DNA of 64,000 bases. Source: Desulfurispirillum indicum S5 (GTDB taxonomy: Bacteria; Chrysiogenota; Chrysiogenetes; Chrysiogenales; Chrysiogenaceae). The position numbers and the translations under genes are program-made. The notes beneath the pieces were generated by a model. It did not search any database. It was not told the DNA's origin and saw only the letters and a program-made list of their open reading frames with translations. Positions 1 to 64,000 of the stretch are shown here, piece after piece. Numbering within the stretch: the stretch's first letter is position 1; every line of letters starts with the position of its first letter. The stretch lies in the NCBI RefSeq assembly GCF_000177635.2, contig NC_014836.1, forward strand, positions 1,121,001 through 1,185,000. Direction: 5' to 3'.

Positions 1-2
1 GG

Positions 3-386
3 CAACAGGCATTTTTGCGAAGGCAGAAAATAAGGGATGAACAACAGCAGCAGCAGGAAGCCGCTCAACAAGCTGCCGTGAAACGTCAGCAACAACGCGA
101 AGCCGAAGCTGCCGCCAAAGCCGCTGAAGCAGAAAAACTGGCCAGCATGGGCGAGGTGGAGCGTACATTGTACGAACTGACGCAGATAACTTTACCCGAC
201 GCCCGTAACAACAAACTCATGGAACTATGGTTAAAAATCGACGGCTACACTACCGAGGAACAACAGACCATTGCCCTTGCCTGTAAACAGGAGTTTATCG
301 CCACCAAGAAGTGGTCGGGAAAATTGAAAGAAAAACAGCAGGCGAAAGTCGACAAGGTCAAGCGGATCCTTGGGGAAACAGATTAG
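3..386 (+). CDS. C-terminal part of an unknown Gln/Ala-rich coiled-coil protein
   Basis: The reading frame is open to the left edge of the window, so the gene probably begins upstream and is seen only in part; a TTG at 15 is the first possible internal start. The visible part begins with a charged stretch rich in Gln, Ala, Glu and Lys (about 45 residues), typical of a helical coiled-coil linker. It then becomes a compact helical segment ending in a lysine-rich tail. The stop lies 6 bases before the ATG of the next gene, so the two are probably cotranscribed. I do not recognise the family. Its position directly before a SAVED-domain gene makes a role in a cyclic-nucleotide defence operon possible, but nothing in the residues proves it. 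Confidence 0.6.
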   Translation, partial: QQAFLRRQKIRDEQQQQQEAAQQAAVKRQQQREAEAAAKAAEAEKLASMGEVERTLYELTQITLPDARNNKLMELWLKIDGYTTEEQQTIALACKQEFIATKKWSGKLKEKQQAKVDKVKRILGETD

Positions 387-782
387 GGTAAAATGGAAAC
401 TTTCCTCTTCATGAACGACCACACCTGGGAAATGGTTGACCGAATTGGTATACTGCTGGGCATCATCATGTTCATACCCGTTGCCTGGGCCAGCATGTTG
501 TATATCAGACGCAACTATCTGAAAAAACGACTTGTTGAAAGAGCCCTTAAACGGGCCAGTACTCACCTTGTGGCCTGTGTGGAGCTGACCGGAAAAAGTG
601 AAATTGCCATCAGTGCCAATGACACCATACACAAGCTGAACTTGCAGGGCACGATTCTGCCCCAGCGCGAATTCCGAAGAAGTGGTGTTGAACTTGCGAA
701 TATGGCAAAAGTGGAAAAGCTGCGCGAAGAACTGGTGCAGTTCAAAAAAGAACTGCAACTGCAAAGCCCCGAGTATATACAC

Positions 783-790
783 CTCTTTTA
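783..790. repeat. Left copy of the 8-bp IS target-site duplication
   Basis: CTCTTTTA immediately left of the IS end; the identical sequence occurs at 2098-2105. Removing the IS and one copy restores an open SAVED reading frame. Confidence 0.9.
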
Positions 791-2097
791 GGTTCATCCG
801 GTTAAAGCGTACTTTGAATTATGGAGGGCCTTTATTCTGAGCTCGAAGAATTCCATATCTCTGTATCCATAGGCTTGCCTTTTGAGGGTATCAATTTTGT
901 TGTTGATCCCCTCAAGTGGTCCTGTTGATATGGGGTGATCATACCAGTTCAGGATTCCCTCTCGGTGCTTCTCCAGCGTTTTGGCCATTTTCTTCAATCC
1001 TTTGATAGCTGATGCTTGAGCCCTGTTGATCCAGTCATCGAGGAATACCGTGGCAGTTACCTTGTCAGTTTGTTGCCATATCTGGCGGAGATCTTCTTTC
1101 ATGTAATAGGCAACCGCCAATGGTCGATTGGCCTGCAGGGCAAGTTCAAGGCGTTCATGATCACTGGTTTGCTCGCCAATGCTCTGCGGATTTTTGAGAA
1201 GCATCCAGCGAGTGCCTTTGAGAATGCTCTTGTCATGCTGACTTGTGAGCTCATGGTACAGCTCGCGGCGAATATCGGTAAGGCGTTCATTCATAAGCTT
1301 GACGACATGGAAACGATCAAACACCAACGCAGCAGATGGAAGGTGTTCGAGCACTGCCGACCGGTAAGCCGGACTCATGTCAGCAGCAACGGCTTTGATA
1401 GATGACTTGCGACGACCAAGGCGTTTCCAGAAACCATCAAGCGCTTCTGCCTGTTTGCCTGCTCCAACGTATACGACCCTGGCTGAACCAAGGTCAATGA
1501 CGAGAGTAATGAAGCCATGTTTGCGTCCTGTGTATTTCTCATCAATGGCGATATACTCAAGCCCAGCAAGTGAAGGGCTACTGTAGTGATGATGCAGATA
1601 CTGCTTGAAAATGGACTTGACCAGGTCCCAGCCTATACCAAGAAGCCGTGCTACATCAATGAGGGTCATAGCTTGGGCAAGGGAGACCACATACCGAGCA
1701 AATGCATGGGTGTAGGAACACCGTGGAGAGGCTATTTTCAGACTCACCCGCCTGACACTACCGCACTGAAGGCACTGGATGCGTGGAACGTGGACGTGCA
1801 ACCAAGTGGACTTGATCCCCAAAGGCAAACCTCGTAACCGACGAATGCTACTGCCGCGTAATATGACAGAACGGCCAAGGCACGCAGGGCAGCGAATCAG
1901 CTTTTTACGGGGCCGGACATGGAAATTGATGGTATTGCCGCAATACTCTGTGCGGATGTAATCGTAGCCAGCAAGGCCGTAGGCATGGTAAAGAACACTG
2001 GTGAGCATGGTGCTTCTCCCGGAATTATTTGGTTGTAATCCCGATAAGTGGCACCATGCTCACTTTTTTGTCAATGTATCCTCAATACGGAAGAGCC
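791..2097 (-). mobile_element. Complete ISL3-family insertion sequence (about 1307 bp)
   Basis: Imperfect terminal inverted repeats match at 14 of 22 positions: 791-812 (starting GGTTCATCCGG) and the complement of 2076-2097 (starting GGCTCTTCCG). The element is flanked by a perfect 8-bp direct repeat CTCTTTTA at 783-790 and 2098-2105, the duplication length known for ISL3 elements. It carries one intact transposase gene whose stop codon (794-796) lies inside the left repeat. The exact duplication and intact transposase indicate a fairly recent insertion. It interrupts the SAVED-domain gene. Confidence 0.93.
794..2008 (-). CDS. tnp: ISL3-family transposase
   Basis: The 404-residue protein has the ISL3 layout: an N-terminal zinc-binding region with cysteine pairs at about C40/C43 and C79/C82, a helix-turn-helix region near residues 110-135, and a DDE catalytic domain. 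Likely catalytic residues are D156 (in IAIDEKYTG), D210 (in AVAADMSPAY) and E366 (in GPLEGINNKID). It starts at ATG 2006-2008, preceded on its strand by GGGAGAAG. It is full length with no frameshift, so transposition competence is plausible. A 13-bp inverted repeat (2001-2013 and 2051-2063) overlaps the start codon and could fold the mRNA over the initiation site. Confidence 0.95.
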   Translation of the reverse strand: MLTSVLYHAYGLAGYDYIRTEYCGNTINFHVRPRKKLIRCPACLGRSVILRGSSIRRLRGLPLGIKSTWLHVHVPRIQCLQCGSVRRVSLKIASPRCSYTHAFARYVVSLAQAMTLIDVARLLGIGWDLVKSIFKQYLHHHYSSPSLAGLEYIAIDEKYTGRKHGFITLVIDLGSARVVYVGAGKQAEALDGFWKRLGRRKSSIKAVAADMSPAYRSAVLEHLPSAALVFDRFHVVKLMNERLTDIRRELYHELTSQHDKSILKGTRWMLLKNPQSIGEQTSDHERLELALQANRPLAVAYYMKEDLRQIWQQTDKVTATVFLDDWINRAQASAIKGLKKMAKTLEKHREGILNWYDHPISTGPLEGINNKIDTLKRQAYGYRDMEFFELRIKALHNSKYALTG

Positions 2098-2105
2098 CTC
2101 TTTTA
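2098..2105. repeat. Right copy of the 8-bp IS target-site duplication
   Basis: CTCTTTTA directly after the right inverted repeat, identical to 783-790. Confidence 0.9.
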
Positions 2106-2217
2106 TTCCGGGCCTGTCGCCATCGCCATAATGCTTGGCGACATCTTTGCGAACTGCAAAAATATAATTGTCTACCACCATGATCGGGGCCGATATTATC
2201 GGAGTGCCGTAATTTAG

Positions 2218-2443
2218 CCCAGGGGTTACCGTTATTGTGACAATACACTGCCAGTGATTTTCAAAAAACGTCACATAAAGACTTCGTAGGCCGTTTTCCA
2301 GGGGTTTGCGAGTTTGTAACTTGTTCTTTAACAAAAGAATATAACTCACTCGGTTATTTTTATATATATTTTATTGCATTTCTGTCCATGTTTGCGAAAA
2401 CAGCCTCTGGAATGCAGCCTGTAAAGGCATCGATGAAGGGGGT
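2218..2443 (+). promoter_or_regulatory. CRISPR leader
   Basis: This gene-free stretch lies between the end of the split SAVED gene and the first perfect repeat. It becomes AT-rich toward the array, with a run of TATAT/TTATT around 2340-2380 and a -10-like TATAAC at 2340-2345. The leader is assigned here because the repeat at the opposite end of the array is degenerate, as expected for the old, leader-distal end, and because the repeats read left to right end in ATTGAGAC, similar to the ATTGAAAC/G handle of many type I/III repeats. I could not fix a -35 box with good spacing. Confidence 0.65.
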
Positions 2444-5400
2444 GACCGAAGACCTGTCGGAAACGACGGGGATTGAGACACTTTTCTCCATATTTTGCCG
2501 AACTTTGCCTTTAAGCGACCGAAGACCTGTCGGAAACGACGGGGATTGAGACGCGTGAGCCTGTTATGCTGGGCTCTGCTTTGTTGACCGAAGACCTGTC
2601 GGAAACGACGGGGATTGAGACACATACTATGGAGTTTGAGAACTTCTTTTATTTCTGACCGAAGACCTGTCGGAAACGACGGGGATTGAGACGGCTACCC
2701 AGTCATAGTCATTAGTTGCCAACATTCTAGGACCGAAGACCTGTCGGAAACGACGGGGATTGAGACTTGGCCATAACCGTCACTTCTGAGAACATTTTCA
2801 GCCGTCGACCGAAGACCTGTCGGAAACGACGGGGATTGAGACTAAAATTTTTTGTGTATATCCCTGCACTGTTTTTTGACCGAAGACCTGTCGGAAACGA
2901 CGGGGATTGAGACGAATTTAAGGAAGTGACATATACGTCATCTTCCGGGACCGAAGACCTGTCGGAAACGACGGGGATTGAGACGACATAAACCACCTCT
3001 CAAAAATTATTTACCTGGGACCGAAGACCTGTCGGAAACGACGGGGATTGAGACCGCGACGGTTGTCGCGTTGCTGTGCTGGAGGGGCACGACCGAAGAC
3101 CTGTCGGAAACGACGGGGATTGAGACGAGAATGTCACTTTCTAGTGAATTTAAGGAAGTGACCGAAGACCTGTCGGAAACGACGGGGATTGAGACGACTT
3201 CGCAATTCCTCCTTTTGGCGAAAGGACTTGTGACCGAAGACCTGTCGGAAACGACGGGGATTGAGACACGACGGCAGTGCCGTCAGTAAGTATAACTTCT
3301 ATACGACCGAAGACCTGTCGGAAACGACGGGGATTGAGACTCACAAACTCCACCGTTGTTAATAGCGTTTACTAACTCGACCGAAGACCTGTCGGAAACG
3401 ACGGGGATTGAGACATCCTGCACTATTACCCAGCGACGACCTTGGATACGTGACCGAAGACCTGTCGGAAACGACGGGGATTGAGACTCTGCTCACAAGT
3501 TGAGCAGGCGTTCCTGCAGTACTGTGTGACCGAAGACCTGTCGGAAACGACGGGGATTGAGACTCTTACAGTCAAACTCCTTGAACATATGCTTTAACGA
3601 CCGAAGACCTGTCGGAAACGACGGGGATTGAGACCCCTTCCCTTTCAAGAAGAATGGGGCCTTCCGACGACCGAAGACCTGTCGGAAACGACGGGGATTG
3701 AGACGCAAATTGGCGTCTTGCAAATAGGCATCTTGTAAATTGACCGAAGACCTGTCGGAAACGACGGGGATTGAGACAGAGATCAAAACCTCCGGATGTT
3801 GTTTCGGAAAGTTCTCGCGACCGAAGACCTGTCGGAAACGACGGGGATTGAGACGGCTTCGCAGTTCCTCCTGGCTCCTGAAGAACTTGTGACCGAAGAC
3901 CTGTCGGAAACGACGGGGATTGAGACCAGTTTAGGGAGCTTTATAACCGGGCTGTGCGCGACCGAAGACCTGTCGGAAACGACGGGGATTGAGACTCATA
4001 GTCCTCACCCGGCTGAGGTTCGCCACCGAGACCGAAGACCTGTCGGAAACGACGGGGATTGAGACATTCCCTGCGGCAGCCCGAAAAACCAGAACCTCCT
4101 CAGACCGAAGACCTGTCGGAAACGACGGGGATTGAGACGTTCAACATAAGATTCTTGATAAGACGTTGTTTGGACCGAAGACCTGTCGGAAACGACGGGG
4201 ATTGAGACGCTTCCTCAGCTCTGCTATGATTGATTCTCGCTGACCGAAGACCTGTCGGAAACGACGGGGATTGAGACGGTTGACGGATTTACCATCAACC
4301 ATGACACATATAGGACCGAAGACCTGTCGGAAACGACGGGGATTGAGACGCCCTCGTCAGAATCGGAATTCGGCTAGTCGCCTTCGACCGAAGACCTGTC
4401 GGAAACGACGGGGATTGAGACAGCGGTGTAACCCAACTCAATGAAATGATTACGGATGACCGAAGACCTGTCGGAAACGACGGGGATTGAGACGCTGCGC
4501 GCCTGTTCCAGTCATGCATCACTCCCGACCGAAGACCTGTCGGAAACGACGGGGATTGAGACTTTGTTAACGACGCCATGGTCGCCAATAACTTCTAGAC
4601 CGAAGACCTGTCGGAAACGACGGGGATTGAGACATGAACAGGGTAACTGTATAGGCCACTAACCACGGTGACCGAAGACCTGTCGGAAACGACGGGGATT
4701 GAGACGTCAAGTATAAATCGTTTCATGCTACACCCCTTTAGACCGAAGACCTGTCGGAAACGACGGGGATTGAGACCAACTTCAGCGCAACTGCGCTGAT
4801 ATCGGCCTGGTTGACCGAAGACCTGTCGGAAACGACGGGGATTGAGACAAGCCACTAGCCACGGTGCCATATCACACGCTCCCATTGCGACCGAAGACCT
4901 GTCGGAAACGACGGGGATTGAGACGTAGGCCAGTAGGCCATTTTTAAAGGGCTGTCCTCAGACCGAAGACCTGTCGGAAACGACGGGGATTGAGACCTGC
5001 CAGTTTTTTCGTCGACCTCCTTAGTTTTGGTATCGACCGAAGACCTGTCGGAAACGACGGGGATTGAGACATACCGGACGACATAAACATCTGATATATA
5101 GTCTGGGACCGAAGACCTGTCGGAAACGACGGGGATTGAGACAACATAAATCACCTCTTGAATATATTTAACTGGGACCGAAGACCTGTCGGAAACGACG
5201 GGGATTGAGACTGGGGTTGCCATCTCCGAAGGCCAGCTTCAACGCAGACCGAAGACCTGTCGGAAACGACGGGGATTGAGACTCGGAGCCGTGCCCATAT
5301 GCTCCGAGCCAGCGCAGACCGAAGACCTGTCGGAAACGACGGGGATTGAGACGATATGTAGTCTTGAAACTTGTCTCTAAACATCATGCACGACCGAAGA

Positions 5401-6359
5401 CCTGTCGGAAACGACGGGGATTGAGACGTACCAGCAGCGTGTGATGGTGATCGTGTCGCTGCCGACCGAAGACCTGTCGGAAACGACGGGGATTGAGACC
5501 TGCCGTTGTTAAATCCACAGTAAACAGCGTTGAATGTGACCGAAGACCTGTCGGAAACGACGGGGATTGAGACGCCTCAAAGATTGCGTGTGGGGTCAGG
5601 TTGATAAGACCGAAGACCTGTCGGAAACGACGAGGATTGAGACCAAAACGACTTTACCTCTCCACTAATTCCATAAAGACCGAAGACCTGTCGGAAACGA
5701 CGGGGATTGAGACCCTTCCAGTATATCCTGGGGACGAGTGCTGTAGTGACCGAAGACCTGTCGGAAACGACGGGGATTGAGACATCTGCTGTCTCCGTAC
5801 CATCTTTTGGAGAGCCACGACCGAAGACCTGTCGGAAACGACGGGGATTGAGACACGCGACGGTTGCCACGTTACTTTTTTGAATGGGTACGACCGAAGA
5901 CCTGTCGGAAACGACGGGGATTGAGACTCAGGGTCAATAGTCGGCACGTTCATTTCAGTTACGACCGAAGACCTGTCGGAAACGACGGGGATTGAGACAG
6001 ACTTGTTGATGCCCTTAATACCCTTAATCTCTTTCGACCGAAGACCTGTCGGAAACGACGGGGATTGAGACCCCGAAGGCGATCTTCAGGGCAACCGCCT
6101 TGAGGCCGGGACCGAAGACCTGTCGGAAACGACGGGGATTGAGACGCCTTTCCAAGTTCTATTGAAACGTGGCGTTTAGTGACCGAAGACCTGTCGGAAA
6201 CGACGGGGATTGAGACAAAGCCGTTGATGATAGCAGGATAATTCGCCATTGACGACCGAAGACCTGTCGGAAACGACGGGGATTGAGACATGCTCAAGAT
6301 ATTCTTCGCACGAAACATATTCCGACCGAAGACCTGCTGGAAACAGCGGGGATTAAAAG
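2444..6359 (+). CRISPR. CRISPR array, 55 repeats of 36 bp and 54 spacers
   Basis: The repeat is 36 bp, starts GACCGAAGACCTGTCGG and ends GGGGATTGAGAC. I count 55 units, the first at 2444-2479 and the last at 6324-6359. Spacers are 33-41 nt. All repeats look identical except number 45 (5608-5643, one G to A in the GGGGAT block) and the last one, which has several changes. The repeat contains a short internal inverted repeat (GTCGGAAACGAC). Transcription is inferred rightward from the 3' ATTGAGAC handle and from decay at the right end. The neighbouring cas1, cas2, CARF-HEPN and Csx20-like genes suggest a type III (or shared) system. Several spacers resemble or overlap one another. Confidence 0.98.
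6324..6359 (+). repeat. Degenerate terminal CRISPR repeat
   Basis: The last repeat keeps the first 13 bases but has a changed centre (CTGCTGGAAACAGCGG instead of CTGTCGGAAACGACGG) and ends ATTAAAAG. The inner inverted repeat is kept by compensating changes (GCTGGAAACAGC), so the hairpin-forming ability survives. It marks the leader-distal end. Confidence 0.9.
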
Positions 6360-6440
6360 TTGTTATTCCCGGCTGGCTTGCAAGTAGTGTAGAATGCTTG
6401 ATTTGATGTGGAATTCCTCAGAACTGTGAATGGAGGTGTC

Positions 6441-7748
6441 ATGGGAAAGTGCTGCATGGTGACCATGCTTGGTACAATTAAAGCTCCAGCTGATCTGAGC
6501 GAGCGAGCGAGTTATGCTTTGTCGGGTGAGCTGGCTAGCTGCTTTTCCCTGCATGGTTCTCAATATTCAAATACATTACCGATTATAGTTAGGCTATCGC
6601 AGGATATAGGATTCTCCTTGGTTCCCATTGCGACCAGGGAAGCTCTGCGAGTGCAAAGGGATGTTCTTGAAGCCGAGGGATTAGATTATTCATGCCTTGA
6701 AGAGGCTGTTATTATTGAAGAAGATGACTTCGAAGCCACTTTCGCGACTATTAATACCATTTTAGGGGCTGCGGATGAGGTCATTCTTGATGTCAGCCAT
6801 GGTTTTCGTCACCTGCCGATTTTGGCAACTGTCAGTATGATTATTCATAATATTACGCACAGTGAGAAAATTCGTCATATCCTGTTTGCCAAAGAGATTG
6901 ATCCGCGCAAACGCTATGAAATTATCGATTTACGAAAGTATCTGGATATTGCCAATGTGACTTATGTGCTTCACACTTTTGATCGCAATTACACGGTTGC
7001 CGCGACTGCCGCTGTTCGCGATGGGCGTTTAACTGAGCTTATTCGACTATTACAGGAGTTCTCTCGGCATATCTTAGCAAATTCTCTGAACTATCTGGTG
7101 CGTGGCAACAACTCTCTGCTGAATCAGATTCGGGAAAGGCTCCAGAGTATTTCCGATTCTGATGATACTCCAAATCAAAGCTTTGGCAGGTTGCTGGAAA
7201 GAGTTGATACTCATATCCAGAAGGTTCAGGATTGCTTGCAGCAAGAAAGAGAGTCTCTTAAATTTTACAGCCTGGCACGGTTATTGGCTGAGCGGGGATA
7301 TCTTCTTAACTCCCTGACTTTACTGCATGAGGCCATTGGGAGCTACACGCTGGAATCCATTAGTGATAAGTCTTTGCGCAGCCATAATCACTATGAGGCA
7401 ACGAAGGCTGCCCGTGATGTGTTTCTACACCCCCAGAAGTGGCACTCCACGCTTAATGACAATCGAAAAAGAAGCCTTCACCCTCTGGTTGAGAATGGTT
7501 ATAAAAACCGAAAGCTCCTTGATGAAAAGTCAGTCAGCGATTTTGCACAACTCGTCAAGGATGTTCAGGCTTTCCGTAATGATTTAGCCCATGGCAATGC
7601 GGAAAACACATATGGCGATACCTATAGTCGGATTGCAAAATTTATCAGGCGATTTGAGGAAGTCTGTATCAAACGCAACATTTTGGCTATACCGTCTGGC
7701 CTGAGTGATGCAGAGAAGCTTCAACGAGGGATGGGGACTCGCCGATGA
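6441..7748 (+). CDS. csx1: CARF-HEPN ribonuclease, Csx1 superfamily (TM1812-like)
   Basis: The N-terminal half (residues 1-190) is a CARF-type Rossmann fold of the TM1812 group, with the signature DVSHGFRHLPIL near residues 117-128 following EVILDVSHG. The C-terminal part is helical and contains FRNDLAHG near residues 378-385, an R-N-D-L-A-H form of the HEPN Rx4-6H ribonuclease motif. In type III systems such proteins bind cyclic oligoadenylate made by Cas10 and degrade RNA. I chose ATG 6441, 4 bases after GGAGG, over a GTG at 6408. The stop overlaps the next gene as ATGA. No Cas10 is visible here, so its activator must come from elsewhere in the genome. Confidence 0.88.
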   Translation: MGKCCMVTMLGTIKAPADLSERASYALSGELASCFSLHGSQYSNTLPIIVRLSQDIGFSLVPIATREALRVQRDVLEAEGLDYSCLEEAVIIEEDDFEATFATINTILGAADEVILDVSHGFRHLPILATVSMIIHNITHSEKIRHILFAKEIDPRKRYEIIDLRKYLDIANVTYVLHTFDRNYTVAATAAVRDGRLTELIRLLQEFSRHILANSLNYLVRGNNSLLNQIRERLQSISDSDDTPNQSFGRLLERVDTHIQKVQDCLQQERESLKFYSLARLLAERGYLLNSLTLLHEAIGSYTLESISDKSLRSHNHYEATKAARDVFLHPQKWHSTLNDNRKRSLHPLVENGYKNRKLLDEKSVSDFAQLVKDVQAFRNDLAHGNAENTYGDTYSRIAKFIRRFEEVCIKRNILAIPSGLSDAEKLQRGMGTRR

Positions 7749-8128
7749 AAACCCTCTACCTCCTCTTCTCCCACCGCCTCACCGCCGAGCAGGAACGCGA
7801 CGCCCGTGCAAGCCTTGGCGTGGTAAGCTTTGTGCCCCTACCACCTGAGCTGCAGCAGCTGTGGAGCAACCTGCCCCCGGAGCTGGAGGATATCCGCCCA
7901 TTGCTGGAACCCGTGAAGCAGTGGCTGACAGCCAACGCCCGTCCCGGCGACATGGCTCTGGTGACAGGTGATTTCGGTGCTACCTGGGATCTGGTGAACT
8001 TCTGCCACTCCACCGGGATTACCCCCCTCTACTCCACCAGCCGCCGGGTTGTGGCGGAGGAGCGGGATGCCGGTGGTGCCGTTGTCAAGAAGAGCCTGTT
8101 TGCCCACGTGCGTTTTCGCCGTTACTGA
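7745..8128 (+). CDS. csx20: Csx20-like CRISPR-associated protein, probable ring nuclease
   Basis: The 127-residue protein begins MKTLYLLFSHRLT, contains LQQLWSNLPPELEDIRPLL and GDFGATWDLVNFC, and ends with HVRFRRY, a pattern I associate with the Csx20 family of type III-linked CARF-fold proteins. Members are reported or predicted to degrade cyclic oligoadenylates and so switch off Csx1-type effectors. The start ATG overlaps the stop of the CARF-HEPN gene (ATGA), so the effector and its likely off-switch are translationally coupled. The assignment rests on remembered family pattern, not on a search. Confidence 0.72.
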   Translation: MKTLYLLFSHRLTAEQERDARASLGVVSFVPLPPELQQLWSNLPPELEDIRPLLEPVKQWLTANARPGDMALVTGDFGATWDLVNFCHSTGITPLYSTSRRVVAEERDAGGAVVKKSLFAHVRFRRY

Positions 8129-8210
8129 GTCTTCTCAATTCAGAAATTTTCCCGAATGACTCTTCATCCACTACGGACTCCATAATCAGTGAAAACACAT
8201 GGAGGCAGCA

Positions 8211-8450
8211 ATGGTACGTCTTGATCTTGATGGCTTCCTTCCCTGGCCTCAGGATAGGGAAGGGATGGATGATTTGTTGCAATCAGTACTCGCAGAGGTG
8301 CAGCACAGCCGTGATTTGACACTTACTGGTAGTCCGCCGTCATGGCTGTCGATGCAGTTGGCCCATCATCTTGGGCAGTACCTGTCAAGTCTCTATTATG
8401 AGTGCCCAATTGCTGGGCTGGTGGAGGTTTTTGATCACAACCCTTTTTAA
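8211..8450 (+). CDS. Small Csx3-like protein (tentative)
   Basis: This 79-residue protein uses ATG 8211, 5 bases after GGAGG, and lies between the Csx20-like gene and cas1 on the same strand. Its second half, LTGSPPSWLSMQLAHHLG followed by a hydrophobic strand and VEVFDHNPF, resembles the Csx3/Crn3 core (S/TG-x-x-P-x-WL-x-x-x-LAHHL ... strand ... H). Csx3 proteins bind or cleave cyclic tetra-adenylate. The N-terminal half is weakly conserved and the protein is shorter than typical Csx3 (about 100 residues or more). It may be a minimal ring nuclease or cOA sponge, a decayed Csx3, or an unrelated small CRISPR-linked protein. Confidence 0.5.
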   Translation: MVRLDLDGFLPWPQDREGMDDLLQSVLAEVQHSRDLTLTGSPPSWLSMQLAHHLGQYLSSLYYECPIAGLVEVFDHNPF

Positions 8451-8473
8451 TATACCCCGATGAGGATGGCAAA

Positions 8474-9475
8474 ATGGCAACAGTCGTTGTTGACGAGCAG
8501 GGTTCCCATATTCAGTACAAGACCAACCAGCTGATTATTACATCGAAAGATGACAATCTGAGCTGGAGTATTCCTAAGATGAATATTGAGCGGTTGCTGA
8601 TTGTTGGGCGCACCACCTTGGCTCAAAGTGCCATGGACTTCTTGCTTGACGCAAGTATTCCCACACATTTTGCTACTACGTCGGGGTGCTATAAAGGGCA
8701 ACTTTGCGGAATGGAAGGAAAAAATGTTTTTGCCCGTATGAAGCAATACGAGCGCTATGCCAATCCAGCGTATCGCAATGGGCTGGCCAGGGTAATTGTG
8801 CGGCAGAAGGTGAATAACCTGCGTTATTTTCTGGCTAAGCATAATCGCTACCATGAGAATCGTGTTATTGAGGATGCGATTGTCCAGATCAAGGCGACAT
8901 TGCAGGGCTTGGACAAAGCCACCAACACAGACGAAATTCGTGGTATTGAGGGAGCCTGTGCTGCCACATACTTTCAGGCGTTTGGGTCGATTTTTGAAGA
9001 CAGAGAATTTCAATTTCGCAAAAGAAGCCGCCGTCCGCCCCTGGATCCCATCAATGCTATGTTGAGTCTTGGATACACAGTGCTCCTCGCGGAGGTCATT
9101 ACAGCATTACAGAGTACTGGGCTTGATGCCTATGTGGGCTATCTGCACAGTGCTGAATATGGGCGTCCTTCACTTGCCTGCGATTTACAGGAAGAGTTTC
9201 GCTTTGTGGTGGATGAGCTTGTGGTCAAACTGGTGAATTTGAAACAGGTGAAAGCTGAGAGCTTTGAATACCAGGAGGATGGTGCAGTTATACTCACAGA
9301 GCCTGCGCGGGAAGTCTTTTACCGGGCTTTCGAACGTAAGATTCGAGGAGGGACGATATACGACGGCAAACGACATTCTTACCGGCGTATTATTCAGCAG
9401 CAGGCGCAAAAGCTCAGCAAGTCTCTGTTTGAAAGCGAACCCTCTTACCAGCCATTTGTGCGGCCTCAGAACTGA
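8474..9475 (+). CDS. cas1: CRISPR integrase Cas1
   Basis: This 333-residue protein carries the metal-binding residues of Cas1 in their usual contexts: E159 in RGIEGACAATYF, H225 in GYLHSAEYGRPSLACDL, and D237/E240 just after. With Cas2 it integrates new spacers at the leader end. The length is normal for a stand-alone Cas1, with no reverse transcriptase or Cas4 fusion. The ATG at 8474 follows GAGGA. It is 23 bases from the small Csx3-like gene and 3 bases from cas2, so the run from csx1 to cas2 is probably one operon. The subtype cannot be read from the residues alone. Confidence 0.96.
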   Translation: MATVVVDEQGSHIQYKTNQLIITSKDDNLSWSIPKMNIERLLIVGRTTLAQSAMDFLLDASIPTHFATTSGCYKGQLCGMEGKNVFARMKQYERYANPAYRNGLARVIVRQKVNNLRYFLAKHNRYHENRVIEDAIVQIKATLQGLDKATNTDEIRGIEGACAATYFQAFGSIFEDREFQFRKRSRRPPLDPINAMLSLGYTVLLAEVITALQSTGLDAYVGYLHSAEYGRPSLACDLQEEFRFVVDELVVKLVNLKQVKAESFEYQEDGAVILTEPAREVFYRAFERKIRGGTIYDGKRHSYRRIIQQQAQKLSKSLFESEPSYQPFVRPQN

Positions 9476-9478
9476 ATC

Positions 9479-9754
9479 ATGATTGTTATTATCGCTTACG
9501 ATATACCCAGTACGAAAAGGCGCACACGCCTGCACAAGGCATTAAAAGGCTATGGTGTGAATGCTCAGCGCAGTGTTTTCGAGTGTGACGTGCAGCCCGA
9601 GCAGATGAAAGGGTTACTGACGATGCTGGAGTTTATGATTGACCCCAGTGAAGACGACTTGCGGGTGTATCCGTTATGTAAAGGATGCCAGGAAAAGGTG
9701 ATGGGTATGGGTATTGGAGATTTTAATCGCAGTGAGGAGATTATTGTAATTTGA
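9479..9754 (+). CDS. cas2: CRISPR adaptation protein Cas2
   Basis: The 91-residue Cas2 begins MIVIIAYDIPSTKRRTRL with the conserved metal-binding D8. It continues with GYGVNAQRSVFEC and a C-terminal LCKGCQEKV pair of cysteines common in one Cas2 group. It bridges Cas1 dimers during spacer integration. It follows cas1 by 3 bases. No cas gene follows directly downstream on this strand. Confidence 0.96.
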   Translation: MIVIIAYDIPSTKRRTRLHKALKGYGVNAQRSVFECDVQPEQMKGLLTMLEFMIDPSEDDLRVYPLCKGCQEKVMGMGIGDFNRSEEIIVI

Positions 9755-9852
9755 ACTATTTTGTTTGATCGATATTTCAGGAATATTCCCGAAACCTTCC
9801 ATGGTGATGTGCTCTGGTACAGTTTCCTTATACTACTTTTAAGGAGCTGTGT

Positions 9853-10449
9853 ATGGGAAGATGTTTCCTCAGGAAATTTATCAGGGCATTTTTGGTAATC
9901 GGGAGTGTGGCGATGGCTGCCAATGCATCACACCTTAGCGAGGGTACGAAATACGGTGGCCTGAGTTATACCATGATGGACTATGACTTGGATGGTGTGT
10001 CCGAGAGCTATTCGCCCGCTGCCTTGACAGGTCGGTTGGGGATTTTTGTGAAGGAGGGCATTGCAGTTGAAGGGCGGCTGGCTCTTGAGATATCAGATGA
10101 CAGCCATTCCTATGATGCAAGTTGGGGTGAAGCCAAGGTGACTCTTGGATTGAAAAGTCTGATAGGTGCTTATGTCATTGGACATGTCCCCCTTGAAAAT
10201 GTTGGTAGTATCTATGGAGTGCTAGGATTTACGAAACTTGAGACCAGCGTGAGGTATCAGGAATATGATAATTCATGGGGATATTACAGTGAAAGTGCGT
10301 CAGAGTCTGACAGCGGGCTTTCCTATGGTTTTGGTTTTGACTGGAAAGTGAGGAGTGATGTTGCGCTGAATATTGAATATATGCTGTATGTTAATGAGTC
10401 AGATTATTCTATGTCCGCGCTGAATATGGGGATTAAGTTTTACTTTTGA
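9853..10449 (+). CDS. Small outer-membrane beta-barrel protein (OmpA-like/opacity type)
   Basis: The 198-residue protein begins with a Sec signal peptide (basic MGRCFLRKFIR, hydrophobic core, cleavage near ANA-S). Alternating polar/aromatic strands follow, and it ends in phenylalanine (NMGIKFYF), typical of a barrel recognised by the BAM machinery. Internal repeats of Gly-aromatic-Gly pattern (YGFGFDWK, YGVLGFTKL) suggest an eight-stranded OmpA-like barrel. It starts after AAGGAG. It sits inside the CRISPR locus but no link to defence can be inferred. A strong hairpin terminator follows. Confidence 0.8.
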   Translation: MGRCFLRKFIRAFLVIGSVAMAANASHLSEGTKYGGLSYTMMDYDLDGVSESYSPAALTGRLGIFVKEGIAVEGRLALEISDDSHSYDASWGEAKVTLGLKSLIGAYVIGHVPLENVGSIYGVLGFTKLETSVRYQEYDNSWGYYSESASESDSGLSYGFGFDWKVRSDVALNIEYMLYVNESDYSMSALNMGIKFYF

Positions 10450-10497
10450 TGGTATATTAGTGGAGTTGTTGAGGGGTTTGTGGGTAGTGTCGTTTAT

Positions 10498-10527
10498 AGC
10501 ACCGTGAAGAGTCATCTTCACGGTGCT
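10498..10527. terminator. Bidirectional hairpin terminator
   Basis: A perfect 13-bp stem (10498-10510 with 10515-10527) and a 4-base loop GTCA lie between two convergent genes. The right arm overlaps the stop region of the Cas2-like gene; a short T run follows on the + strand (10532-10536). Confidence 0.75.
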
Positions 10528-10790
10528 TGAGTTTTTGCCATTCTACTGAGTCCTGTCCCGATGGTAATAACTTGCTGTTCACAATAAGGGCATGGGGTGT
10601 AGATGCGTATTTCATCGAGGTCTGGCTCTATCACAAGCTCCAGTGCAGAACGTAATTGTTTTGCCTGCAGGGTGGTTAAATTGCAGGTAACTATATTGTG
10701 ATCTGTTGGAATATGGAAACTTTGCAGTATTCTGATTAGTCGTTCACGGCGTTTTTTTTCAGGAACAAAGCAGGTAATGATGTAATCCAT
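10518..10790 (-). CDS. Cas2-like protein without the conserved aspartate
   Basis: The 90-residue product aligns without gaps for its first 80 residues to the Cas2 at 9479-9754, with about one third identity by eye. Shared features include xxIIxxxxPxxKRRxRL, C36, a run ending in RxY, and the C-x-x-C pair at 67/70. The metal-binding D8 of Cas2 is replaced by phenylalanine (ITCFVPEKKRR). It starts after AGGAGG and is transcribed divergently from the CARF-family candidate gene. It may be a structural or regulatory Cas2 paralogue, part of a second adaptation module, or a decaying copy; the intact frame and good ribosome-binding site argue against simple decay. Confidence 0.7.
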   Translation of the reverse strand: MDYIITCFVPEKKRRERLIRILQSFHIPTDHNIVTCNLTTLQAKQLRSALELVIEPDLDEIRIYTPCPYCEQQVITIGTGLSRMAKTQAP

Positions 10791-10888
10791 GGGTTTCCTC
10801 CTATGATAAGGTATACTGTATATATAACGTTGTCATGCCAGCTCAGGGGTCACAGGATTTTTCCTGAGTGTTTTCACAAGGAGCCTCC
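10791..10888. promoter_or_regulatory. Divergent promoter region of the Cas2-like/CARF-like pair
   Basis: A 98-bp spacer between two divergent starts, with an AT-rich core GTATACTGTATATATAAC near 10811-10828. This core could supply -10 boxes for both strands and includes the palindrome GTATAC. The + gene has AAGGAG and the - gene AGGAGG in place. An operator for a CARF/wHTH regulator is conceivable but unproven. Confidence 0.45.
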
Positions 10889-11770
10889 ATGTCTTCACGT
10901 AATCTCATTATTCAGTCGGGCAATATCTATCAGCCTATGACCATGGGGATTTCCATGGTGCGTGAACGCTGTGAAATCGGCGAGGTATTTGTGTTGACCA
11001 CTTTCTCGCTGGTTCCCGAGATTGACAAACTGCTGAATCGCTTTTTTCCGGATATTCCGCGCCGGATATTTGGCATGTACGTCAGCGCCAAGGGCAGTGC
11101 TTCCGATCAGCGGGAGTACCGCAAGAATGTGGAAAAGGTGTTGCGTCTGGCGGGCGAGAACCCCATCGCCATGATTGCCAGCGGCACCAACTGGATGACC
11201 TGGCACTTTGCCCGGTACCTGGGAGATATGGAGGCGTATACGGTGCGCACCCGCAAGGAGTTTCAGGAGAAATCCTTCCTGCCGGAGAGGGATGCGGTGA
11301 CCGTTGACCCGGCGGGCAATGTGATTCACCACGAGGGGCAGATCTGCGAACTGGTTCCGCTGAACGCCGACTGCCCCAGGCCGCGGCTGGATATTCAGGG
11401 GCGTACCATCCATTTCCTGGATCATCATATAGAGCTGCCTATGCAGCAGGCGGCCATGTATGCCTTCATGGTGGAAAACGGTTGCTATCTGGATATGCGC
11501 GAAGACTACACTCAGGCTTTCAATGATTTCTGCGAGCGCTCATCCCAGTTTGATACGTACCGGGCCATGCTTGATGATGGGAAATCCTTCTATGAGCGTT
11601 TCAAGCAGAATGTTTCCAAAATCAACAGCCATCTGCGCCAGTGCGAAGAGATTGTGCGGCTGCACCTGAGTATAGAAAAGGATGAAGATTCGCCGGTGGA
11701 TGTGTACCGTCTCGGCGTGCTTTCAGACCGCGTGGTGGAGGGCTGGGAGCTGGAGGAGCCGGAAGCGTGA
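10889..11770 (+). CDS. Probable CARF-domain protein with helical C-terminal domain (Csx14/NE0113-like)
   Basis: The 293-residue protein begins with a Rossmann-like strand and loop (NLIIQSGNIYQPMTMGI), a second strand EVFVLTTFSL, and later MIASGTNWMTWHFARYLG. This arrangement resembles CARF domains of the NE0113/Csx14 group, where the loop after strand 1 and the glycine-rich SGTN loop bind cyclic oligoadenylate. The C-terminal part (LPMQQAAMYAFMVENG ... FYERFKQNVSKINSHLRQ) resembles the winged-helix tail of that group. No HEPN or nuclease motif is visible, so a ligand-responsive regulator is the best guess. I chose ATG 10889 after AAGGAG. The family call is an inference from pattern. Confidence 0.5.
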   Translation: MSSRNLIIQSGNIYQPMTMGISMVRERCEIGEVFVLTTFSLVPEIDKLLNRFFPDIPRRIFGMYVSAKGSASDQREYRKNVEKVLRLAGENPIAMIASGTNWMTWHFARYLGDMEAYTVRTRKEFQEKSFLPERDAVTVDPAGNVIHHEGQICELVPLNADCPRPRLDIQGRTIHFLDHHIELPMQQAAMYAFMVENGCYLDMREDYTQAFNDFCERSSQFDTYRAMLDDGKSFYERFKQNVSKINSHLRQCEEIVRLHLSIEKDEDSPVDVYRLGVLSDRVVEGWELEEPEA

Positions 11771-11903
11771 ACCCGATTAAAATAAGTTTATCCGCAGATA
11801 AAGGCGAAAGACTGTGGGGAGCACCGCAGATGAACGCCATGAAACGCCACTAGGATAACGTCGATTTTTTATGCAGAAGGTTCTGTTGTCTTCTGCTGTT
11901 CAA

Positions 11904-12656
11904 TTATACCTGGCCTCGGTGGTACCACTCCTGGGCGTTGCGCCAGAGGATGCGCTCGGCAGCGTCTTCATCCATGGTGCGCGCCACCAGCATGGCGTCT
12001 TCGTCGGTGTAGGGGCGGGGGGCTCTGGTTGAGGGCAGGTCGGTTCCGAAGAGCAGAGCGGCGGGGTTGATGCGGTGGATGCGCTGCAGGGCGTCGGGTA
12101 TGTCGAAGTCCACTCGGCCGAATCCGGTGGCTTTCACCCGGACGCCTTTTTCCACCAGCTGGCACAGCAGATGGAAGCCGTCGCGGCTGAGCCCCAGGTG
12201 ATCGATACTGACGGCGGGCAGGGTGCTGAGGGTACGGTAGAGTTCGCCCAGTTCGCGGCTGTCCACGTAGAGTTCCACATGCCATTTCACCAGCTCGTGG
12301 ATGCGATCGGCCATGGTCTGGAGCTGTTCCAGACTTTCAGAGCCACCCCGGCGCAGATTAAAGCGCACGGCCCGCACGCCGGCGGTGTCCAGGTGCAGGA
12401 TTTCTTCGTCGCTGGTAGTGACGGGGAGCTGAGTAACGCCGACAAAGGCCGGACCAAGCTGTTTCAGGGCGTCCAGCAGGTACTGCTGGTCGAAGGCCTG
12501 GAATGAGCCGGATACGATGGCTCCACCTGCCAGTTCGTAGTTCTGTATGCGTTCCAGGTAGTCGTGACAGGTGAAGGTCGGGGGCAGATACCCCTGGTTG
12601 GGGACGATGGGGAAGCGGGGGTCGATGATGTGCAGGTGGGCGTCGAAGATCTTCAT
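11904..12656 (-). CDS. Amidohydrolase-family TIM-barrel hydrolase (COG3618-like)
   Basis: The 250-residue protein starts MKIFDAHLHIID, the H-x-H metal ligand pair of the amidohydrolase superfamily. It continues with VRAVRFNLRRGG, VSIDHLG and LLFGTDLPST, whose aspartate is the usual C-terminal catalytic residue. This pattern fits 2-pyrone-4,6-dicarboxylate lactonase-like hydrolases; the substrate cannot be predicted. Its start lies 2 bases after the stop of the upstream DJ-1/PfpI gene, so translation is probably coupled. Confidence 0.8.
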   Translation of the reverse strand: MKIFDAHLHIIDPRFPIVPNQGYLPPTFTCHDYLERIQNYELAGGAIVSGSFQAFDQQYLLDALKQLGPAFVGVTQLPVTTSDEEILHLDTAGVRAVRFNLRRGGSESLEQLQTMADRIHELVKWHVELYVDSRELGELYRTLSTLPAVSIDHLGLSRDGFHLLCQLVEKGVRVKATGFGRVDFDIPDALQRIHRINPAALLFGTDLPSTRAPRPYTDEDAMLVARTMDEDAAERILWRNAQEWYHRGQV

Positions 12657-12658
12657 GG

Positions 12659-13279
12659 CTACACCCTGCGGATGTTTTCCTGGTTGGGCAGGTACTCCAT
12701 GTGCCGTGCCGTGGCGGTGGCGACGTCTTCGCCCCAGCAGCGGGCGACGATGCGCAGGGCCATGTCGATGCCCGCTGAAATGCCGGCGCTGGTGATGATA
12801 TGGCCATCTTCCACCACGTGGTGTTGGGCGTCCACCTGTATGCCGGGGAAGGTCTGGCGCATCCAGTCAAGGCTCTTCCAGTGGGTGGTGGCGTGATGTC
12901 CATCCAGCAGTCCGGCCTGGCCCAGGAGCATGGAACCGGTGCAGACGGCGGTGAGCAGTGTGACCTGCTGTGCCTGCTGGCGCAGCCATGGGGCCATGGC
13001 GGGGTTTTCCAGCTCCCGGCGTACTCCCCAGCCCCCGGGAACCACAAGGATATCCAGGGGGGGAGTGTCGGCAAAGGTATGCTGTGCCAGCACCTGCATG
13101 CCGCCGGCGGTGGTGACATTTTTGCCTTGGGGGGCAATCAGGCGCACATCAAAGGGGGAAGGCTCTTCGCGACGGCGGGCTTCGTTCAGGCGTGTTACCG
13201 ACAGCACTTCGAAGGGGCCGCAGAAGTCCAGAACTTCAATGTCGTCAAAGATTACAATTCCGGTCATCAGGCGTTTCAT
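12659..13279 (-). CDS. DJ-1/PfpI-family protein
   Basis: The product is 206 residues from ATG 13279, which follows GGAGG; an upstream in-frame ATG lacks a ribosome-binding site. EVLDFCGPFEVLS carries the conserved glutamate, TAVCTGSMLLGQAGLLDG is the nucleophile elbow with the cysteine, and HHATTHWKSLDWM follows as in isonitrile hydratase/AraC-N-terminal type proteins. Function could be isonitrile hydration, a glyoxalase-like activity or stress protection. It forms a two-gene unit with the amidohydrolase. Confidence 0.85.
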   Translation of the reverse strand: MKRLMTGIVIFDDIEVLDFCGPFEVLSVTRLNEARRREEPSPFDVRLIAPQGKNVTTAGGMQVLAQHTFADTPPLDILVVPGGWGVRRELENPAMAPWLRQQAQQVTLLTAVCTGSMLLGQAGLLDGHHATTHWKSLDWMRQTFPGIQVDAQHHVVEDGHIITSAGISAGIDMALRIVARCWGEDVATATARHMEYLPNQENIRRV

Positions 13280-13383
13280 GGTGGCCTCCGGGGGGATTTT
13301 CGTGTTCAAAGTATACCTGGCGGGCTTGAAAAATTGAAGCTGAACCCGCACCTTTGAGTCAACACGTGCTGAAAGGAGATTCC

Positions 13384-13845
13384 ATGAACACTCCCCATTT
13401 CCAGATGTCCAAGGTGATCATTCTCGTTGCCGATGCCTCCCGTGCTCGTCTGCTGGCGGTGGAAAGTCCCACGGGGCCACTGATGGAGCTGGAGTCCCTG
13501 GTCAATCCCGCTGCGCGGCTGCGCCAGCAGGATCTGAGCAGTGACCGCCAGGGGCGCAGCTTCCAGAGTGCCGGTACCGGGCGCAGTGCCATGGCGGAAA
13601 CCACAACTCCCAAAGAGCAGGAAACGGCGGTATTCGCCCGTGAACTGACGCAGAATCTGCAGGAGCGGCGTAAGCAGGGGGAACTGGAGAAGCTGTATGT
13701 GGTTGCTCCACCCGCCTTTCTGGGAGAGCTGCGCAAGCACCTTGGCGCAGAGGTGGCGTCTGTGGTTGTCGCCGAGATTGATAAAGATTATACTCGACTG
13801 GATGCGCGGGAGCTGCGCGAAAAGCTGCCCCAGTATCTGAAGTGA
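13384..13845 (+). CDS. Host-attachment-like protein (PF10116 type)
   Basis: The product is 153 residues from ATG 13384 after AAAGGAG. It begins with the strand KVIILVADASRARLLAVES and later has KLYVVAPPAFLGELRKHL, then KDYTRLDARELREKLP near the end. This pattern matches the host attachment/required-for-attachment family named after an Agrobacterium protein and structurally like an eRF1/Rossmann fold. The biochemical role is unknown. It is divergent from the DJ-1 gene. Confidence 0.75.
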   Translation: MNTPHFQMSKVIILVADASRARLLAVESPTGPLMELESLVNPAARLRQQDLSSDRQGRSFQSAGTGRSAMAETTTPKEQETAVFARELTQNLQERRKQGELEKLYVVAPPAFLGELRKHLGAEVASVVVAEIDKDYTRLDARELREKLPQYLK

Positions 13846-14110
13846 GGAGTTTTTCAGGCGGCTGCGTCACCATCGGTGATGGTGATGTCTTGCGGGTTGC
13901 TTGGGTGTACGGAAAATGTATTTTTTGCTCCAGCAAGCCGCTCACGAATGCTTGTTTTGATTCAGGGAGGGACACCGTGAGAATGTACGGTATTTGTTTT
14001 TGTCGTATCCGCTTCGCCTGACGCGGCGAATGCGGAATTTTTCAGTAGTCTGTTGATCCGCTTTTCGCCGCGTCGCTCTTTTTTCTCTCTCAGAAAGGAA
14101 AGGCGAGCAC

Positions 14111-14884
14111 ATGGCGAAAATTCAGAAAAAGCATGTATCCAGCGAGGGCTGGGAGGGCGTTGCGCACTGGTATACCGGGTGGGCCGGTGCCGGCGGCAGC
14201 GTCTATCATCGTAAGCTGGCGATTCCAGCTGTGATGGGGCTGATGAACCCCCGTGAAGGTCAGCATATCCTTGATATGGGCTGTGGGCCAGGTGCCCTGG
14301 CACAGCATATCTGCAGGCGTGGGGCCTGGTACACGGGAATTGACTGTAGTCGCAAGCTCCTGCACTTTGCCAGGCGGCATAACGGCGGTGACAGAACGCG
14401 GTTTCTGTCGGGTGATGCCACCGCGCTGCAGGGACATCCGGAGCTTGACGAGGGGAGTTTTGATGGTGTCGTGTTTCTGCTGAGTCTCCAGGATATCCAC
14501 CCTCTGGAGGGAGCCATTGACAGCGCTGCCTGGGCCTTGCGGCCAGGTGGGCAGCTGGTGATATTCATGACCCATCCCTGTTTTCGTGTTCCACGCCAGA
14601 GTGGCTGGGGCTGGGACGCGCAGCGCAAGCTGCATTATCGGCGTATAGATCGCTATCTCAGCGCGCTTGAAGTGCCTATGCAGCCCCATGAACGGGGCCG
14701 GGGCACAACCCGCAGCTACCACCGGCCCTTGAGTCAGTACTTCAGGGAAATAGTCCAGAGGCGGCTTGTGGTCGATGCTTTCGAGGAATATGCGATTCCT
14801 GGGGAGATTTCCAGAAAATTTTCTGGAAATGCGGATAACCGCGATATTCCCCTGTTCCTGGCAGTGCGGGCCAGGAAGTATTAA
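14111..14884 (+). CDS. SAM-dependent class I methyltransferase
   Basis: This 257-residue protein has motif I HILDMGCGPGALAQHI, an acidic end of strand 2 (YTGIDCSRKLL), motif II/III GVVFLLSLQDIHPLEGAID, and LRPGGQLVIFMTHPCF, as in Methyltransf_11/25 enzymes. The C-terminal part (RSYHRPLSQYFREIV) resembles small-molecule methyltransferases. The substrate is unknown. It starts after a purine-rich stretch and ends 6 bases before a strong terminator. Confidence 0.88.
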   Translation: MAKIQKKHVSSEGWEGVAHWYTGWAGAGGSVYHRKLAIPAVMGLMNPREGQHILDMGCGPGALAQHICRRGAWYTGIDCSRKLLHFARRHNGGDRTRFLSGDATALQGHPELDEGSFDGVVFLLSLQDIHPLEGAIDSAAWALRPGGQLVIFMTHPCFRVPRQSGWGWDAQRKLHYRRIDRYLSALEVPMQPHERGRGTTRSYHRPLSQYFREIVQRRLVVDAFEEYAIPGEISRKFSGNADNRDIPLFLAVRARKY

Positions 14885-14890
14885 GAATTA

Positions 14891-14920
14891 CCGCCCGCCG
14901 GGTATTCCGGCGGGCGGTTT
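14891..14920. terminator. Strong hairpin terminator between convergent genes
   Basis: An 11-bp perfect GC-rich stem (14891-14901 with 14907-14917), a 5-base loop and a short T run follow the methyltransferase gene. It also lies just downstream of the cysteine desulfurase on the opposite strand. Confidence 0.85.
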
Positions 14921-14947
14921 GCGTTGAACTGGCTGCGGGCGAAGAGC

Positions 14948-16117
14948 TCAGGCTCCCACGCCTGTCAGCAGGCTCATCATTTCGTATCCTTCGGCTATGG
15001 CTTCGGCGGCGCTGCGGATATCTTCCTCGGTGGTAAATCGTCCAAGGCTCAGACGCAGGCTGCGGCTGGCTTCGTCTGTATCCAGTCCCATGGCCAGGAG
15101 CACGTGCGAGGGTTCGCTGCTGCCCGATGAGCAGGCTGCTCCGGCGCTCATGGCCACATGGGGCACCTGCAGCATCAGGCCTGCGGCGTCGGTGTGGGCA
15201 AAGCGAATGCTGGTGCAGCAGGGCAGGCGTCTGGCGCGGTCTCCATTCGTGATGAGTTCCGGAATTTTCTCCATCAGCAGGTTTTCCAGCAGGTTGCGCA
15301 GCGTTCCGATGCGCTTCCCCTCGTTTTGCATGTCGGCGAGGGCAAGTTCGCAGGCCCGTGCCATGCCGATGATTCCCGGCACGTTCAGGGTTCCCGGACG
15401 CAGTCGGCGCTCCTGGGTGCCGCCGCCCATGATGGGGCCGAGGTGCGCTGCGGCTTCCCGACGCACAAAGAGGGCGCCAATCCCCTTGGGTCCGTAGAAT
15501 TTATGGGCGCTCAAGCTGAGGTAGTCCACATCAAGCGCCTGCAGGTTTATGGGGATTTTACCTGCGGTCTGGGCGGCGTCAACATGCACCAGGGCGCCAG
15601 CTGCTTTTGCCAGGCGGCTGATGGTGGCAATGTCCTGCAGAACGCCGGTTTCGTTATTGGCCATCTGAATGCTTGTCAGGAGTACATCGTCTCCCAGTGC
15701 CTGTTGCAGTTCATCGTGTTTGAGCCTGCCCTGGTTGTCGACACCGATGGTTTTCAGGGTGTACCCCTGGGATACCAGCATCTGGCAGGGCTCCAGTACG
15801 GAGCGGTGTTCCACGGCGCTGGTGAGGATGGTGCGTCTGCTGCCGGTATTGGCACGGGCCGCTCCCAGGATGGCCATATTGTTGCTTTCGGTAGCGCCAC
15901 TGGTGAAGAGGATTTCCTCGGCCTGTGCGCCCAGGCATGACGCGATGGTTCTTCTGGCTGAGGCCACGGCGTCATAGGCGCACTGTCCGGGGGCATGCAC
16001 GGTGCTGGAGGCATTGGCGAACTGCTCGTGGAAGTAGGGGAGCATGGCTTCCACCACCCGTGGATCGCAGGGCGTGGTGGCCATGGCATCGAGATATATG
16101 GCGGGGGCGGTGTTCAT
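14948..16117 (-). CDS. Cysteine desulfurase (NifS/IscS group I)
   Basis: This PLP enzyme removes sulfur from cysteine for Fe-S clusters and thiolated cofactors. The 389-residue product starts at ATG 16117 after AAGGAGT (a longer in-frame start upstream is less likely). It has YLDAMATTPCDPRV, FTSGATESNN, the PLP-lysine region SLSAHKFYGPKGIG, and a short active-site loop SAGAACSSGSSEPSHVL with the catalytic cysteine, placing it in group I. No iscU, nifU or thiI is adjacent. The Fe-S-dependent hydrogenase in this window is one possible beneficiary. Confidence 0.93.
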   Translation of the reverse strand: MNTAPAIYLDAMATTPCDPRVVEAMLPYFHEQFANASSTVHAPGQCAYDAVASARRTIASCLGAQAEEILFTSGATESNNMAILGAARANTGSRRTILTSAVEHRSVLEPCQMLVSQGYTLKTIGVDNQGRLKHDELQQALGDDVLLTSIQMANNETGVLQDIATISRLAKAAGALVHVDAAQTAGKIPINLQALDVDYLSLSAHKFYGPKGIGALFVRREAAAHLGPIMGGGTQERRLRPGTLNVPGIIGMARACELALADMQNEGKRIGTLRNLLENLLMEKIPELITNGDRARRLPCCTSIRFAHTDAAGLMLQVPHVAMSAGAACSSGSSEPSHVLLAMGLDTDEASRSLRLSLGRFTTEEDIRSAAEAIAEGYEMMSLLTGVGA

Positions 16118-16449
16118 GGTAATACTCCTTTGCAGGCTGCTGAGAAGCCTTGTCTGCCAGTTAATATGAGGAACCGTTGCCGATGGCACTGCAAGGCTCC
16201 CGCCAAACTCTCCAGGCGCGTAACTATAAGTAATGGCAGCGTCTGGTTATGGTGTCCTCGCCATATTGCGCGTGTGTCGGAAAGGTGACAGGGGAATTGT
16301 CAGGTTTGCGCCTGGGTTGTCCACCATGATGGCGAATGTGCGGGAAGGTATTCTCCTGCCGCCAGGTTCGTGGTATTGTGTCATTCGGCGACGGGTCAAC
16401 TCTGCGTTGCGTGGTGTTTCAAAATGTAAAGGATATTGGTATTGAAGTC
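16118..16449. other. Divergent intergenic region, nothing recognised
   Basis: 332 bases separate the cysteine desulfurase and the hybrid kinase, which are transcribed divergently. Promoters for both must lie here, but I see no convincing -35/-10 pair, RNA gene or repeat. An in-frame upstream start for the kinase at 16336 has no signal peptide or ribosome-binding site and is rejected. Confidence 0.5.
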
Positions 16450-19338
16450 ATGGGCGTGAAGTGGATATGTCGTTTATTGATTGGTTGTCTGCTACTGCCT
16501 ATGCTGTGTGGTGCATGGGCCGGTGCTGTTATGCTGACGGCTGCCGAACGGATGTATCTTGAGGCTCTTGGTCCCATAACGGTTGCTCCAGACCCCGACT
16601 GGGTTCCCTTTGAACATGTGGATGAACGGGGAAACTTTACGGGTATTGCGGCGGACTTGCTGGATCTGGTGGCTTCGCGTCTGGGAATCGAATTCTCCTA
16701 TGTGTTTCCCCGCGACTGGGACGAGGCCCTGGAGCTTTCCCGTTCCGGTCAGGTGTTGATTCTGCCCTTCCTGAACCAGACCCCGGCGCGGCAGGAGTGG
16801 CTGCTTTTCACGGAGCCTCTGCTGGTGGATCCCAATGTCTTTATCACCCGGGAGGAACATCCCTATATAGTTGACGCGACGCAGCTGACGGGCAAGGTCA
16901 TGGTGCTGCCCAGCGGCACTTCCATGGAGGAGCGGGTACGCCGCGATTTTCCCAACCTGGAGATCATGCATGTGGCTACGGAGAATGACGTCTTCAGTGC
17001 CGTATCCCGGCGAGATGCCGACCTGACGCTGCGCTCGCTGACTATCTCCGCCTATACCATTCGCAAGGAAGGGCTCTTCAATCTGAAAATAGCTGGTCAG
17101 GCGCCCGAACACTACACCAACCGCCTGCGCATGGGCGTACTGAAAAGCGAGCCCATGCTGCGGGATATTCTCGACAGGGCTATCGCCACCATTACCCATG
17201 CCGACCGTGAAGAGATTGTGAACCGGCATGTGAATATCACCATTGTCCAGCCCGTTGACTATGGCTTTGTGTTGCGCGTCGCCGCTGGGCTGATCCTTCT
17301 GATTGCGCTTGCCATGTACTGGAACATGCGCCTGCGGCGACTGAACCACTCGCTGCAGGAGAGCGAACGCAGCAAGTCCCTGCTCATTTCCAACCTGCCT
17401 GGCATGGTCTATCGCTGCCGCTATGATCGCACCTGGACCATGGAGTTTGTCTCGGAAGGCTGTTTTGAGCTGACGGGTTACCGGCCTGAGGATCTGGTGG
17501 AGAATCGGGTGGTCTCCTTTGATCAGCTGATCGATCCTGCTGATCACGAATGGATCTGGCAGACCTGGCAGCGCGCCCGCGCTCTGGGGCAGCCTGCGCG
17601 GCTGGAGTATTCCATTACCACGGCCAGTGGGCAGACGAAGTGGCTTTTCGAGCAGGGGGATTTTGTCCTGAATGACAGCGGTGATGTGGTGGCTCTTGAA
17701 GGGCTGATCATCGATGTGACGGAGCGCAAGCTTCTGGAGCAGGAGATGCTGGCCGCCAGGCAGCAGGCAGAGGCGGCCAATGCCGTGAAATCGGAGTTTC
17801 TTGCCAATATGAGCCATGAAATCCGCACTCCCATGAACGCTGTGCTTGGCCTGATCTACCTGTGCCTGCAGACGCAGCTCTCGGCGGAGCAGCGCGACAT
17901 GCTCAGCAGGTCCTATGCCGCGGCCGAGTCACTGCTGGATATTCTGAATGATATTCTTGATATCTCCAAAATCGAAGCAGGCAAGCTGGAAGTGGAGCAG
18001 GTTGAGTTTCCACTGGCGGAAGTGCTTGACAAGGTGTTTAATCTGCTCAAGTTCCGAGTGGAAGAGAAAGGCCTGAAGCATTCGGTCACTGTGGATGAAG
18101 AAGTGCCGTCAACGGTGATTGGTGATCCCATGCGCCTTGGACAGGTGCTGCTGAACATCGCGGGGAATGCCGTCAAGTTCACCGAGCAGGGCTCGGTGAG
18201 CCTGGAGCTTTTCTGCGAAGCCGGTGTTGATGGCGACCTGGTTCTGCGTTTTGTGTTCCGGGATACGGGAATTGGCATGAGTCACGAGCAGATGGAGAAC
18301 CTCTTCGAATCCTTTAATCAGACCGATACCACCATCACCCGCAAATATGGGGGAACCGGACTGGGTCTGGCTATCTCTCGCCGCCTGGTGCACCTGATGG
18401 GGGGTGATATTCAGGTGGAAAGTGAACCTGGAAAGGGTTCCACCTTTACCTTCAGCGTCCGCTTCCGTTCCGTGGAGCGGCACGTTCCAGCCCTGAAAGA
18501 TGTGTGGGATTATGATACCCGCATGACATCGCCGCTTCTGGATAGCGCCGGAATGGAAGGGTCTCTGGAAGGCGTCCGGGTGCTGCTGGTGGAGGATAAT
18601 GCCCTGAACCGCGAAGTTGCCAGTGGCATGCTGCGCGGCATGGGAGTGGAGATCACCTTGGTCTGCAATGGCCAGGAGGCGTTGGCGATTCTTGACCAGC
18701 AGGATTATGACGTGGTGCTGATGGATATGCGCATGCCTGTTATGGATGGCTTGAGCGCCACCAGGCAGATTCGGCGCAACCCCCGCTGGAATGCCATGCC
18801 CATTATCGCCATGACGGCCAATGCCATGCACAGCGATGTGGAAGCCTGCAAAGCTGCCGGTATGAACGACCACATTGCCAAACCGGTGTCCAGGAAGCTC
18901 CTGGAGAGCGCGCTGCGCAAATGGACGGGCCGCGAAAGTGCACTCGATGCGACTCTCGGCAGGCCTGATGGTGGGGTGATGGACGGCGCCGTCGCCCTGC
19001 CGGGAGTAGATGTGGCCGATATTCTGGACAAGCTTGAGATCGATATGGATACCTACCGCGAATTCCTCGCCTTCTTCGCAGACAGCCAGGGAAGTATGGT
19101 GGTGAATATCCGCCAGGCCATGGAGCAGGGCGATGTCGCCGAGGCCGGACACCTGGCGCACGCCCTGAAAGGCTCATCGGCCTATCTTGGCTTCAGGGCG
19201 CTTTCCGCAGCCGCTGGAGCTTTGGAGAATGCTCTGGCGGACACCACTTCCAGTGACGCGCACCGGGCGCTCAGTGAAGTGGTGTCGGTTTTCGGGGAGA
19301 TGATGCGGGCGATTGAGAGCTGCCTGGCGTCTCGGTAA
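16450..19338 (+). CDS. EvgS/BvgS-like hybrid sensor histidine kinase
   Basis: The product is 962 residues from ATG 16450. Order of domains: signal peptide (LLIGCLLLPMLCGAWAGA); a periplasmic solute-binding SBP_bac_3-type domain (ITVAPDPDWVPFEHVDERG onward); a membrane helix near residue 280; a PAS domain; HisKA with phospho-His in MSHEIRTPMNAVLGL; HATPase with DTGIGMS and GGTGLGLAIS; a receiver domain (LLVEDNALNREV ... VVLMDMRMPVMDG); and a C-terminal HPt domain (AHALKGSSAYLG). Phosphorelay would run His-Asp-His to an unlinked response regulator, since none is adjacent. The ligand may be an amino acid or small organic molecule. Confidence 0.93.
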   Translation: MGVKWICRLLIGCLLLPMLCGAWAGAVMLTAAERMYLEALGPITVAPDPDWVPFEHVDERGNFTGIAADLLDLVASRLGIEFSYVFPRDWDEALELSRSGQVLILPFLNQTPARQEWLLFTEPLLVDPNVFITREEHPYIVDATQLTGKVMVLPSGTSMEERVRRDFPNLEIMHVATENDVFSAVSRRDADLTLRSLTISAYTIRKEGLFNLKIAGQAPEHYTNRLRMGVLKSEPMLRDILDRAIATITHADREEIVNRHVNITIVQPVDYGFVLRVAAGLILLIALAMYWNMRLRRLNHSLQESERSKSLLISNLPGMVYRCRYDRTWTMEFVSEGCFELTGYRPEDLVENRVVSFDQLIDPADHEWIWQTWQRARALGQPARLEYSITTASGQTKWLFEQGDFVLNDSGDVVALEGLIIDVTERKLLEQEMLAARQQAEAANAVKSEFLANMSHEIRTPMNAVLGLIYLCLQTQLSAEQRDMLSRSYAAAESLLDILNDILDISKIEAGKLEVEQVEFPLAEVLDKVFNLLKFRVEEKGLKHSVTVDEEVPSTVIGDPMRLGQVLLNIAGNAVKFTEQGSVSLELFCEAGVDGDLVLRFVFRDTGIGMSHEQMENLFESFNQTDTTITRKYGGTGLGLAISRRLVHLMGGDIQVESEPGKGSTFTFSVRFRSVERHVPALKDVWDYDTRMTSPLLDSAGMEGSLEGVRVLLVEDNALNREVASGMLRGMGVEITLVCNGQEALAILDQQDYDVVLMDMRMPVMDGLSATRQIRRNPRWNAMPIIAMTANAMHSDVEACKAAGMNDHIAKPVSRKLLESALRKWTGRESALDATLGRPDGGVMDGAVALPGVDVADILDKLEIDMDTYREFLAFFADSQGSMVVNIRQAMEQGDVAEAGHLAHALKGSSAYLGFRALSAAAGALENALADTTSSDAHRALSEVVSVFGEMMRAIESCLASR

Positions 19339-19377
19339 GTTTTATTCTGCACAATTTTCCGTACATCTGCATTGACT

Positions 19378-20958
19378 TTAATCGCTTCGGGGGATGACGC
19401 GCAGGGACTGGAAAATGTCCATCAGGGTGGGTATGAACTGGCGCTCAAGTTCGGTCAGCGTGGCCCCGTTGATGATGTACATATGTGAGTTCGCCATGAG
19501 CAGTACCTGAAACTGGGAGAAGCCCAGCCCGCTCTCTTCATCAACCCACTGGTAGCGGCGCAGGTGGGCGGGGTCGAGATCTTCTGTCAGAAAGCGATTT
19601 TCCAGCACCAGGGTGTACTGGTTGTACTCCTCCTCCATGTCACGGCCAAGGGTGGCAATCACCTCTTCCAGCCAGTCGTAACCAAATCCCTCTACCGGAA
19701 TGGCCTGAAAACTGATAGTGGGCCGATAGTCGTCAAAATCCGGCTGGGGCGGTCCGTAAAAGCGCAGGAGTTTTTCCCCGTCCCACTGGCCGGTCCACGG
19801 GGTAGGGATGATCAGGGAAAGCATGAGGCGCTCGTCGAAAATGGTCTGAAAGGGGCCTCCCTTCGAATGAGCTATCATACTGTCGTCAAAGGGGATGACG
19901 CGCAGTGACTGCAGGGCGCGGGTCATTTCGGGCAGCAGCTCGTCCTTGCGCGCTTCTTCCGCTACCATGGTCAGAGAGTAGAGCATTGATCCGGCCAGAA
20001 AGGCGATTTGATGCAGGAAGAGGTCGAGATCGTGCTCAGTGTCGCGGTAGCGCAGGGTGATGGTGGTCGCGTCGCGTCCGTCAACGGTGGTACGGGATTC
20101 GCTGAGCACTGCCTGTTCGGCACGGGAAATCCGGCGAGTCTGTTCCAGCAGCTTTTGCGGCTCACTGCCGTCGGCCTGCGCCAGGCGGGTCAGGTGCACG
20201 GCCAGTACACCGGGGCGCTGGATTTCCTCTTCGCGGTCTTCGATGTCTTCGCGGTAGATGGCGTGGGAGCCTGACTCTTCCTGGGGGTCCCATTCCACCG
20301 GAAGGGCCAGGGAGGCGTGGGTGTGGTAGCTGAAGTGGGTACGATATCCAGGGGGAGGGAAATCGCGCTGTTCGTTGCCCCCCAGTCCTTCAATGGAGTT
20401 GACGATATCCGCGAAGAGAGGCATGTACTCTTGGGCCAGGGGAGCTATGGTTGATCCGTCCACCTGGACGACGGAGCCGTGATCAAGGTTTGTGACAATG
20501 AGGGCCGTAACCTGTTCAAAGGAGTGGGGGACGGAATCATGGCTCCACTGGTAGCGGATGAACCACGCGGGCATGTTGTCCTGCATGAACTTCTGCTGCC
20601 GTAGGATTTTCAGGTCCGGATGGCGTGAGGCCAAAGCGTCGGGGACGCCCGTGATGAGCTTTTCAAAGGCTTCTGGTGTGGGTGATTCCAGGCGTTCAAG
20701 GCTCAGAGCGATACTGGAGCGATAGCCCATCTGAGGGGAGGCCATGTAGATTCTGTCGGCGTGGGTGGCTTCTTCGGCGAACCAGTCGGCGGGTATTGCC
20801 AGGCGTATTCCAAGATCACGGGCGATAATACTCATGGTGTCCTCTTCGGTAAGTTGGTTCAGGGCGTGGGCCATCGCTGGAAGGAACAGGCAGACGAGCA
20901 GGCAGGCGCCGGTCAACCTGTGCAGGACTGCTCTTTGCCGCGCCGGTCGAAATTTCAT
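19378..20958 (-). CDS. Secreted protein of unknown function with repeated DUF1795/PsbP-like modules
   Basis: The product is 526 residues from ATG 20958, 8 bases after GAGGAG. A Sec signal peptide (LTGACLLVCLFLPAMAHA) is followed by three related segments, each beginning with a hydrophobic 'x-L-x-I-P-x-x-W' strand (GIRLAIPADWFAEE, HASLALPVEWDPQE, LMLSLIIPTPWTG). Each segment ends near a MDIFQSLRVIP-like phrase (VNSIEGL, RALQSLRVIPFDD, FQSLRVIPRSD). This internal triplication suggests three PsbP/MOG1-like folds. No catalytic motif is seen. Function unknown; periplasmic location is inferred. Confidence 0.7.
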   Translation of the reverse strand: MKFRPARQRAVLHRLTGACLLVCLFLPAMAHALNQLTEEDTMSIIARDLGIRLAIPADWFAEEATHADRIYMASPQMGYRSSIALSLERLESPTPEAFEKLITGVPDALASRHPDLKILRQQKFMQDNMPAWFIRYQWSHDSVPHSFEQVTALIVTNLDHGSVVQVDGSTIAPLAQEYMPLFADIVNSIEGLGGNEQRDFPPPGYRTHFSYHTHASLALPVEWDPQEESGSHAIYREDIEDREEEIQRPGVLAVHLTRLAQADGSEPQKLLEQTRRISRAEQAVLSESRTTVDGRDATTITLRYRDTEHDLDLFLHQIAFLAGSMLYSLTMVAEEARKDELLPEMTRALQSLRVIPFDDSMIAHSKGGPFQTIFDERLMLSLIIPTPWTGQWDGEKLLRFYGPPQPDFDDYRPTISFQAIPVEGFGYDWLEEVIATLGRDMEEEYNQYTLVLENRFLTEDLDPAHLRRYQWVDEESGLGFSQFQVLLMANSHMYIINGATLTELERQFIPTLMDIFQSLRVIPRSD

Positions 20959-21358
20959 GGGGTACACTCCTCATGGTTTACGGCGAATATAGCACATGCG
21001 GGCCGGTGGTTCACTGACAGGCTGCTGAAAAATCCTCATTTGCGTCAGGATGCTTTGCGCTTGGCTTTGGATGATGCCTGCTGCTGGTTCGCGAATTGTT
21101 CTTTTGTGCCACTCATCCCGTGAAGTTGTGCAATGATTTGGGAGTATGCTATGTTACAAAAAAGGTAACCATTCACGGTCTCGCAGCTGTATTTCAGCAG
21201 GAGCGCCTGTGTTCCGAGAGCGAGCCCGGATGGCGAGCGGCGGAGACTCGAGCCATGGACGAAAGCGAGTGTCTCCGTGAGGAATGCGGGCGCGTGTGCT
21301 GCTACAACGTGAAGAGTTACCAAAAAAGCAAAAAACGTCCTAACTCAGGAGGGTACAG
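20959..21358. other. Intergenic region upstream of pta with a dispersed-repeat copy
   Basis: 400 bases between the divergent secreted-protein gene and pta. It contains, at 21018-21053, a copy of a motif beginning GGCTGCTGAAAAA and ending GCGTCAGGATGC. A close relative lies at 23761-23792, downstream of ackA. The pta promoter should be in the rest, but no clear boxes stand out. Small open frames here have no coding support. Confidence 0.55.
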
Positions 21359-22354
21359 ATGAGCGTATTGGAAAGCTTTATTGCCAAGGCCAAGGCCAAT
21401 CCCAAGACAATTGTTCTGCCGGAAGGGGAAGATCCCCGCACCGTAGAAGCGGCTGCCATTCTCACCAGGGAAAAGATCACCAAAGTGAAGCTTCTGGGCA
21501 ATTATGACACAATTGTGGCGGAGTTTTCCAAACAAGGATTCAGCACCGACGGTATTGATATCATTGATCCCGAGAAGAGCCCCCTCTACGAAACCTACGT
21601 GGAAGCATATCTGGAAAAGCGCAAGTCCAAGGGCATGACTCTGGACGAGGCCCAGGAATCCATGAAGCATGTTCTCTTCTATGGCGCCATGGCCGTTGAG
21701 CGTGGCGATGCTGATGGATGCGTTACCGGCGCCTGTCACACGACGGCGGATGTGCTGCGTTCCGCTTTGCGGGTTATTGGCCTTCAGCCCGGTATCAAAA
21801 CCGTATCCAGCTGCTTCATCATGTGTACCCCCCAGGCCCCCGAGTTTGGCGAAAATGGGTCGACCATTTTTGCCGACTGCGCGGTCAACCCCAATCCCAA
21901 CGCGGAACAGCTGGCGGAAATCGCCCTTTCCACTGCCCAGAGCTGTCGCTCCTTCCTGGGTGTCGAGCCCCGCGTCGCCATGCTCAGCTTCTCCACCAAG
22001 GGTTCGGCCAAACACGAGGATGTGGACAAAGTGCTTACCGCCCTCAAAATAGTGCAGGAGAAGGATCCGAAACTCATGGTTGACGGCGAACTGCAGCTTG
22101 ACGCGGCTATCATCCCCTCTGTCGGCGAGCGTAAGGCGGCGGGCAGCCCCGTGGCGGGCAAGGCCAACGTGCTCATCTTCCCCACCCTGGACGCCGGCAA
22201 TATAGGCTACAAACTGACTGAACGCTACGCCAGAGCTGAAGCCATCGGCCCCATCATTCAGGGTCTGGCCAAGCCGGTCAACGACCTTTCCCGTGGATGC
22301 AAGGCCATGGATATCGTCAACCTTGCCGCCATCACCGCCGTCCAGGCGCAATAA
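21359..22354 (+). CDS. pta: Phosphate acetyltransferase
   Basis: Converts acetyl-CoA and phosphate to acetyl phosphate. The 331-residue protein is the short, catalytic-domain-only form: [15 protein letters not shown] at the start, [18 protein letters not shown] and SCFIMC in the middle, [14 protein letters not shown] and the [11 protein letters not shown] region toward the end. ATG 21359 follows AGGAGGG. It precedes ackA by 27 bases, and the pair forms the acetate/acetyl-phosphate pathway, usable for acetate activation or substrate-level phosphorylation. Confidence 0.97.
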
Positions 22355-22381
22355 TACAATTACGAGAAGGAGAAGAGATTC

Positions 22382-23668
22382 ATGGATATTCTTGCACTGA
22401 ACTGCGGCAGCTCTTCGGTCAAATACCAGCTTTATAACTGGAGCGACCGCAAGGTTATCGCCAAAGGTATGGTAGAACGCATCGGCATTGGCGACTCTTT
22501 TATCATTCATGAAGTCCCCGGTCGCGATACCTATAAAGATGAATACGAGTGCAGCGACCACGAAAGCGCCATCAACCTGATTGTCAAAACCCTCACCTCC
22601 AGTGAAGTCGGGGTTATCGCCGACCTGAAGAGTATCTCCGCTGTGGGCCACCGCGTGGTTCACGGTGGCGAGAAGTTCGTCTGCTCTGTTCTCATTGACG
22701 ATGCCGTGATCCGTGGCATTGAAGATGTCCAGGATCTGGCGCCTCTGCACAATCCGCCAAACCTTGCCGGTATCCGCGCCGCCGAGCGTCTGATGCCCGG
22801 AGTGCCTCAGGTGGCCATCTTCGACACGGCCTTCCATCAGACCATGCCGCGCAGCTCGTTTATGTATGCCATCCCCTATCACCTTTACGAAGATCACGGC
22901 ATCCGTCGCTATGGTTTCCACGGCACCAGCCATCTGTACGTCAGCAAGCGCGCTGCCGCGCTGCTGGGCAAGCCGGCTACCCAGTGCAACATTATCACCA
23001 TGCATGTGGGCAATGGGGTTTCCAGCTGCGCCATCAAGAACGGTATCAGCGTGGACACCAGTATGGGCCTGACGCCTCTGGAAGGTCTGATGATGGGAAC
23101 CCGCAGCGGTGACGTTGATCCGGCACTGCCCATGTACCTGATCAACCGCATGGGGATGTCGGTCAACGAAGCCGACTCCCTGCTCAACAAGCAAAGCGGA
23201 ATTCTGGGTATCACCGGTCGCTTCACCGACCGCCGCGATGTCATCGAAAACGCCCAGGCCAACCCCAGTGATCCCTCCAAGGGCGCCGATGAGCGCTGTA
23301 TCCTGGCTCTGGACATGGAGGCCTACCGCATCCGCAAGTACATTGGCGCCTATGCCGCTGCCCTTGGCCGTACCGACGCCATCGTGTTTACCGCCGGTGT
23401 TGGCGAAAACGCGGGGCTGATTCGCGAAAAGGCCCTGGAAAACCTGGAATTCATGGGGGTAAAGCTGGATCGCGAGAAGAACCTCAAGACCTTCAGTAAG
23501 TCCGGTGAGACCATGATTTCCACTCCCGACTCCCCCATTAAGGTCTATGTGATCCCCACCAACGAAGAACTGGTCTTTGTTGAGGATGTTGTCGGCGTTA
23601 CCAGCGGCACCTACAGCGATCACCTTTCCTACGCCTATACGTTTGCCCGTCCTGACTATCAGGCCTGA
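22382..23668 (+). CDS. ackA: Acetate kinase
   Basis: Interconverts acetyl phosphate/ADP and acetate/ATP. The 428-residue protein has the ASKHA signature LALNCGSSSVKYQL at the N-terminus, GHRVVHGGEKF, VAIFDTAFHQTMP, RRYGFHGTSHLYVSKRAA and VFTAGVGENAGLIRE. ATG 22382 follows AGAAGGAG. It is slightly longer than the E. coli enzyme, with an extra C-terminal tail of about 20 residues. A perfect terminator follows. Confidence 0.97.
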   Translation: MDILALNCGSSSVKYQLYNWSDRKVIAKGMVERIGIGDSFIIHEVPGRDTYKDEYECSDHESAINLIVKTLTSSEVGVIADLKSISAVGHRVVHGGEKFVCSVLIDDAVIRGIEDVQDLAPLHNPPNLAGIRAAERLMPGVPQVAIFDTAFHQTMPRSSFMYAIPYHLYEDHGIRRYGFHGTSHLYVSKRAAALLGKPATQCNIITMHVGNGVSSCAIKNGISVDTSMGLTPLEGLMMGTRSGDVDPALPMYLINRMGMSVNEADSLLNKQSGILGITGRFTDRRDVIENAQANPSDPSKGADERCILALDMEAYRIRKYIGAYAAALGRTDAIVFTAGVGENAGLIREKALENLEFMGVKLDREKNLKTFSKSGETMISTPDSPIKVYVIPTNEELVFVEDVVGVTSGTYSDHLSYAYTFARPDYQA

Positions 23669-23684
23669 GCAGGCTCTTTTCCCG

Positions 23685-23720
23685 GCCCCCCGCAACAGCT
23701 GTTGCGGGGGGCTTTTTTTT
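23685..23720 (+). terminator. Rho-independent terminator of pta-ackA
   Basis: A perfect 28-bp palindrome (arms 23685-23698 and 23699-23712) is followed by eight T at 23713-23720, 17 bases after the ackA stop. Confidence 0.95.
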
Positions 23721-23831
23721 GGGGTACAAAAAGGCTGCTCGCCCAGGGCGGTACGCTTTGACGGCTGCTGAAAAACATCCGCGTCAGGGTGCGGCGACAG
23801 GTTGCCAGTAAATCGACCACAAGGGAATTCC

Positions 23832-25037
23832 ATGTACGAACTCACCATCGCCTGGCGAAATCTGCGGGGCAAAAAACGGGAGAAATTCATATCCTTCATC
23901 GGCCTGATCAGTGTGCTGGGAATCGCCATCGGCGTGGCTGCCCTGATTATTGTTCTCGGCGTTATGAAGGGCTTTGAGACAGAGCTGCGTTCAAAGATAC
24001 TGGGTGCCACCTCACATATTGTGGTCAGCAGCTATGACGGCGTGATGACGGAGTATCCAGACCTGGAGCGGCGTATCCGTGCCATTGACGGGGTCGAATC
24101 GGCATCGGGGGTGCTGCACGCCAGCCTGATGCTCATGGGGCAGCGCAATGTCAGTGGGGTGGTGGCCCGGGGTATTGATCCCGAGTCCCACGCCCATATC
24201 GCATCCTATATAGTTGAAGGTTCACTGCAGAACCTGCATCAGCCGGATTCCATCATTATAGGACGTCAGCTGGCCAGCAAATACCATCTGGATGTGGGCA
24301 GCGTGGTGACTTTTCTGGCGCCTTCGGGGCGCATCGGGCCTTTTGGCAGTGTGCCCAAACGCAAGCAGATGCGGGTGGCCGGTATCCTGCAGACGGGCAT
24401 GTATGAATATGATACCTCCCTGGCCTTCGCTTCCATTGAGACGGTCAGCGATATTGCGGGACACCGCGATCTCTCCGTTAATACCATTGAAGTGCGCATC
24501 AGGAATATCTTCAATACCGAAGATGCCATGGCGGCTATCCGCGAGGAAATCGGTCCCATGTACTTCACCCGTGACTGGACCACCATGAACGCCAACCTCT
24601 TCAGTGCCCTGAAACTGGAGCGGGTCAGCATGTTTCTGATCCTGTGCGTGATTATTATTGTGGCTTCTTTCAATATCATCAGTACGTTGGTGATGATGGT
24701 CATGGAGAAGACCCGCGAGATTGGCATTCTGATGTCCATGGGGGCCACCAGACGCAGTATTTCGCGTATCTTTTTCCTGCAGGGAATTCTGCTGGGGATT
24801 GCCGGAACCATCCTGGGAACCATCAGTGGCATTGTCCTGAGCCTGCTGCTCAAGCGCTATCAGTTTGTCAAGCTCCCCCCTGATGTCTATATGCTGGACA
24901 CGGTGCCGGTGCAGCTGGAGCCTGTTATCATCCTCACGATTATCGCGTTGTCGATACTGATCAGTATCCTCTCCACCCTCTACCCGGCTCGCCAGGCGGG
25001 CAAGCTCAGCCCTGTGGAGGCACTGCGCAATGACTGA
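23832..25037 (+). CDS. lolC: Lipoprotein-releasing ABC transporter permease (LolC/LolE family)
   Basis: The product is 401 residues from ATG 23832 (after AAGGGA), beginning MYELTIAWRNLRGKKREKF, the usual cytosolic lead-in. It has a first membrane helix (LISVLGIAIGVAALIIVLGVM), a large periplasmic MacB-PCD domain, and three helices in the C-terminal FtsX domain (MFLILCVIIIVASFNIISTL and after). It extracts lipoproteins from the inner membrane with LolD. A single permease gene is typical where LolC/E are replaced by a homodimer (LolF). The last codons overlap lolD by 8 bases. Confidence 0.9.
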   Translation: MYELTIAWRNLRGKKREKFISFIGLISVLGIAIGVAALIIVLGVMKGFETELRSKILGATSHIVVSSYDGVMTEYPDLERRIRAIDGVESASGVLHASLMLMGQRNVSGVVARGIDPESHAHIASYIVEGSLQNLHQPDSIIIGRQLASKYHLDVGSVVTFLAPSGRIGPFGSVPKRKQMRVAGILQTGMYEYDTSLAFASIETVSDIAGHRDLSVNTIEVRIRNIFNTEDAMAAIREEIGPMYFTRDWTTMNANLFSALKLERVSMFLILCVIIIVASFNIISTLVMMVMEKTREIGILMSMGATRRSISRIFFLQGILLGIAGTILGTISGIVLSLLLKRYQFVKLPPDVYMLDTVPVQLEPVIILTIIALSILISILSTLYPARQAGKLSPVEALRND

Positions 25038-25710
25038 CCCCATGACCCCGAATCAACAGCCAATTCTGCAGGGCCGCCAGCTGGCGCGCCTCTACCATAT
25101 GGCCGGCCAGCACTCCGTCAGGGTACTTGGCGGTCTGGATATCGACATTCTGCCCGGTGAACTGGTGGCCATCACGGGGAAGAGCGGCACCGGTAAATCG
25201 ACGCTGCTGCACCTGCTGGGGGGGCTGGATCGCCCCGATGAAGGCGAGGTGTTTTTCCGCGGCGAATCCCTGAAGGGTGCCAGTGAGAATTTTCTGGCCC
25301 GTTACCGGGCGGAGCATATTGGTTTCGTCTTTCAGTTTCACCATCTGCTCAGTGATTTCAACGCCCTGGAAAATGTGCTGATGCCCATGACCATTGCCGG
25401 ACAGCGGGACAGTCAGCGGGGGCGTCAGCTTCTTGAACAGGTGGGCCTCGGGCATCGCTGGAATCATTACTCTTCAGAACTCTCCGGTGGCGAGCAGCAG
25501 CGGGTGGCCATTGCCCGTGCCCTGGCCAACCGGCCCAGTGTGCTGCTGATGGATGAGCCGACGGGGAATCTTGACGAGGAGAATTCGGCCCATATTCTGG
25601 ATATCCTCCAGACCATCAGGCGTGAAGAGGGCACCACCATTGTCATCGTCACTCACAGTCTGCAGCTGGCGAGTCAGTGCGAGCGCAACCTGGTGATCGG
25701 AGCCCTCTGA
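25030..25710 (+). CDS. lolD: Lipoprotein-releasing ABC transporter ATPase
   Basis: The 226-residue ATPase has Walker [20 protein letters not shown]-loop [18 protein letters not shown] (matching the LolD-specific FQFHHLL pattern), signature [15 protein letters not shown], Walker [13 protein letters not shown] and the H-loop VTHS. It overlaps the permease gene by 8 bases, so the pair is coupled. valS begins 78 bases later on the same strand. Confidence 0.95.
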
Positions 25711-25787
25711 CAGGAGTTCAAGTTCCCTTCTTGTCAACAGCCAAGCCATCATCTATACTGCTGCGACTTCATTTACAAGGGGAAACC

Positions 25788-28438
<2,651 letters not shown>

Positions 28439-28442
<4 letters not shown>

Positions 28443-29269
28443 ACCACTTTGTTGATACCCTGCTGGACCTGGCACTCACCGAAGATATCGGCACCGGCGA
28501 TCTCACTTCCGAAGCCATTTTCCCCACTGACACTGAAGGCCTGGCCTATGCCGTTGCCAAGGAAGATCTCATCTTCAGCGGACAGTTTATGATCAACAAA
28601 CTCCTGCTGCGTCTTGATGGGAAAACCGTCTATATTCCCTATATGCGCAGCGGGACCATGGCTAGAAAGGGCGACAAGCTCTTTGAGGTGCGGGGCTGTA
28701 TCCGCAAGATCCTCACCGTGGAACGTACCCTGCTCAATTTTATTCAGCACTTCTCGGGCATTGCCACGCTGACCCGTAAGTTTGTGGACATCGCTGAGCC
28801 CTATGGCGTGAAAATCTGCGATACCCGTAAGACCATGCCCGGCTATCGAGTTTTCGAAAAAAAAGCAGTGCGCGATGGCGGCGGCGCCAACCACCGCATG
28901 GGTCTCTTTGACGGCGTGATGATCAAGGATAACCATATCGATTTCTGTGGCAGCATTACCGCCGCCGTTGAAAAGGTGCGTGCAGTCATTCCCCACACGA
29001 TTCGCGTGGAAGTGGAAGCCCGCACCATGGATGAGGTGAAGGAAGCCCTGGATGCCGGCGCCGATATCATCCTGCTGGACAACATGACCCTGGACGAGTA
29101 TGGCCGTGCCATTGAGTATATTGACAAACAGGTACTGACCGAGATCTCCGGTGGTGTCAACCTCACCAACCTGGAGAGTTACTGCAAACTCAAACCCGAT
29201 ATCATCTCAACCGGATATATCACCCATTCATCGCGCTCCATGGACATCTCCCTGAAGGTGATGAAGTAA
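28439..29269 (+). CDS. nadC: Quinolinate phosphoribosyltransferase
   Basis: Forms nicotinate mononucleotide from quinolinate and PRPP in de novo NAD synthesis. The 276-residue protein has LTEDIGTGDLTSEAIFP, the catalytic stretch DTRKTMPGYRVFEKKAV, GGGANHRMGLFDGVMIKDNH, and a C-terminal IILLDNMTLDEYGRAI and EISGGVNL. The start is GTG 28439, with its TG shared with the valS stop TGA (GTGA overlap). nadA and nadB are not in the window. Confidence 0.95.
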
Positions 29270-29324
29270 AAACCCTTGACCGGCGACGGGATTTCCTTTA
29301 TAAACTCCCACTGTTGCCCACTAC

Positions 29325-29400
29325 AGGACACTAGCTCAATTGGTAGAGCACCGGTCTCCAAAACCGGGGGCTGGGGGTTCGAGTCCCTCGTGTCCTGCCA
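29325..29400 (+). tRNA. trnW: tRNA-Trp (anticodon CCA)
   Basis: A complete cloverleaf: 7-bp acceptor stem AGGACAC/GTGTCCT (29325-29331 with 29390-29396), D arm with GCTCAATTGGTAGAGC, anticodon stem CCGGT/ACCGG with loop CTCCAAA and anticodon CCA at 29358-29360, T arm GGGGGTTCGAGTCCC, discriminator G and encoded CCA 3' end. Confidence 0.98.
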
Positions 29401-29412
29401 TTCGTTTCTCAT

Positions 29413-29450
29413 CACCCCTGGCTTCCGGGTCAGGGGTGTTTCTGTATTTT
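29413..29450 (+). terminator. Likely terminator after tRNA-Trp
   Basis: An 8-bp stem (29413-29420 with 29431-29438) with a 10-base loop follows the tRNA by 12 bases, then a T-rich stretch. Confidence 0.6.
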
Positions 29451-29557
29451 CCCTTCAGCGCTTCACATTTCTTCACACTGGCGAAAAACGTGCGCAAACT
29501 TTGTATGGCAGAGTACTCCGTATTCCCGGGCATTGTCCCGTTGAAAGGAGTATTGCC

Positions 29558-30022
29558 ATGAAATGGTACACGTTATTATTGGTGTTTCTTGCCTTTGTGT
29601 TTCTTGTTCTTTTTGTGAATGCCTGTACTCACTACCATAAGGGTGGTCACGCAGCCATGCTTTCCGGTCAGAATCAGGAGAAACTGGTGCGACATCTCGA
29701 CAAGCGTATGGAGAGAATGCTGCGGATGATAGACGCCAGCGAGGAACAGCAGGTGGCGATTCGCGCCATCGCGCATGCGATTATTGAAGACGGGATCGAA
29801 GTGCGTCAACAAGGTTCCGCAGATCGCGTTATGCGTATCTTCACCGATTCCCCGGATCAGGAGCTGCTCCACGCTCAACTGAGCGAGCGCTCACGTGACC
29901 TGGCGGAATTTGGTCATCGGACCCTGGATCGCGTTCTGGAAATCAATGCGTTGCTGACTTCAGAGCAGCGGCAAAAGGTAGTTGAACATCTGGAAAAGAA
30001 ACACGCTCGGAGGGGAGTATGA
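29558..30022 (+). CDS. Spy/CpxP-like periplasmic stress protein
   Basis: The product is 154 residues from ATG 29558 after GAAAGGAG. A hydrophobic leader (LLLVFLAFVFLVLFVNAC) ends in a cysteine that could be lipidated, though the box is not perfect. The rest is helical and charged, with LTSEQRQKVVEHLEKKH near the end, the LTxxQ motif of the Spy/CpxP family of periplasmic chaperone-like sensors; a His-rich stretch (THYHKGGH) follows the leader. Being first in an operon with a CpxR/CpxA-type pair supports the call. The stop overlaps the next gene (ATGA). Confidence 0.75.
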   Translation: MKWYTLLLVFLAFVFLVLFVNACTHYHKGGHAAMLSGQNQEKLVRHLDKRMERMLRMIDASEEQQVAIRAIAHAIIEDGIEVRQQGSADRVMRIFTDSPDQELLHAQLSERSRDLAEFGHRTLDRVLEINALLTSEQRQKVVEHLEKKHARRGV

Positions 30023-30414
30023 GTGAAGGCAGAACCAAGGGAGACCAGGCGCCAGAGTTAAGTCAGGAAATGAAACAGTATTTTCGCACCTATTGGGGGA
30101 ACTTCCCCTTTCCTGTCATGCTGGTGCACCGCACGAGAATAATTATGGAGCGTAATGCCCTGGCAGAAGCGCTTGGGTGTGTGCCGGGTGCCCGCTGTTC
30201 GGACCAGGGAACGAAAGAGAGTCACAAGGGGTGCCTGGCAAATCTTGCCCTGCGTGAACAGAGTGCGCAACGGCGGGTCGGATACTTGAAGGAATTTGGC
30301 ATGATCCTGGATGCTTACTGGATACCACTGGTGGACTTTCCCGACTATTTCCTGCATTTCTCTATTGACATCACCGAGTACGCCGCAGAGCATATGAAAT
30401 TGGTCGAACTGTAG
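30019..30414 (+). CDS. Small PAS-like protein of unknown function
   Basis: The 131-residue soluble protein begins at ATG 30019, overlapping the previous stop. The segment NFPFPVMLVHRTRIIMERNALAEAL resembles the first strands of a PAS domain, and DYFLHFSIDITEYAAEHM resembles the last PAS strand and linker. Cysteines occur as CVPGARC and HKGC, which might bind metal or sense redox state. It sits between the Spy-like protein and the CpxR-like regulator, so a role in the same signalling pathway is inferred. I do not recognise a named family. Confidence 0.65.
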   Translation: MSEGRTKGDQAPELSQEMKQYFRTYWGNFPFPVMLVHRTRIIMERNALAEALGCVPGARCSDQGTKESHKGCLANLALREQSAQRRVGYLKEFGMILDAYWIPLVDFPDYFLHFSIDITEYAAEHMKLVEL

Positions 30415-30443
30415 CCCTGTTGGAGTGTATCGGAAAGGCGCCT

Positions 30444-31151
30444 GTGGAAAATCAACCGCTTATCCATATCCTGATTATAGAAGACGATCGACGTTTGGCT
30501 CAACTGATCAGCGAGTACCTGCAGAGTCATGGGTTGGTGGTGAGGGTGGAGACTGACGGAGAACGCGGTCTGCGGGAGGCATTGCGCCACCGTTATGATG
30601 TCATCCTTCTTGATCTCGGCCTGCCTGGGCGTGATGGGATATCGGTCTGCCAGCAACTTCGCGGTCATTCCGATATTCCCATACTCATTACCACAGCGCG
30701 GGGCGAAGAAGCGGACAAAGTTCTTGGCCTGGAGGTGGGAGCCGATGACTATATCGCGAAACCCTATTCGCCTCGTGAACTGCTGGCCCGCATCCGTGCT
30801 TTTACTCGCCGGATGCGGGGGCAGGTGGGTCCGCGTCATGCCGTGTTGCAGGTTGGGAGTCTGTGCCTTGAGCCTGAGGCTTTGCAGGCAACCCTGGACA
30901 GTTCGAGGCTTGATCTGACCAGTTATGAGTTTGCCCTTCTGTACGCCCTGGCCAGTAATGCGGGCCAGGTGCTGTCCCGTGAACGTCTTATGGAGCTTGC
31001 CCGTGGAAGTTCTGATGATGCCTTTGACCGATCCGTCGATGTGCATATTTCGCGATTGCGCCAGAAGCTGGGTGATAACTCACGTCCTGTGAAGATGATT
31101 CGAACCGTACGCGGTGCAGGCTACCAGTTCGTAGCAGGGGGCAGGCAATGA
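30444..31151 (+). CDS. CpxR/OmpR-family response regulator
   Basis: The product is 235 residues from GTG 30444, 7 bases after AAAGG. The receiver domain has IIEDDRRL, phosphoacceptor D in VILLDLGLPGRDGIS, T in ILITTARG and K in DYIAKPYSPREL. The C-terminal winged helix ends with SVDVHISRLRQKLGD and IRTVRGAGYQFV. It overlaps the start of the kinase gene (ATGA). With the Spy-like first gene it probably controls an envelope-stress regulon including its own operon. Confidence 0.94.
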   Translation: MENQPLIHILIIEDDRRLAQLISEYLQSHGLVVRVETDGERGLREALRHRYDVILLDLGLPGRDGISVCQQLRGHSDIPILITTARGEEADKVLGLEVGADDYIAKPYSPRELLARIRAFTRRMRGQVGPRHAVLQVGSLCLEPEALQATLDSSRLDLTSYEFALLYALASNAGQVLSRERLMELARGSSDDAFDRSVDVHISRLRQKLGDNSRPVKMIRTVRGAGYQFVAGGRQ

Positions 31152-32518
31152 ATATTTCCCGTCGTCTTTTCTGGCGCATCTATCTCAATGGATTGTTGCT
31201 GCTTATTGTCGTTGCTGCTGCGGGCACCCTGCTGGCTATCTTCGTGCCGGTGGAATCCCGATATGCAGGCCGCGCTGAACAGCTCTCCCGATTTCTTACG
31301 CTGGAGCTCTCACGTCACGCCCCGGATCTGGAGGTACTGCAGCCTACACTGGATCTGCTGGCGCAGGAAGGCATTAACAGTGCGATTTATCGTCTGGATG
31401 GGCAGCCCATCGCGCTAGCCGGGGATATCATCCCCCGACCCCTTGGGGAGAAGGAGAGAGAAAAAATCGGCCGTTGGCATCCTCTTCGCCAGAAGCAGTG
31501 GGTACATGCCATAGCACTGGAGACCACACCACCTGCCTACCTGTTGTTATCCAGTAACACGCCAGCTCATGGCAGCCGCTTTCTACTGACCCTGGCCACG
31601 GTTTTCATCACCATTGCGGTGGTATCTTTTCCCCTGGCCAGAGCGCTCACTCGCCCGCTGGAACAGTTGACGCAAAATGCCCGTCAGTTGGCTATGGGGA
31701 ATTTGCGGTCGCGCAGCGGCATCGTACGTAACGACGAAGTAGGTGAACTGGCTCGGGCCCTGGATGATATGGCGAGTCAACTTGAAGAGCGCATTCAGCG
31801 TGAGCGCGAGCTGTTTGCCAATATTTCCCATGAAATCAGAACACCTCTGGCGCGCCTGCGTGTTGCCTTGGAACTCTGCGAAGAAGTCCCAGGAAATGTG
31901 CCGCAGACCATGGCGCGATTGAAGGAAATGGAAGCGGATATTCGCGAGCTGGATCATCTGGTGAGCAGCGTGCTTGGCCATACCCGCCGGGGTGAAGCTC
32001 CTGTTACCATTGACAGCTTTCCCCTGCGAAGGCATTTCACTGATCTGAGTGGTTTTCTGGCTGACGTTGTTCAGCGCTTTCAGCGCCACCATCCCCACGA
32101 TTCTCTGCATTTTCTGCAGCCACAATTTCTGCCTGCAGCAAGCATTGATCCGGAAATGATGCATCGTGTCTGTCAGAACTTGCTGGACAACGCAGTGAAA
32201 TATCGTGCCAGTGGTACGCCGATCAGGTTACACGCGGAAGTTCAGGAAGGTTATTTTTTCCTGAGCGTCTGCAGCACGGGTAACCCTGTACCTGAGGCGG
32301 ACCTGCCCCACCTCTTTCGACCTTTTTTCCGTAGCCACAAAGAACACCCTGTTACCATACCAGGCACCGGGCTTGGGCTGGCCTTGTGTCGTCGCATTGT
32401 GGAGGCCCATGGCGGGGTGATTGAGGCCAGGCGAAATGCTGGTGGAATGGAGTTTCTGGTGAAGCTGCCTTTGACAGGACGTTCGCCGTGGCATGCAACC
32501 GAAGCTCAGGGAAATTGA
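31148..32518 (+). CDS. CpxA-like sensor histidine kinase
   Basis: The 456-residue kinase has an N-terminal helix (LLLLIVVAAAGTLLAIFV), a short periplasmic sensor of about 110 residues, a second helix (LATVFITIAVVSFPLARAL), and a HAMP domain. HisKA follows with the phospho-His in ISHEIRTPLARLRVALEL, then N-box NLLDNAVKY and G-box GTGLGLALCRRIVEAHGG. The layout and gene order match CpxA. Adjacent to its regulator with a 4-base overlap. Confidence 0.93.
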   Translation: MNISRRLFWRIYLNGLLLLIVVAAAGTLLAIFVPVESRYAGRAEQLSRFLTLELSRHAPDLEVLQPTLDLLAQEGINSAIYRLDGQPIALAGDIIPRPLGEKEREKIGRWHPLRQKQWVHAIALETTPPAYLLLSSNTPAHGSRFLLTLATVFITIAVVSFPLARALTRPLEQLTQNARQLAMGNLRSRSGIVRNDEVGELARALDDMASQLEERIQRERELFANISHEIRTPLARLRVALELCEEVPGNVPQTMARLKEMEADIRELDHLVSSVLGHTRRGEAPVTIDSFPLRRHFTDLSGFLADVVQRFQRHHPHDSLHFLQPQFLPAASIDPEMMHRVCQNLLDNAVKYRASGTPIRLHAEVQEGYFFLSVCSTGNPVPEADLPHLFRPFFRSHKEHPVTIPGTGLGLALCRRIVEAHGGVIEARRNAGGMEFLVKLPLTGRSPWHATEAQGN

Positions 32519-32673
32519 AACGGCTGCCCCTGACAAAAAGGGAATCTCTGCTCTGGACGCTTAAGTGTTCATGTTCCAGGCGTACGTCCAGGTTTGGTCG
32601 GTGGGGTAGGTCTTTGCGTCCAGGATACAGCGCAGCAAAGTGATCCGCAATGGTATCGTGAACAACGCAAATA

Positions 32674-32712
32674 AAAAGGCAGACAGTCTGTGAACTGTCT
32701 GCCTTTTCTTCA
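32674..32712. terminator. Bidirectional terminator
   Basis: A perfect 14-bp stem (32674-32687 with 32694-32707) with A and T runs at its ends and a 6-base loop lies between the convergent kinase and marR-type genes. Confidence 0.88.
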
Positions 32713-32725
32713 AGAAACTTCCGGG

Positions 32726-33166
32726 TTAGAGGGAGTTCGCCTCTACAATGGCCTGCAGGGCGTTCAGGTTATTGATGTGTGTCTTGAGTCGATCTTCGGT
32801 TTCACTGCTGAAAATACCACTGACGATTTTCTTGTAGTCCTGGTTCAGCTTCTCGTAGCGAGCGACACCTTTTTCTGTCAGGGAGACAATTTGGGCTCGT
32901 GAGTCTTTTTTGTCACGTTTTCTGACCACGAGACCGGCTCCTTCGAGGCGGTTGACCACGCCGGTCAGGGTGCCCTTGGTTATCAGGGTGATGTCAGTGA
33001 GATCCTTGTGTTTCATTTCGCCCTGTTCACTGAGTGCTTTGAGCACCTTGAACTGCGAAGGGGTGATGCCAAGCTTCTTGGTGCGACTGTCGATAGCGCT
33101 CTTGTAGGCTTTCTCGAATGCGTTAATTTTCTTGATCAGCTTATCTATGGTGTCCTTTTTGGCCAT
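32726..33166 (-). CDS. MarR-family transcriptional regulator
   Basis: The 146-residue winged-helix protein has LGITPSQFKVLKALSEQGEMKHKDLTDITLITKGTLTG split over the helix-turn-helix and GAGLVVRKRDKKDSRAQIVSLTEKG in the wing, the standard MarR pattern. ATG 33166 follows GGAGG. No obvious target gene is divergent and close; the upstream region (33167-33355) is AT-rich and may hold its own operator. The ligand is unknown. Confidence 0.92.
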   Translation of the reverse strand: MAKKDTIDKLIKKINAFEKAYKSAIDSRTKKLGITPSQFKVLKALSEQGEMKHKDLTDITLITKGTLTGVVNRLEGAGLVVRKRDKKDSRAQIVSLTEKGVARYEKLNQDYKKIVSGIFSSETEDRLKTHINNLNALQAIVEANSL

Positions 33167-33355
33167 ATCATGCCTCCTTGTTTTGATAATTTAATATAAT
33201 GCGTACTGGTAATATTCGCATCGGTAACTTTATGAGCAGTAAAAAAAAGACAATGATTTACCTGATATCATCCTTGATACGATAGTGTTGGTCTGTGACA
33301 CAAGGAAAGGTTTTAAGGGGAATGCTGTCATTATGTCCCAGAAGAAGCCCATGAA

Positions 33356-34582
33356 TCAGAGGAGATGAATTTCCATGCTTTTCAGTTCTTCCACTGAGCG
33401 CCTTTTCAGCTGAATACTATCATTGGTTGAGAGGTCTATGTTAATGGGTTCTGCCAGTTTTTCCCGGTTTGCGTCAAAAAAGAGGCGAATTACCGGACTG
33501 AAGCGATCCTCGGAGTTGCTTTTTACCACTGTTCCCAGGTAGCCCTGGTACTCCCCATGGGGTATCTGGATATTGGCTCCTGGGGGAAATATATTGAGGA
33601 TGCGCAGGAAAGCGTCCAGGTACGCTGGGTGAAAACGGTTGTAGAAACGGTTGGTCATGATATAGGCGGCATCAATATAACTCAGAGCAGGCCGGTGCTG
33701 ACTGTCGCTGGTGAGATTGTCAAAAGTGTTGACGATATTGGTTATTTCCGCAAGGTGTGAGATGCCGCTGAGGTGCTTGGTGTCATTGACACTCCAGGGC
33801 TCCTGACTTCCCTTCAGGCCATAGGGAAATCCACTGCCATCGTGATATTCATGGTGCTGGGTGACGACGGTGACCGAGCGTATGCGCTGGGATATGCGAG
33901 AATTATTCAGCAGCATGCGCCTTCCCAGCAGTGAGTGGGTTTTCAGAAGGGCAATCTCCTGCCTTGACAGGCTGCTGAGAGGACTATCCAGTATTTTGCG
34001 GGGTATCATGATCTTGCCGATGTCGTGAAGGATGGTACCAAAGGCCAGATCTTCCAGGTGGCGATCGGGCAGTTTCAGTTCGCGCCCGAGGGTAAGGGCC
34101 ATGGCGGTGACGTCTATGGAGTGCTGAAAGGTCTGGGCATCATGTTGCTTGATGCTGTTGAGGGCGATGCCTCCCGATGAATTGATAATCTTCTCCAGCA
34201 GCTCGCGGGTATAGTCAATGACGGCGTTGAAGGCTGGAGAGTTCTTGATGAAACTGGTGAACTTGCTGTTGTCCAGCGCGGCTTCTGCCTCCCCCTGAAC
34301 TTCCTCGCGGATGGATTCAAGAACCTCCTGGGTGTCCTGAAAGGCCTGGCGCACCACTTTTGTTCCCTTGCGGTGGGTCTCCTGGTCGATGGTGGACTCC
34401 ATCTCAATATCCTGGCTGAGGCTGTCGTCTATGGTGACGTTGCTCAGACCCATATGCCGGAGCTTATCTATATAAGGTTGTGTCAGGACAGCGCCACGGG
34501 CCAGCATGATCTGCCCGGCAACTTCTATCTGCTCTCCCATGACCATGCCAACTTCAAGTTTGTCAGCAGGGATTATCCTCAT
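33356..34582 (-). CDS. HD-GYP domain cyclic-di-GMP phosphodiesterase
   Basis: This 408-residue protein has an N-terminal DUF3391-like part (IIPADKLEVGMVMGEQIEVAG), a helical linker, then an HD-GYP core: FGTILHDIGKIMIPRKIL (HD), HSLLGRRML, and QHHEYHDGSGFPYGLKGSQ, where the GYP signature reads GFP. It probably degrades c-di-GMP and affects motility or biofilm. It is followed convergently by marR and has its own promoter region upstream of 34582. No receiver domain is attached. Confidence 0.9.
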   Translation of the reverse strand: MRIIPADKLEVGMVMGEQIEVAGQIMLARGAVLTQPYIDKLRHMGLSNVTIDDSLSQDIEMESTIDQETHRKGTKVVRQAFQDTQEVLESIREEVQGEAEAALDNSKFTSFIKNSPAFNAVIDYTRELLEKIINSSGGIALNSIKQHDAQTFQHSIDVTAMALTLGRELKLPDRHLEDLAFGTILHDIGKIMIPRKILDSPLSSLSRQEIALLKTHSLLGRRMLLNNSRISQRIRSVTVVTQHHEYHDGSGFPYGLKGSQEPWSVNDTKHLSGISHLAEITNIVNTFDNLTSDSQHRPALSYIDAAYIMTNRFYNRFHPAYLDAFLRILNIFPPGANIQIPHGEYQGYLGTVVKSNSEDRFSPVIRLFFDANREKLAEPINIDLSTNDSIQLKRRSVEELKSMEIHLL

Positions 34583-34779
34583 CGTGCATGCTCCTCAGGT
34601 AATTTGTGCGTATGGTAGCAAATACCCCTGTGCGAGAAAAGAATTATCTGAGAAGCCATCGCCTTCAAGATGGCATCTCAGAAGGTGTTCGGGGGTGAGT
34701 TCCGTTGAAGTCTGTGTTAGTCTTGTGGTGATCGGCTGGGGAAAACGAGTGTCTGAGTATGCAAAGAGCGGAGGATATC

Positions 34780-35676
34780 ATGTTCGTGAAGGGGCTTTGG
34801 GGGGCGGTCTTTGCGTTGTGGCTGTGCTCGCAGGGGTTCGCCGAGGAGTGTCTGCCTGCGCACGCTTTCTCCCTGGGGGTCACCGCCGTGGTGCTGGGGG
34901 TCGATGGGAGCGTACTGAGCGCGCCCTCTGTTCTGTATGACAAGGGGGAGTACTTTCTGATGCCCGCGGCTGTGGCGCGCCTTGGGGACGGGAGCGTGAA
35001 AACGGACTATCATGGCGAGTGTGACAACTACCATGGACATGCCGGCAACATCCTGGTGAATGGCAATCCGTTTACGGATAGCGCGGGATATTTTGATCAT
35101 GGGCAGTATGTTGCGGCCCATGTGGGGGAAATGCCCACTCTGCCGTTGTGGCAGGCAGGAGTCGAATCGGCAGTGCCGCTGGCGTTTGCCGTTCGCGACC
35201 GGGATGCCGTAAGTGCCACAGCGCTCTTTGTGCCGCCACTGGTTGCTCCTGCAAGGCTGCGCCTGCGGAATGCCATTGCACAGTACGATACGCAGAATCA
35301 GCGGTTTCTTGCGGAGGTGCCGGTCCAGGTGGAGTATTGGGCAGACGGTACCTGGTGGCCCTCCTCTGGTGACGAATTCACTTTCGCGGAAAATTCCCGC
35401 CATATGGTGAGAGAAGAGGATTTCGCCGTGATCCCCCTTGCTCACGTGCTTGAGGAAGATATGGCCCATGTGAAATTAACTGTTGACAGAAGTGGTTATG
35501 AGCAAGGACAATTGCTCCTGATAATTGAGTACACGGGCCCCGGACAACGGGGAGTCTTTCGTGTAGACGCACTGCTGCCTGATTTGCCATGGTACTCTCC
35601 GGCAGCGTCAGCGTACGTGTATTTCGGAAGTATGCCGTCTGATGCTGCCACGGTGCGATCACAGCCTGTTTTCTGA
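34780..35676 (+). CDS. Secreted protein resembling the MshQ C-terminal region
   Basis: The product is 298 residues from ATG 34780, 5 bases after GGAGG. A signal peptide (LWGAVFALWLCSQGFAEEC) is followed by a beta-rich protein with PARLRLRNAIAQYDTQNQRF then AEVPVQVEYWADGTWWPSSG. This arrangement recalls the DUF6701/MshQ C-terminal region (RL-x-x-NAYG ... L-x-VP-x-x-x-x-YW), and the end RGVFRVDALLPDLPWY also fits. MshQ belongs to MSHA pilus loci, but no pilus genes are adjacent and the protein is much shorter than MshQ. Family call is tentative. Confidence 0.5.
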   Translation: MFVKGLWGAVFALWLCSQGFAEECLPAHAFSLGVTAVVLGVDGSVLSAPSVLYDKGEYFLMPAAVARLGDGSVKTDYHGECDNYHGHAGNILVNGNPFTDSAGYFDHGQYVAAHVGEMPTLPLWQAGVESAVPLAFAVRDRDAVSATALFVPPLVAPARLRLRNAIAQYDTQNQRFLAEVPVQVEYWADGTWWPSSGDEFTFAENSRHMVREEDFAVIPLAHVLEEDMAHVKLTVDRSGYEQGQLLLIIEYTGPGQRGVFRVDALLPDLPWYSPAASAYVYFGSMPSDAATVRSQPVF

Positions 35677-35730
35677 GGGTGCGCCCTTTTCCATAGAGTT
35701 CGCTTATGATCATAAAGAAGGTGGTGCGTT

Positions 35731-36086
35731 ATGGATACGAAGGTTGTTAACGCGATATACGACAATCCCAGGTTCCAGGAGATGGTCAAACGCCGCAATG
35801 CATTTGTGTGGCGGTTGACTGGCACGATGCTGGGGGTCTACGGTTTCTTTCTGCTCGGTCTGGCTTTTTTCCCGGCCATCTACGCCTATCCTGTTCCTTT
35901 CCTGCGCTACCAGGTCATTCCATGGGCATTCCCATTGCTATCGGGGTCATTGTGGTCGCCTTTGTGCTCACCGGTGTCTATGTGCGCCGGGCCAATGCGG
36001 TGTACGACACCTTGAATGAAGAGGTGCGCAAGGCCGTCATGGAGGCGGAAGCCCAACGCAAAGAGCACAGTGGAGAGTCTCTATGA
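35731..36086 (+). pseudogene. DUF485 membrane protein (YjcH-like) with an apparent frameshift
   Basis: The first frame gives MDTKVVNAIYDNPRFQEMVKR and a membrane helix TMLGVYGFFLLGLAFFPAIY. Homology then continues in another frame as SMGIPIAIGVIVVAFVLTGV and [18 protein letters not shown] up to 36086. The two parts join near 35915-35935 and together match the full length of YjcH-type DUF485 proteins encoded before actP. A one-base deletion (or sequencing error) in that interval explains it. The second part ends with an ATGA overlap with actP, showing it is the native 3' end. Confidence 0.82.
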
Positions 36087-37744
36087 AAATTGCGCTGATA
36101 TGCCTGTTTACCCTGCTGGTCTGTTTGTTTGCCGTTTCTTCTGCCATTGCGCAGCCAATCGTAGAGCTGTCGCGCACCGGTGGGAGCTGGGAGGCGGCGG
36201 TGATTTTCTTGGTTTTTGTGTTCATTACCCTGGTGATCGTCTATATGTCAGCCAAGCGTACGCGCACGGCCAAGGATTTTTACGCTTCCGGTGGCGGTAT
36301 TTCTGCCATGCAGAATGGTCTGGCCATTGCGGGCGACTATATGTCAGCCGCGTCTTTCCTGGGAATCACGGGGCTTATCTATCTCTACGGATATGACGGG
36401 TTTATCTTTTCCGTCGGTTTTCTGGTGGGATGGCCCATCATCCTTTTTCTGATTGCAGAACAACTGCGCAACCTCGGGAAATACACTTTTGCCGATGTGG
36501 CATCGTACCGGTTGCGTCAGAAGCCCATACGTACTCTGGCGGCCTGTGGTTCCCTTTCCGTGGTGCTGTTCTACCTGATTGCCCAGATGGTGGGTGGAGG
36601 GAAGCTGATTCAGATACTCTTCGGTGTGCCCTACAGTGCCGCAGTGATTATCATTGGCATTCTGATGATTGTCTACGTTTCCTTCGGTGGCATGCTGGCT
36701 ACCACCTGGGTGCAGATTATCAAGGCCATCATGCTGCTGTTCGGCGCAACCTTCCTGGCAGTGGCATCTCTTTACGTGGTTGGTTTCAGCTATGAATTCC
36801 TTTCCATGCGCGCTGTGGAAATTCACCGCTTCAGGTGGGGGATCATGGTGCCCGGTAAAATGCTCGCTGATCCGATATCCGCCATTTCGCTGGGGCTGGC
36901 GCTGATTTTTGGTGCGGCGGGCCTGCCCCATATCCTCATGCGCTTCTTTACGGTCTCCAATGCCAAGGAGGCGCGGAAATCGGTTTTCTATGCCACGGGC
37001 TTTATCGGGTATTTCTATATTCTTACCTTCACCATTGGCTTTGGCGCGATCATACTGGTTTCCACCAATCCCAATTATCTTGATGCGATGGGACGTCTGC
37101 TGGGCGGCGAAAATATCGTGGCGCTGCACCTTGCCCATGCGGTGGGGGGAGATTTCTTCCTGGGCTTCATTTCCGCTGTTGCCTTTGCCACTATCCTTGC
37201 CGTCGTTTCGGCTCTGACCCTGGCAGGTGCCTCGGCGGTCTCCCATGACCTCTACGGAAGTATCCTGCGCAAAGGAAAGGTCTCCGACAGCGAGCTGATG
37301 AAGATCTCACGCCGTGCGGCACTGGGCATTGGCATCCTGGCCATTTTGCTGGGTATCGCCTTTGAACATCAGAATATTGCCATTATGGTGGGGGTGGCCT
37401 TCTCCATTGCCGCCAGCGCCAATTTCCCTGTCCTGTTCCTTTCCATGTTCTGGTCAAAGCTCACCACGCGGGGTGCTGTCATCGGCGGTGGCCTCGGACT
37501 CGTCAGTGTATTGCTGCTGATTCTGACTGGTCCCATCGTCTGGAGAGATACCTTCGGCTTCGCCGAAGCCCTGTTCCCGTACGCTTTCCCAGCCATCTTC
37601 ACCATTCCCCTTGCTTTTATCGGTATCTGGTTTTTCTCGATAACCGATAAGAGTGAGGAGGGGCAGAAGGAGCGAGAAGCGTACAAGGCTCAGTTCGTAC
37701 GGTCACAGACCGGCATTGAGTCAGAGGGAATAAAATACATATGA
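36083..37744 (+). CDS. actP: Acetate permease, sodium:solute symporter family
   Basis: The 553-residue protein starts with a signal-like segment then about 13 membrane helices. Key stretches: [20 protein letters not shown] and [20 protein letters not shown], as in ActP/YjcG; the [20 protein letters not shown] helix; and [19 protein letters not shown]. It takes up acetate and related short monocarboxylates with sodium. The start overlaps the DUF485 stop. Pta-AckA elsewhere in the window could activate the imported acetate. Confidence 0.93.
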
Positions 37745-37769
37745 AAGCGGTTGCAGTGGAGGTTCCGGC

Positions 37770-39605
37770 ATGTCTTTGAATACCCTCGACCATCGGGTCT
37801 TTTTTTCAAGTGTAGAGCCCTTCTGTTCCCTTGAGGAAGAGCGTTTCGGGAGTGTGCTCGCCAATATAGATGTGGCGTATTATCGCAATCGCGACATTAT
37901 CATGCAGCGTGGCCAGGAACCGGAATACTACTATATCATCGCCAAGGGCATGGTTGAGGAGATTGACGAGGAGGAGAATTCCTCGTTTTACGCGGTGAAA
38001 GACAGTTTTGACGCCGCGTCCCTTCTGCAGAACCGCGTTCGGCATCAGTATATAGCTGCCGAGGAGACACTTTGTTTTGTCCTGAAGAAAGAGATCTTTC
38101 TGCAGCTGATCAAGAGTGATGCCGCATTTGAAAGCTACTTTCTCCATAACCTTTCGGAAAAGATGAACGCGCTGCTGGAGCGGGACATCAATAAGGAAAT
38201 GGCGTCGTTCATGGCCACCAGGGTCAGGGACTGCGTGGTGCATCCTCCGGTGGTTGTCAGCCATGACGCCAGTATCCGCGATGCGGTCGCCTGCATGAGT
38301 CAGAACAAATCGGACTCGCTTATCGTGCAGTTTCCCGATGGTGGCGAGGGCCTCGTCACCAACACGGATCTGCGGGAAAAAGTGATTCTGCCCGATCTCT
38401 CCTACGATACCGCTATCGGCACCATTGTGGTCAAAAAACTGATCACCATCGAGGAGTCGGACTTCCTCTTTAATGCTTTGCTGCTGCTGATCGAGCACTC
38501 AATCAAGAGAATAATTGTTCAGCGTGACGGGAAGACCGTCGGCGTTCTGGAGCAGATTGACCTGCTCAGCTCCATCTCTTCCAAGGCGCACCTGACCAAC
38601 ATGCAGATTCAGCAGGCCAGGACGGTGGACGAACTCAAGGCGGCCAGCAGTGATGTGGTTTATCTTATTAAATCCCTTCAGCAGCAGGGCGTGAAAGTGC
38701 GCCATATCACCAAGCTCCTGGGTGATCTGAACACGAAAATCTATAAAAAACTCTATGAACTGGTGGCCCCACCGGAGCTCATCGAGAACTCCGCGCTGAT
38801 CATTCTGGGCAGTGAAGGACGCAAGGAGCAGACGCTGCGCACTGATCAGGATAACGCGCTGATACTGCGCGATGGCTTTGAGCACCCCGAACTGCGCCAG
38901 ATAACAAAAGACTTTACCGATGCTTTGATATCCTTTGGTTTCCCCGAATGCCCCGGTGGTGTGATGGTGGTGAACCCCTACTGGTGCAAGAGTCTCGCGG
39001 CCTTTGACAGTGAGTTGCGGCGCTGGGTCAGCGAACCCGCAGGCGACAATGCCATGAATTTCGCAATTCTCATAGACGCCAGCTTTGTGGCCGGTGATGT
39101 CGCCCTGTATGAAGGATTGCGCGAAGCCATGCATCGCTATATCCGCCAGGATAACCTGTTCTTTGCGAATTTTGCGAAAAACGCCCTGATTTTTGAGACA
39201 CCCCTGTCGCTGTTTGCCAATTTCGTGACGGAGAAACGTGGACGCAGTGAAGAGCTGGATATCAAGAAAGGCGCCATTTTTCCGATTGTGCATGGCGTGC
39301 GCAGTCTGGCCCTGGAGCACTACTGTCAGCACACCAATACCATCGAGCGCATCAAGGAGCTCAACGACAAGGGTGTGCTGGATACGGCATTTGCCACGGA
39401 GCTGATCGAATCGCTGAGCTTCCTGCTGAGCCTGCGACTGAATATTCACCTGCAGAAGTATGAGCGCGGGAAGGTTGTGGACAACTATCTCAACCCCAAG
39501 GACCTCAGTAATTTTGAGCGCGACCTGCTGCGCGATGTTTTCAAGATCGTTGACCGTTTCAAGAAGTACATCACCCATCACTTCAGAATCAATATGGTGC
39601 GCTGA
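37770..39605 (+). CDS. cNMP-binding/CBS/nucleotidyltransferase protein (DUF294)
   Basis: This 611-residue protein is modular: a cyclic-nucleotide-binding-like domain (residues 1-140, DIIMQRGQEPEYYYIIAKG); two CBS domains (VVVSHDASIRDAVACMSQNK, then SIKRIIVQRDGKTVGVLEQI); and a nucleotidyltransferase domain of the GlnD/DUF294 type (LIILGSEGRKEQTLRTDQD, with G-S and D-x-D metal ligands). A helical DUF294_C region follows. Such proteins are often encoded next to ActP and a DnaQ-like exonuclease, as here; a regulatory role in acetate uptake is suspected. The stop overlaps the next ATG. Confidence 0.88.
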   Translation: MSLNTLDHRVFFSSVEPFCSLEEERFGSVLANIDVAYYRNRDIIMQRGQEPEYYYIIAKGMVEEIDEEENSSFYAVKDSFDAASLLQNRVRHQYIAAEETLCFVLKKEIFLQLIKSDAAFESYFLHNLSEKMNALLERDINKEMASFMATRVRDCVVHPPVVVSHDASIRDAVACMSQNKSDSLIVQFPDGGEGLVTNTDLREKVILPDLSYDTAIGTIVVKKLITIEESDFLFNALLLLIEHSIKRIIVQRDGKTVGVLEQIDLLSSISSKAHLTNMQIQQARTVDELKAASSDVVYLIKSLQQQGVKVRHITKLLGDLNTKIYKKLYELVAPPELIENSALIILGSEGRKEQTLRTDQDNALILRDGFEHPELRQITKDFTDALISFGFPECPGGVMVVNPYWCKSLAAFDSELRRWVSEPAGDNAMNFAILIDASFVAGDVALYEGLREAMHRYIRQDNLFFANFAKNALIFETPLSLFANFVTEKRGRSEELDIKKGAIFPIVHGVRSLALEHYCQHTNTIERIKELNDKGVLDTAFATELIESLSFLLSLRLNIHLQKYERGKVVDNYLNPKDLSNFERDLLRDVFKIVDRFKKYITHHFRINMVR

Positions 39606-40225
39606 TGCTCCACACAATAAAGCAGTATTTCAACCGTAAGGGGTTACGTGACCCTGAGTATGAGTTTCTCTTTGAGCCCTACACCGGTGAGGAGGCGGTT
39701 TCGTTTGACTGCGAAACCACTGGACTGGATGTTCACCATGATGAAATCATCTCCATCGGCGCGGTGAGAATTCGCGGCAATCAGATCCTCACCAGCGAAA
39801 AGCTGGAGCTCTTTTTCAACCCCCAGCAGGAAATGCGCGTGGAGAGTATCAAGATTCACCATCTGCTGACCTGCGATCTGGTGGACGGCGTTCCCCTTGA
39901 AGAAGGGATCAGGCAATTCCTGAACTTTATCGGCAACAGACCGCTGGTGGGATACTACCTGGAATTTGATGTGGCCATGGTCAATCGGGTTCTGAAGCCC
40001 ATGCTGGGGATTACGCTGCCCAATCGGCAGATTGAAGTATCGGGACTTTACTACGACAAGAAAATTGCCGCTATTCCCCAGGGAAACGTTGACCTGCGGT
40101 TCGATTCCATAATGCATGATCTTGACCTTCCCCCCTTTGCCAAACACGATGCGCTGGGCGATGCCATCATGACCGCCATGATGTACGTGAAACTGCAGCA
40201 CATCAAGTATCTTGAGAAGTTCTGA
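39605..40225 (+). CDS. DnaQ-like 3'-5' exonuclease (DEDDh)
   Basis: The 206-residue protein has motif I AVSFDCETTGLDVHHDEIISIG (first catalytic D and E), motif II with NFIGNRPLVGYYLEFDVAMVN (D), and motif III HDALGDAIMTAMMYVKL (H and D). It is longer at the N-terminus than a minimal epsilon subunit, and no polymerase-binding tail is obvious. The start overlaps the preceding stop (TGATG). The recurring pairing with the DUF294 protein and ActP suggests a shared regulatory unit and not replication. Confidence 0.88.
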   Translation: MLHTIKQYFNRKGLRDPEYEFLFEPYTGEEAVSFDCETTGLDVHHDEIISIGAVRIRGNQILTSEKLELFFNPQQEMRVESIKIHHLLTCDLVDGVPLEEGIRQFLNFIGNRPLVGYYLEFDVAMVNRVLKPMLGITLPNRQIEVSGLYYDKKIAAIPQGNVDLRFDSIMHDLDLPPFAKHDALGDAIMTAMMYVKLQHIKYLEKF

Positions 40226-40529
40226 CCATCTCCTCTTCCTCCGGATTTCCTTCGCCGACTCTCTGTTTGCATCCTCCTCTGCCTTGGGGCGCGGGCTCCA
40301 CATGGTTTTGGTCACTCTTGGGGCAGGATGCCGGCAGATAAGTGGCGATGTATTTAATGGCGAATTTGCGCACTTCGTGGCAGCATGGTGGAGTTCACGG
40401 TAGTTTTTCTGCGATTTATCGTTTGACAAACGTTGTTATTTTCTCTAATTGTATTGGTGTATGGGGAAAACTGGCACTCCGCCCTGATGGTCGGGGTGCC
40501 AGTAAAACACGCAAAATCAAGAGGGAAAA
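40226..40529 (+). promoter_or_regulatory. Promoter and leader region of pyruvate carboxylase
   Basis: The 304-base gap holds a perfect -35 TTGACA at 40423-40428 with a near -10 TCTAAT at 40444-40449 (15-base spacing) or TAATTG at 40446-40451 (17-base). Downstream, a 12-bp stem with one G-U pair (40470-40481 with 40492-40503, loop 40482-40491) forms a hairpin in the 5' leader of the mRNA. No T run follows it, so it is unlikely to be a terminator. Confidence 0.6.
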
Positions 40530-43500
40530 ATGAAACGAACGATCAAAAGACTTCTGGTTGCCAATCGCGGGGAGATTGCCATCCGGGTATTCCGTGCCTG
40601 TACTGAACTTGGCATTACCACCATCGCCATTTACTCCAAAGAAGATCTGCTGAGCCTGCATCGCTACAAGGCCGATGAGGCATACCTGGTGGGTGAAGGC
40701 AAGGGGCCCATAGAGGCGTACCTGGATATCGACGGGATTATCGCCCTGGCCAAGTCCAAAAATATCGACGCCATCCATCCTGGCTACGGATTCCTGGCAG
40801 AAAATGCTGAGTTCGCCCGTAAATGCGAAGAGAATGACATTAAATTTGTCGGCCCCAGGGCCGATATCATCGAGAAGATGGGTGACAAGGTTACGGCGAA
40901 GAATATCGCCATTGAGGCGGGTCTGCCCGTTATTCCCGGAACCGCTAAGCCCATTAAGAACCAACAGGAAGCTTTGCTTTTTGCCAAGGAACACGGATAT
41001 CCCATCATGGTCAAGGCAGCTGCCGGTGGCGGTGGTCGCGGCATGCGGGTGGTGCGCTCCAAGGATCAGCTTCTGGAGAATATTGAGTCCGCCAAAAGCG
41101 AAGCTCTGAAGGCGTTCGGCAGTGACGCGGTCTTTCTTGAGCGGCTGCTGGAGCGTCCGAAACACATTGAGGTGCAGATCCTTGGTGATGAACACGGCAA
41201 TATCGTACACATGTATGAACGGGATTGCTCCATTCAGCGTCGACACCAGAAAGTTATCGAAGTTGCCCCCTGCCTGACACTCAGCGATGTCCAGCGGAAA
41301 GCCATCTGCGATGACGCCGTGCTTCTGGCGAAAAAAGTCGGCTATATCAATGCCGGTACGGTGGAATTCCTGGTCGATCAGACCGGCAAACACTACTTCA
41401 TTGAAATGAACCCGCGCATTCAGGTTGAACACACGGTCACGGAGATGGTGACCGGCTGGGATATTGTACAGGCTCAGATTAATATTGCCAGAGGCCTCAG
41501 CATGGATGCGCCGCAAATCGGCATCAAGAGTCAGATGGATATTAACCTTCACGGATACGCCATTCAGTGCCGCATTACCACAGAAGATCCCACCAATAAT
41601 TTCCTGCCAGACACAGGGCGAATTACCGCCTACCGCAGTGCCGTTGGCTTCGGCGTACGCCTGGATGCGGGCAGTGCCTTTGAAGGCTCGGTGATATCAC
41701 CCCATTACGATTCGCTGCTGGTGAAGGTGACTACCTGGGGCAAAACCCTTGACAAGGCTGCCCGCAAAATGCACCGCGCCCTCATGGAGTTTCGGGTTCG
41801 CGGCGTGAACACCAACCTGCTCTTTCTGGAAAAAGTGGTGCGCGATCCCCGTTTTCTGCTCGGAGAAACTGACACGGGCTATATCGAGGACAGCCCCCAC
41901 CTCTTCCAGTTCCGTGAGAAGCGTGACCGTGCCACGAAAACCATCAGGTATATCGGTAATATTGTCGTCAACGGCACCGATGGGATTCCCAAAGGCAAGC
42001 CAGCCGGAGTGACTTTTCTTCCCCCGGTGGTACCAAAGACTGCTGGAATGACGGTTCAGGATGGTACCAAGCAGATTCTCGACCAGCGTGGCCCGGAAGG
42101 CCTGGCCAAGTGGATGAAGGAGCAGAAGCGCCTGCTCTTAACCGACACGACCATGCGCGATGCCCACCAGTCGCTTTTTGCCACGCGCATGCGCACCCGT
42201 GATATGACACGCATCGCCCGTGCCTGCTCCGTACACATGCCCGAGATGTTCAGTTATGAAATGTGGGGCGGGGCGACCTTTGATGTTGCCTATCGTTTCC
42301 TCAAGGAATCTCCATGGGAGCGCATGGCGCAGCTGCGTGCAGAAATACCAAACACTCTCTTCCAGATGCTGCTGCGCGGCGCGAATGCCGTGGGATACAC
42401 CAATTATCCCGACAATGTGGTTCGTGAGTTCATTCGCATTTCTGCCCGCGAAGGGATGGATATCTACCGCATATTCGACTCCCTGAACTGGCTTGACGGC
42501 ATGAAAGTTGCCATTGAGGAAGTCGGAAAAGTCGGCAAGGTCGCCGAGGCGTGCATCTGCTACACCGGTGATATTCTCGACAAGAAACGCTCCAAGTATG
42601 ACCTGAAGTACTATGTCACCATGGCGAAAGAACTGGAGAAGATGGGAGCCCATGTACTGGGCATCAAGGACATGGCTGGCCTGCTGAAGCCCTATGCTGC
42701 CACGGAGCTGGTGAAGGCGCTCAAGGACGCCATTGATATTCCCATCCACTTCCACACCCACGACACCAGTGCCAATGCGATCACGACCGTGATGAAAGCG
42801 GCAGAAGCTGGCGTCGATGCTGTCGACCTCGCCATGGCCAGCATGGCGGAGCTGACCAGTCAGCCCTCTCTGAACGCCATTCTCTACGCACTGCAGGGCA
42901 CTGAACGCGATCCGGGCATTGATATCGCCCAAGCCCAGAAAATATCCAACTACTTTGAAATTATCCGCGATTATTACGCGCCCTTTGAAAGTGGCCTGAA
43001 GGCGGGAAATGCGGAAGTCTATGAGCACGAAATCCCCGGTGGCCAATACTCCAACCTCCGACCCCAGGCCATATCCCTTGGACTTGGCGAGCGCTTCGAC
43101 GATATCAAACGCAAGTACGCCGAGGTCAATGATATCCTGGGCGATATCGTCAAGGTGACCCCGTCCTCAAAGGTTGTCGGCGACCTGGCCCTCTTCATGA
43201 TCCGCAACAACATCGAGACAAAAGAGCAACTGGTGGAACGCGGAGCCAAGATGGGATTCCCGGACAGCGCCGTTTCCTACTTCAAAGGCATGATGGGGCA
43301 GCCCATGGGCGGTTTCCCCGCCGACCTGCAGAAGGTCGTTCTGAAAGGGGAAGAGGCTATCACCTGCCGGCCCGGTGAACTGCTTGAGCCCGTTGATCTG
43401 GAAGGTCTGCGCAGAACCATCAGTGCGAAGTTCAACTTTGAAGCCAGTGACATTGATGCCATCAGCTATGCCCTGTATGACCGCGTTCTTGAAGATTACT

Positions 43501-43976
43501 TCAAACATGTGGATGAGTATGGCGATGTCAGCGTCTTTGACACTCCTGTTTTCTTCTATGGACTGGATATTGGCGAACAGGTGGAAATTGAGATCGAAGA
43601 GGGCAAAACCCTCGTGGTGCAGCTGATCGCCATCGGTGAACCCAACGAGAAAGGGTACCGGCCCGTGCGCTTTGAACTCAATGGTGTGGCGCGCACGGTG
43701 TACGTCAAGGATAATGAAGCGTCCAAGAATGTGGTTAGCCGTGAAAAAGCCGATCTCGCCAATGCCGGTCACCTGGCGGCGTCCATGCCCGGCAAGGTCT
43801 TCAAGGTACTGGTCAAGGAAGGTGACAGCGTGAAGAAAGACCAGGCGCTGGTGATCACCGAGGCCATGAAGATGGAGACCAAGGTGTCTGCCGGGAAGGC
43901 CGGCAAAGTCAGCCGTATACTGGTTGGTGAGGGAGATGAAGTGGATTCTGGCGATCTGCTGGTCGTCGTGGAATAA
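40530..43976 (+). CDS. pyc: Pyruvate carboxylase (single chain)
   Basis: Carboxylates pyruvate to oxaloacetate with biotin and ATP. The 1148-residue chain has the full domain order: biotin carboxylase (RLLVANRGEIAIRVFRAC, VKAAAGGGGRGMRVV, EMNPRIQVEHTVTE), carboxyltransferase (LLLTDTTMRDAHQSLFATRM, FHTHDTSANAITT), the PYC tetramerisation region, and a C-terminal biotinyl domain with VITEAMKMETKV carrying the biotinylated lysine. ATG 40530 follows AGAGGGA. It supplies oxaloacetate for growth on C2/C3 compounds, consistent with the acetate genes nearby. Confidence 0.98.
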   Translation: MKRTIKRLLVANRGEIAIRVFRACTELGITTIAIYSKEDLLSLHRYKADEAYLVGEGKGPIEAYLDIDGIIALAKSKNIDAIHPGYGFLAENAEFARKCEENDIKFVGPRADIIEKMGDKVTAKNIAIEAGLPVIPGTAKPIKNQQEALLFAKEHGYPIMVKAAAGGGGRGMRVVRSKDQLLENIESAKSEALKAFGSDAVFLERLLERPKHIEVQILGDEHGNIVHMYERDCSIQRRHQKVIEVAPCLTLSDVQRKAICDDAVLLAKKVGYINAGTVEFLVDQTGKHYFIEMNPRIQVEHTVTEMVTGWDIVQAQINIARGLSMDAPQIGIKSQMDINLHGYAIQCRITTEDPTNNFLPDTGRITAYRSAVGFGVRLDAGSAFEGSVISPHYDSLLVKVTTWGKTLDKAARKMHRALMEFRVRGVNTNLLFLEKVVRDPRFLLGETDTGYIEDSPHLFQFREKRDRATKTIRYIGNIVVNGTDGIPKGKPAGVTFLPPVVPKTAGMTVQDGTKQILDQRGPEGLAKWMKEQKRLLLTDTTMRDAHQSLFATRMRTRDMTRIARACSVHMPEMFSYEMWGGATFDVAYRFLKESPWERMAQLRAEIPNTLFQMLLRGANAVGYTNYPDNVVREFIRISAREGMDIYRIFDSLNWLDGMKVAIEEVGKVGKVAEACICYTGDILDKKRSKYDLKYYVTMAKELEKMGAHVLGIKDMAGLLKPYAATELVKALKDAIDIPIHFHTHDTSANAITTVMKAAEAGVDAVDLAMASMAELTSQPSLNAILYALQGTERDPGIDIAQAQKISNYFEIIRDYYAPFESGLKAGNAEVYEHEIPGGQYSNLRPQAISLGLGERFDDIKRKYAEVNDILGDIVKVTPSSKVVGDLALFMIRNNIETKEQLVERGAKMGFPDSAVSYFKGMMGQPMGGFPADLQKVVLKGEEAITCRPGELLEPVDLEGLRRTISAKFNFEASDIDAISYALYDRVLEDYFKHVDEYGDVSVFDTPVFFYGLDIGEQVEIEIEEGKTLVVQLIAIGEPNEKGYRPVRFELNGVARTVYVKDNEASKNVVSREKADLANAGHLAASMPGKVFKVLVKEGDSVKKDQALVITEAMKMETKVSAGKAGKVSRILVGEGDEVDSGDLLVVVE

Positions 43977-44001
43977 ACCAACCGCTCGTGTTGCGAAAAA
44001 C

Positions 44002-44042
44002 ACAGCCGCCATGGCACTCGTGCCATGGCGGCTGTTCTCTTC
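44002..44042. terminator. Strong hairpin terminator between pyc and the convergent kinase
   Basis: A perfect 15-bp stem (44002-44016 with 44021-44035), tetraloop CTCG, then TCTCTTCT. It lies 25 bases after the pyc stop and just past the kinase stop on the other strand. Confidence 0.9.
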
Positions 44043-44049
44043 TAGATTT

Positions 44050-46011
44050 TCAGAGCTCTATGCGAAATTCCGCACCCACCTCGGTATTGCGCACTCCAAG
44101 TTTTCCCCCCATGCTCTCTTCAATGATGACCTTGGACATATAGAGACCGAGCCCGGTGCCGGAGCTGGTGGACTTGGTGGTGAAGTATGGTTCGAAGATA
44201 TGATGCACAAGGTGTTCCCTGATGCCACCGGCATTGTCGGCAATGGTGATGACCGGCCTGTTGTCCACATGGAAAAGCCGGATGTCGATGAAAGGACGCT
44301 CCACGCCACGGCTTATCAGGGCGTCACGGGCGTTGTTCAGGATATTCATGATCACCTGGGAAAACTCATTGAGGTAACCCAGAATGGTGTCATCCTGCCC
44401 CTCCAGATGAACCTCAATGTTGTGGGAACGAAGTCCCGGGCTCAGCAGGAAAAGGGTTTCCTCCACCGCTTCACGCAATGAGAAAAAGACCTTGTCCTTG
44501 TCGGGTTTGAAAAAGTTACTGAAATCATCAATGGTGCGCGACATAAAGCGAATTTGCTCCAGGGAGGGAATGATCGCCTCCTGAACCGTGGCATTGTCGA
44601 CGCTACCGGCTGATTCCGCTTCCATCTGCAGGTCCTGAATGTGCAGGGACACCGCAGTCAGAGGCTGGCGCCACTGGTGGGCTATGTTGGCGACCATCTC
44701 CCCCATGGTTGCCAGCCGTGATTGATAGAGCAGCAGCCGCTCTTTCTCCCGCACGGCTTCCACTGCACTGGCAATGCGGTTTTCCAGTTCCTCATTGAGG
44801 TGCATGAGAGCCTGTTCAGCCGATTTACGTTCAGAAATATCCTGTGCCAGTCCCACCACGATATTTGAGGAAGCGCTCATACTGCCGTCGGCTTCGCGAA
44901 AGCGCAGTCGTCCGGCAACCACAGAGAAGTAGCCGTGGGAGCCATCGGGCCGCAGAAAGCGGTATTCAAAGGCGTCCTGGTAGGTGTCATTGGTCCGGTT
45001 CTCCCTGGCATACTGCAGTCGTTGCTGGAGCAATGGGATATCATCCGGGTGCACATAGCCTTCACTGTAGGCGGGAAGCGTTGTGATCAATCGCTGCTGG
45101 CTGGTATCGGGGTAGCCCATCAGGCTCAGGTGGAACTCATCAAGGCGCAGTTCCAGGGTCTCCAGGTGAATGCTCCAGGTGGTGATGCGCCCCAGCTGCT
45201 GGGTCTGTTTTAAAAGATGTTCGCTCTTGCTGAGCTGTTCCTGACGCTCCCGCAGCAGCAACTGGGAGGAAATCTGCTGGTGGCGGAAAAGGGTGTGGCC
45301 GATGGCGACGACCAGGGCAAAGGTGAGAGCCAGGGCAAAACCGGCAATGCCAGCGCGGCGCACATGGGCCAGCCGGGTTTTCAGCTCCCGGTCATTGATG
45401 TCGACACCCACGATGCCGTGAAAAATACCATCCTGGTCGCGGAGCGGGGCGTAGGCGCTGAGAAAAGTGCCATATTCATCATCATGGAGCTCGGGCTCCG
45501 AGGCGACATGCTGGCGGGAGAAGGCCTGGTGCAGCGTGGGTGATGGATTTTCGTAGACAACGAAGAGGCTGCCGTCCTCAAGAAGATCTCTCTCGCCAAT
45601 GGTTCCAAAGACATCTGTACTGCGGGTGTCCAGCACAAAGAAGATAGTATGGTCTTGCCGTATGGCGGTATAGACATATTCGAGGCTGGGGAACTGCTGA
45701 TGAAAACGCACCAGGGGCTCCAGGAGCTCATGGTGCAGGTCGCTGCCGGTCTGTTCCGGTGAGCGCAGCAGTGCGTGGCGCTGTGGATCGATGACGGTGG
45801 CGGCAGCCTGGGCCAGCCTTTCCAGATCTTTGCGTTCACTTGCCAGAACGGCCTCGTAGGCCTTGAGGTAAAACCAGCCGATGCTGACGGCGGCGAAAAG
45901 AAGGATGAGGAAGGAAAGAAAAAAAGACTCCCAGCGTATCTGCGCCTGCCGTCTCTGGGAGGACGAAGAGGTTCCGCCCATGGCGATGCCTGACCCGCGG
46001 GAGTCTGTCAT
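44050..46011 (-). CDS. Cache-PAS sensor histidine kinase
   Basis: The 653-residue protein has one membrane helix near residue 30 (FFLSFLILLFAAVSIGWFYL), a periplasmic Cache-like domain (VYTAIRQDHTIFFVLDTRST ... GIVGVDINDRELKTR), and a second helix (AGIAGFALALTFALVVAIG). A PAS domain follows with its PAC end (GLAQDISERKSAEQAL), then a HisKA of the AHQWRQPL type (NIAHQWRQPLTAVSLHIQDL) and a HATPase domain (TIADNAGGI, GTGLGLYMSKVIIEE). The AHQWRQPL class is common in Campylobacterota and delta-like bacteria. No response regulator is adjacent; a STAS gene ends 1 base before its start. Confidence 0.93.
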   Translation of the reverse strand: MTDSRGSGIAMGGTSSSSQRRQAQIRWESFFLSFLILLFAAVSIGWFYLKAYEAVLASERKDLERLAQAAATVIDPQRHALLRSPEQTGSDLHHELLEPLVRFHQQFPSLEYVYTAIRQDHTIFFVLDTRSTDVFGTIGERDLLEDGSLFVVYENPSPTLHQAFSRQHVASEPELHDDEYGTFLSAYAPLRDQDGIFHGIVGVDINDRELKTRLAHVRRAGIAGFALALTFALVVAIGHTLFRHQQISSQLLLRERQEQLSKSEHLLKQTQQLGRITTWSIHLETLELRLDEFHLSLMGYPDTSQQRLITTLPAYSEGYVHPDDIPLLQQRLQYARENRTNDTYQDAFEYRFLRPDGSHGYFSVVAGRLRFREADGSMSASSNIVVGLAQDISERKSAEQALMHLNEELENRIASAVEAVREKERLLLYQSRLATMGEMVANIAHQWRQPLTAVSLHIQDLQMEAESAGSVDNATVQEAIIPSLEQIRFMSRTIDDFSNFFKPDKDKVFFSLREAVEETLFLLSPGLRSHNIEVHLEGQDDTILGYLNEFSQVIMNILNNARDALISRGVERPFIDIRLFHVDNRPVITIADNAGGIREHLVHHIFEPYFTTKSTSSGTGLGLYMSKVIIEESMGGKLGVRNTEVGAEFRIEL

Positions 46012-46012
46012 A

Positions 46013-46345
46013 TCAGTTTTCGAGCTGGTGGCTGTTGTCGGAAGCAGATGAAGATTTCTCCTGCACGCGGAACATCTCTATCAGTTGGAAGTCGTTGAGA
46101 AGTTGCCACAGTCGATGGTCGCTGATGGTCATGGAGACCTTCACTCCCTCTTCGTTGATGATTTTCATCAGAAAGCCAATAACGGTAGAGGTCATGGAGA
46201 AGGAATCTTCGATGATCAGGTGAATGGATTTCACGCCGCCACGCAGACACTGCTCCACACTCTCCCGAATCATCTGGGAATGGCGGATGCTCTTTATATT
46301 CCCGGTAATCACCAGCGTGGAAGAGTCTTTTTTCTGGATATCCAT
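46013..46345 (-). CDS. STAS-domain protein
   Basis: The 110-residue protein has TLVITGNIKSIRHSQMIRES, VKSIHLIIEDSFSMTSTVIG and KVSMTISDHRLWQLLNDFQL, a pattern close to anti-sigma-factor antagonist STAS domains (the phosphoserine loop reads SFSMTST). It lies between a chemoreceptor gene and the Cache-PAS kinase on the same strand and nearly abuts the kinase start, so it probably works in the same signalling unit, perhaps as a partner switch. No anti-sigma factor is seen nearby. Confidence 0.8.
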   Translation of the reverse strand: MDIQKKDSSTLVITGNIKSIRHSQMIRESVEQCLRGGVKSIHLIIEDSFSMTSTVIGFLMKIINEEGVKVSMTISDHRLWQLLNDFQLIEMFRVQEKSSSASDNSHQLEN

Positions 46346-46363
46346 AAAGTACTTTCCTTTCCG

Positions 46364-48304
46364 TTACATTTTAAAGCGCTGGAGCATGGCCAGTTGCGTG
46401 TTGGATTTCTCCGCCAGGGTGATGGACACATCGGTGATGTTGTCTCCGGCGTTCTTGTTTTCCTGGGAAAGCTCGAACATTTCACGCATAATTTCAATGA
46501 GATCTTTGGTCTTCTTGGCGATGAAGGTGCTCTTGCGTACCAGTTCCGAGGAGGACTCCACGGTGTTGCGCAGCTTGTTCTGGGTGACTTCCGCCTGCTG
46601 CATCAGGTCCTGGGAGCTGTCGGCAATGCCCAGGATATTGGTGGCCACCTGGTCGACCTCGCCGTGGATACCATTGATGCTGCGGGTAATGCTGTTGATG
46701 ATGGAGCGGATCTCGCCCAGGGAGCTCTGGGTTCTTTCGGCCAGCACGCGAACCTCGTTGGCGACAACGGCAAATCCTCGCCCCTGATCTCCGGCGCGGG
46801 CTGCCTCAATGGATGCGTTCAGCGCCAGCAGGTTGGTCTGGTCAGCCACATCGGAGATAATGGAAAGGACATCTTCAATCTTGCTGGCCTCCTGGTTCAG
46901 CGCCTGCATCTTGCGGGCCATCTCCTGCTGCGCCTGGCTGTCGTGCAGGATCTGATTGTTGACCTTTCCAAGATCGCTGATCAGCGAAGTCAGCATCTTG
47001 TAACCATCTTCAAGAACTTCGGTGGAGGTGACGGCCAGCTCTTCGGTAATATCGAGGTTTTCTCCCACTTCACTCACGAGAGTTCCCGTGCGCTCAACCA
47101 GCTCAAACTGCTGGCCGATGTTGCTGGACAGCGATTCAGCCGTCGCGGAAAGTTCCTCACTGGCAGTAGCGGTCTCATGGGAGCCATCAGTGGCTTCGCG
47201 TACGATCTCCTGGGTCATGTCCAGGAAGCGGTTCATGGCGTCATTGGCCTTGGAGATTTCGTCAGCGCCGAACACCGGAAAACGCTGCGTCAGGTCACCA
47301 TCGCCTTCAGCCAGATCCAGGAAGGCGTCCTGCATCTTATTCAGGGGCCGCGTAATGGCAATGGCAATGGCAATGGCACATATCATGGAGAATCCAGCCA
47401 GAACCGCTACGACAGCGCTGGTGCGCAAAAAGGCAGTCCACTTGGCAGCATGCAGATTGTCCCGGGGCAACAGATTCATGGTAACCGCCGCCAGGCGACC
47501 CCGTCCGTCGTTCATGGGCAGGTAGGAGACGTTATAGGATGTGTTTTCAATGGTCAGAATACCAAAGGCGACTTCGCCACGTTCAACTTTCCTGAGAGCC
47601 TCGGCAGGGATCGTGTAATCACCACTGAACCCCGCAATCGTAGAGGCGTTGATCCGGTTATTGGCGACAAAGGCCACTTCCGTGTTGGAAATCTCCGCCA
47701 GGGATCGGGCGGTGTTGGAACGCAGGTAGCTGCCCACTTTTATGGTGCCCACGATCTGCCCCTGGTAGTTCAGGGGCATTACGGCGTCCATGGCCATCTC
47801 ACCAGTGGTGATGGAGACGGTCAGACCATTGCTGGCTCTTCCCTGCAGCGCGTCGCGCACCATGGGCACCGCCGACTTATTGTCGCCGCTGCGGCCAGGA
47901 TTGTGACCGCGCAGGATCACAATCCCCTGGTCGTCGGTAACTTCCAGAGTGGCAATGGTCGGGTCGTTTTTCGCAAGGGACTGATAGTCCTGGGTCAGGA
48001 GGCGCTCAAGGGTAGCCGTATCGCTGAAGGCCGTGGCCGTGGCAATCTCATGCTTGCGGGCGTGAATGTCGGCATAGGTGGTTACCCGCTCCTGCAGGGT
48101 CTGCAGGGCAGCGGCTGTACTGGTGGCGGCATTCTTGATGATGATTTCATAATCATCTTCAATGGTGGTGTGGGTGGCCAGCATGACCAGACCCACCATA
48201 ACTACAGCCACAGAAGAGACCATGGCCACAAAAAAAGCGATCAGCTTGAACCTGATGGTGAGATTGGGAAACAGATACCATGGCCGCCTGTGAGTGATGT
48301 TCAT
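46364..48304 (-). CDS. Methyl-accepting chemotaxis protein with a Cache sensor
   Basis: The product is 646 residues from ATG 48304 ([14 protein letters not shown]). It has a membrane helix ([20 protein letters not shown]), a periplasmic Cache domain of about 270 residues ([20 protein letters not shown] ... [20 protein letters not shown]), a second helix ([20 protein letters not shown]), HAMP, and a cytoplasmic signalling domain with the hairpin tip [29 protein letters not shown]. The first helix contains repeated small hydrophobics. An upstream in-frame start at 48391 has no clear ribosome-binding site. It forms a group with the STAS and kinase genes downstream. Confidence 0.93.
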
Positions 48305-48431
48305 CGGAGATTTCCCCTGCCTGAACAGAGTCAGCTGTTTCTGATGAGCCTGTGATGCCAAAAGTCCCCCCTTGTATGACTGCACCGCCATGATCGTGCC
48401 ATGGCGCCCTCGAGTAAGTCGGACAGTTCGT

Positions 48432-49319
48432 TTATGCGTGCGCCAGTTTCGCGCTCTTGACCGTGTTGTACATCAGCATGGCAATGGTCATGGGCCCGAC
48501 ACCGCCGGGAACCGGCGTGATGGCGGATGACTTCGGTGCCACCTCGTCGTAGGCCACATCACCCACCAGTCGATAGCCCTTGCTGTTATCAGCGTCTATG
48601 CGATTAATGCCGACATCGATGACCACAGCGCCCTCTTTGACCATATGGGCCTTGATGAATTCCGGCTTGCCAATTGCGGCCACCAGGATATCCGCCTGGG
48701 CGCAGACCTCTTCCAGGTTGCGGGTCGCACTGTGGCAGATGGTCACCGTGCTGTTGCAGCCCATATTGGAGCCCGAGTCCTTCTGCAGCATCATGGCCGC
48801 CAGTGGTTTGCCGACGATATCGCTTCGGCCCACAATCACCGCGTGCTTGCCGGTAGTCTCAATGCCCGTGCGCTTGATGAGCTGCACCACGCCATGGGGC
48901 GTACAGGGCAGGAAGCGTGGCGCTCCGATCAGGACGCGGCCGACATTGTCTGGATGGAAGCAGTCCACATCCTTCTGTGGCGCGATGGCATTGATCACCT
49001 CGCTCTCATCCAGGTGGTGGGGCAGTGGCAGTTGACACAGAATTCCGTGGATCTGTGGATCGTCGTTGTACTGCTGCACCACGGACAGCAGCTCTGCCTG
49101 CGAAGTGGCAGCGGGCAGGATGGAAGACTTGGAGAGGATGCCGATCTTTTCGCAGGTCTTCTGCTTGCTGCCGACATAGACTTTACTGGCAGGGTCGTCG
49201 CCCACCAGGATAACCGCCAGGCCTGGCTGGATGCCTTGACTTTTCAGCGCGGAAACTTCTGCGGACAGCTCGTCCAGTATGGTTTGTGAGAGTTTTTTAC
49301 CATCGAGAATAGTTGGCAT
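48432..49319 (-). CDS. folD: Methylenetetrahydrofolate dehydrogenase/cyclohydrolase
   Basis: The 295-residue bifunctional enzyme interconverts methylene- and 10-formyl-tetrahydrofolate. Signatures: [22 protein letters not shown] with the catalytic lysine, [33 protein letters not shown], the NADP loop [18 protein letters not shown], and the C-terminal [17 protein letters not shown]. It is divergent from surE. A 9-bp inverted repeat (49341-49349 and 49368-49376) lies just upstream of its start. Confidence 0.97.
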
Positions 49320-49506
49320 GTGAACACCTTGTGAATGATTTTACGCACGTGGCCAAATGAAGGCAACCGTGCGTAATGTATACAGAATATTACCGTTTAA
49401 CGGTACAAAAATCCATAAGTAATTACGCCCAGTGAGAATGTAACAGGGGCGCTTGCATCTGCCATTGTAGCGAGGTACGCTGCGGGTAATACTCCAGGAG
49501 GCATTT
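49320..49506. promoter_or_regulatory. Divergent folD/surE promoter region with inverted repeats
   Basis: The 187-base gap contains the inverted repeat TTACGCACG/CGTGCGTAA (49341-49349 with 49368-49376) and the short palindrome TACCGTTTAACGGTA near 49391-49405. Both may be operators or leader hairpins. No -35/-10 pair is convincing. Confidence 0.45.
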
Positions 49507-50253
49507 ATGCATATACTGATAACCAATGATGATGGCATTTTCAGCTGCGGGCTCCAGGCTCTGGTGGATATTTTTGCTCCGGGCAACGAAGTCACGGTGG
49601 TGGCACCGGACACGGAACGCAGCGCCATCGGGCATGCCATTACCATTTCTACACCATTGTGGACGGAAGACGTTGAATTTCGCGGCGCAAGCCGCGCCTA
49701 CAAGACCACCGGCACCCCGGCGGACTGCGTGAAGCTGGCCCTGCGGGGCCTGGGAATCAGACCCGATATGGTTATCAGTGGCATCAATAAAGGCCCCAAC
49801 TGTGGCAGCAACATCATCTATTCCGGCACCGTCTCCGCTGCCACCGAAGGCCTGCTGCAGGGCATACCCTCCTTTGCCGTCAGTGTGGACGACTACCGCA
49901 AACCCAATTACAACGCGTGTCACGGTCACCTGCGTTCCCTGGTGGAACGGCTGTTGCCCTTTGACACCGGACGCTTTCTCTTTAACATCAACCTGCCCTC
50001 CACAGACGCCGATCGTATACAGGGCGTGCGCATTACCCGCCAGGCCGTCTCACGGTATCGCGATGTCTTTGAAAAACGCCACTGCCCACGCCAGCGAGAG
50101 TACTGGTGGCTGACCGGAGAAGAACTGGAGCACGAATCCGCAGAGGAAACCGACTGGGTTGCCATGAAGCAGAACTACATCAGCGTGACCCCCGTGCAGT
50201 TTGATCTGACGGATCATGAGAGTTTTCAGGTGCTCAGGAACAATGGATTTTAA
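49507..50253 (+). CDS. surE: 5'-nucleotidase SurE
   Basis: The 248-residue metal-dependent nucleotidase/survival protein has ILITNDDGIFSCGL with the conserved D-D, VVAPDTERSAIGHAIT, the ISGINKGPNCGSNIIYSGTV loop, and VSAATEGLLQGIPSFAVSV. ATG 49507 follows CCAGGAGGC. The usual neighbours pcm and nlpD are absent. Confidence 0.96.
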   Translation: MHILITNDDGIFSCGLQALVDIFAPGNEVTVVAPDTERSAIGHAITISTPLWTEDVEFRGASRAYKTTGTPADCVKLALRGLGIRPDMVISGINKGPNCGSNIIYSGTVSAATEGLLQGIPSFAVSVDDYRKPNYNACHGHLRSLVERLLPFDTGRFLFNINLPSTDADRIQGVRITRQAVSRYRDVFEKRHCPRQREYWWLTGEELEHESAEETDWVAMKQNYISVTPVQFDLTDHESFQVLRNNGF

Positions 50254-50335
50254 TCTGTGCGCGTACAGTAAGGCGCTGATTGCCTGATGTCCATTTCGAC
50301 GAAACAGACTGAATAGAGTAACAGGTTTTGGTGTG

Positions 50336-50881
50336 TGTTTTGCTACTTTGGACCCGCCCAAAGTAGCTGGGAAGCGGCCCCCAGTGCTGCCCTTTTCAGC
50401 CGTCCGCTTGCCTGGAACTGGGGACCGCAAACAACCGCCCTCCGTGGCTTTTGGTTTGCGGTTGCCGCCCTCGTGGCGTCAACCCTGCGGGTCCATAGCG
50501 TTCCAGTCTTCGCGTCCTGGCTGGGCCAGCCCACGGGGGAGAGACAGAAACAGGCCGTTCCCCCCTGAGCCCGTCCGGTGAGTGCGACGCCTGGCTGGCA
50601 AGACCCGAAGGGACACTCACAGGAAGTGAGTGGTCCGGCAGCACTGCAGGGAAGCAGGGGTCAGGCAACGCAAAGAGGCCCAGGTGCAAGGCGCGGGCAA
50701 AGCGAGGAGCGAGGCGTACCTCCCTGTACGTCGCAGTGACGAGCGATGCCCGGCAACGCAGCAGATGGGCCTCTTTGAGCAGCCTGCTGCCGGATCTCCA
50801 GAACAGGCGAGCAATGACCCGGAAAAACGGGCGTTCGGGGGGCGCGTTTTTGTACACTTTTTGCGCGGTCAAAAAGTGTAA
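50336..50881. repeat. Hairpin-bounded non-coding repeat-like element
   Basis: The GC-rich stretch is bounded by two hairpins of similar design: 10-bp stem 50342-50351/50358-50367 and 11-bp stem 50853-50863/50870-50880, both with an ACTTT...AAAGT core, a 6-base loop and TTTTG just outside. Inside, 11-bp inverted repeats AAAGAGGCCCA/TGGGCCTCTTT (50672-50682, 50765-50775) enclose an imperfect long palindrome. Open frames on both strands are Arg/Pro-rich and without family pattern. Similar sequence is, from memory, dispersed in many proteobacterial genomes. The flanks 50254-50335 and 50882-50988 hold nothing recognised. Confidence 0.6.
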
Positions 50882-50988
50882 TGCACCTGTTCAAGATGAG
50901 TATGGAAATGTGTGACTCGCTGATCAGGAACAGCAGAGTTTCGGTTTCCTGTCAGGACCGTTATGCAGAAGAAAAGTTCTTCTGTTAA

Positions 50989-51810
50989 TCAGAAATACCA
51001 CAGCACTTGTACTCCCCAGATATCCTGGTCGCTTTCGGGTTGGTAGGCGGGGTTGTCAAGCCAGGGTACATCCACGGGCTTGGAGGCGGAGAAGCGGTAG
51101 GAGTCGTAGTAGAGGGATATGGCGTAGCGGTTGCGTCCGCTTTCATCTACCCGCACGCTGGTTATCCGTGCAAAGGTGGAGCTCAGGCGTCCTGGTGAAA
51201 GCTGGGCACCTTCAACGTATTCGTTGGTATAAAAGGGGTACTTAATGCCCATGCGCCCGTGGAATCGCCATTGGGGTGTCATATGGGCCAGCCCCACCGC
51301 GAATCGGGAGTAGAGGATAAAGTACTCCTCCAGGTAACCACTGGCTCGAACGGTGTCGCCGGTGGAGGTGGTGACGGTAGTACTCTGGATATCCCGTTCC
51401 CACATCTCCAGACCGCCGCCCAGCAGCAGATCGCCATAGAAATCTCCCAGCTCCTTGCGGTAGCCCAGCAGTCCATCATAGCGGTTGCCGAAGTACTCCG
51501 TGGTGGAGGTGGCGGGATCGCCGTCCATGGTGGCTCCGTCGTAGTCCACGCTGCCGAAGTAGAAGCGCCCTTCCAGAGCCAGCAGGGGGCCTTCGCCGGC
51601 ATGGGTCATATTGTCCCATCCCAGGGCCAGGACATGGCGCAGACCGCTCTCCTCCAGGAGCTTGCCGCCGCCGTGGTACTCTTTCCAGGTGTAGTTTTCC
51701 AGGCCGTAGGACAGGGAAAGCTGGTGGGAAGTCGCCCAGGAAAAAGAAAACAAGCACAGTATTGACAGTGTCAGGAGTGACAGGGATCGCAGGAATTTTG
51801 TCGGTGCCAT
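50989..51810 (-). CDS. Outer-membrane beta-barrel protein of unknown function
   Basis: The product is 273 residues from ATG 51810 after GGGAGGT. A signal peptide (FLRSLSLLTLSILCLFSFSWA) is followed by alternating strands typical of a barrel (HQLSLSYGLENYTW, ALEGRFYFGSVDY, LLLGGGLEMWERD, YAISLYYDSYRFSAS), ending DIWGVQVLWYF with a terminal phenylalanine. No family is recognised. It follows the TraF-like barrel gene on the same strand by 112 bases. Confidence 0.75.
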   Translation of the reverse strand: MAPTKFLRSLSLLTLSILCLFSFSWATSHQLSLSYGLENYTWKEYHGGGKLLEESGLRHVLALGWDNMTHAGEGPLLALEGRFYFGSVDYDGATMDGDPATSTTEYFGNRYDGLLGYRKELGDFYGDLLLGGGLEMWERDIQSTTVTTSTGDTVRASGYLEEYFILYSRFAVGLAHMTPQWRFHGRMGIKYPFYTNEYVEGAQLSPGRLSSTFARITSVRVDESGRNRYAISLYYDSYRFSASKPVDVPWLDNPAYQPESDQDIWGVQVLWYF

Positions 51811-51922
51811 GGTAACCTCCCGGCGGTGGGCAAAGAATTCAGCCTGTCCAGAATATACCATGGACAGGCTGAATGGAACGATAAATGTGCTGGTCAACGA
51901 TCGGCTGTATTGAACTGCCTGC

Positions 51923-53260
51923 TCAGAAGGTCACTTCCAGACCCAGGTTGAACATCATTGCCCGGGGGACGCTGTCGCCGTCGGCACTGTCAAGGCTGTA
52001 GGCCAGGTCGAGGTTCAGGGCCTTGAAGAGGGTGACACCGCTGGTCAGGAAGCTGAGCTCTTCGCCCGCCAGGTTTTGGCGGTAGCCCACGCGGAAGCCG
52101 GGAATCCACCAGCTTTGGGTGGCGTAGGCGGCGCTGAGGGTCATCCACTGGTAGTCGTCGCCCACCAGGTCGGCAGCGCTGTTGAGGTCAAGGCCCGCGC
52201 CCAGCACCCAGTTGCGGCTGGCGGTATAGAGGGCGCCCTCGGTGCGGATCTGGCGCTCCAGCTTGCCCTTGCCGATATACCCGTCGGGGGTATCGAAGCT
52301 GGGTTCATTGAAGTTGACCAGGGTGGCGCCGACGCGGTAGTTCTCCGCTGCCCAGATCACGCCCACGTCGAGGCCGAGGCTGGTGCTCTCCACCAGGTTG
52401 GCGTCCATATTGTCGCGGATGGCGTCGATGGCGTCGTCCTCATCCTTGGTGGAGACGGAGACATAGGAGAGTTCGGCGTTGTAGTGCTTCAGTCGGCCAC
52501 CCACATAGAGGAGGCCCTTTTCGTGCTCGTAGGCGCGGGCGCTGTAGGCCACGCCCAGCTCACGCAGCATGCCGCCGTGGATGCTCAGGTTGGCGTTTGT
52601 GTCGACTTCAGGAGTATTGCCTGCTGCTATCCATGTGGCAATCTGCTCATCAGTCATGCCGCTGTCAGGAAGATTTGAGGTGATCTGGGCTGGTGTGCCA
52701 ATGGTGTCGCCGTGAACAAACATTTTGCCCTGGCCGGAGAAGTTGGCGTCAAAGGTCAGGCTGCCGCGCAGGGTGTCAAAGGTGGCGATGACGGGCATCA
52801 GGGGAGCGTGGGCCGAGAAGCCGAACTTCACATAGCCCTTTTCGTGGGCGTCGGCGAGGAAGGAGTTAAATTCCCCTTCAAGGTATTCGTAGTCGGCCAG
52901 AGCTTCCCTGACGGTGTTGACGTCCTGCTGGGCTTGAATTAACTCAAGGCCAGGAGTGTAATTCGGGAAGTTAAGCTCGTAGTCCTTAAATTCATAGTCC
53001 ATGAAGTCGTCCAGCTTATCCATCATGTCTTCCACGTTGCCCACTTCGATGGCGAAGCCCACGGAACCCAGCAGGCCGAAGCGAAGTCCGCGCTTCTCCG
53101 CGGCGGCGCCGGCGGCGGGGTTGGCGGTGGTGGACATGATGGTCTGGGGATTACTGATATCACCAAAAGTCAGGTTGGGACCGGACGGATGGAAGTGGGG
53201 AGCCGCCAGGGCTGAGAAGGGAAGCAGGGTGACGAGCAGGGCACTGCTGATGCGTTTCAT
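51923..53260 (-). CDS. TraF-like (PF13729 type) outer-membrane protein
   Basis: The 445-residue protein has a signal peptide (MKRISSALLVTLLPFSALAA) followed by HFHPSGPNLTFGDISNPQTI and NPAAGAAAEKRGLRFGLLGS, the pattern of the conjugal-transfer TraF_2 family (distant to FadL-type barrels), here in a chromosomal context without other transfer genes. The rest has many Gly-aromatic strands and ends NLGLEVTF. ATG 53260 follows GGAGGT. Despite the family name, conjugation is not implied; a transport or surface role is more likely. Confidence 0.75.
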   Translation of the reverse strand: MKRISSALLVTLLPFSALAAPHFHPSGPNLTFGDISNPQTIMSTTANPAAGAAAEKRGLRFGLLGSVGFAIEVGNVEDMMDKLDDFMDYEFKDYELNFPNYTPGLELIQAQQDVNTVREALADYEYLEGEFNSFLADAHEKGYVKFGFSAHAPLMPVIATFDTLRGSLTFDANFSGQGKMFVHGDTIGTPAQITSNLPDSGMTDEQIATWIAAGNTPEVDTNANLSIHGGMLRELGVAYSARAYEHEKGLLYVGGRLKHYNAELSYVSVSTKDEDDAIDAIRDNMDANLVESTSLGLDVGVIWAAENYRVGATLVNFNEPSFDTPDGYIGKGKLERQIRTEGALYTASRNWVLGAGLDLNSAADLVGDDYQWMTLSAAYATQSWWIPGFRVGYRQNLAGEELSFLTSGVTLFKALNLDLAYSLDSADGDSVPRAMMFNLGLEVTF

Positions 53261-53501
53261 TGGGGTAACCTCCGTGAGTAGTGGGCGCAGCTCCTGATTC
53301 GCATTCAGGGGCTGGTCAGAAAAGAAATGCGATGATTTGAACCATCGCTATGGTACATTATGGGACGTTAGGGGTTTTTGATCTTTGACGCATTCCGTTG
53401 ATATGGTGAAAATATAAAAGCGTTTCGGGACACTGTCAACGGATACTTTGCGTGCAGATAAACACCGTGGTGCCGTAACCATGACTCTACAGGGGAAGCA
53501 G

Positions 53502-55112
53502 ATGAGGTTTTTTACGCCATTTTCCGGGAATCTGTTTGTTCTTCGCCGTCACTCAAGCGCGCCGGAGATGGAGGCGTTGCTGGCGAATTTTTTCCATCTG
53601 GGCGCGGTCGAGGTTTTTGACTGCGATATTCAGTGCTGCGATACTTTTGACTGGCGGTTGTGGAGGGCGGGTTATCACCTGCAGGCGGTACAGGAACACC
53701 AGAGCTTTGGGCTCAGCCTCTGGCGCGATGCAAACCAGGTGGACACTGCCGATATATCGGGAGTAATGCCGCGCTTTGCCGAGCAGTTTGCCCCGGGTGC
53801 GCTGCGCAGGCGTCTGCGGAAACTTGCGGGAAATCGGGCTCTGCTTCCCTTTCTGTCCGTGGAAGGTCGCCAGAGCTGCTGGCAGCTGCGTGACGAAGAC
53901 GGAAGCGGTGTCACCCTCGCGCTGATAGAGGCCGAACTGGAGTTCGCACGGCAGGGCGAGGCGCGCCGGGCTGCGGGGAATTTTCTGCAGATTGTCCCCC
54001 TGGAGTCCTGTTCTGCTGAATTTCTGCGGCGGGTGCTGACGGTGTGCTGCTCTTTACAGGGGGTGGAGTCCCTTGATGGTGGCCTGGTGGGTTTTGGTAT
54101 CGAGGCACTGGGTATGGTTCCCGGTGATTACCAGCCATGGCAGGCCCAGCGCTTCGATGCCTCCATGGAGTCGGCTCCATGTGTGCGCTCGATACTTGGC
54201 CAGTGGGTGGCGGTGATGGGGCGCAACGAACATGGCATGGTGCATGATCTGGATGCGGAATTTCTCCACGACTATCGTGTCGCTCTGCGTCGCCTGCGTT
54301 CGCTGCTGCGCTCCATGGGAGATGTGCTGGACGCGGAGGTTGTCCAGTCGCTGCGTGTTGACCTGGCCTGGCTCAGCAGCCGCACGGGCCTGGCCAGGGA
54401 TCTGGATGTCTTCCTTGAGTCCCTGGAGCCGTTGCAGCGCCAGCTGCCCCCGGGGAGTGGGGAAGTGTTGCTGTCACTGAAGTCGCTGCTGTGGCACAAG
54501 CGCCGCCGCGCCTATGGATCGCTGCAGCGGCTGCTGAGTTCCGCCCGTTACGCGCGTGTTCTGGATCGCCTGAATTCGCTGGTGCTTCGCGAGGACGATC
54601 AGGCTTCATTGATGACGGCGGCTATGGCCGATATTCCCATCAAGCAGCTGGCGGACCTGTGTATTGGTGATGCCCTGGCGCGTTTACTGAAGAAGGGTGG
54701 CAGAATCCGGGCGAAGAGTTCCGACGAACAGCTGCACGAGGTGAGGATTGCCGCCAAGCGGCTGCGCTACCTGCTGGATATCTTTCCCTCCCTGTACGGG
54801 GGCTCTGGCTTTGAGCGGGCGGTGCGCGCGCTGAAGGAGTTGCAGACCTGCCTGGGCGAATTCAACGATGTTGCCGTTCAGCTGCAGGCTCTGGAAGAGT
54901 ACGCTGCGCAGATGTATCGCAGTCAGGCTGAGGGCGGCTACCGGCTGTATATGGCACTGGGTTATCTGCAGGCGCTGCTCCATCAGCGTAGGTCGCACTG
55001 TCGCGGGGAGTTTGCGCGGCAGTGGAAGAAGTTTGCCGACAACCGTGTTCAGAAGCACTTTTCTGCTATGCTTGGCGATATATTGAAAAAACGAGATGGG
55101 GAGGATACGTGA
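53502..55112 (+). CDS. CHAD-domain protein with a divergent N-terminal domain
   Basis: The product is 536 residues from ATG 53502 after AGGGGAA (an ATG at 53481 is possible). The C-terminal 320 residues are a CHAD domain: HDLDAEFLHDYRVALRRLRS with conserved His/Arg/Lys, later SDEQLHEVRIAAKRLRYLLD, a helical bundle that binds inorganic polyphosphate. The N-terminal region may be a degenerate CYTH fold: a short EFD-like set is present (VEVFDCDIQCCDT, WRLWRAGYHLQ, LIEAELEFARQG) but the ExExK triphosphatase motif is not clear. The stop overlaps the lpxB start. Confidence 0.85.
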   Translation: MRFFTPFSGNLFVLRRHSSAPEMEALLANFFHLGAVEVFDCDIQCCDTFDWRLWRAGYHLQAVQEHQSFGLSLWRDANQVDTADISGVMPRFAEQFAPGALRRRLRKLAGNRALLPFLSVEGRQSCWQLRDEDGSGVTLALIEAELEFARQGEARRAAGNFLQIVPLESCSAEFLRRVLTVCCSLQGVESLDGGLVGFGIEALGMVPGDYQPWQAQRFDASMESAPCVRSILGQWVAVMGRNEHGMVHDLDAEFLHDYRVALRRLRSLLRSMGDVLDAEVVQSLRVDLAWLSSRTGLARDLDVFLESLEPLQRQLPPGSGEVLLSLKSLLWHKRRRAYGSLQRLLSSARYARVLDRLNSLVLREDDQASLMTAAMADIPIKQLADLCIGDALARLLKKGGRIRAKSSDEQLHEVRIAAKRLRYLLDIFPSLYGGSGFERAVRALKELQTCLGEFNDVAVQLQALEEYAAQMYRSQAEGGYRLYMALGYLQALLHQRRSHCRGEFARQWKKFADNRVQKHFSAMLGDILKKRDGEDT

Positions 55113-56158
55113 AACTTCTGGTCAGTGCTCTGGAGCCTTCGGCCAATGTGCATCTGGAACGGCTGATGTCCCAGCTGCCCGGTGTGGAAATTCAGGGGAT
55201 TTTCAGCGATCACCTGGGCAAGCCGCTTATCGACAGCCGGGAGTTTTCGGTGATGGGCTTTGTGGACGCCTTTGCCAAGATTCCCTTTGCCCGCAAGGCC
55301 ATTGATATGATGACCCGGCAGGCTCCCCTGCATGATGCGGTGCTGCTGATCGACTCTTCGGGGTTTCACATTCCCCTGGCAAAATCCATCAAGAAGCAGC
55401 ATCCCCATGTGAAGATCATCTACTACATCCTGCCCCAGGTATGGGCCTGGCGGTCGGGCCGGATTCCCGTGGTGGAGGCGGTGACCGATGTGCAGGCGTC
55501 GATTCTGCCCTTTGAGAACCAGTTCTGGAAACATGCCCATTATGTGGGGCATCCACTGATGGAGGAGATTCGCACCTGGAAGAATGACGTCAGTCAGGGC
55601 AGTACCGTGGCGTTTCTGCCGGGCAGTCGCCGCAGCGAGATCGGCAAGCTGATGCCGGTGTACCGTGAGGTGGCCGCCAGCCTGTCGGGGCGCAAGCTGC
55701 TGGTGATTCCACCCCACTATCGAGAGAATGATATTGCCGAGATGTACGGGGATTTGCGGGGGTTCGAGGTGGCGCGTTCCACCCACGAAGCTTTGCTGGA
55801 GGCGTCCTTCGCCTTTGTGTGTTCGGGCACGGCTACCCTGGAGGCGACTCTGATCGGGACGCCCTTTGTGCTGGCGTACCGGGCCAAGGCGCTGGACTAC
55901 TTCCTGGGGCGGCACTTTGTGAAGCTGCCCTATATCGGGCTTTCCAATATGATCTTCCACTTCGCCGGACGACCGCCCATTCATCAGGAGTTTCTGCAGG
56001 ACGAGGTGACAGCGCAGAACCTTCTGAATGCCATGGCGCAGATCGATGGTCAGGATTTTCTGGAGCGCTCCAGGGAGATGCGCGCTCTGTTGCAGGTGAC
56101 GCCGGAGCACAGTCTGTCCCAGGTTATTGATCGTCTGGTGCGGGAAGGTCGGGCATAA
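55109..56158 (+). CDS. lpxB: Lipid-A-disaccharide synthase
   Basis: Joins UDP-diacylglucosamine and lipid X in lipid A synthesis at the inner membrane. The 349-residue protein starts at GTG 55109, overlapping the CHAD stop. It has LLVSALEPSANVHLERLM (SAxExS/AD motif as SALEPSAN), LIDSSGFHIPLAK, IYYILPQVWAWRSGRI, ILPFENQFWKHAHYVGHPL, FLPGSRRSEIGKLMPV and CSGTATLEATLIGTPFVLAY. The usual lpxA/fabZ neighbours are absent, and the length is slightly below the common 380. Confidence 0.95.
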   Translation: MKLLVSALEPSANVHLERLMSQLPGVEIQGIFSDHLGKPLIDSREFSVMGFVDAFAKIPFARKAIDMMTRQAPLHDAVLLIDSSGFHIPLAKSIKKQHPHVKIIYYILPQVWAWRSGRIPVVEAVTDVQASILPFENQFWKHAHYVGHPLMEEIRTWKNDVSQGSTVAFLPGSRRSEIGKLMPVYREVAASLSGRKLLVIPPHYRENDIAEMYGDLRGFEVARSTHEALLEASFAFVCSGTATLEATLIGTPFVLAYRAKALDYFLGRHFVKLPYIGLSNMIFHFAGRPPIHQEFLQDEVTAQNLLNAMAQIDGQDFLERSREMRALLQVTPEHSLSQVIDRLVREGRA

Positions 56159-56516
56159 CCGACGAGTGGTGGTCGACGATGGTCCATACGCCGTTGTGCA
56201 GACGCAGCGTAAAACTGTAGCGTCCCTGGGCGGACTTTGACTGGCCATTTTCCGTCCAGCTGAAGGTGAAGTGGCCGGAGCAGGCGGCGGAGTTTTCCCA
56301 CTGACGCGTGTGCGCGGGGTGGAGGACAATACGGGGCTGTTCTTTGGTGAAGACCGTGGCGAAGTAGTTCCGGATTGCGTCGGAGTCCTGGCGCAGGGTG
56401 GTGGAAAAGGTTCCCCACAAGGTTCCCCGCTGCGGGTCATAGGTTCGCACCAGGGCTTCGATATCCTGGCGGTTGAAGGCGTCCTGCCAGTGGGACAGAA
56501 AATGTTCCGGCTTCAT
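56124..56516 (-). CDS. NTF2-like (SnoaL/DUF4440-type) protein
   Basis: The product is 130 residues from ATG 56516 after AGGAGG. WQDAFNRQDIEALVRTYDPQ and later RYSFTLRLHNGVWTIVDHHS are typical of NTF2-fold proteins with a cone-shaped pocket; a nucleophile or ligand cannot be named. Its 3' end overlaps the 3' end of lpxB by about 35 bases in the convergent orientation, an unusually tight arrangement. Confidence 0.85.
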   Translation of the reverse strand: MKPEHFLSHWQDAFNRQDIEALVRTYDPQRGTLWGTFSTTLRQDSDAIRNYFATVFTKEQPRIVLHPAHTRQWENSAACSGHFTFSWTENGQSKSAQGRYSFTLRLHNGVWTIVDHHSSVMPDLPAPDDQ

Positions 56517-56651
56517 GGTTGCCTCCTGTGCGTTTTTCTTCCATGGTAGCAAGTCCCGGGGCCTGGGGCAACGCCGCACATGGGGGGGCCGCTGCCTGTC
56601 AATGGGCTATACCAAAGTCAAAGGGTGCGAAATTTCAGGAAGGAGCTGTGT

Positions 56652-57125
56652 GTGAGTGACCATCGGGTCTATATGGAGCAGGCCATTGCCATGGCAAGGC
56701 AGAATATTGACAGTGGAGATGGCGGCCCCTTCGGGGCGGTGATCGTGCGAGAGGGGCAGGTTGTCGGTCGGGGGCGCAACGGGGTGACCAGTAGCCTGGA
56801 CCCCACGGCTCACGCTGAAATCGTGGCGATACGCGACGCCTGCGCCAATCTGAAAACTTTCCACCTTGAGGATTGTGATATATACACAAGTTGTGAGCCC
56901 TGCCCCATGTGCCTGGGGGCCATTTATTGGGCGCGGTTGCGTGCCATTTACTACGCTGCCAACCGTCAGGATGCGGCCAGGGTGAATTTTTCCGATGAGT
57001 TCATATATGAGCAGATTGGCGTAGATCCACGCTTTCGGGTGATACCGGCGCGTCATGTTGAGCATCCGGCCGCGCTGGAAGTATTCCGGCTCTGGCAGGA
57101 CAAAGAGGACCGGATCGACTACTGA
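56652..57125 (+). CDS. guaD: Guanine deaminase, cytidine-deaminase fold
   Basis: The product is 157 residues from GTG 56652 after AGGAAGGAG. Zinc-site motifs are PTAHAEIVAI (HAE) and CEPCPMCLGAIYWARLRA (PCxxC). GGPFGAVIVREGQVVGRGRN and SDEFIYEQIGVDP follow the Bacillus subtilis GuaD pattern and differ from tRNA adenosine deaminase TadA. It deaminates guanine to xanthine in purine salvage. It stands alone, about 100 bases before an unrelated gene. Confidence 0.9.
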   Translation: MSDHRVYMEQAIAMARQNIDSGDGGPFGAVIVREGQVVGRGRNGVTSSLDPTAHAEIVAIRDACANLKTFHLEDCDIYTSCEPCPMCLGAIYWARLRAIYYAANRQDAARVNFSDEFIYEQIGVDPRFRVIPARHVEHPAALEVFRLWQDKEDRIDY

Positions 57126-57232
57126 CGCGCATTCTGTGTTGACAATTGTCCGTATTCTCGTATTTTTGACTCTTATCTCCTCTTGTGACACGGATGTGCA
57201 GTTCACCGCATGGAAGCGCGTGAGGATGCTTC

Positions 57233-58033
57233 ATGGCGGTTCAAGGTGTCGCCCACTCCCATGCATCGTTGGTTGATGTCTCCCGCAGAAAAGGGCCTCT
57301 GGCCTCCGGCGGGGGAGGCACTGCTGTTGGCGAAGACGCTTCCGGAGCCACGGATTTTGCGGAACAGGTAGAGATTCAGCGTCATGGCAGTCGCAGCGCC
57401 TCTTTCTTTCGCCTGGTGCTGGAGGATATTCAGGAGGGCCTGAACCTGGTGCGCATGGCAAAGGAACGCATTGACGGTCAGGAAGGTCTGCAGAATTCCC
57501 TGTTGCGCCTGTACAGCGTTTCCTCGAAGGCTGCCGCTGGCCGGGAACTGGTTCCTGCTGATCGTCAGCGCATCAGTGAGGAGCTGACATTTCTGCAGAG
57601 TTACATTGGCCGGATTGCCGGGGAGAACACCAATATGGGCTCACGGGTGATTCCGGTAGTCGACTCCAGTCATGGTGGCATTGTGGACTCCTTTGTGGTG
57701 CACGCGCAGTCCCTGCGCCTGGAGCCTTTGGTGAGCAGCGAGGGAAATGCGGTTTCTGCTGCGGAGGTTGCGGCGTTTTCACAGCGCTCTCTGGAGCGGG
57801 TTGCCCGTGAATATGAGCGGTTGCACGAACTGGAGGAGCGGGTGGTGGCTTCCCTTGACAGCGCCCTTGAGTCCTTGCGTCCTTCCGTTGCCCTGGAGGG
57901 ACCTGGAATTGTTCGGGATTTCATACAAAACGCTGTTCGAAATTCAGAACAATTCCGTCAATTGCCTCTGGATGCCTCTAGACTTGATGCCGGACGCGTC
58001 ATGGCCCTGGTGACTCCTTCACTCTCCAATTGA
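57233..58033 (+). CDS. Orphan flagellin-like helical protein
   Basis: The 266-residue protein starts at ATG 57233 with a weak ribosome-binding site. The segment EDIQEGLNLVRMAKERIDGQ and GLQNSLLRLYSVSSKAAAGR, then QRISEELTFLQSYIGRIAGE and NTNMGSRVI, strongly recalls the D1 helices of flagellin (EGALNEVNNxLQRxRELAVQA ... IxEIxRIAxxTxFNG). The C-terminal part is again helical (RVAREYERLHELEERVVASL). It lacks the usual flagellin N-terminus and C-terminus, and no flagellar genes flank it. It may be a diverged flagellin-like or hook-associated protein. Confidence 0.6.
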   Translation: MAVQGVAHSHASLVDVSRRKGPLASGGGGTAVGEDASGATDFAEQVEIQRHGSRSASFFRLVLEDIQEGLNLVRMAKERIDGQEGLQNSLLRLYSVSSKAAAGRELVPADRQRISEELTFLQSYIGRIAGENTNMGSRVIPVVDSSHGGIVDSFVVHAQSLRLEPLVSSEGNAVSAAEVAAFSQRSLERVAREYERLHELEERVVASLDSALESLRPSVALEGPGIVRDFIQNAVRNSEQFRQLPLDASRLDAGRVMALVTPSLSN

Positions 58034-58186
58034 CTTTTTCTGCAATGAACCCCTATTTTATACCAGCTGGTAAAAATATTGTCAGTTTACTGGGCATGAC
58101 TTGTATTCTCACCATGCGGGCATGCCGGTTCAGAACGGTGTTCCCGTCCGTTGAGTAATCAATAGAGAGATGCGAAGGAGTTGATT

Positions 58187-59434
58187 ATGGTCAATGCAGG
58201 AGTTTCCAAGCATACGAGAGGGGAAGAAGGGCAGCGCCGTAAACTGGACGCTCAGGCGGAAAAACGCCTGCAGGAACTGCGCGCTATGCCTTCATTGAAA
58301 AGTGGCCCGACTTTCAGTGAAAAGCTGAAAGAACGGGGTATTTCACGTCGTCAGTTCATGCAGTGGGCGGCCACGATTACCGCAGCGATGTCTTTGCCGG
58401 TGACCTTTACCCGCCGCGTTGCGGAAGCAGCGGAGCTGCTGGATCGTATTCCGGTCATCTACCTCCATATGGCGGAGTGTACCGGGTGCAGTGAGAGTCT
58501 GCTGCGCACCGACTCTCCTACCCTTGAATCCCTTATCTTTGACTACCTTTCCCTGGAATATCATGAAACCATCATGGCCGCATCGGGCTGGCAGGCGGAA
58601 GAGAACCTTGAGCGCGCCATGGATGTGCATCAAGGGAAGTACATCCTGATGGTGGAAGGCGCTGTGCCGGCTGGTCGCGACAGCTTCTACCTGACTATCG
58701 GTCCCCATGCCCACACCGGTGAGTCCATTGTGAAGAAGGCAGCCGATGGCGCGGCCGCTGTGATTGCTGTGGGCGCCTGCGCCACCTATGGCGGTATTCA
58801 GGCTGCCCGTCCGAACCCCACCAATGCCCGCCCGGTCAGCAAGATCATCAGCAAGGCCGTCATCAACATCGCCGGCTGTCCTCCCAGTGAATCCAATATT
58901 GTCGGAACCATTCTCCACTACATTCTCTTCGGGACTCTTCCCGCCCTTGACTCCTTCGGACGCCCCCGCTGGGCTTATGGCATGCGGGTACATGATATGT
59001 GCGAACGTCGGGGTCGCTTTGATGCTGGTGAATTTGTGCAGCGCTTTGGTGACGATGGTGCCCGACGCGGTTATTGCCTCTACCGTGTCGGCTGCAAGGG
59101 CCCCTATACCTTTAACAACTGTGCCATTGAACGCTTCAACCAGCATACCAGCTGGCCGGTTCAGGCGGGTCACGGCTGCATCGGCTGCAGTGAACCCAAC
59201 TTCTGGGATACCATGGCGCCTTATGAAGAGCCCCGCAAGGACCACCTGTACTCTGGTGTCTTTGGTGGAATGGGCGCCGATGCCACGGCTGACAAGATTG
59301 GCATTGCCCTTCTGACGGCCACGGCGGTGGGCATTGGTGCTCACGCTGTCTACTCTGTTGTGCAGGGGAACTTCCGGAACCCCAAGGTTCTTGACCATGA
59401 AGATGAGACCAAGACCTCTGCGGACAGTAAATAA
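58187..59434 (+). CDS. hydA: [NiFe]-hydrogenase small subunit, Tat-exported
   Basis: The product is 415 residues from ATG 58187, 6 bases after GAAGGAG. The twin-arginine signal ISRRQFMQWAATITAAM is near residue 50 after an unusually long charged N-terminal region. Cluster-binding cysteines lie in HMAECTGCSESLL, VGACATYGGIQ, INIAGCPPSESN and the C-terminal CIGCSEPNFWD region. A C-terminal membrane helix (IGIALLTATAVGIGAHAVYS) anchors the dimer. It carries electrons from the large subunit to the cytochrome b. It heads the hydABCDE operon. Confidence 0.96.
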   Translation: MVNAGVSKHTRGEEGQRRKLDAQAEKRLQELRAMPSLKSGPTFSEKLKERGISRRQFMQWAATITAAMSLPVTFTRRVAEAAELLDRIPVIYLHMAECTGCSESLLRTDSPTLESLIFDYLSLEYHETIMAASGWQAEENLERAMDVHQGKYILMVEGAVPAGRDSFYLTIGPHAHTGESIVKKAADGAAAVIAVGACATYGGIQAARPNPTNARPVSKIISKAVINIAGCPPSESNIVGTILHYILFGTLPALDSFGRPRWAYGMRVHDMCERRGRFDAGEFVQRFGDDGARRGYCLYRVGCKGPYTFNNCAIERFNQHTSWPVQAGHGCIGCSEPNFWDTMAPYEEPRKDHLYSGVFGGMGADATADKIGIALLTATAVGIGAHAVYSVVQGNFRNPKVLDHEDETKTSADSK

Positions 59435-59453
59435 GATTTAAGGAGCACGGAAT

Positions 59454-61166
59454 ATGTCAAGACGTATAGTGGTTGATCCCATCACGCGCATTGAAGGCCA
59501 CCTGAGGGTGGATGTGGTTATCGACGATAACAATACCATTACCGATGCCTTTGCCAGCGGCACCCTGTTCCGCGGTATTGAGGAGATTCTCAAAGGCCGC
59601 GATCCTCGCGATGCCGGTTTTATGACCCAGCGTATCTGCGGCGTCTGTACCTACTCCCACTACAAGGCGGGTATTGAGGCGGTCGAAAACGCCCTGGGGA
59701 TCATTCCCCCCTATAACGCCCAGCTGGTTCGCTCGCTCATGGGTATCGCGCTCTTTATGCACGATCACCTGGTGCACTTCTATCATCTCCACGGCCTCGA
59801 CTGGTGTGACATCACCCAGGCACTGGCGGCTGATCCCCGCAAGGCGTCGGATCTGGCGTTCCGCTACGCCGAATTCCCGGTTTCCACAGGTGCCGATGAG
59901 CTGAAAGCGGTGCAGGCCAAAGTGAAGACCTTCGTGGACAAAGGCCACCTGGGTCCATTTGCCAACGCCTACTGGGGCCATGGCACCTACCACTTCACCC
60001 CGGAGCAGAACCTGATTGTTCTCTCCCACTATCTGAAAGCGCTGGAAATCCAGCGTACGGCTGCCCAGATGCTGGCCGTATTCGGCGCCAAACAGCCCCA
60101 TCCCCAGTCCCTGACCGTGGGTGGAGTTACCTGTATCATGGATCTGGAGAGCCCGGCTCGCCTGGGTGAGTTCCTGACCCGCTTTGAGGAGACGGCCGAC
60201 TTTATCCGTCGCGCCTACTATGCCGACGTGAAGATGGCGGCTGAGGCCTATGTGGGTGAGGACAGTGTCCTCAAGGGATGCAACATCAAGAACTTCCTCT
60301 CGGCGTCCCAGTATCAGATCAATCGCACCGAGACGATCTTCGACAGTGGGTATATACTGAACGGCGACCTGAGCCGGGTCTATGAGGTTGATGAGCAGAT
60401 GATCACCGAAGAGGCCACCCACGCCTGGTATCGGGACAATGCTCCGCTGCACCCATATGAGGGGAAAACCAACCCCAACTACACCGGCTTCCAGGATGGC
60501 GATACCGTAAATGGACGGGCCAAGATTCTCGATGGCGATGGCAAGTACACCTGGGTCAAGGCACCCCGCTACGATGGCAGGCCCATGGAAGTCGGGCCGC
60601 TGGCTCAGATGCTGGTGGGCTATGGCAAGGGCAACCCCCGCGTACAGCGCATCGTCAACACCTTCCTGCAGGAAACCGGCCTGCCCACCGAAGCGCTCTT
60701 CAGTACCCTGGGCCGTACGGCAGCCCGCATGCTGCAGACCATTCTCATGGTGGATTGCGGCAAGGAGACCTTCATGAATCTGATAGAGAACCTGAAGGTG
60801 GATCGCGAAACCTGCGCGCCGTACTCCATTCGCAAAGACCGTGAATATCGCGGCAGCTTCAACGGTGATGTGCCCCGTGGCGCGCTGAGCCACTGGGTCA
60901 GTATTAAGAATGGCGTCATCGACCACTATCAGGCCGTTGTCCCTTCCACCTGGAACGCCAGCCCCAAGGATGCCCAGGGGCAGTCCGGCCCCTATGAGGC
61001 CGCGCTGATCGGAACCCGCCTGCAGGATCCCACCAAGCCCCTGGAGATTATCCGTACCATCCACTCCTTTGACCCCTGTCTGGCCTGCGCCATTCACGTT
61101 ATGGATGTGAAAGGAAACAGCCTGGCTCAGTACAGGGTTGATCCGCAAACCGGCCTTTCTTCGTAG
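59454..61166 (+). CDS. hydB: [NiFe]-hydrogenase large subunit
   Basis: The 570-residue catalytic subunit has Ni-Fe ligands in TQRICGVCTYSHYKAGIEAV (N-terminal CxxC) and FDPCLACAIHVMD (C-terminal CxxC). The tail after the histidine is removed by the HydD-type protease on maturation. GHLRVDVVIDDN and IEEILKGRDPRDAGF are typical of group 1 uptake enzymes. ATG 59454 follows GGAGCA. It oxidises H2 on the periplasmic side of the membrane. Confidence 0.97.
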   Translation: MSRRIVVDPITRIEGHLRVDVVIDDNNTITDAFASGTLFRGIEEILKGRDPRDAGFMTQRICGVCTYSHYKAGIEAVENALGIIPPYNAQLVRSLMGIALFMHDHLVHFYHLHGLDWCDITQALAADPRKASDLAFRYAEFPVSTGADELKAVQAKVKTFVDKGHLGPFANAYWGHGTYHFTPEQNLIVLSHYLKALEIQRTAAQMLAVFGAKQPHPQSLTVGGVTCIMDLESPARLGEFLTRFEETADFIRRAYYADVKMAAEAYVGEDSVLKGCNIKNFLSASQYQINRTETIFDSGYILNGDLSRVYEVDEQMITEEATHAWYRDNAPLHPYEGKTNPNYTGFQDGDTVNGRAKILDGDGKYTWVKAPRYDGRPMEVGPLAQMLVGYGKGNPRVQRIVNTFLQETGLPTEALFSTLGRTAARMLQTILMVDCGKETFMNLIENLKVDRETCAPYSIRKDREYRGSFNGDVPRGALSHWVSIKNGVIDHYQAVVPSTWNASPKDAQGQSGPYEAALIGTRLQDPTKPLEIIRTIHSFDPCLACAIHVMDVKGNSLAQYRVDPQTGLSS

Positions 61167-61179
61167 AAGGGGGGAGACC

Positions 61180-61899
61180 ATGGCAACAGCGATAAAAAAA
61201 GTGAAGAAAAAACTGCTCTACAGTGATGAATTTGACCGCCAGTACCGCTTTTCGGCGGAAATTCGCTGGGCGCACTGGATACGGGCACTGGTAATCTTTG
61301 TGCTCATTTTTACCGGTTTCTATCTGGCCAGCCCGTTCATCACGCCAGCGGCAGTGGATGAGCCCATCAAGTTTCAGAACGCGCTTTTTCGCTTCTGGCA
61401 TATGGTGTGCGGTTTTATTCTCATGGCCATAACCACGTTTCGGGTGTACCTGTACTTCTTTGACGCCCGTTCACGCCAGTATGAGTGGGCGTCCATGGAA
61501 GATGCCAGGCATATTACCTCCTGGATACGCCAGATCAAGAGCTACCTCTACCTGGATCAGTTCCCGAAGCGCGGCATGTACGGTCCCCTGCAGAATGCCT
61601 CCTATCTGATCCTGATGCTTATTGTGATCGCTGAAGTGGTTACAGGGGCCATACTCTACTCCCATGTGTACCACAATGGCATGGGACACTTCTTTGGAGT
61701 GATTTTTGGCCCCCTGGAGTACCTGATGGGTGGTCTGGCCAACGTGCGGAATATTCACTACATCTTTATGTGGTGCATTATCATCTTCATACCGATCCAC
61801 ATCTATATGGTGTTCTGGTATGCCAACCGATATCCGGGCAGTATTGATGTTATCTTCAGCGGGAACACTTTCCGCCCCCATGACCCGGAAAAAGACTGA
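61180..61899 (+). CDS. hydC: Hydrogenase cytochrome b subunit
   Basis: The product is 239 residues from ATG 61180. It has four or more membrane helices (IRALVIFVLIFTGFYLASPF, MVCGFILMAITTFRVYLYFF, LILMLIVIAEVVTGAILYSH, FMWCIIIFIPIHIYMVFWYA) with histidines for two haems (RWAHWIRAL, FWHMVCG, IHIYMVF). It transfers electrons from HydA to menaquinone, giving an H2-dependent respiratory chain. It follows hydB by 13 bases. A hairpin with a T run lies between it and hydD. Confidence 0.94.
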   Translation: MATAIKKVKKKLLYSDEFDRQYRFSAEIRWAHWIRALVIFVLIFTGFYLASPFITPAAVDEPIKFQNALFRFWHMVCGFILMAITTFRVYLYFFDARSRQYEWASMEDARHITSWIRQIKSYLYLDQFPKRGMYGPLQNASYLILMLIVIAEVVTGAILYSHVYHNGMGHFFGVIFGPLEYLMGGLANVRNIHYIFMWCIIIFIPIHIYMVFWYANRYPGSIDVIFSGNTFRPHDPEKD

Positions 61900-61920
61900 G
61901 TCTTTTCCGCTACCGCATGA

Positions 61921-61953
61921 CAGGGTGGGGCCCAGGCCCCACCTGTTTTTTTT
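61921..61953 (+). terminator. Hairpin terminator inside the hyd operon
   Basis: A GC-rich stem with one bulged G (61921-61930 with 61937-61945) is followed by eight T (61946-61953). It lies between hydC and hydD, and the hydD ribosome-binding site GGAG comes directly after the T run. It would reduce transcription into hydD and hydE. Confidence 0.8.
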
Positions 61954-61966
61954 GGAGTAAACCTGT

Positions 61967-62521
61967 ATGAAAATACTGATATTGGGCATAGGGAATATTT
62001 TGCTGGGTGATGAGGGAATAGGAGTGCAGGCGGCCATGTGCCTGCGTCAGAACCTTGAGTTCATTGGCCCCCATGAAGTTGACATCCTGGACGGGGGAAC
62101 TCTGGCGCACCAGCTTATCCCCACCATGGCGCTGTACGACCACCTGGTCATCATTGACGCCATTCGCGCCGATGACGTGGCGCCGGGAGAGGTCTATTTT
62201 TTTGACATGGATCGCGTCCCCACCGGAGTAACCTGGAAGAGTACCGTGCATGAAGTAGAAATGCTGCAGTCCCTCTCCATGATGGAGCTGGTGGGTGACC
62301 GTCCCCAGACCTTTGTGCTGGGAGTTGTTCCCCTGGAAATAACGGGTCTTTCCTTTACGCTGTCACCAGCGGTTACGGCAGCCTATGGGGTCATTGAGCG
62401 CACGCTGACCGAACATCTTGTCGGACTTGGGATGGATGTGCGCAAAGTTCAGCACCATCCCGTCGAAAAGATTGCCGATGTACTGCGTCAGCGCTGGGAA
62501 GAAAATGAGGGAGTGAAGTGA
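61967..62521 (+). CDS. hydD: Hydrogenase maturation protease
   Basis: The 184-residue peptidase of the HyaD/HybD/HupD family has ILILGIGNILLGDEGIGVQA at the N-terminus with the nickel-binding glutamate, and LVIIDAIRADDVAPGEVYFF with the aspartate. TVHEVEMLQSLSMMELVGD supplies the third ligand histidine. It removes the C-terminal peptide of HydB once nickel is inserted. ATG 61967 follows TTGGAG. Confidence 0.95.
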   Translation: MKILILGIGNILLGDEGIGVQAAMCLRQNLEFIGPHEVDILDGGTLAHQLIPTMALYDHLVIIDAIRADDVAPGEVYFFDMDRVPTGVTWKSTVHEVEMLQSLSMMELVGDRPQTFVLGVVPLEITGLSFTLSPAVTAAYGVIERTLTEHLVGLGMDVRKVQHHPVEKIADVLRQRWEENEGVK

Positions 62522-62523
62522 CC

Positions 62524-64000
62524 ATGAAGGTTCTGGTATTTGACTTTGAATATGTTTCCTGGAACGAAGTGCTGGAAAAAAGTCTGCTGCGCTGTGCTGA
62601 AAGTTTTGGACTGACCTGCCATCTGGAGCGTTGCGGCACTACCGTCAGCCTCTATGTGCAGGCCACCCAGGAAACGCTGGCGGAGTTTGCCGATCTGCTT
62701 GGGAGTCAGGTTCCCCTGTCCCTGTTCCTGAAATCTGCCGCAGTGCGCGAGGTGCAGCAGCTGCCGGCTTCATTGTCGGTATGGCGAAGCCAGAACCCCC
62801 CCGCTGTTGACATGCCCTTTTGTCCCCAGTGTCTTGAGGCCTTCAGTGATCCCGCTTCCGATGCCTATGCCAATCCCTTTCTGAGCTGCGAAATCTGTGG
62901 ATATGCGCGGCGCGTCCAGCAGGTTCCCGCAGCGCTTGTGCTGGAAGGGGCTGACGGGCAGCTCGCCCAGGCGAACAGGGGCCAGGCTGTGCTGGACCTG
63001 GTGCGCGACGCGGTTGACCGGCTTCTGGAAAGGGAGGTCATGGAACTGGATACCCTGAGTGGTCGGTATTGGGTGTTCCTGAACCACGAAACCGCCGCGC
63101 GCACTGGTGAAGAACCCGTACTGCTCTTCAGTGAAGCACGCTCTGTGGACATGATGGTGTTTCCCCATGAAGGGGCATTCCGGGCAATGGCCAGCCTTGA
63201 AAAGCCACTGGTGAGGCTGACGTTGCTGCCGGAATACCGTGAGCGCTGCGCGATTGTCGCGTACAGCATCCAGTGTGGGTTGGCCGATGATTTCATTCTG
63301 CTGCTGTTTTCCCGTGAACTTGCCGCGCGGGAGATCCCTGGAGTTTTTCTGACCCCTGCAGCGCCGCAGTGCCAGGAAGGCGTAGTCAGAGTGCGCACTG
63401 ATGGTGTGTTGCTGGAGCCCCAGGGGCGCCCGCTGGTGAATACGGCAGGTGGCATGGCATTTCTGGAGAGTGGCGAGCGCGGTCTTTTTCCCGCCCTGCA
63501 GCCAGCCTTAAATCCAAAACACATGTATGCCCAGAGTGCAGGCTTTGTCGCTCAGGTGCGCGACGAGAATTTCTGCAGGATTGAAAGAATCCAGACTGAC
63601 CAGCGCCGGGAAGAGGTGAGCAGCGCCAGCGTCCATGAGTCCGTCGCGCGGGAAAATGGCTGTAACCCTGGGGATCTGCTGGGGGTATTTGTGGCAGATT
63701 TTGCGCAGTGTATCGGTCGTGCGGACGACAGTGGCTACGAGACCCTGTGGGTCGCGAAGGGATTTGGGAGCACTGGCTGGGAACTGGTGGAATCTATCGG
63801 CCAGAGTGAAAGCGGAGCGCGCTTGCTGGAAAACTATCGCAGCGAGTATCCGGGCAACTGGAGTGCCCTCGAGGGTTCCGGTGTGCTCAATTATCCTGTG
63901 GACTCCATGGTAAGCCTGTGGAATCTCTGTGCCCTGGTGCTGGAGAGCAAAGGGGAACTGGCTGAGCTTGCGGCGCAGTTTGCCTATACCAAGGCTCCAC
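62524..64000 (+). CDS. hydE: HydE-like hydrogenase accessory protein (partial)
   Basis: The frame is open from ATG 62524 to the end of the window, 492 codons with no stop, so the 3' end lies outside. The N-terminus (KVLVFDFEYVSWNEVLEKSL) and a zinc-like site MPFCPQCLEAF ... SCEICGYARRV (two CxxC pairs near residues 100-122) resemble part of HypF. Its position after hydABCD, 2 bases from hydD, matches HydE of Wolinella-type operons, a protein needed for an active hydrogenase. The exact reaction is not known from sequence. Confidence 0.75.
   Translation, partial: MKVLVFDFEYVSWNEVLEKSLLRCAESFGLTCHLERCGTTVSLYVQATQETLAEFADLLGSQVPLSLFLKSAAVREVQQLPASLSVWRSQNPPAVDMPFCPQCLEAFSDPASDAYANPFLSCEICGYARRVQQVPAALVLEGADGQLAQANRGQAVLDLVRDAVDRLLEREVMELDTLSGRYWVFLNHETAARTGEEPVLLFSEARSVDMMVFPHEGAFRAMASLEKPLVRLTLLPEYRERCAIVAYSIQCGLADDFILLLFSRELAAREIPGVFLTPAAPQCQEGVVRVRTDGVLLEPQGRPLVNTAGGMAFLESGERGLFPALQPALNPKHMYAQSAGFVAQVRDENFCRIERIQTDQRREEVSSASVHESVARENGCNPGDLLGVFVADFAQCIGRADDSGYETLWVAKGFGSTGWELVESIGQSESGARLLENYRSEYPGNWSALEGSGVLNYPVDSMVSLWNLCALVLESKGELAELAAQFAYTKAP

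What the first reader, a model, noticed from the sequence alone, without database searches (positions are those of the whole stretch)
393..2217. SAVED-domain effector gene inactivated by a recent ISL3 insertion beside a CRISPR array
Deleting the IS and one copy of the 8-bp duplication restores a continuous 169-codon frame whose end (HLFYSGPVAIAIMLG ... VYHHDR) matches the SAVED pattern, preceded by a single membrane helix. SAVED domains sense cyclic nucleotides in CBASS and in some type III CRISPR signalling. A membrane-SAVED gene directly upstream of a CRISPR leader, silenced by a young transposon, may record selection against a toxic immune effector.
Basis: partly seen in the sequence, partly recalled or inferred. 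Interest (0 to 1): 0.78.

Follow-up and report, generated by a model that had tools for sequence, protein, structure and literature searches.

The report
Transposon-broken CRISPR membrane defence gene
A bacterium's type III CRISPR operon ends in a small membrane-protein gene that probably shuts down infected cells, and a recently arrived jumping gene has cut it in two; intact copies survive in related bacteria, so the break is a local loss, and the gene itself belongs to a listed family that I found no experiments on.

Summary
A 1307-bp ISL3 element (791-2097) with a perfect 8-bp duplication (CTCTTTTA) splits one gene (393-790 and 2106-2217). An uninterrupted allele (169 aa, 81% identical over the 5' piece) sits at the same place in a genome of the same family, and a third copy in the same phylum. 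The IS has four identical full copies in the genome, so the insertion is young. The gene is not just beside a CRISPR array: it is the last gene of a complete type III-A operon (cas6-cas10-csm2-5) lying just outside the window. The encoded protein has one N-terminal membrane helix plus a single CARF-like unit matching the C-terminal half of SAVED domains (Pfam above cut-off in intact alleles; AlphaFold model Z 9-12 to Cap4, Cap5, CalpL, SAVED-CHAT, AcrIII-2). Seven intact relatives were found, six in type III loci, often near csx3. Best reading: a cyclic-oligoadenylate-gated membrane effector working like Cam1/Cap1, lost here while Cas10 and Csx1 look intact. The family is already in PADLOC (PDLC01160, 'CARF, 2 TMs') but I found no experiments on it. 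'Selection against a toxic effector' is not tested by one insertion.

The parts
3..386 (+). 3' end of csm5, the gene just upstream (begins outside the window)
   Evidence: (L005 16773-18386): Csm5 models, best E 9.8e-27; Pfam RAMPs 1.2e-9
393..790 (+). 5' piece of the membrane/half-SAVED gene: one TM helix (residues ~18-36) and the first part of the CARF-like unit; reads into a TAG (789-791) created at the IS junction
783..790 (.). left copy of the 8-bp target-site duplication CTCTTTTA
791..2097 (.). ISL3-family insertion sequence, 1307 bp; four identical full copies plus one split copy in the genome
794..2008 (-). ISL3 transposase, 404 aa, apparently intact
   Evidence: PF01610 E 3.7e-74, PF13542, PF14690
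2098..2105 (.). right copy of the 8-bp duplication CTCTTTTA
2106..2217 (+). 3' piece of the gene: YSGP...NC..V..YHH signature, C-terminal end of the SAVED-type unit
   Evidence: (PDLC02011 SAVED_TM E 6.4e-11)
2218..2443 (+). leader region of the CRISPR array, partly conserved in G002
   Evidence: 73% identity over 89 bp, the stretch running into the first repeat
2444..6289 (+). CRISPR array: 54 repeats of 36 bp, 53 spacers of 33-41 bp
6408..7748 (+). csx1 (CARF-HEPN) with a R-X4-H motif (RNDLAH)
   Evidence: (PDLC01828 E 5.7e-145)
7745..8128 (+). csx20
   Evidence: NF040559 E 1.3e-45
8199..8450 (+). csx3-like ring-nuclease candidate
   Evidence: PDLC01040 E 1.6e-17
8474..9475 (+). cas1
   Evidence: PF01867 E 2.9e-89
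9479..9754 (+). cas2
   Evidence: PF09827 E 1.3e-21

Best explanation
The split gene is the terminal gene of a type III-A CRISPR operon and encodes a cyclic-oligoadenylate-sensing membrane effector: one N-terminal membrane helix followed by a cytosolic CARF-like unit of SAVED type. In intact relatives, Cas10 that recognises phage RNA would make cyclic oligoadenylate (most likely cA4), which binds an oligomer of the half-SAVED units and opens or distorts a pore formed by the helices, depolarising the membrane and arresting the infected cell, as Cam1 and Cap1 do. In this genome a recent ISL3 insertion removes the last 37 residues, which hold the most conserved sensor motif, so the effector is almost certainly dead, while Cas10, Csm2-5, Csx1, Csx3-like, Csx20, Cas1 and Cas2 look intact. 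Shown: anatomy, homology, operon context, insertion, identity of the IS copies. Inferred: ligand, oligomer, pore, loss of function.
For: Intact orthologue at the same place in G002 and homologue after csm5 in G021. Both exceed the Pfam SAVED cut-off (30.6 and 31.7 vs 26.2 bits); PADLOC SAVED_TM E 3e-17 and 'CARF, 2 TMs' E 1e-13 over nearly the full length. The family profile finds AcrIII-2 (9r8s, 8.7e-9), Cap4 (6vm5, 3.7e-5) and CalpL (9eyi, 4e-5) among solved structures. AlphaFold model, mean pLDDT 80.5, matches SAVED structures with Z 9-12 over residues 55-169. One hydrophobic segment with RR/K on its C-terminal side. Other homologues in type III loci of four further genomes; csx3 is the next gene in G519 and G574 and two genes on in G309. 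Both pieces show low dN/dS against G002, 0.04 and 0.06 (dS saturated). Cas10 keeps HD and GGDD, Csx1 keeps R-X4-H. Mechanism by analogy: Cam1 (PMC10808066), Cap1 (PMC12642688).
Against: No ligand, oligomer or pore was tested; a single half-SAVED must oligomerise to make a pocket, which I could not model. PADLOC names the family 'CARF, 2 TMs' whereas only one TM helix is seen here. One homologue (G431) lies outside a visible type III operon, beside a CARF gene and an SPFH gene. The truncated product might still be made and do something.
Confidence: 0.72

Rival explanations
1. The protein is a membrane-tethered cOA ring nuclease or signal damper rather than an effector: it binds and cuts cA4, as the SAVED proteins CalpL and AcrIII-2 do.
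For: Best solved-structure profile match is AcrIII-2, a cA4-cleaving SAVED protein (PMC12751052).
Against: csx3-like genes, and csx20 in G000, already occur in the same loci, which would make a further damper redundant. AcrIII-2 and CalpL use two-half SAVED domains. A conserved membrane helix is not needed for a nuclease.
Confidence: 0.15
2. The insertion is adaptive: the effector had become costly (self-targeting or autoimmunity) and cells with the disrupted gene were selected, perhaps in culture. This concerns why it was lost and is compatible with the best explanation of what it is.
For: The only lesion noticed in the CRISPR locus is in the effector; toxicity of such effectors is documented (PMC10808066 reports escapers with non-functional plasmids).
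Against: Of the other full IS copies, two (L009, L010) appear to lie mostly in non-coding DNA and one (L012) is nested in IS3-like elements, so the element shows no preference for toxic genes. Csx1, another likely toxic effector, is intact. One event cannot show selection.
Confidence: 0.2
3. The gene is a CBASS membrane-SAVED effector (Cap14-like) that happens to lie next to CRISPR.
For: CBASS Cap14/3TM-SAVED structures are among the fold matches (9om7, 9wq2).
Against: The neighbours upstream are csm genes and none was identified as a CD-NTase; most intact homologues sit in type III operons.
Confidence: 0.03

Closest known systems
PADLOC PDLC01160 'CARF, 2 TMs' and PDLC02011 SAVED4--SAVED_TM
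   Same: Nearly the whole protein aligns: PDLC01160 6-165 of 172 (E 1.3e-13), PDLC02011 116-266 of 278 (E 3e-17)
   Different: Only one membrane helix here; PDLC02011 is about 110 residues longer at its N-terminus
Cam1 (CARF-TM effector, type III, cA4, membrane depolarisation; PMC10808066)
   Same: Similar size (206 aa vs 169), one N-terminal TM helix, cytosolic CARF-like sensor, type III locus; TM part hits PADLOC CARF8_TM (E 8e-6, residues 5-48)
   Different: Sensor is SAVED-type, not CARF8; hhalign between this family and four CARF8-like proteins gives no support
Cap1 (TM1/2-CARFL-DUF4579 pore; PMC12642688)
   Same: Type III-A locus with a Csx3-like ring nuclease, membrane part plus one CARF-like unit
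   Different: Cap1 has two TM helices and a DUF4579 domain; homology not shown
CalpL / AcrIII-2 / Cap4 SAVED domains
   Same: CARF-like unit matches their C-terminal half (Z 8-12)
   Different: These hold two fused halves, with no one-helix membrane part in AcrIII-2 or Cap4
ISL3 family insertion sequences
   Same: Transposase domains, 8-bp duplication, imperfect inverted ends
   Different: Nothing unusual

Membership tests
SAVED domain (PF18145) | Profile match above curated cut-off | tested here: met
   Intact alleles 30.6 and 31.7 bits vs 26.2; the broken allele's 3' piece alone reaches 23.9, below it
SAVED domain (PF18145) | Two fused CARF-like halves | tested here: not met
   Only one unit, residues 55-169, matching mostly the C-terminal half; so it is filed as a half-SAVED, not a full SAVED domain
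Type III CRISPR ancillary effector | Encoded in a type III locus with an active-looking Cas10 | tested here: met
   Operon cas6-cas10(GGDD, HD)-csm2-5-gene
Type III CRISPR ancillary effector | Binds cOA and is toxic when activated | not testable with these tools
   Needs protein and cell work
Cam1 | N-terminal TM helix then a single CARF-like domain | tested here: met
Cam1 | CARF8-type sensor domain homologous to NhCam1 | tested here: inconclusive
   PADLOC CARF8_TM matches only residues 5-48; hhalign with four CARF8-like proteins probability 0.5%; NhCam1 not among the listed fold matches
CBASS Cap14 | CD-NTase in the same operon | tested here: not met
   Neighbours are cas/csm genes
ISL3 IS family | DDE_Tnp_ISL3 transposase, 8-bp target duplication, inverted ends | tested here: met

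The most novel reading that the evidence does not exclude
The family is a living unfused half of the SAVED domain that senses a type III messenger as a homo-oligomer directly joined to a one-helix pore, a link between CARF-type membrane effectors (Cam1) and SAVED proteins; here it is being lost by transposition while the other effector, Csx1, is kept.
Probability: 0.3. Interest if true: 0.55.

Novelty: new member of a known kind. Interest (0 to 1): 0.36.

Why it matters
It places an uncharacterised membrane/half-SAVED family firmly in type III CRISPR signalling, with a natural intact/broken pair in related genomes. It also gives a compact, testable candidate for the simplest SAVED-type sensor and a second design, after Cam1, of a one-helix messenger-gated membrane effector.

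Tried and rejected
Joining the two flanks to search or fold the rejoined protein: not done, replaced by natural intact homologues. The search for related loci in genome contigs returned one locus (the G021 MAG); viral contigs none, and the seven-member alignment was too diverse to scan with. Plasmid and phage tblastn: no match. Profile-profile comparison with CARF8/Cam1-like proteins gave no support. Makarova 2020 (CARF classification) is not held. Rfam: nothing in 1-12000. Viral fold library: no match at E 0.001. No spacer matched the rest of the window. Two searches around G431 and G519 found no new full-length homologues beyond those; their hits in G464 and G512 are weak and partial, as are those in G358, G379 and G580.

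Full report
What is there. The window is bases 1121001-1185000 of a 2,928,377-base single-contig genome. That size is the one published for Desulfurispirillum indicum S5, an environmental anaerobe (PMC3368425, abstract shown); the identification rests on this match of length. An ISL3 element occupies 791-2097, flanked by CTCTTTTA on both sides. The transposase looks intact. Three further full copies and one split copy are identical in sequence; two of the other copies also show clean 8-bp duplications (ATTTTTTT and CAAAAGTG). The element is therefore recently active.

The split gene. The two pieces match successive parts of one family profile and no other place in the genome. The gene is uninterrupted in G002 (same family; 81% identical over the 5' piece, 69% over the 36 residues compared in the 3' piece) and in G021 (same phylum, 43-46%). 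Between G000 and G002 both pieces show dN/dS of 0.04-0.06, although dS is saturated, and no further stop or frameshift was seen in either piece. Purifying selection thus held for most of the divergence and the break is late. I did not rejoin the two pieces; all searches used the pieces apart or intact relatives.

Where it sits. Upstream of the window lie cas6, cas10/csm1 (TIGR02578, E 4e-172, with HD and GGDD motifs), csm2, csm3, csm4 and csm5 (csm4 is named from position and from its near-identity to the gene in G002, as Pfam gave no match). The split gene starts 6 bases after the csm5 stop. Downstream are the leader, an array of 54 repeats, csx1, csx20, a csx3-like gene, cas1 and cas2. G002 has the same order, plus a CARF-adenosine deaminase gene (Cad1-like, PDLC01908 E 3e-175) between csm5 and the membrane gene. 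In G021 the order is csm5, the gene, csx1.

What it encodes. One membrane helix (about residues 18-36), positive charges on its C-terminal side, then a unit of about 115 residues. Intact alleles pass the Pfam SAVED cut-off. A seven-member family profile finds AcrIII-2, Cap4 and CalpL among solved structures. The AlphaFold model (pLDDT 80.5) has one long helix (2-54) and an alpha/beta unit that aligns with SAVED domains of SAVED-CHAT (Z 12.3, 112 residues, rmsd 2.5), Cap5 (11.9), Cap4 (11.7), AcrIII-2 (10.8) and CalpL (10.5), and with CARF domains such as Cad1 (9.7). There is no room for the other SAVED half. The insertion removes the last 37 residues, including two strands, a helix and the conserved GP...N...V..YH motif.

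How widespread. Across the genomes searched, full-length intact homologues turned up in seven: G002, G021, G309, G431, G449, G519, G574 (the search sets overlap). Five lie in operons with type III csm- or cmr-like genes; G519 lies by a gene that looks like an RT-cas1 (not tested), two cas2-like genes and csx3; G431 lies beside a CARF gene and an SPFH gene. csx3 is the next gene in G519 and G574, two genes on in G309, and in the same locus in G000 and G002. Csx3 is known as a cA4 ring nuclease (established knowledge), so cA4 is the likeliest ligand, by inference.

Mechanism. Cam1 (one helix plus CARF, cA4, depolarisation; PMC10808066) and Cap1 (two helices plus CARF-like unit, cA4-opened tetrameric pore; PMC12642688) show how such a layout works. 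I infer the same here. A 2022 review lists transmembrane SAVED effectors as predicted only (PMC9704534). The 2024 effector survey names Cam1-3 and CalpL, and the passages I read do not describe this family (PMC11229360).

Selection or chance. Only the membrane effector is visibly broken; Cas10 and Csx1 keep their motifs. This fits relaxed need for a second effector, a cost of keeping it, or loss in culture. Nothing here separates these.

Novelty. The family is already modelled in PADLOC, so this is a new, damaged member of a known but, as far as I found, uncharacterised kind.

Noticed in passing
L005 14710-17709 (upstream of window) vs L006: csm2-csm5 are 81-99% identical to G002 in 300-base steps, with dS 0.1-0.35, while cas6 and the window's csx1, csx20, cas1 and cas2 have dS above 1: looks like recent exchange of the middle of the operon.
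   Followed up: partly
L006 17326-19509: G002 carries a CARF-adenosine deaminase (Cad1-like) gene between csm5 and the membrane gene; absent in G000 and G021.
   Followed up: partly
window 10518-10790 (-) and 10868-11770 (+): A second Cas2-like gene (PF09827, 25.1 bits) and a 300-aa protein with a weak CARF5 match, both conserved in G002 after cas1-cas2, with an outer-membrane barrel gene (9853-10449) between cas2 and them.
   Followed up: partly
L028 7311-10105 (G431): A homologue lies in a row with an SPFH/Band 7 gene, a small membrane gene and a CARF5 gene, without visible csm genes: possible membrane signalling cassette.
   Followed up: no
L012, L013, L014: Other copies of the ISL3 element lie beside or are split by an IS3-like element, including one copy flanked by inverted copies of it.
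   Followed up: no
window 5608-5643: The only repeat of 54 that departs from the consensus lies inside the array, not at its end.
   Followed up: no

Follow-up and report, generated by a model that had tools for sequence, protein, structure and literature searches.

A degenerate Cas2 paralogue and a divergent CARF protein gene at the edge of a type III-A CRISPR island in two genera of Chrysiogenaceae

The type III-A CRISPR island of Desulfurispirillum indicum S5 ends in a divergent pair of genes. One (Cas2-like) encodes what is, on the evidence of its sequence, a genuine paralogue of the Cas2 family from which residues kept throughout the other surveyed Cas2 proteins have been lost; the other encodes a protein whose N-terminal half is predicted to have a CARF fold. 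The best reading of the pair is that it is a Chrysiogenaceae-specific accessory module of the island. All positions refer to the window, the whole stretch of 64,000 nucleotides that was analysed (NC_014836.1, positions 1,121,001 to 1,185,000). The divergent arrangement about a common region of 98 bp, reported in a preliminary description of this DNA, proved exact in its coordinates: 10518-10790 (-), 10791-10888 and 10889-11770 (+).

Position and conservation of the pair

The features of the locus are collected in Table 1. Directly upstream lie cas6, cas10 and csm genes, followed by the array, the CARF-HEPN effector and Csx20 (families by inspection of the open reading frames). The Cas10 of the island carries both the HD (LLHDIGK) and the GGDD motifs, and cyclic-oligoadenylate (cOA) signalling is therefore plausible; cA4 ring-nuclease activity has been reported for the Csx20 family (PMC12409355).

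Table 1. Features of the locus, in window coordinates
Feature	Position	Strand	Evidence
CRISPR array, 36-nt repeat, >50 copies	2408..6354	+	repeat finder
Csx1/Csm6-type CARF-HEPN effector	6408..7748	+	PADLOC CARF2 CARF_HEPN 5.7e-145
Csx20 (family of cA4 ring nucleases)	7745..8128	+	NF040559 1.3e-45
Csx3-like small protein	8199..8450	+	PADLOC Csx3 1.6e-17
Cas1	8474..9475	+	PF01867 2.9e-89
Canonical Cas2, D8 present	9479..9754	+	PF09827 1.3e-21
Outer-membrane beta-barrel protein (OMP) gene, between Cas2 and the pair	9853..10449	+	PF13505 4.6e-16
Terminator-like hairpin and T-run 3' of OMP gene	10498..10535	+	terminator scan
Cas2-family paralogue (Cas2-like), 90 aa	10518..10790	-	PF09827 above cut-off; local Cas2 homology
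Divergent intergenic region common to Cas2-like and CARF genes, 98 bp	10791..10888	.	sequence
Conserved dyad CTCAGG-N15-CCTGAG, probable operator	10842..10868	.	inverted repeat in both genera
CARF protein, CARF5/NE0113-like predicted C-terminal winged-helix region, 293 aa	10889..11770	+	PADLOC CARF5, hhalign, models

A survey of co-conservation, set as a test beforehand, found the divergent pair syntenic in one sister genus (genome G002, positions on L015), where it occupies the same place after Csx1, Csx20, Csx3-like, Cas1, Cas2 and the OMP gene. The Cas2-like orthologue there is intact (L015:13739-14011); its frame is not broken, and its start and ribosome-binding site are also preserved. 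In both genera the pair is the last common element of the island and the genes beyond it differ. A third Chrysiogenaceae genome has no Cas2 and likewise no CARF partner. The conservation is thus that of two genera, i.e. one independent comparison.

Of 384 genomes searched with a profile, the two Chrysiogenaceae alone contained the CARF partner. Another three weak profile matches, of about 60-95 residues, were rejected, two on inspection of their frames (flagellar-type and SMC-type) and the third by score alone. Scans of genome collections with short exact peptide patterns, which can miss distant relatives, returned none for the CARF protein or the pair; nor did viral scans with patterns of the same kind, or a plasmid search, return relatives of the CARF protein or of the Cas2-like pair. 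No second Cas2 was seen beside CARF5 genes in 38 loci (mostly with 1.5-kb flanks), in which the 4 Cas2 present all have D8, and the open-access literature yielded no account of a CARF protein paired with a degenerate Cas2 paralogue.

Several other features of the island were observed. The Csx3-like protein of the cas operon (8199-8450) is 59% identical between the genera and has no Pfam or NCBIfam family match. In the sister genus csm5 is separated from the array by the gene for a Cad1-like CARF-adenosine deaminase of 727 aa (L015:3326-5509 of G002) whose CARF part matches PF09623. This gene is absent from that place in the window (386-2008), near which lies an ISL3-type transposase ORF (794-2008; families by inspection), a case of effector presence or absence in an otherwise syntenic island. 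By eye the csm proteins are nearly identical between the genera (L124:10137-13386, L015:62-3320) and closer than cas1/csx1, a sign that the interference module may have been exchanged recently. Within the array, the repeat-spacer units 3160-3267 and 3819-3926 are 91% alike over 108 nt, so that their spacers are near-duplicates, perhaps with related targets. OMP genes separate Cas2 from the pair in both genera (9853-10449 and L015:13070-13699), and an unrelated genome (G208, L045:237-890) also has an OMP-like ORF close to Cas1 and a CARF5 protein; this recurrence is possibly due to chance or to a phage-receptor link. Only G002 has a 106-aa ORF, of unassigned kind, between Cas2 and the OMP gene (L015:12691-13011). 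Two tandem Cas2 genes in another unrelated genome (G355, L084:544-1136) both have D8 and represent a Cas2 duplication of a different kind.

The Cas2-like paralogue

The Cas2-like ORF scores 25.1 bits against PF09827 (Pfam cut-off 23.8; E 2e-5) and is a PADLOC Cas2d match (7e-15); its score against NCBIfam TIGR01573 is under the cut-off (15.2 vs 24.5). Alignment with the local Cas2 is gap-free, with 26/80 residues identical (33%; BLASTP E 1e-17), and F stands in place of D8, both as the preliminary description had stated. The KRRxRL and CxxC signatures that it also named are present in the window copy (KRRERL, CPYC) but not in the sister-genus orthologue, which reads MRRWRL and is without CxxC; these signatures are therefore not what selection preserves.

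The losses were placed against a survey of 56 distinct Cas2 sequences, collected from genomes with a profile of the paralogues and from CARF5 loci. Position 8, F in the window copy and T in the sister-genus orthologue, is D in 54/54 of the others. The S-x-F-E motif is replaced by NIVT and GVAQ respectively; its S and its F/Y are each kept in 54/54 other Cas2, and both are gone only in the two paralogues. The hydrophobic tail strand in which nearly all other surveyed Cas2 end (e.g. EEIIVI, DPITVIL, REVYIV) is also lost, the C-termini reading AKTQAP in the window and LNKKRL in the sister genus, although the latter paralogue, with 2 hydrophobics among its last 6 residues, overlaps the low end of the other Cas2. 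In the E. coli complex the C-terminal tail of Cas2 docks on Cas1. The region equivalent to beta-5 is still hydrophobic in both paralogues (QVITIG in the window, APILIG in the sister genus); this is the strand exchanged between Cas2 protomers upon dimerisation (PMC5438308, PMC9510766). The Cas2-like stop codon sits within the terminator hairpin of the OMP gene in both genera (window 10498-10535; L015:13715-13751), consistent with a shortened C-terminus.

It does not follow that the protein is inert. Both DNase and RNase activity persisted in a Leptospira Cas2 that has H8 and a truncated C-terminus (PMC9510766), which is a warning against calling the paralogue dead. This precedent also speaks for Cas2-like being a nuclease by another mechanism, e.g. 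a VapD-like metal-independent RNase, and serving as a cOA-controlled effector. However, D8, the F of S-x-F and the surrounding motif have been lost together and replaced differently in each genus, and we regard such an activity as very improbable.

Between the two genera the Cas2-like proteins are 46% identical, compared to 83% for the CARF protein, 84% for Cas1 and 90% for Cas2, and dN is 0.55 against 0.069 for Cas2, i.e. evolution about 8 times faster. Nevertheless, codon differences amount to 40% at positions 1+2 and 61% at position 3 (Fisher p 0.002), and in simulations of neutral divergence the frame remains open in only 2-3%. These comparisons indicate a constraint on the paralogue that is weak but real. 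A pseudogene was considered and ruled out by the codon-position constraint and the open frame. A tree joins the two paralogues (support 97/94) but does not show whether they descend from the local Cas2.

The rate difference bears upon a competing explanation, in which the CARF protein serves the CRISPR island as an autoregulatory CARF-wHTH protein or a ring nuclease and Cas2-like is relaxed, reassigned or near-dispensable, outside adaptation, the two being neighbours by history. The contrast between a fast-diverging paralogue and a partner with the constraint of Cas1 speaks for it; the loss of further signature residues in the sister genus, the position of the stop codon within the neighbour's terminator in both genera and a dyad nearer the CARF gene (see below) all point the same way. 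Set against it are the preservation in both genera of the frame, start and ribosome-binding site, the significant constraint on codon positions 1+2, and the way in which the pair stays together at the island edge while the genes beyond it differ. This explanation is doubtful on balance, but it is to be taken seriously.

The CARF partner and the shared intergenic DNA

The ATG of the CARF protein is at 10889 and its frame is already open from a GTG at 10868. The protein gave no match in Pfam at E up to 1, including PF09623 and Csa3_N (PF22662), and no significant match in NCBIfam; PF09623 itself had no match in the window's own genome. Its only sequence match is to PADLOC CARF5 (PDLC01904; E 1.8e-4, residues 162-276), which the sister-genus orthologue also matches (4.7e-4), again in its C-terminal part only. 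Alignment of 33 CARF5/NE0113 proteins with the two orthologues by hhalign (prob 84, E 8e-6) covers the C-terminal region including the SKIN motif.

An AlphaFold2 model (24 sequences) has a mean pLDDT of 75.5; over residues 1-120 the means of 10-residue segments are 72-93. When residues 1-161 of two models were compared with known structures the top matches were almost exclusively CARF proteins (Z 9.5-13.6), among them Can2, Cad1, Card1, Csm6, Sso2081 and Csa3; the VIA Z for the N-terminal half was about 13 against Cad1, Can2, Card1 and Sso2081. The models thus support a CARF (Rossmann-like) fold for the N-terminal half. For the C-terminal half they predict helices at 185-196, 208-216, 221-228 and 234-249 and strands within 262-275, and this half, lying beyond the residues 1-161 used for the structure search, fits a winged helix by predicted secondary structure and homology. 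The preliminary description depended on a CARF fold in the partner, and the models do match CARF structures; the likeness that it drew to Csx14/NE0113-type CARF-wHTH proteins is borne out by the CARF5 match, the hhalign result and the CARF-like models. In the alignment the CARF5 motif GGRKTM reads SGTNWM in both genera and the four-cysteine insert of CARF5 proteins is absent. The protein is therefore a divergent relative, outside NE0113 proper, and its binding of cOA may have been lost or altered.

In the intergenic DNA, AGGAGG precedes the Cas2-like ATG and AAGGAG the CARF ATG. Most of this DNA is dissimilar between the two genera, the exception being a single block, TCAGGGNTCNCNGNATTTTTCCTGA, which is 21/25 identical between them; 0/3000 dinucleotide shuffles were as good. 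The core of the dyad is TCAGG-N15-CCTGA, with half-sites 21 bp, or two helical turns, apart. The whole dyad lies 20 bp upstream of the CARF ATG and 52 bp upstream of that of Cas2-like. Its arms are 6 bp in the window and 8 bp in the sister genus, and the outer arm pair differs on both sides between the genera, C-G to T-A. With up to 3 mismatches allowed, the dyad was found once per genome in both genomes; since it is confined to the promoter of the pair, no wider cas regulon is indicated. A structure in RNA is not favoured, as folding was no better than that of shuffles (z -0.5 and -0.6). The dyad is likely to be an operator bound by a dimeric regulator, for which the CARF protein is the simplest candidate.

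Alternatively, the partner could be mainly a ring nuclease of the Crn1/Csx14 type with a structural C-terminal domain, the dyad being a 5'-UTR element or the site of another regulator. The best Foldseek match is indeed the ring nuclease Sso2081, Csx14 has been placed within the Crn1 family (PMC12409355), and S10, present in both genera, lies near the position of the Crn1 active-site serine; the residues named in PDB titles of Sis0811 are S12 and K169. But the low-confidence region 134-152, the possible site of an equivalent lysine, contains none common to both genera (Q/K at 151), Csx20 already provides ring-nuclease function, and a DNA-binding dimer would fit the two-turn spacing of the conserved dyad; as an RNA hairpin the dyad is no stabler than shuffles (z -0.5). 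We therefore think a role mainly as ring nuclease distinctly unlikely.

A possible role and comparison with known systems

The model that we favour, tentatively, is one in which a CARF-wHTH regulator controls both itself and the Cas2 paralogue, and the paralogue modulates adaptation. A dimeric CARF-wHTH protein would bind the dyad at 10842-10868 and control its own gene and the divergent Cas2-like gene, the likely effector being cOA made by Cas10. Cas2-like, probably not a usual nuclease, would be a non-catalytic decoy or modifier subunit, pairing with Cas2 and so reducing the assembly of active Cas1-Cas2, and spacer acquisition would be tuned while type III signalling is on. The regulator part taken by itself is probable, while the model as a whole falls somewhat short of an even chance; DNA binding, ligand, heterodimerisation and the effect on adaptation are the parts that we infer. 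A narrower version, in which the CARF-wHTH sensor switches on a dead-Cas2 decoy and mixed dimers with Cas2 brake Cas1-Cas2 integration by dominant-negative feedback, is unlikely.

We favour this model because of the conserved gene order and unbroken frames of the pair in the sister genus and the absence of the partner from the third genome, which has no Cas2, the codon constraint and the residue losses unique to the two paralogues (n=56), and the conserved dyad, CARF fold, CARF5 C-terminal homology, Cas10 motifs and Csa3 precedent. E. coli can acquire spacers without catalysis by Cas2 (cited in PMC9510766), which makes a scaffold or decoy lacking D8 possible. Against the model, evolution about 8 times faster is unexpected in a protein tied to a conserved partner, and only two genera have the pair, SGTNWM replaces the CARF5 motif, the dyad is at one promoter and the tree does not identify the paralogue as a recent duplicate of the local Cas2.

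The model bears on how bacteria limit spacer acquisition during active interference. Control of a conserved, degenerate Cas2 by a CARF-type regulator would, if true, link type III signalling directly to adaptation, by a decoy-subunit route differing from the promoter control shown for Csa3. The pair also shows that an open frame can be maintained for a Cas2 without the catalytic Asp, a point of relevance to the role of Cas2 catalysis, which is unsettled.

Cas2 (PF09827) shares with the paralogue whole-domain homology, a ferredoxin-fold profile, KRRxRL in the window copy and genomic neighbourhood; the paralogue differs in having no D8, S-x-F-E or hydrophobic C-terminal tail, in its fast evolution and in lying outside the cas1-cas2 operon. 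The Leptospira protein LinCas2C_Lai (PMC9510766) is likewise a natural Cas2 without D8 (H8) and with a truncated C-terminus; however, its form arises by frameshift and no CARF partner is described in PMC9510766.

With CARF5/NE0113 (Csx14) the CARF protein has in common its domain order, the C-terminal pattern L-D-x-x-x-R-x-I ... SKIN ... Y-x-x-G-V, TT after strand 2 and a D..R....N motif. It differs in an identity of about 20%, a PF09623 score short of E 1, SGTNWM and the missing four-cysteine insert. MM_0565 of Methanosarcina mazei, a CARF-wHTH protein acting on cas1-solo (PMC7465815), is similarly tied to an adaptation-type gene, but in an archaeal type I-B locus without a Cas2 paralogue.

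The closest functional parallel concerns Csa3. Adaptation genes of Sulfolobus are activated by Csa3a, which binds imperfect palindromes (PMC4333418), and repressed by Csa3b with a cOA analogue (PMC7480081); a second-messenger link to spacer uptake is thus already known from these proteins. They combine CARF with wHTH and have palindromic sites in cas promoters, and csa3a stands beside adaptation genes on the opposite strand. The same architecture beside adaptation genes is found here, with the wHTH predicted from secondary structure and homology. The window pair differs in being bacterial and of type III-A, in its CARF5-like sequence and in that the divergent gene is a degenerate Cas2 rather than cas1/cas2. 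Control of adaptation genes by CARF-wHTH proteins is therefore known; a degenerate Cas2 as its target is new.
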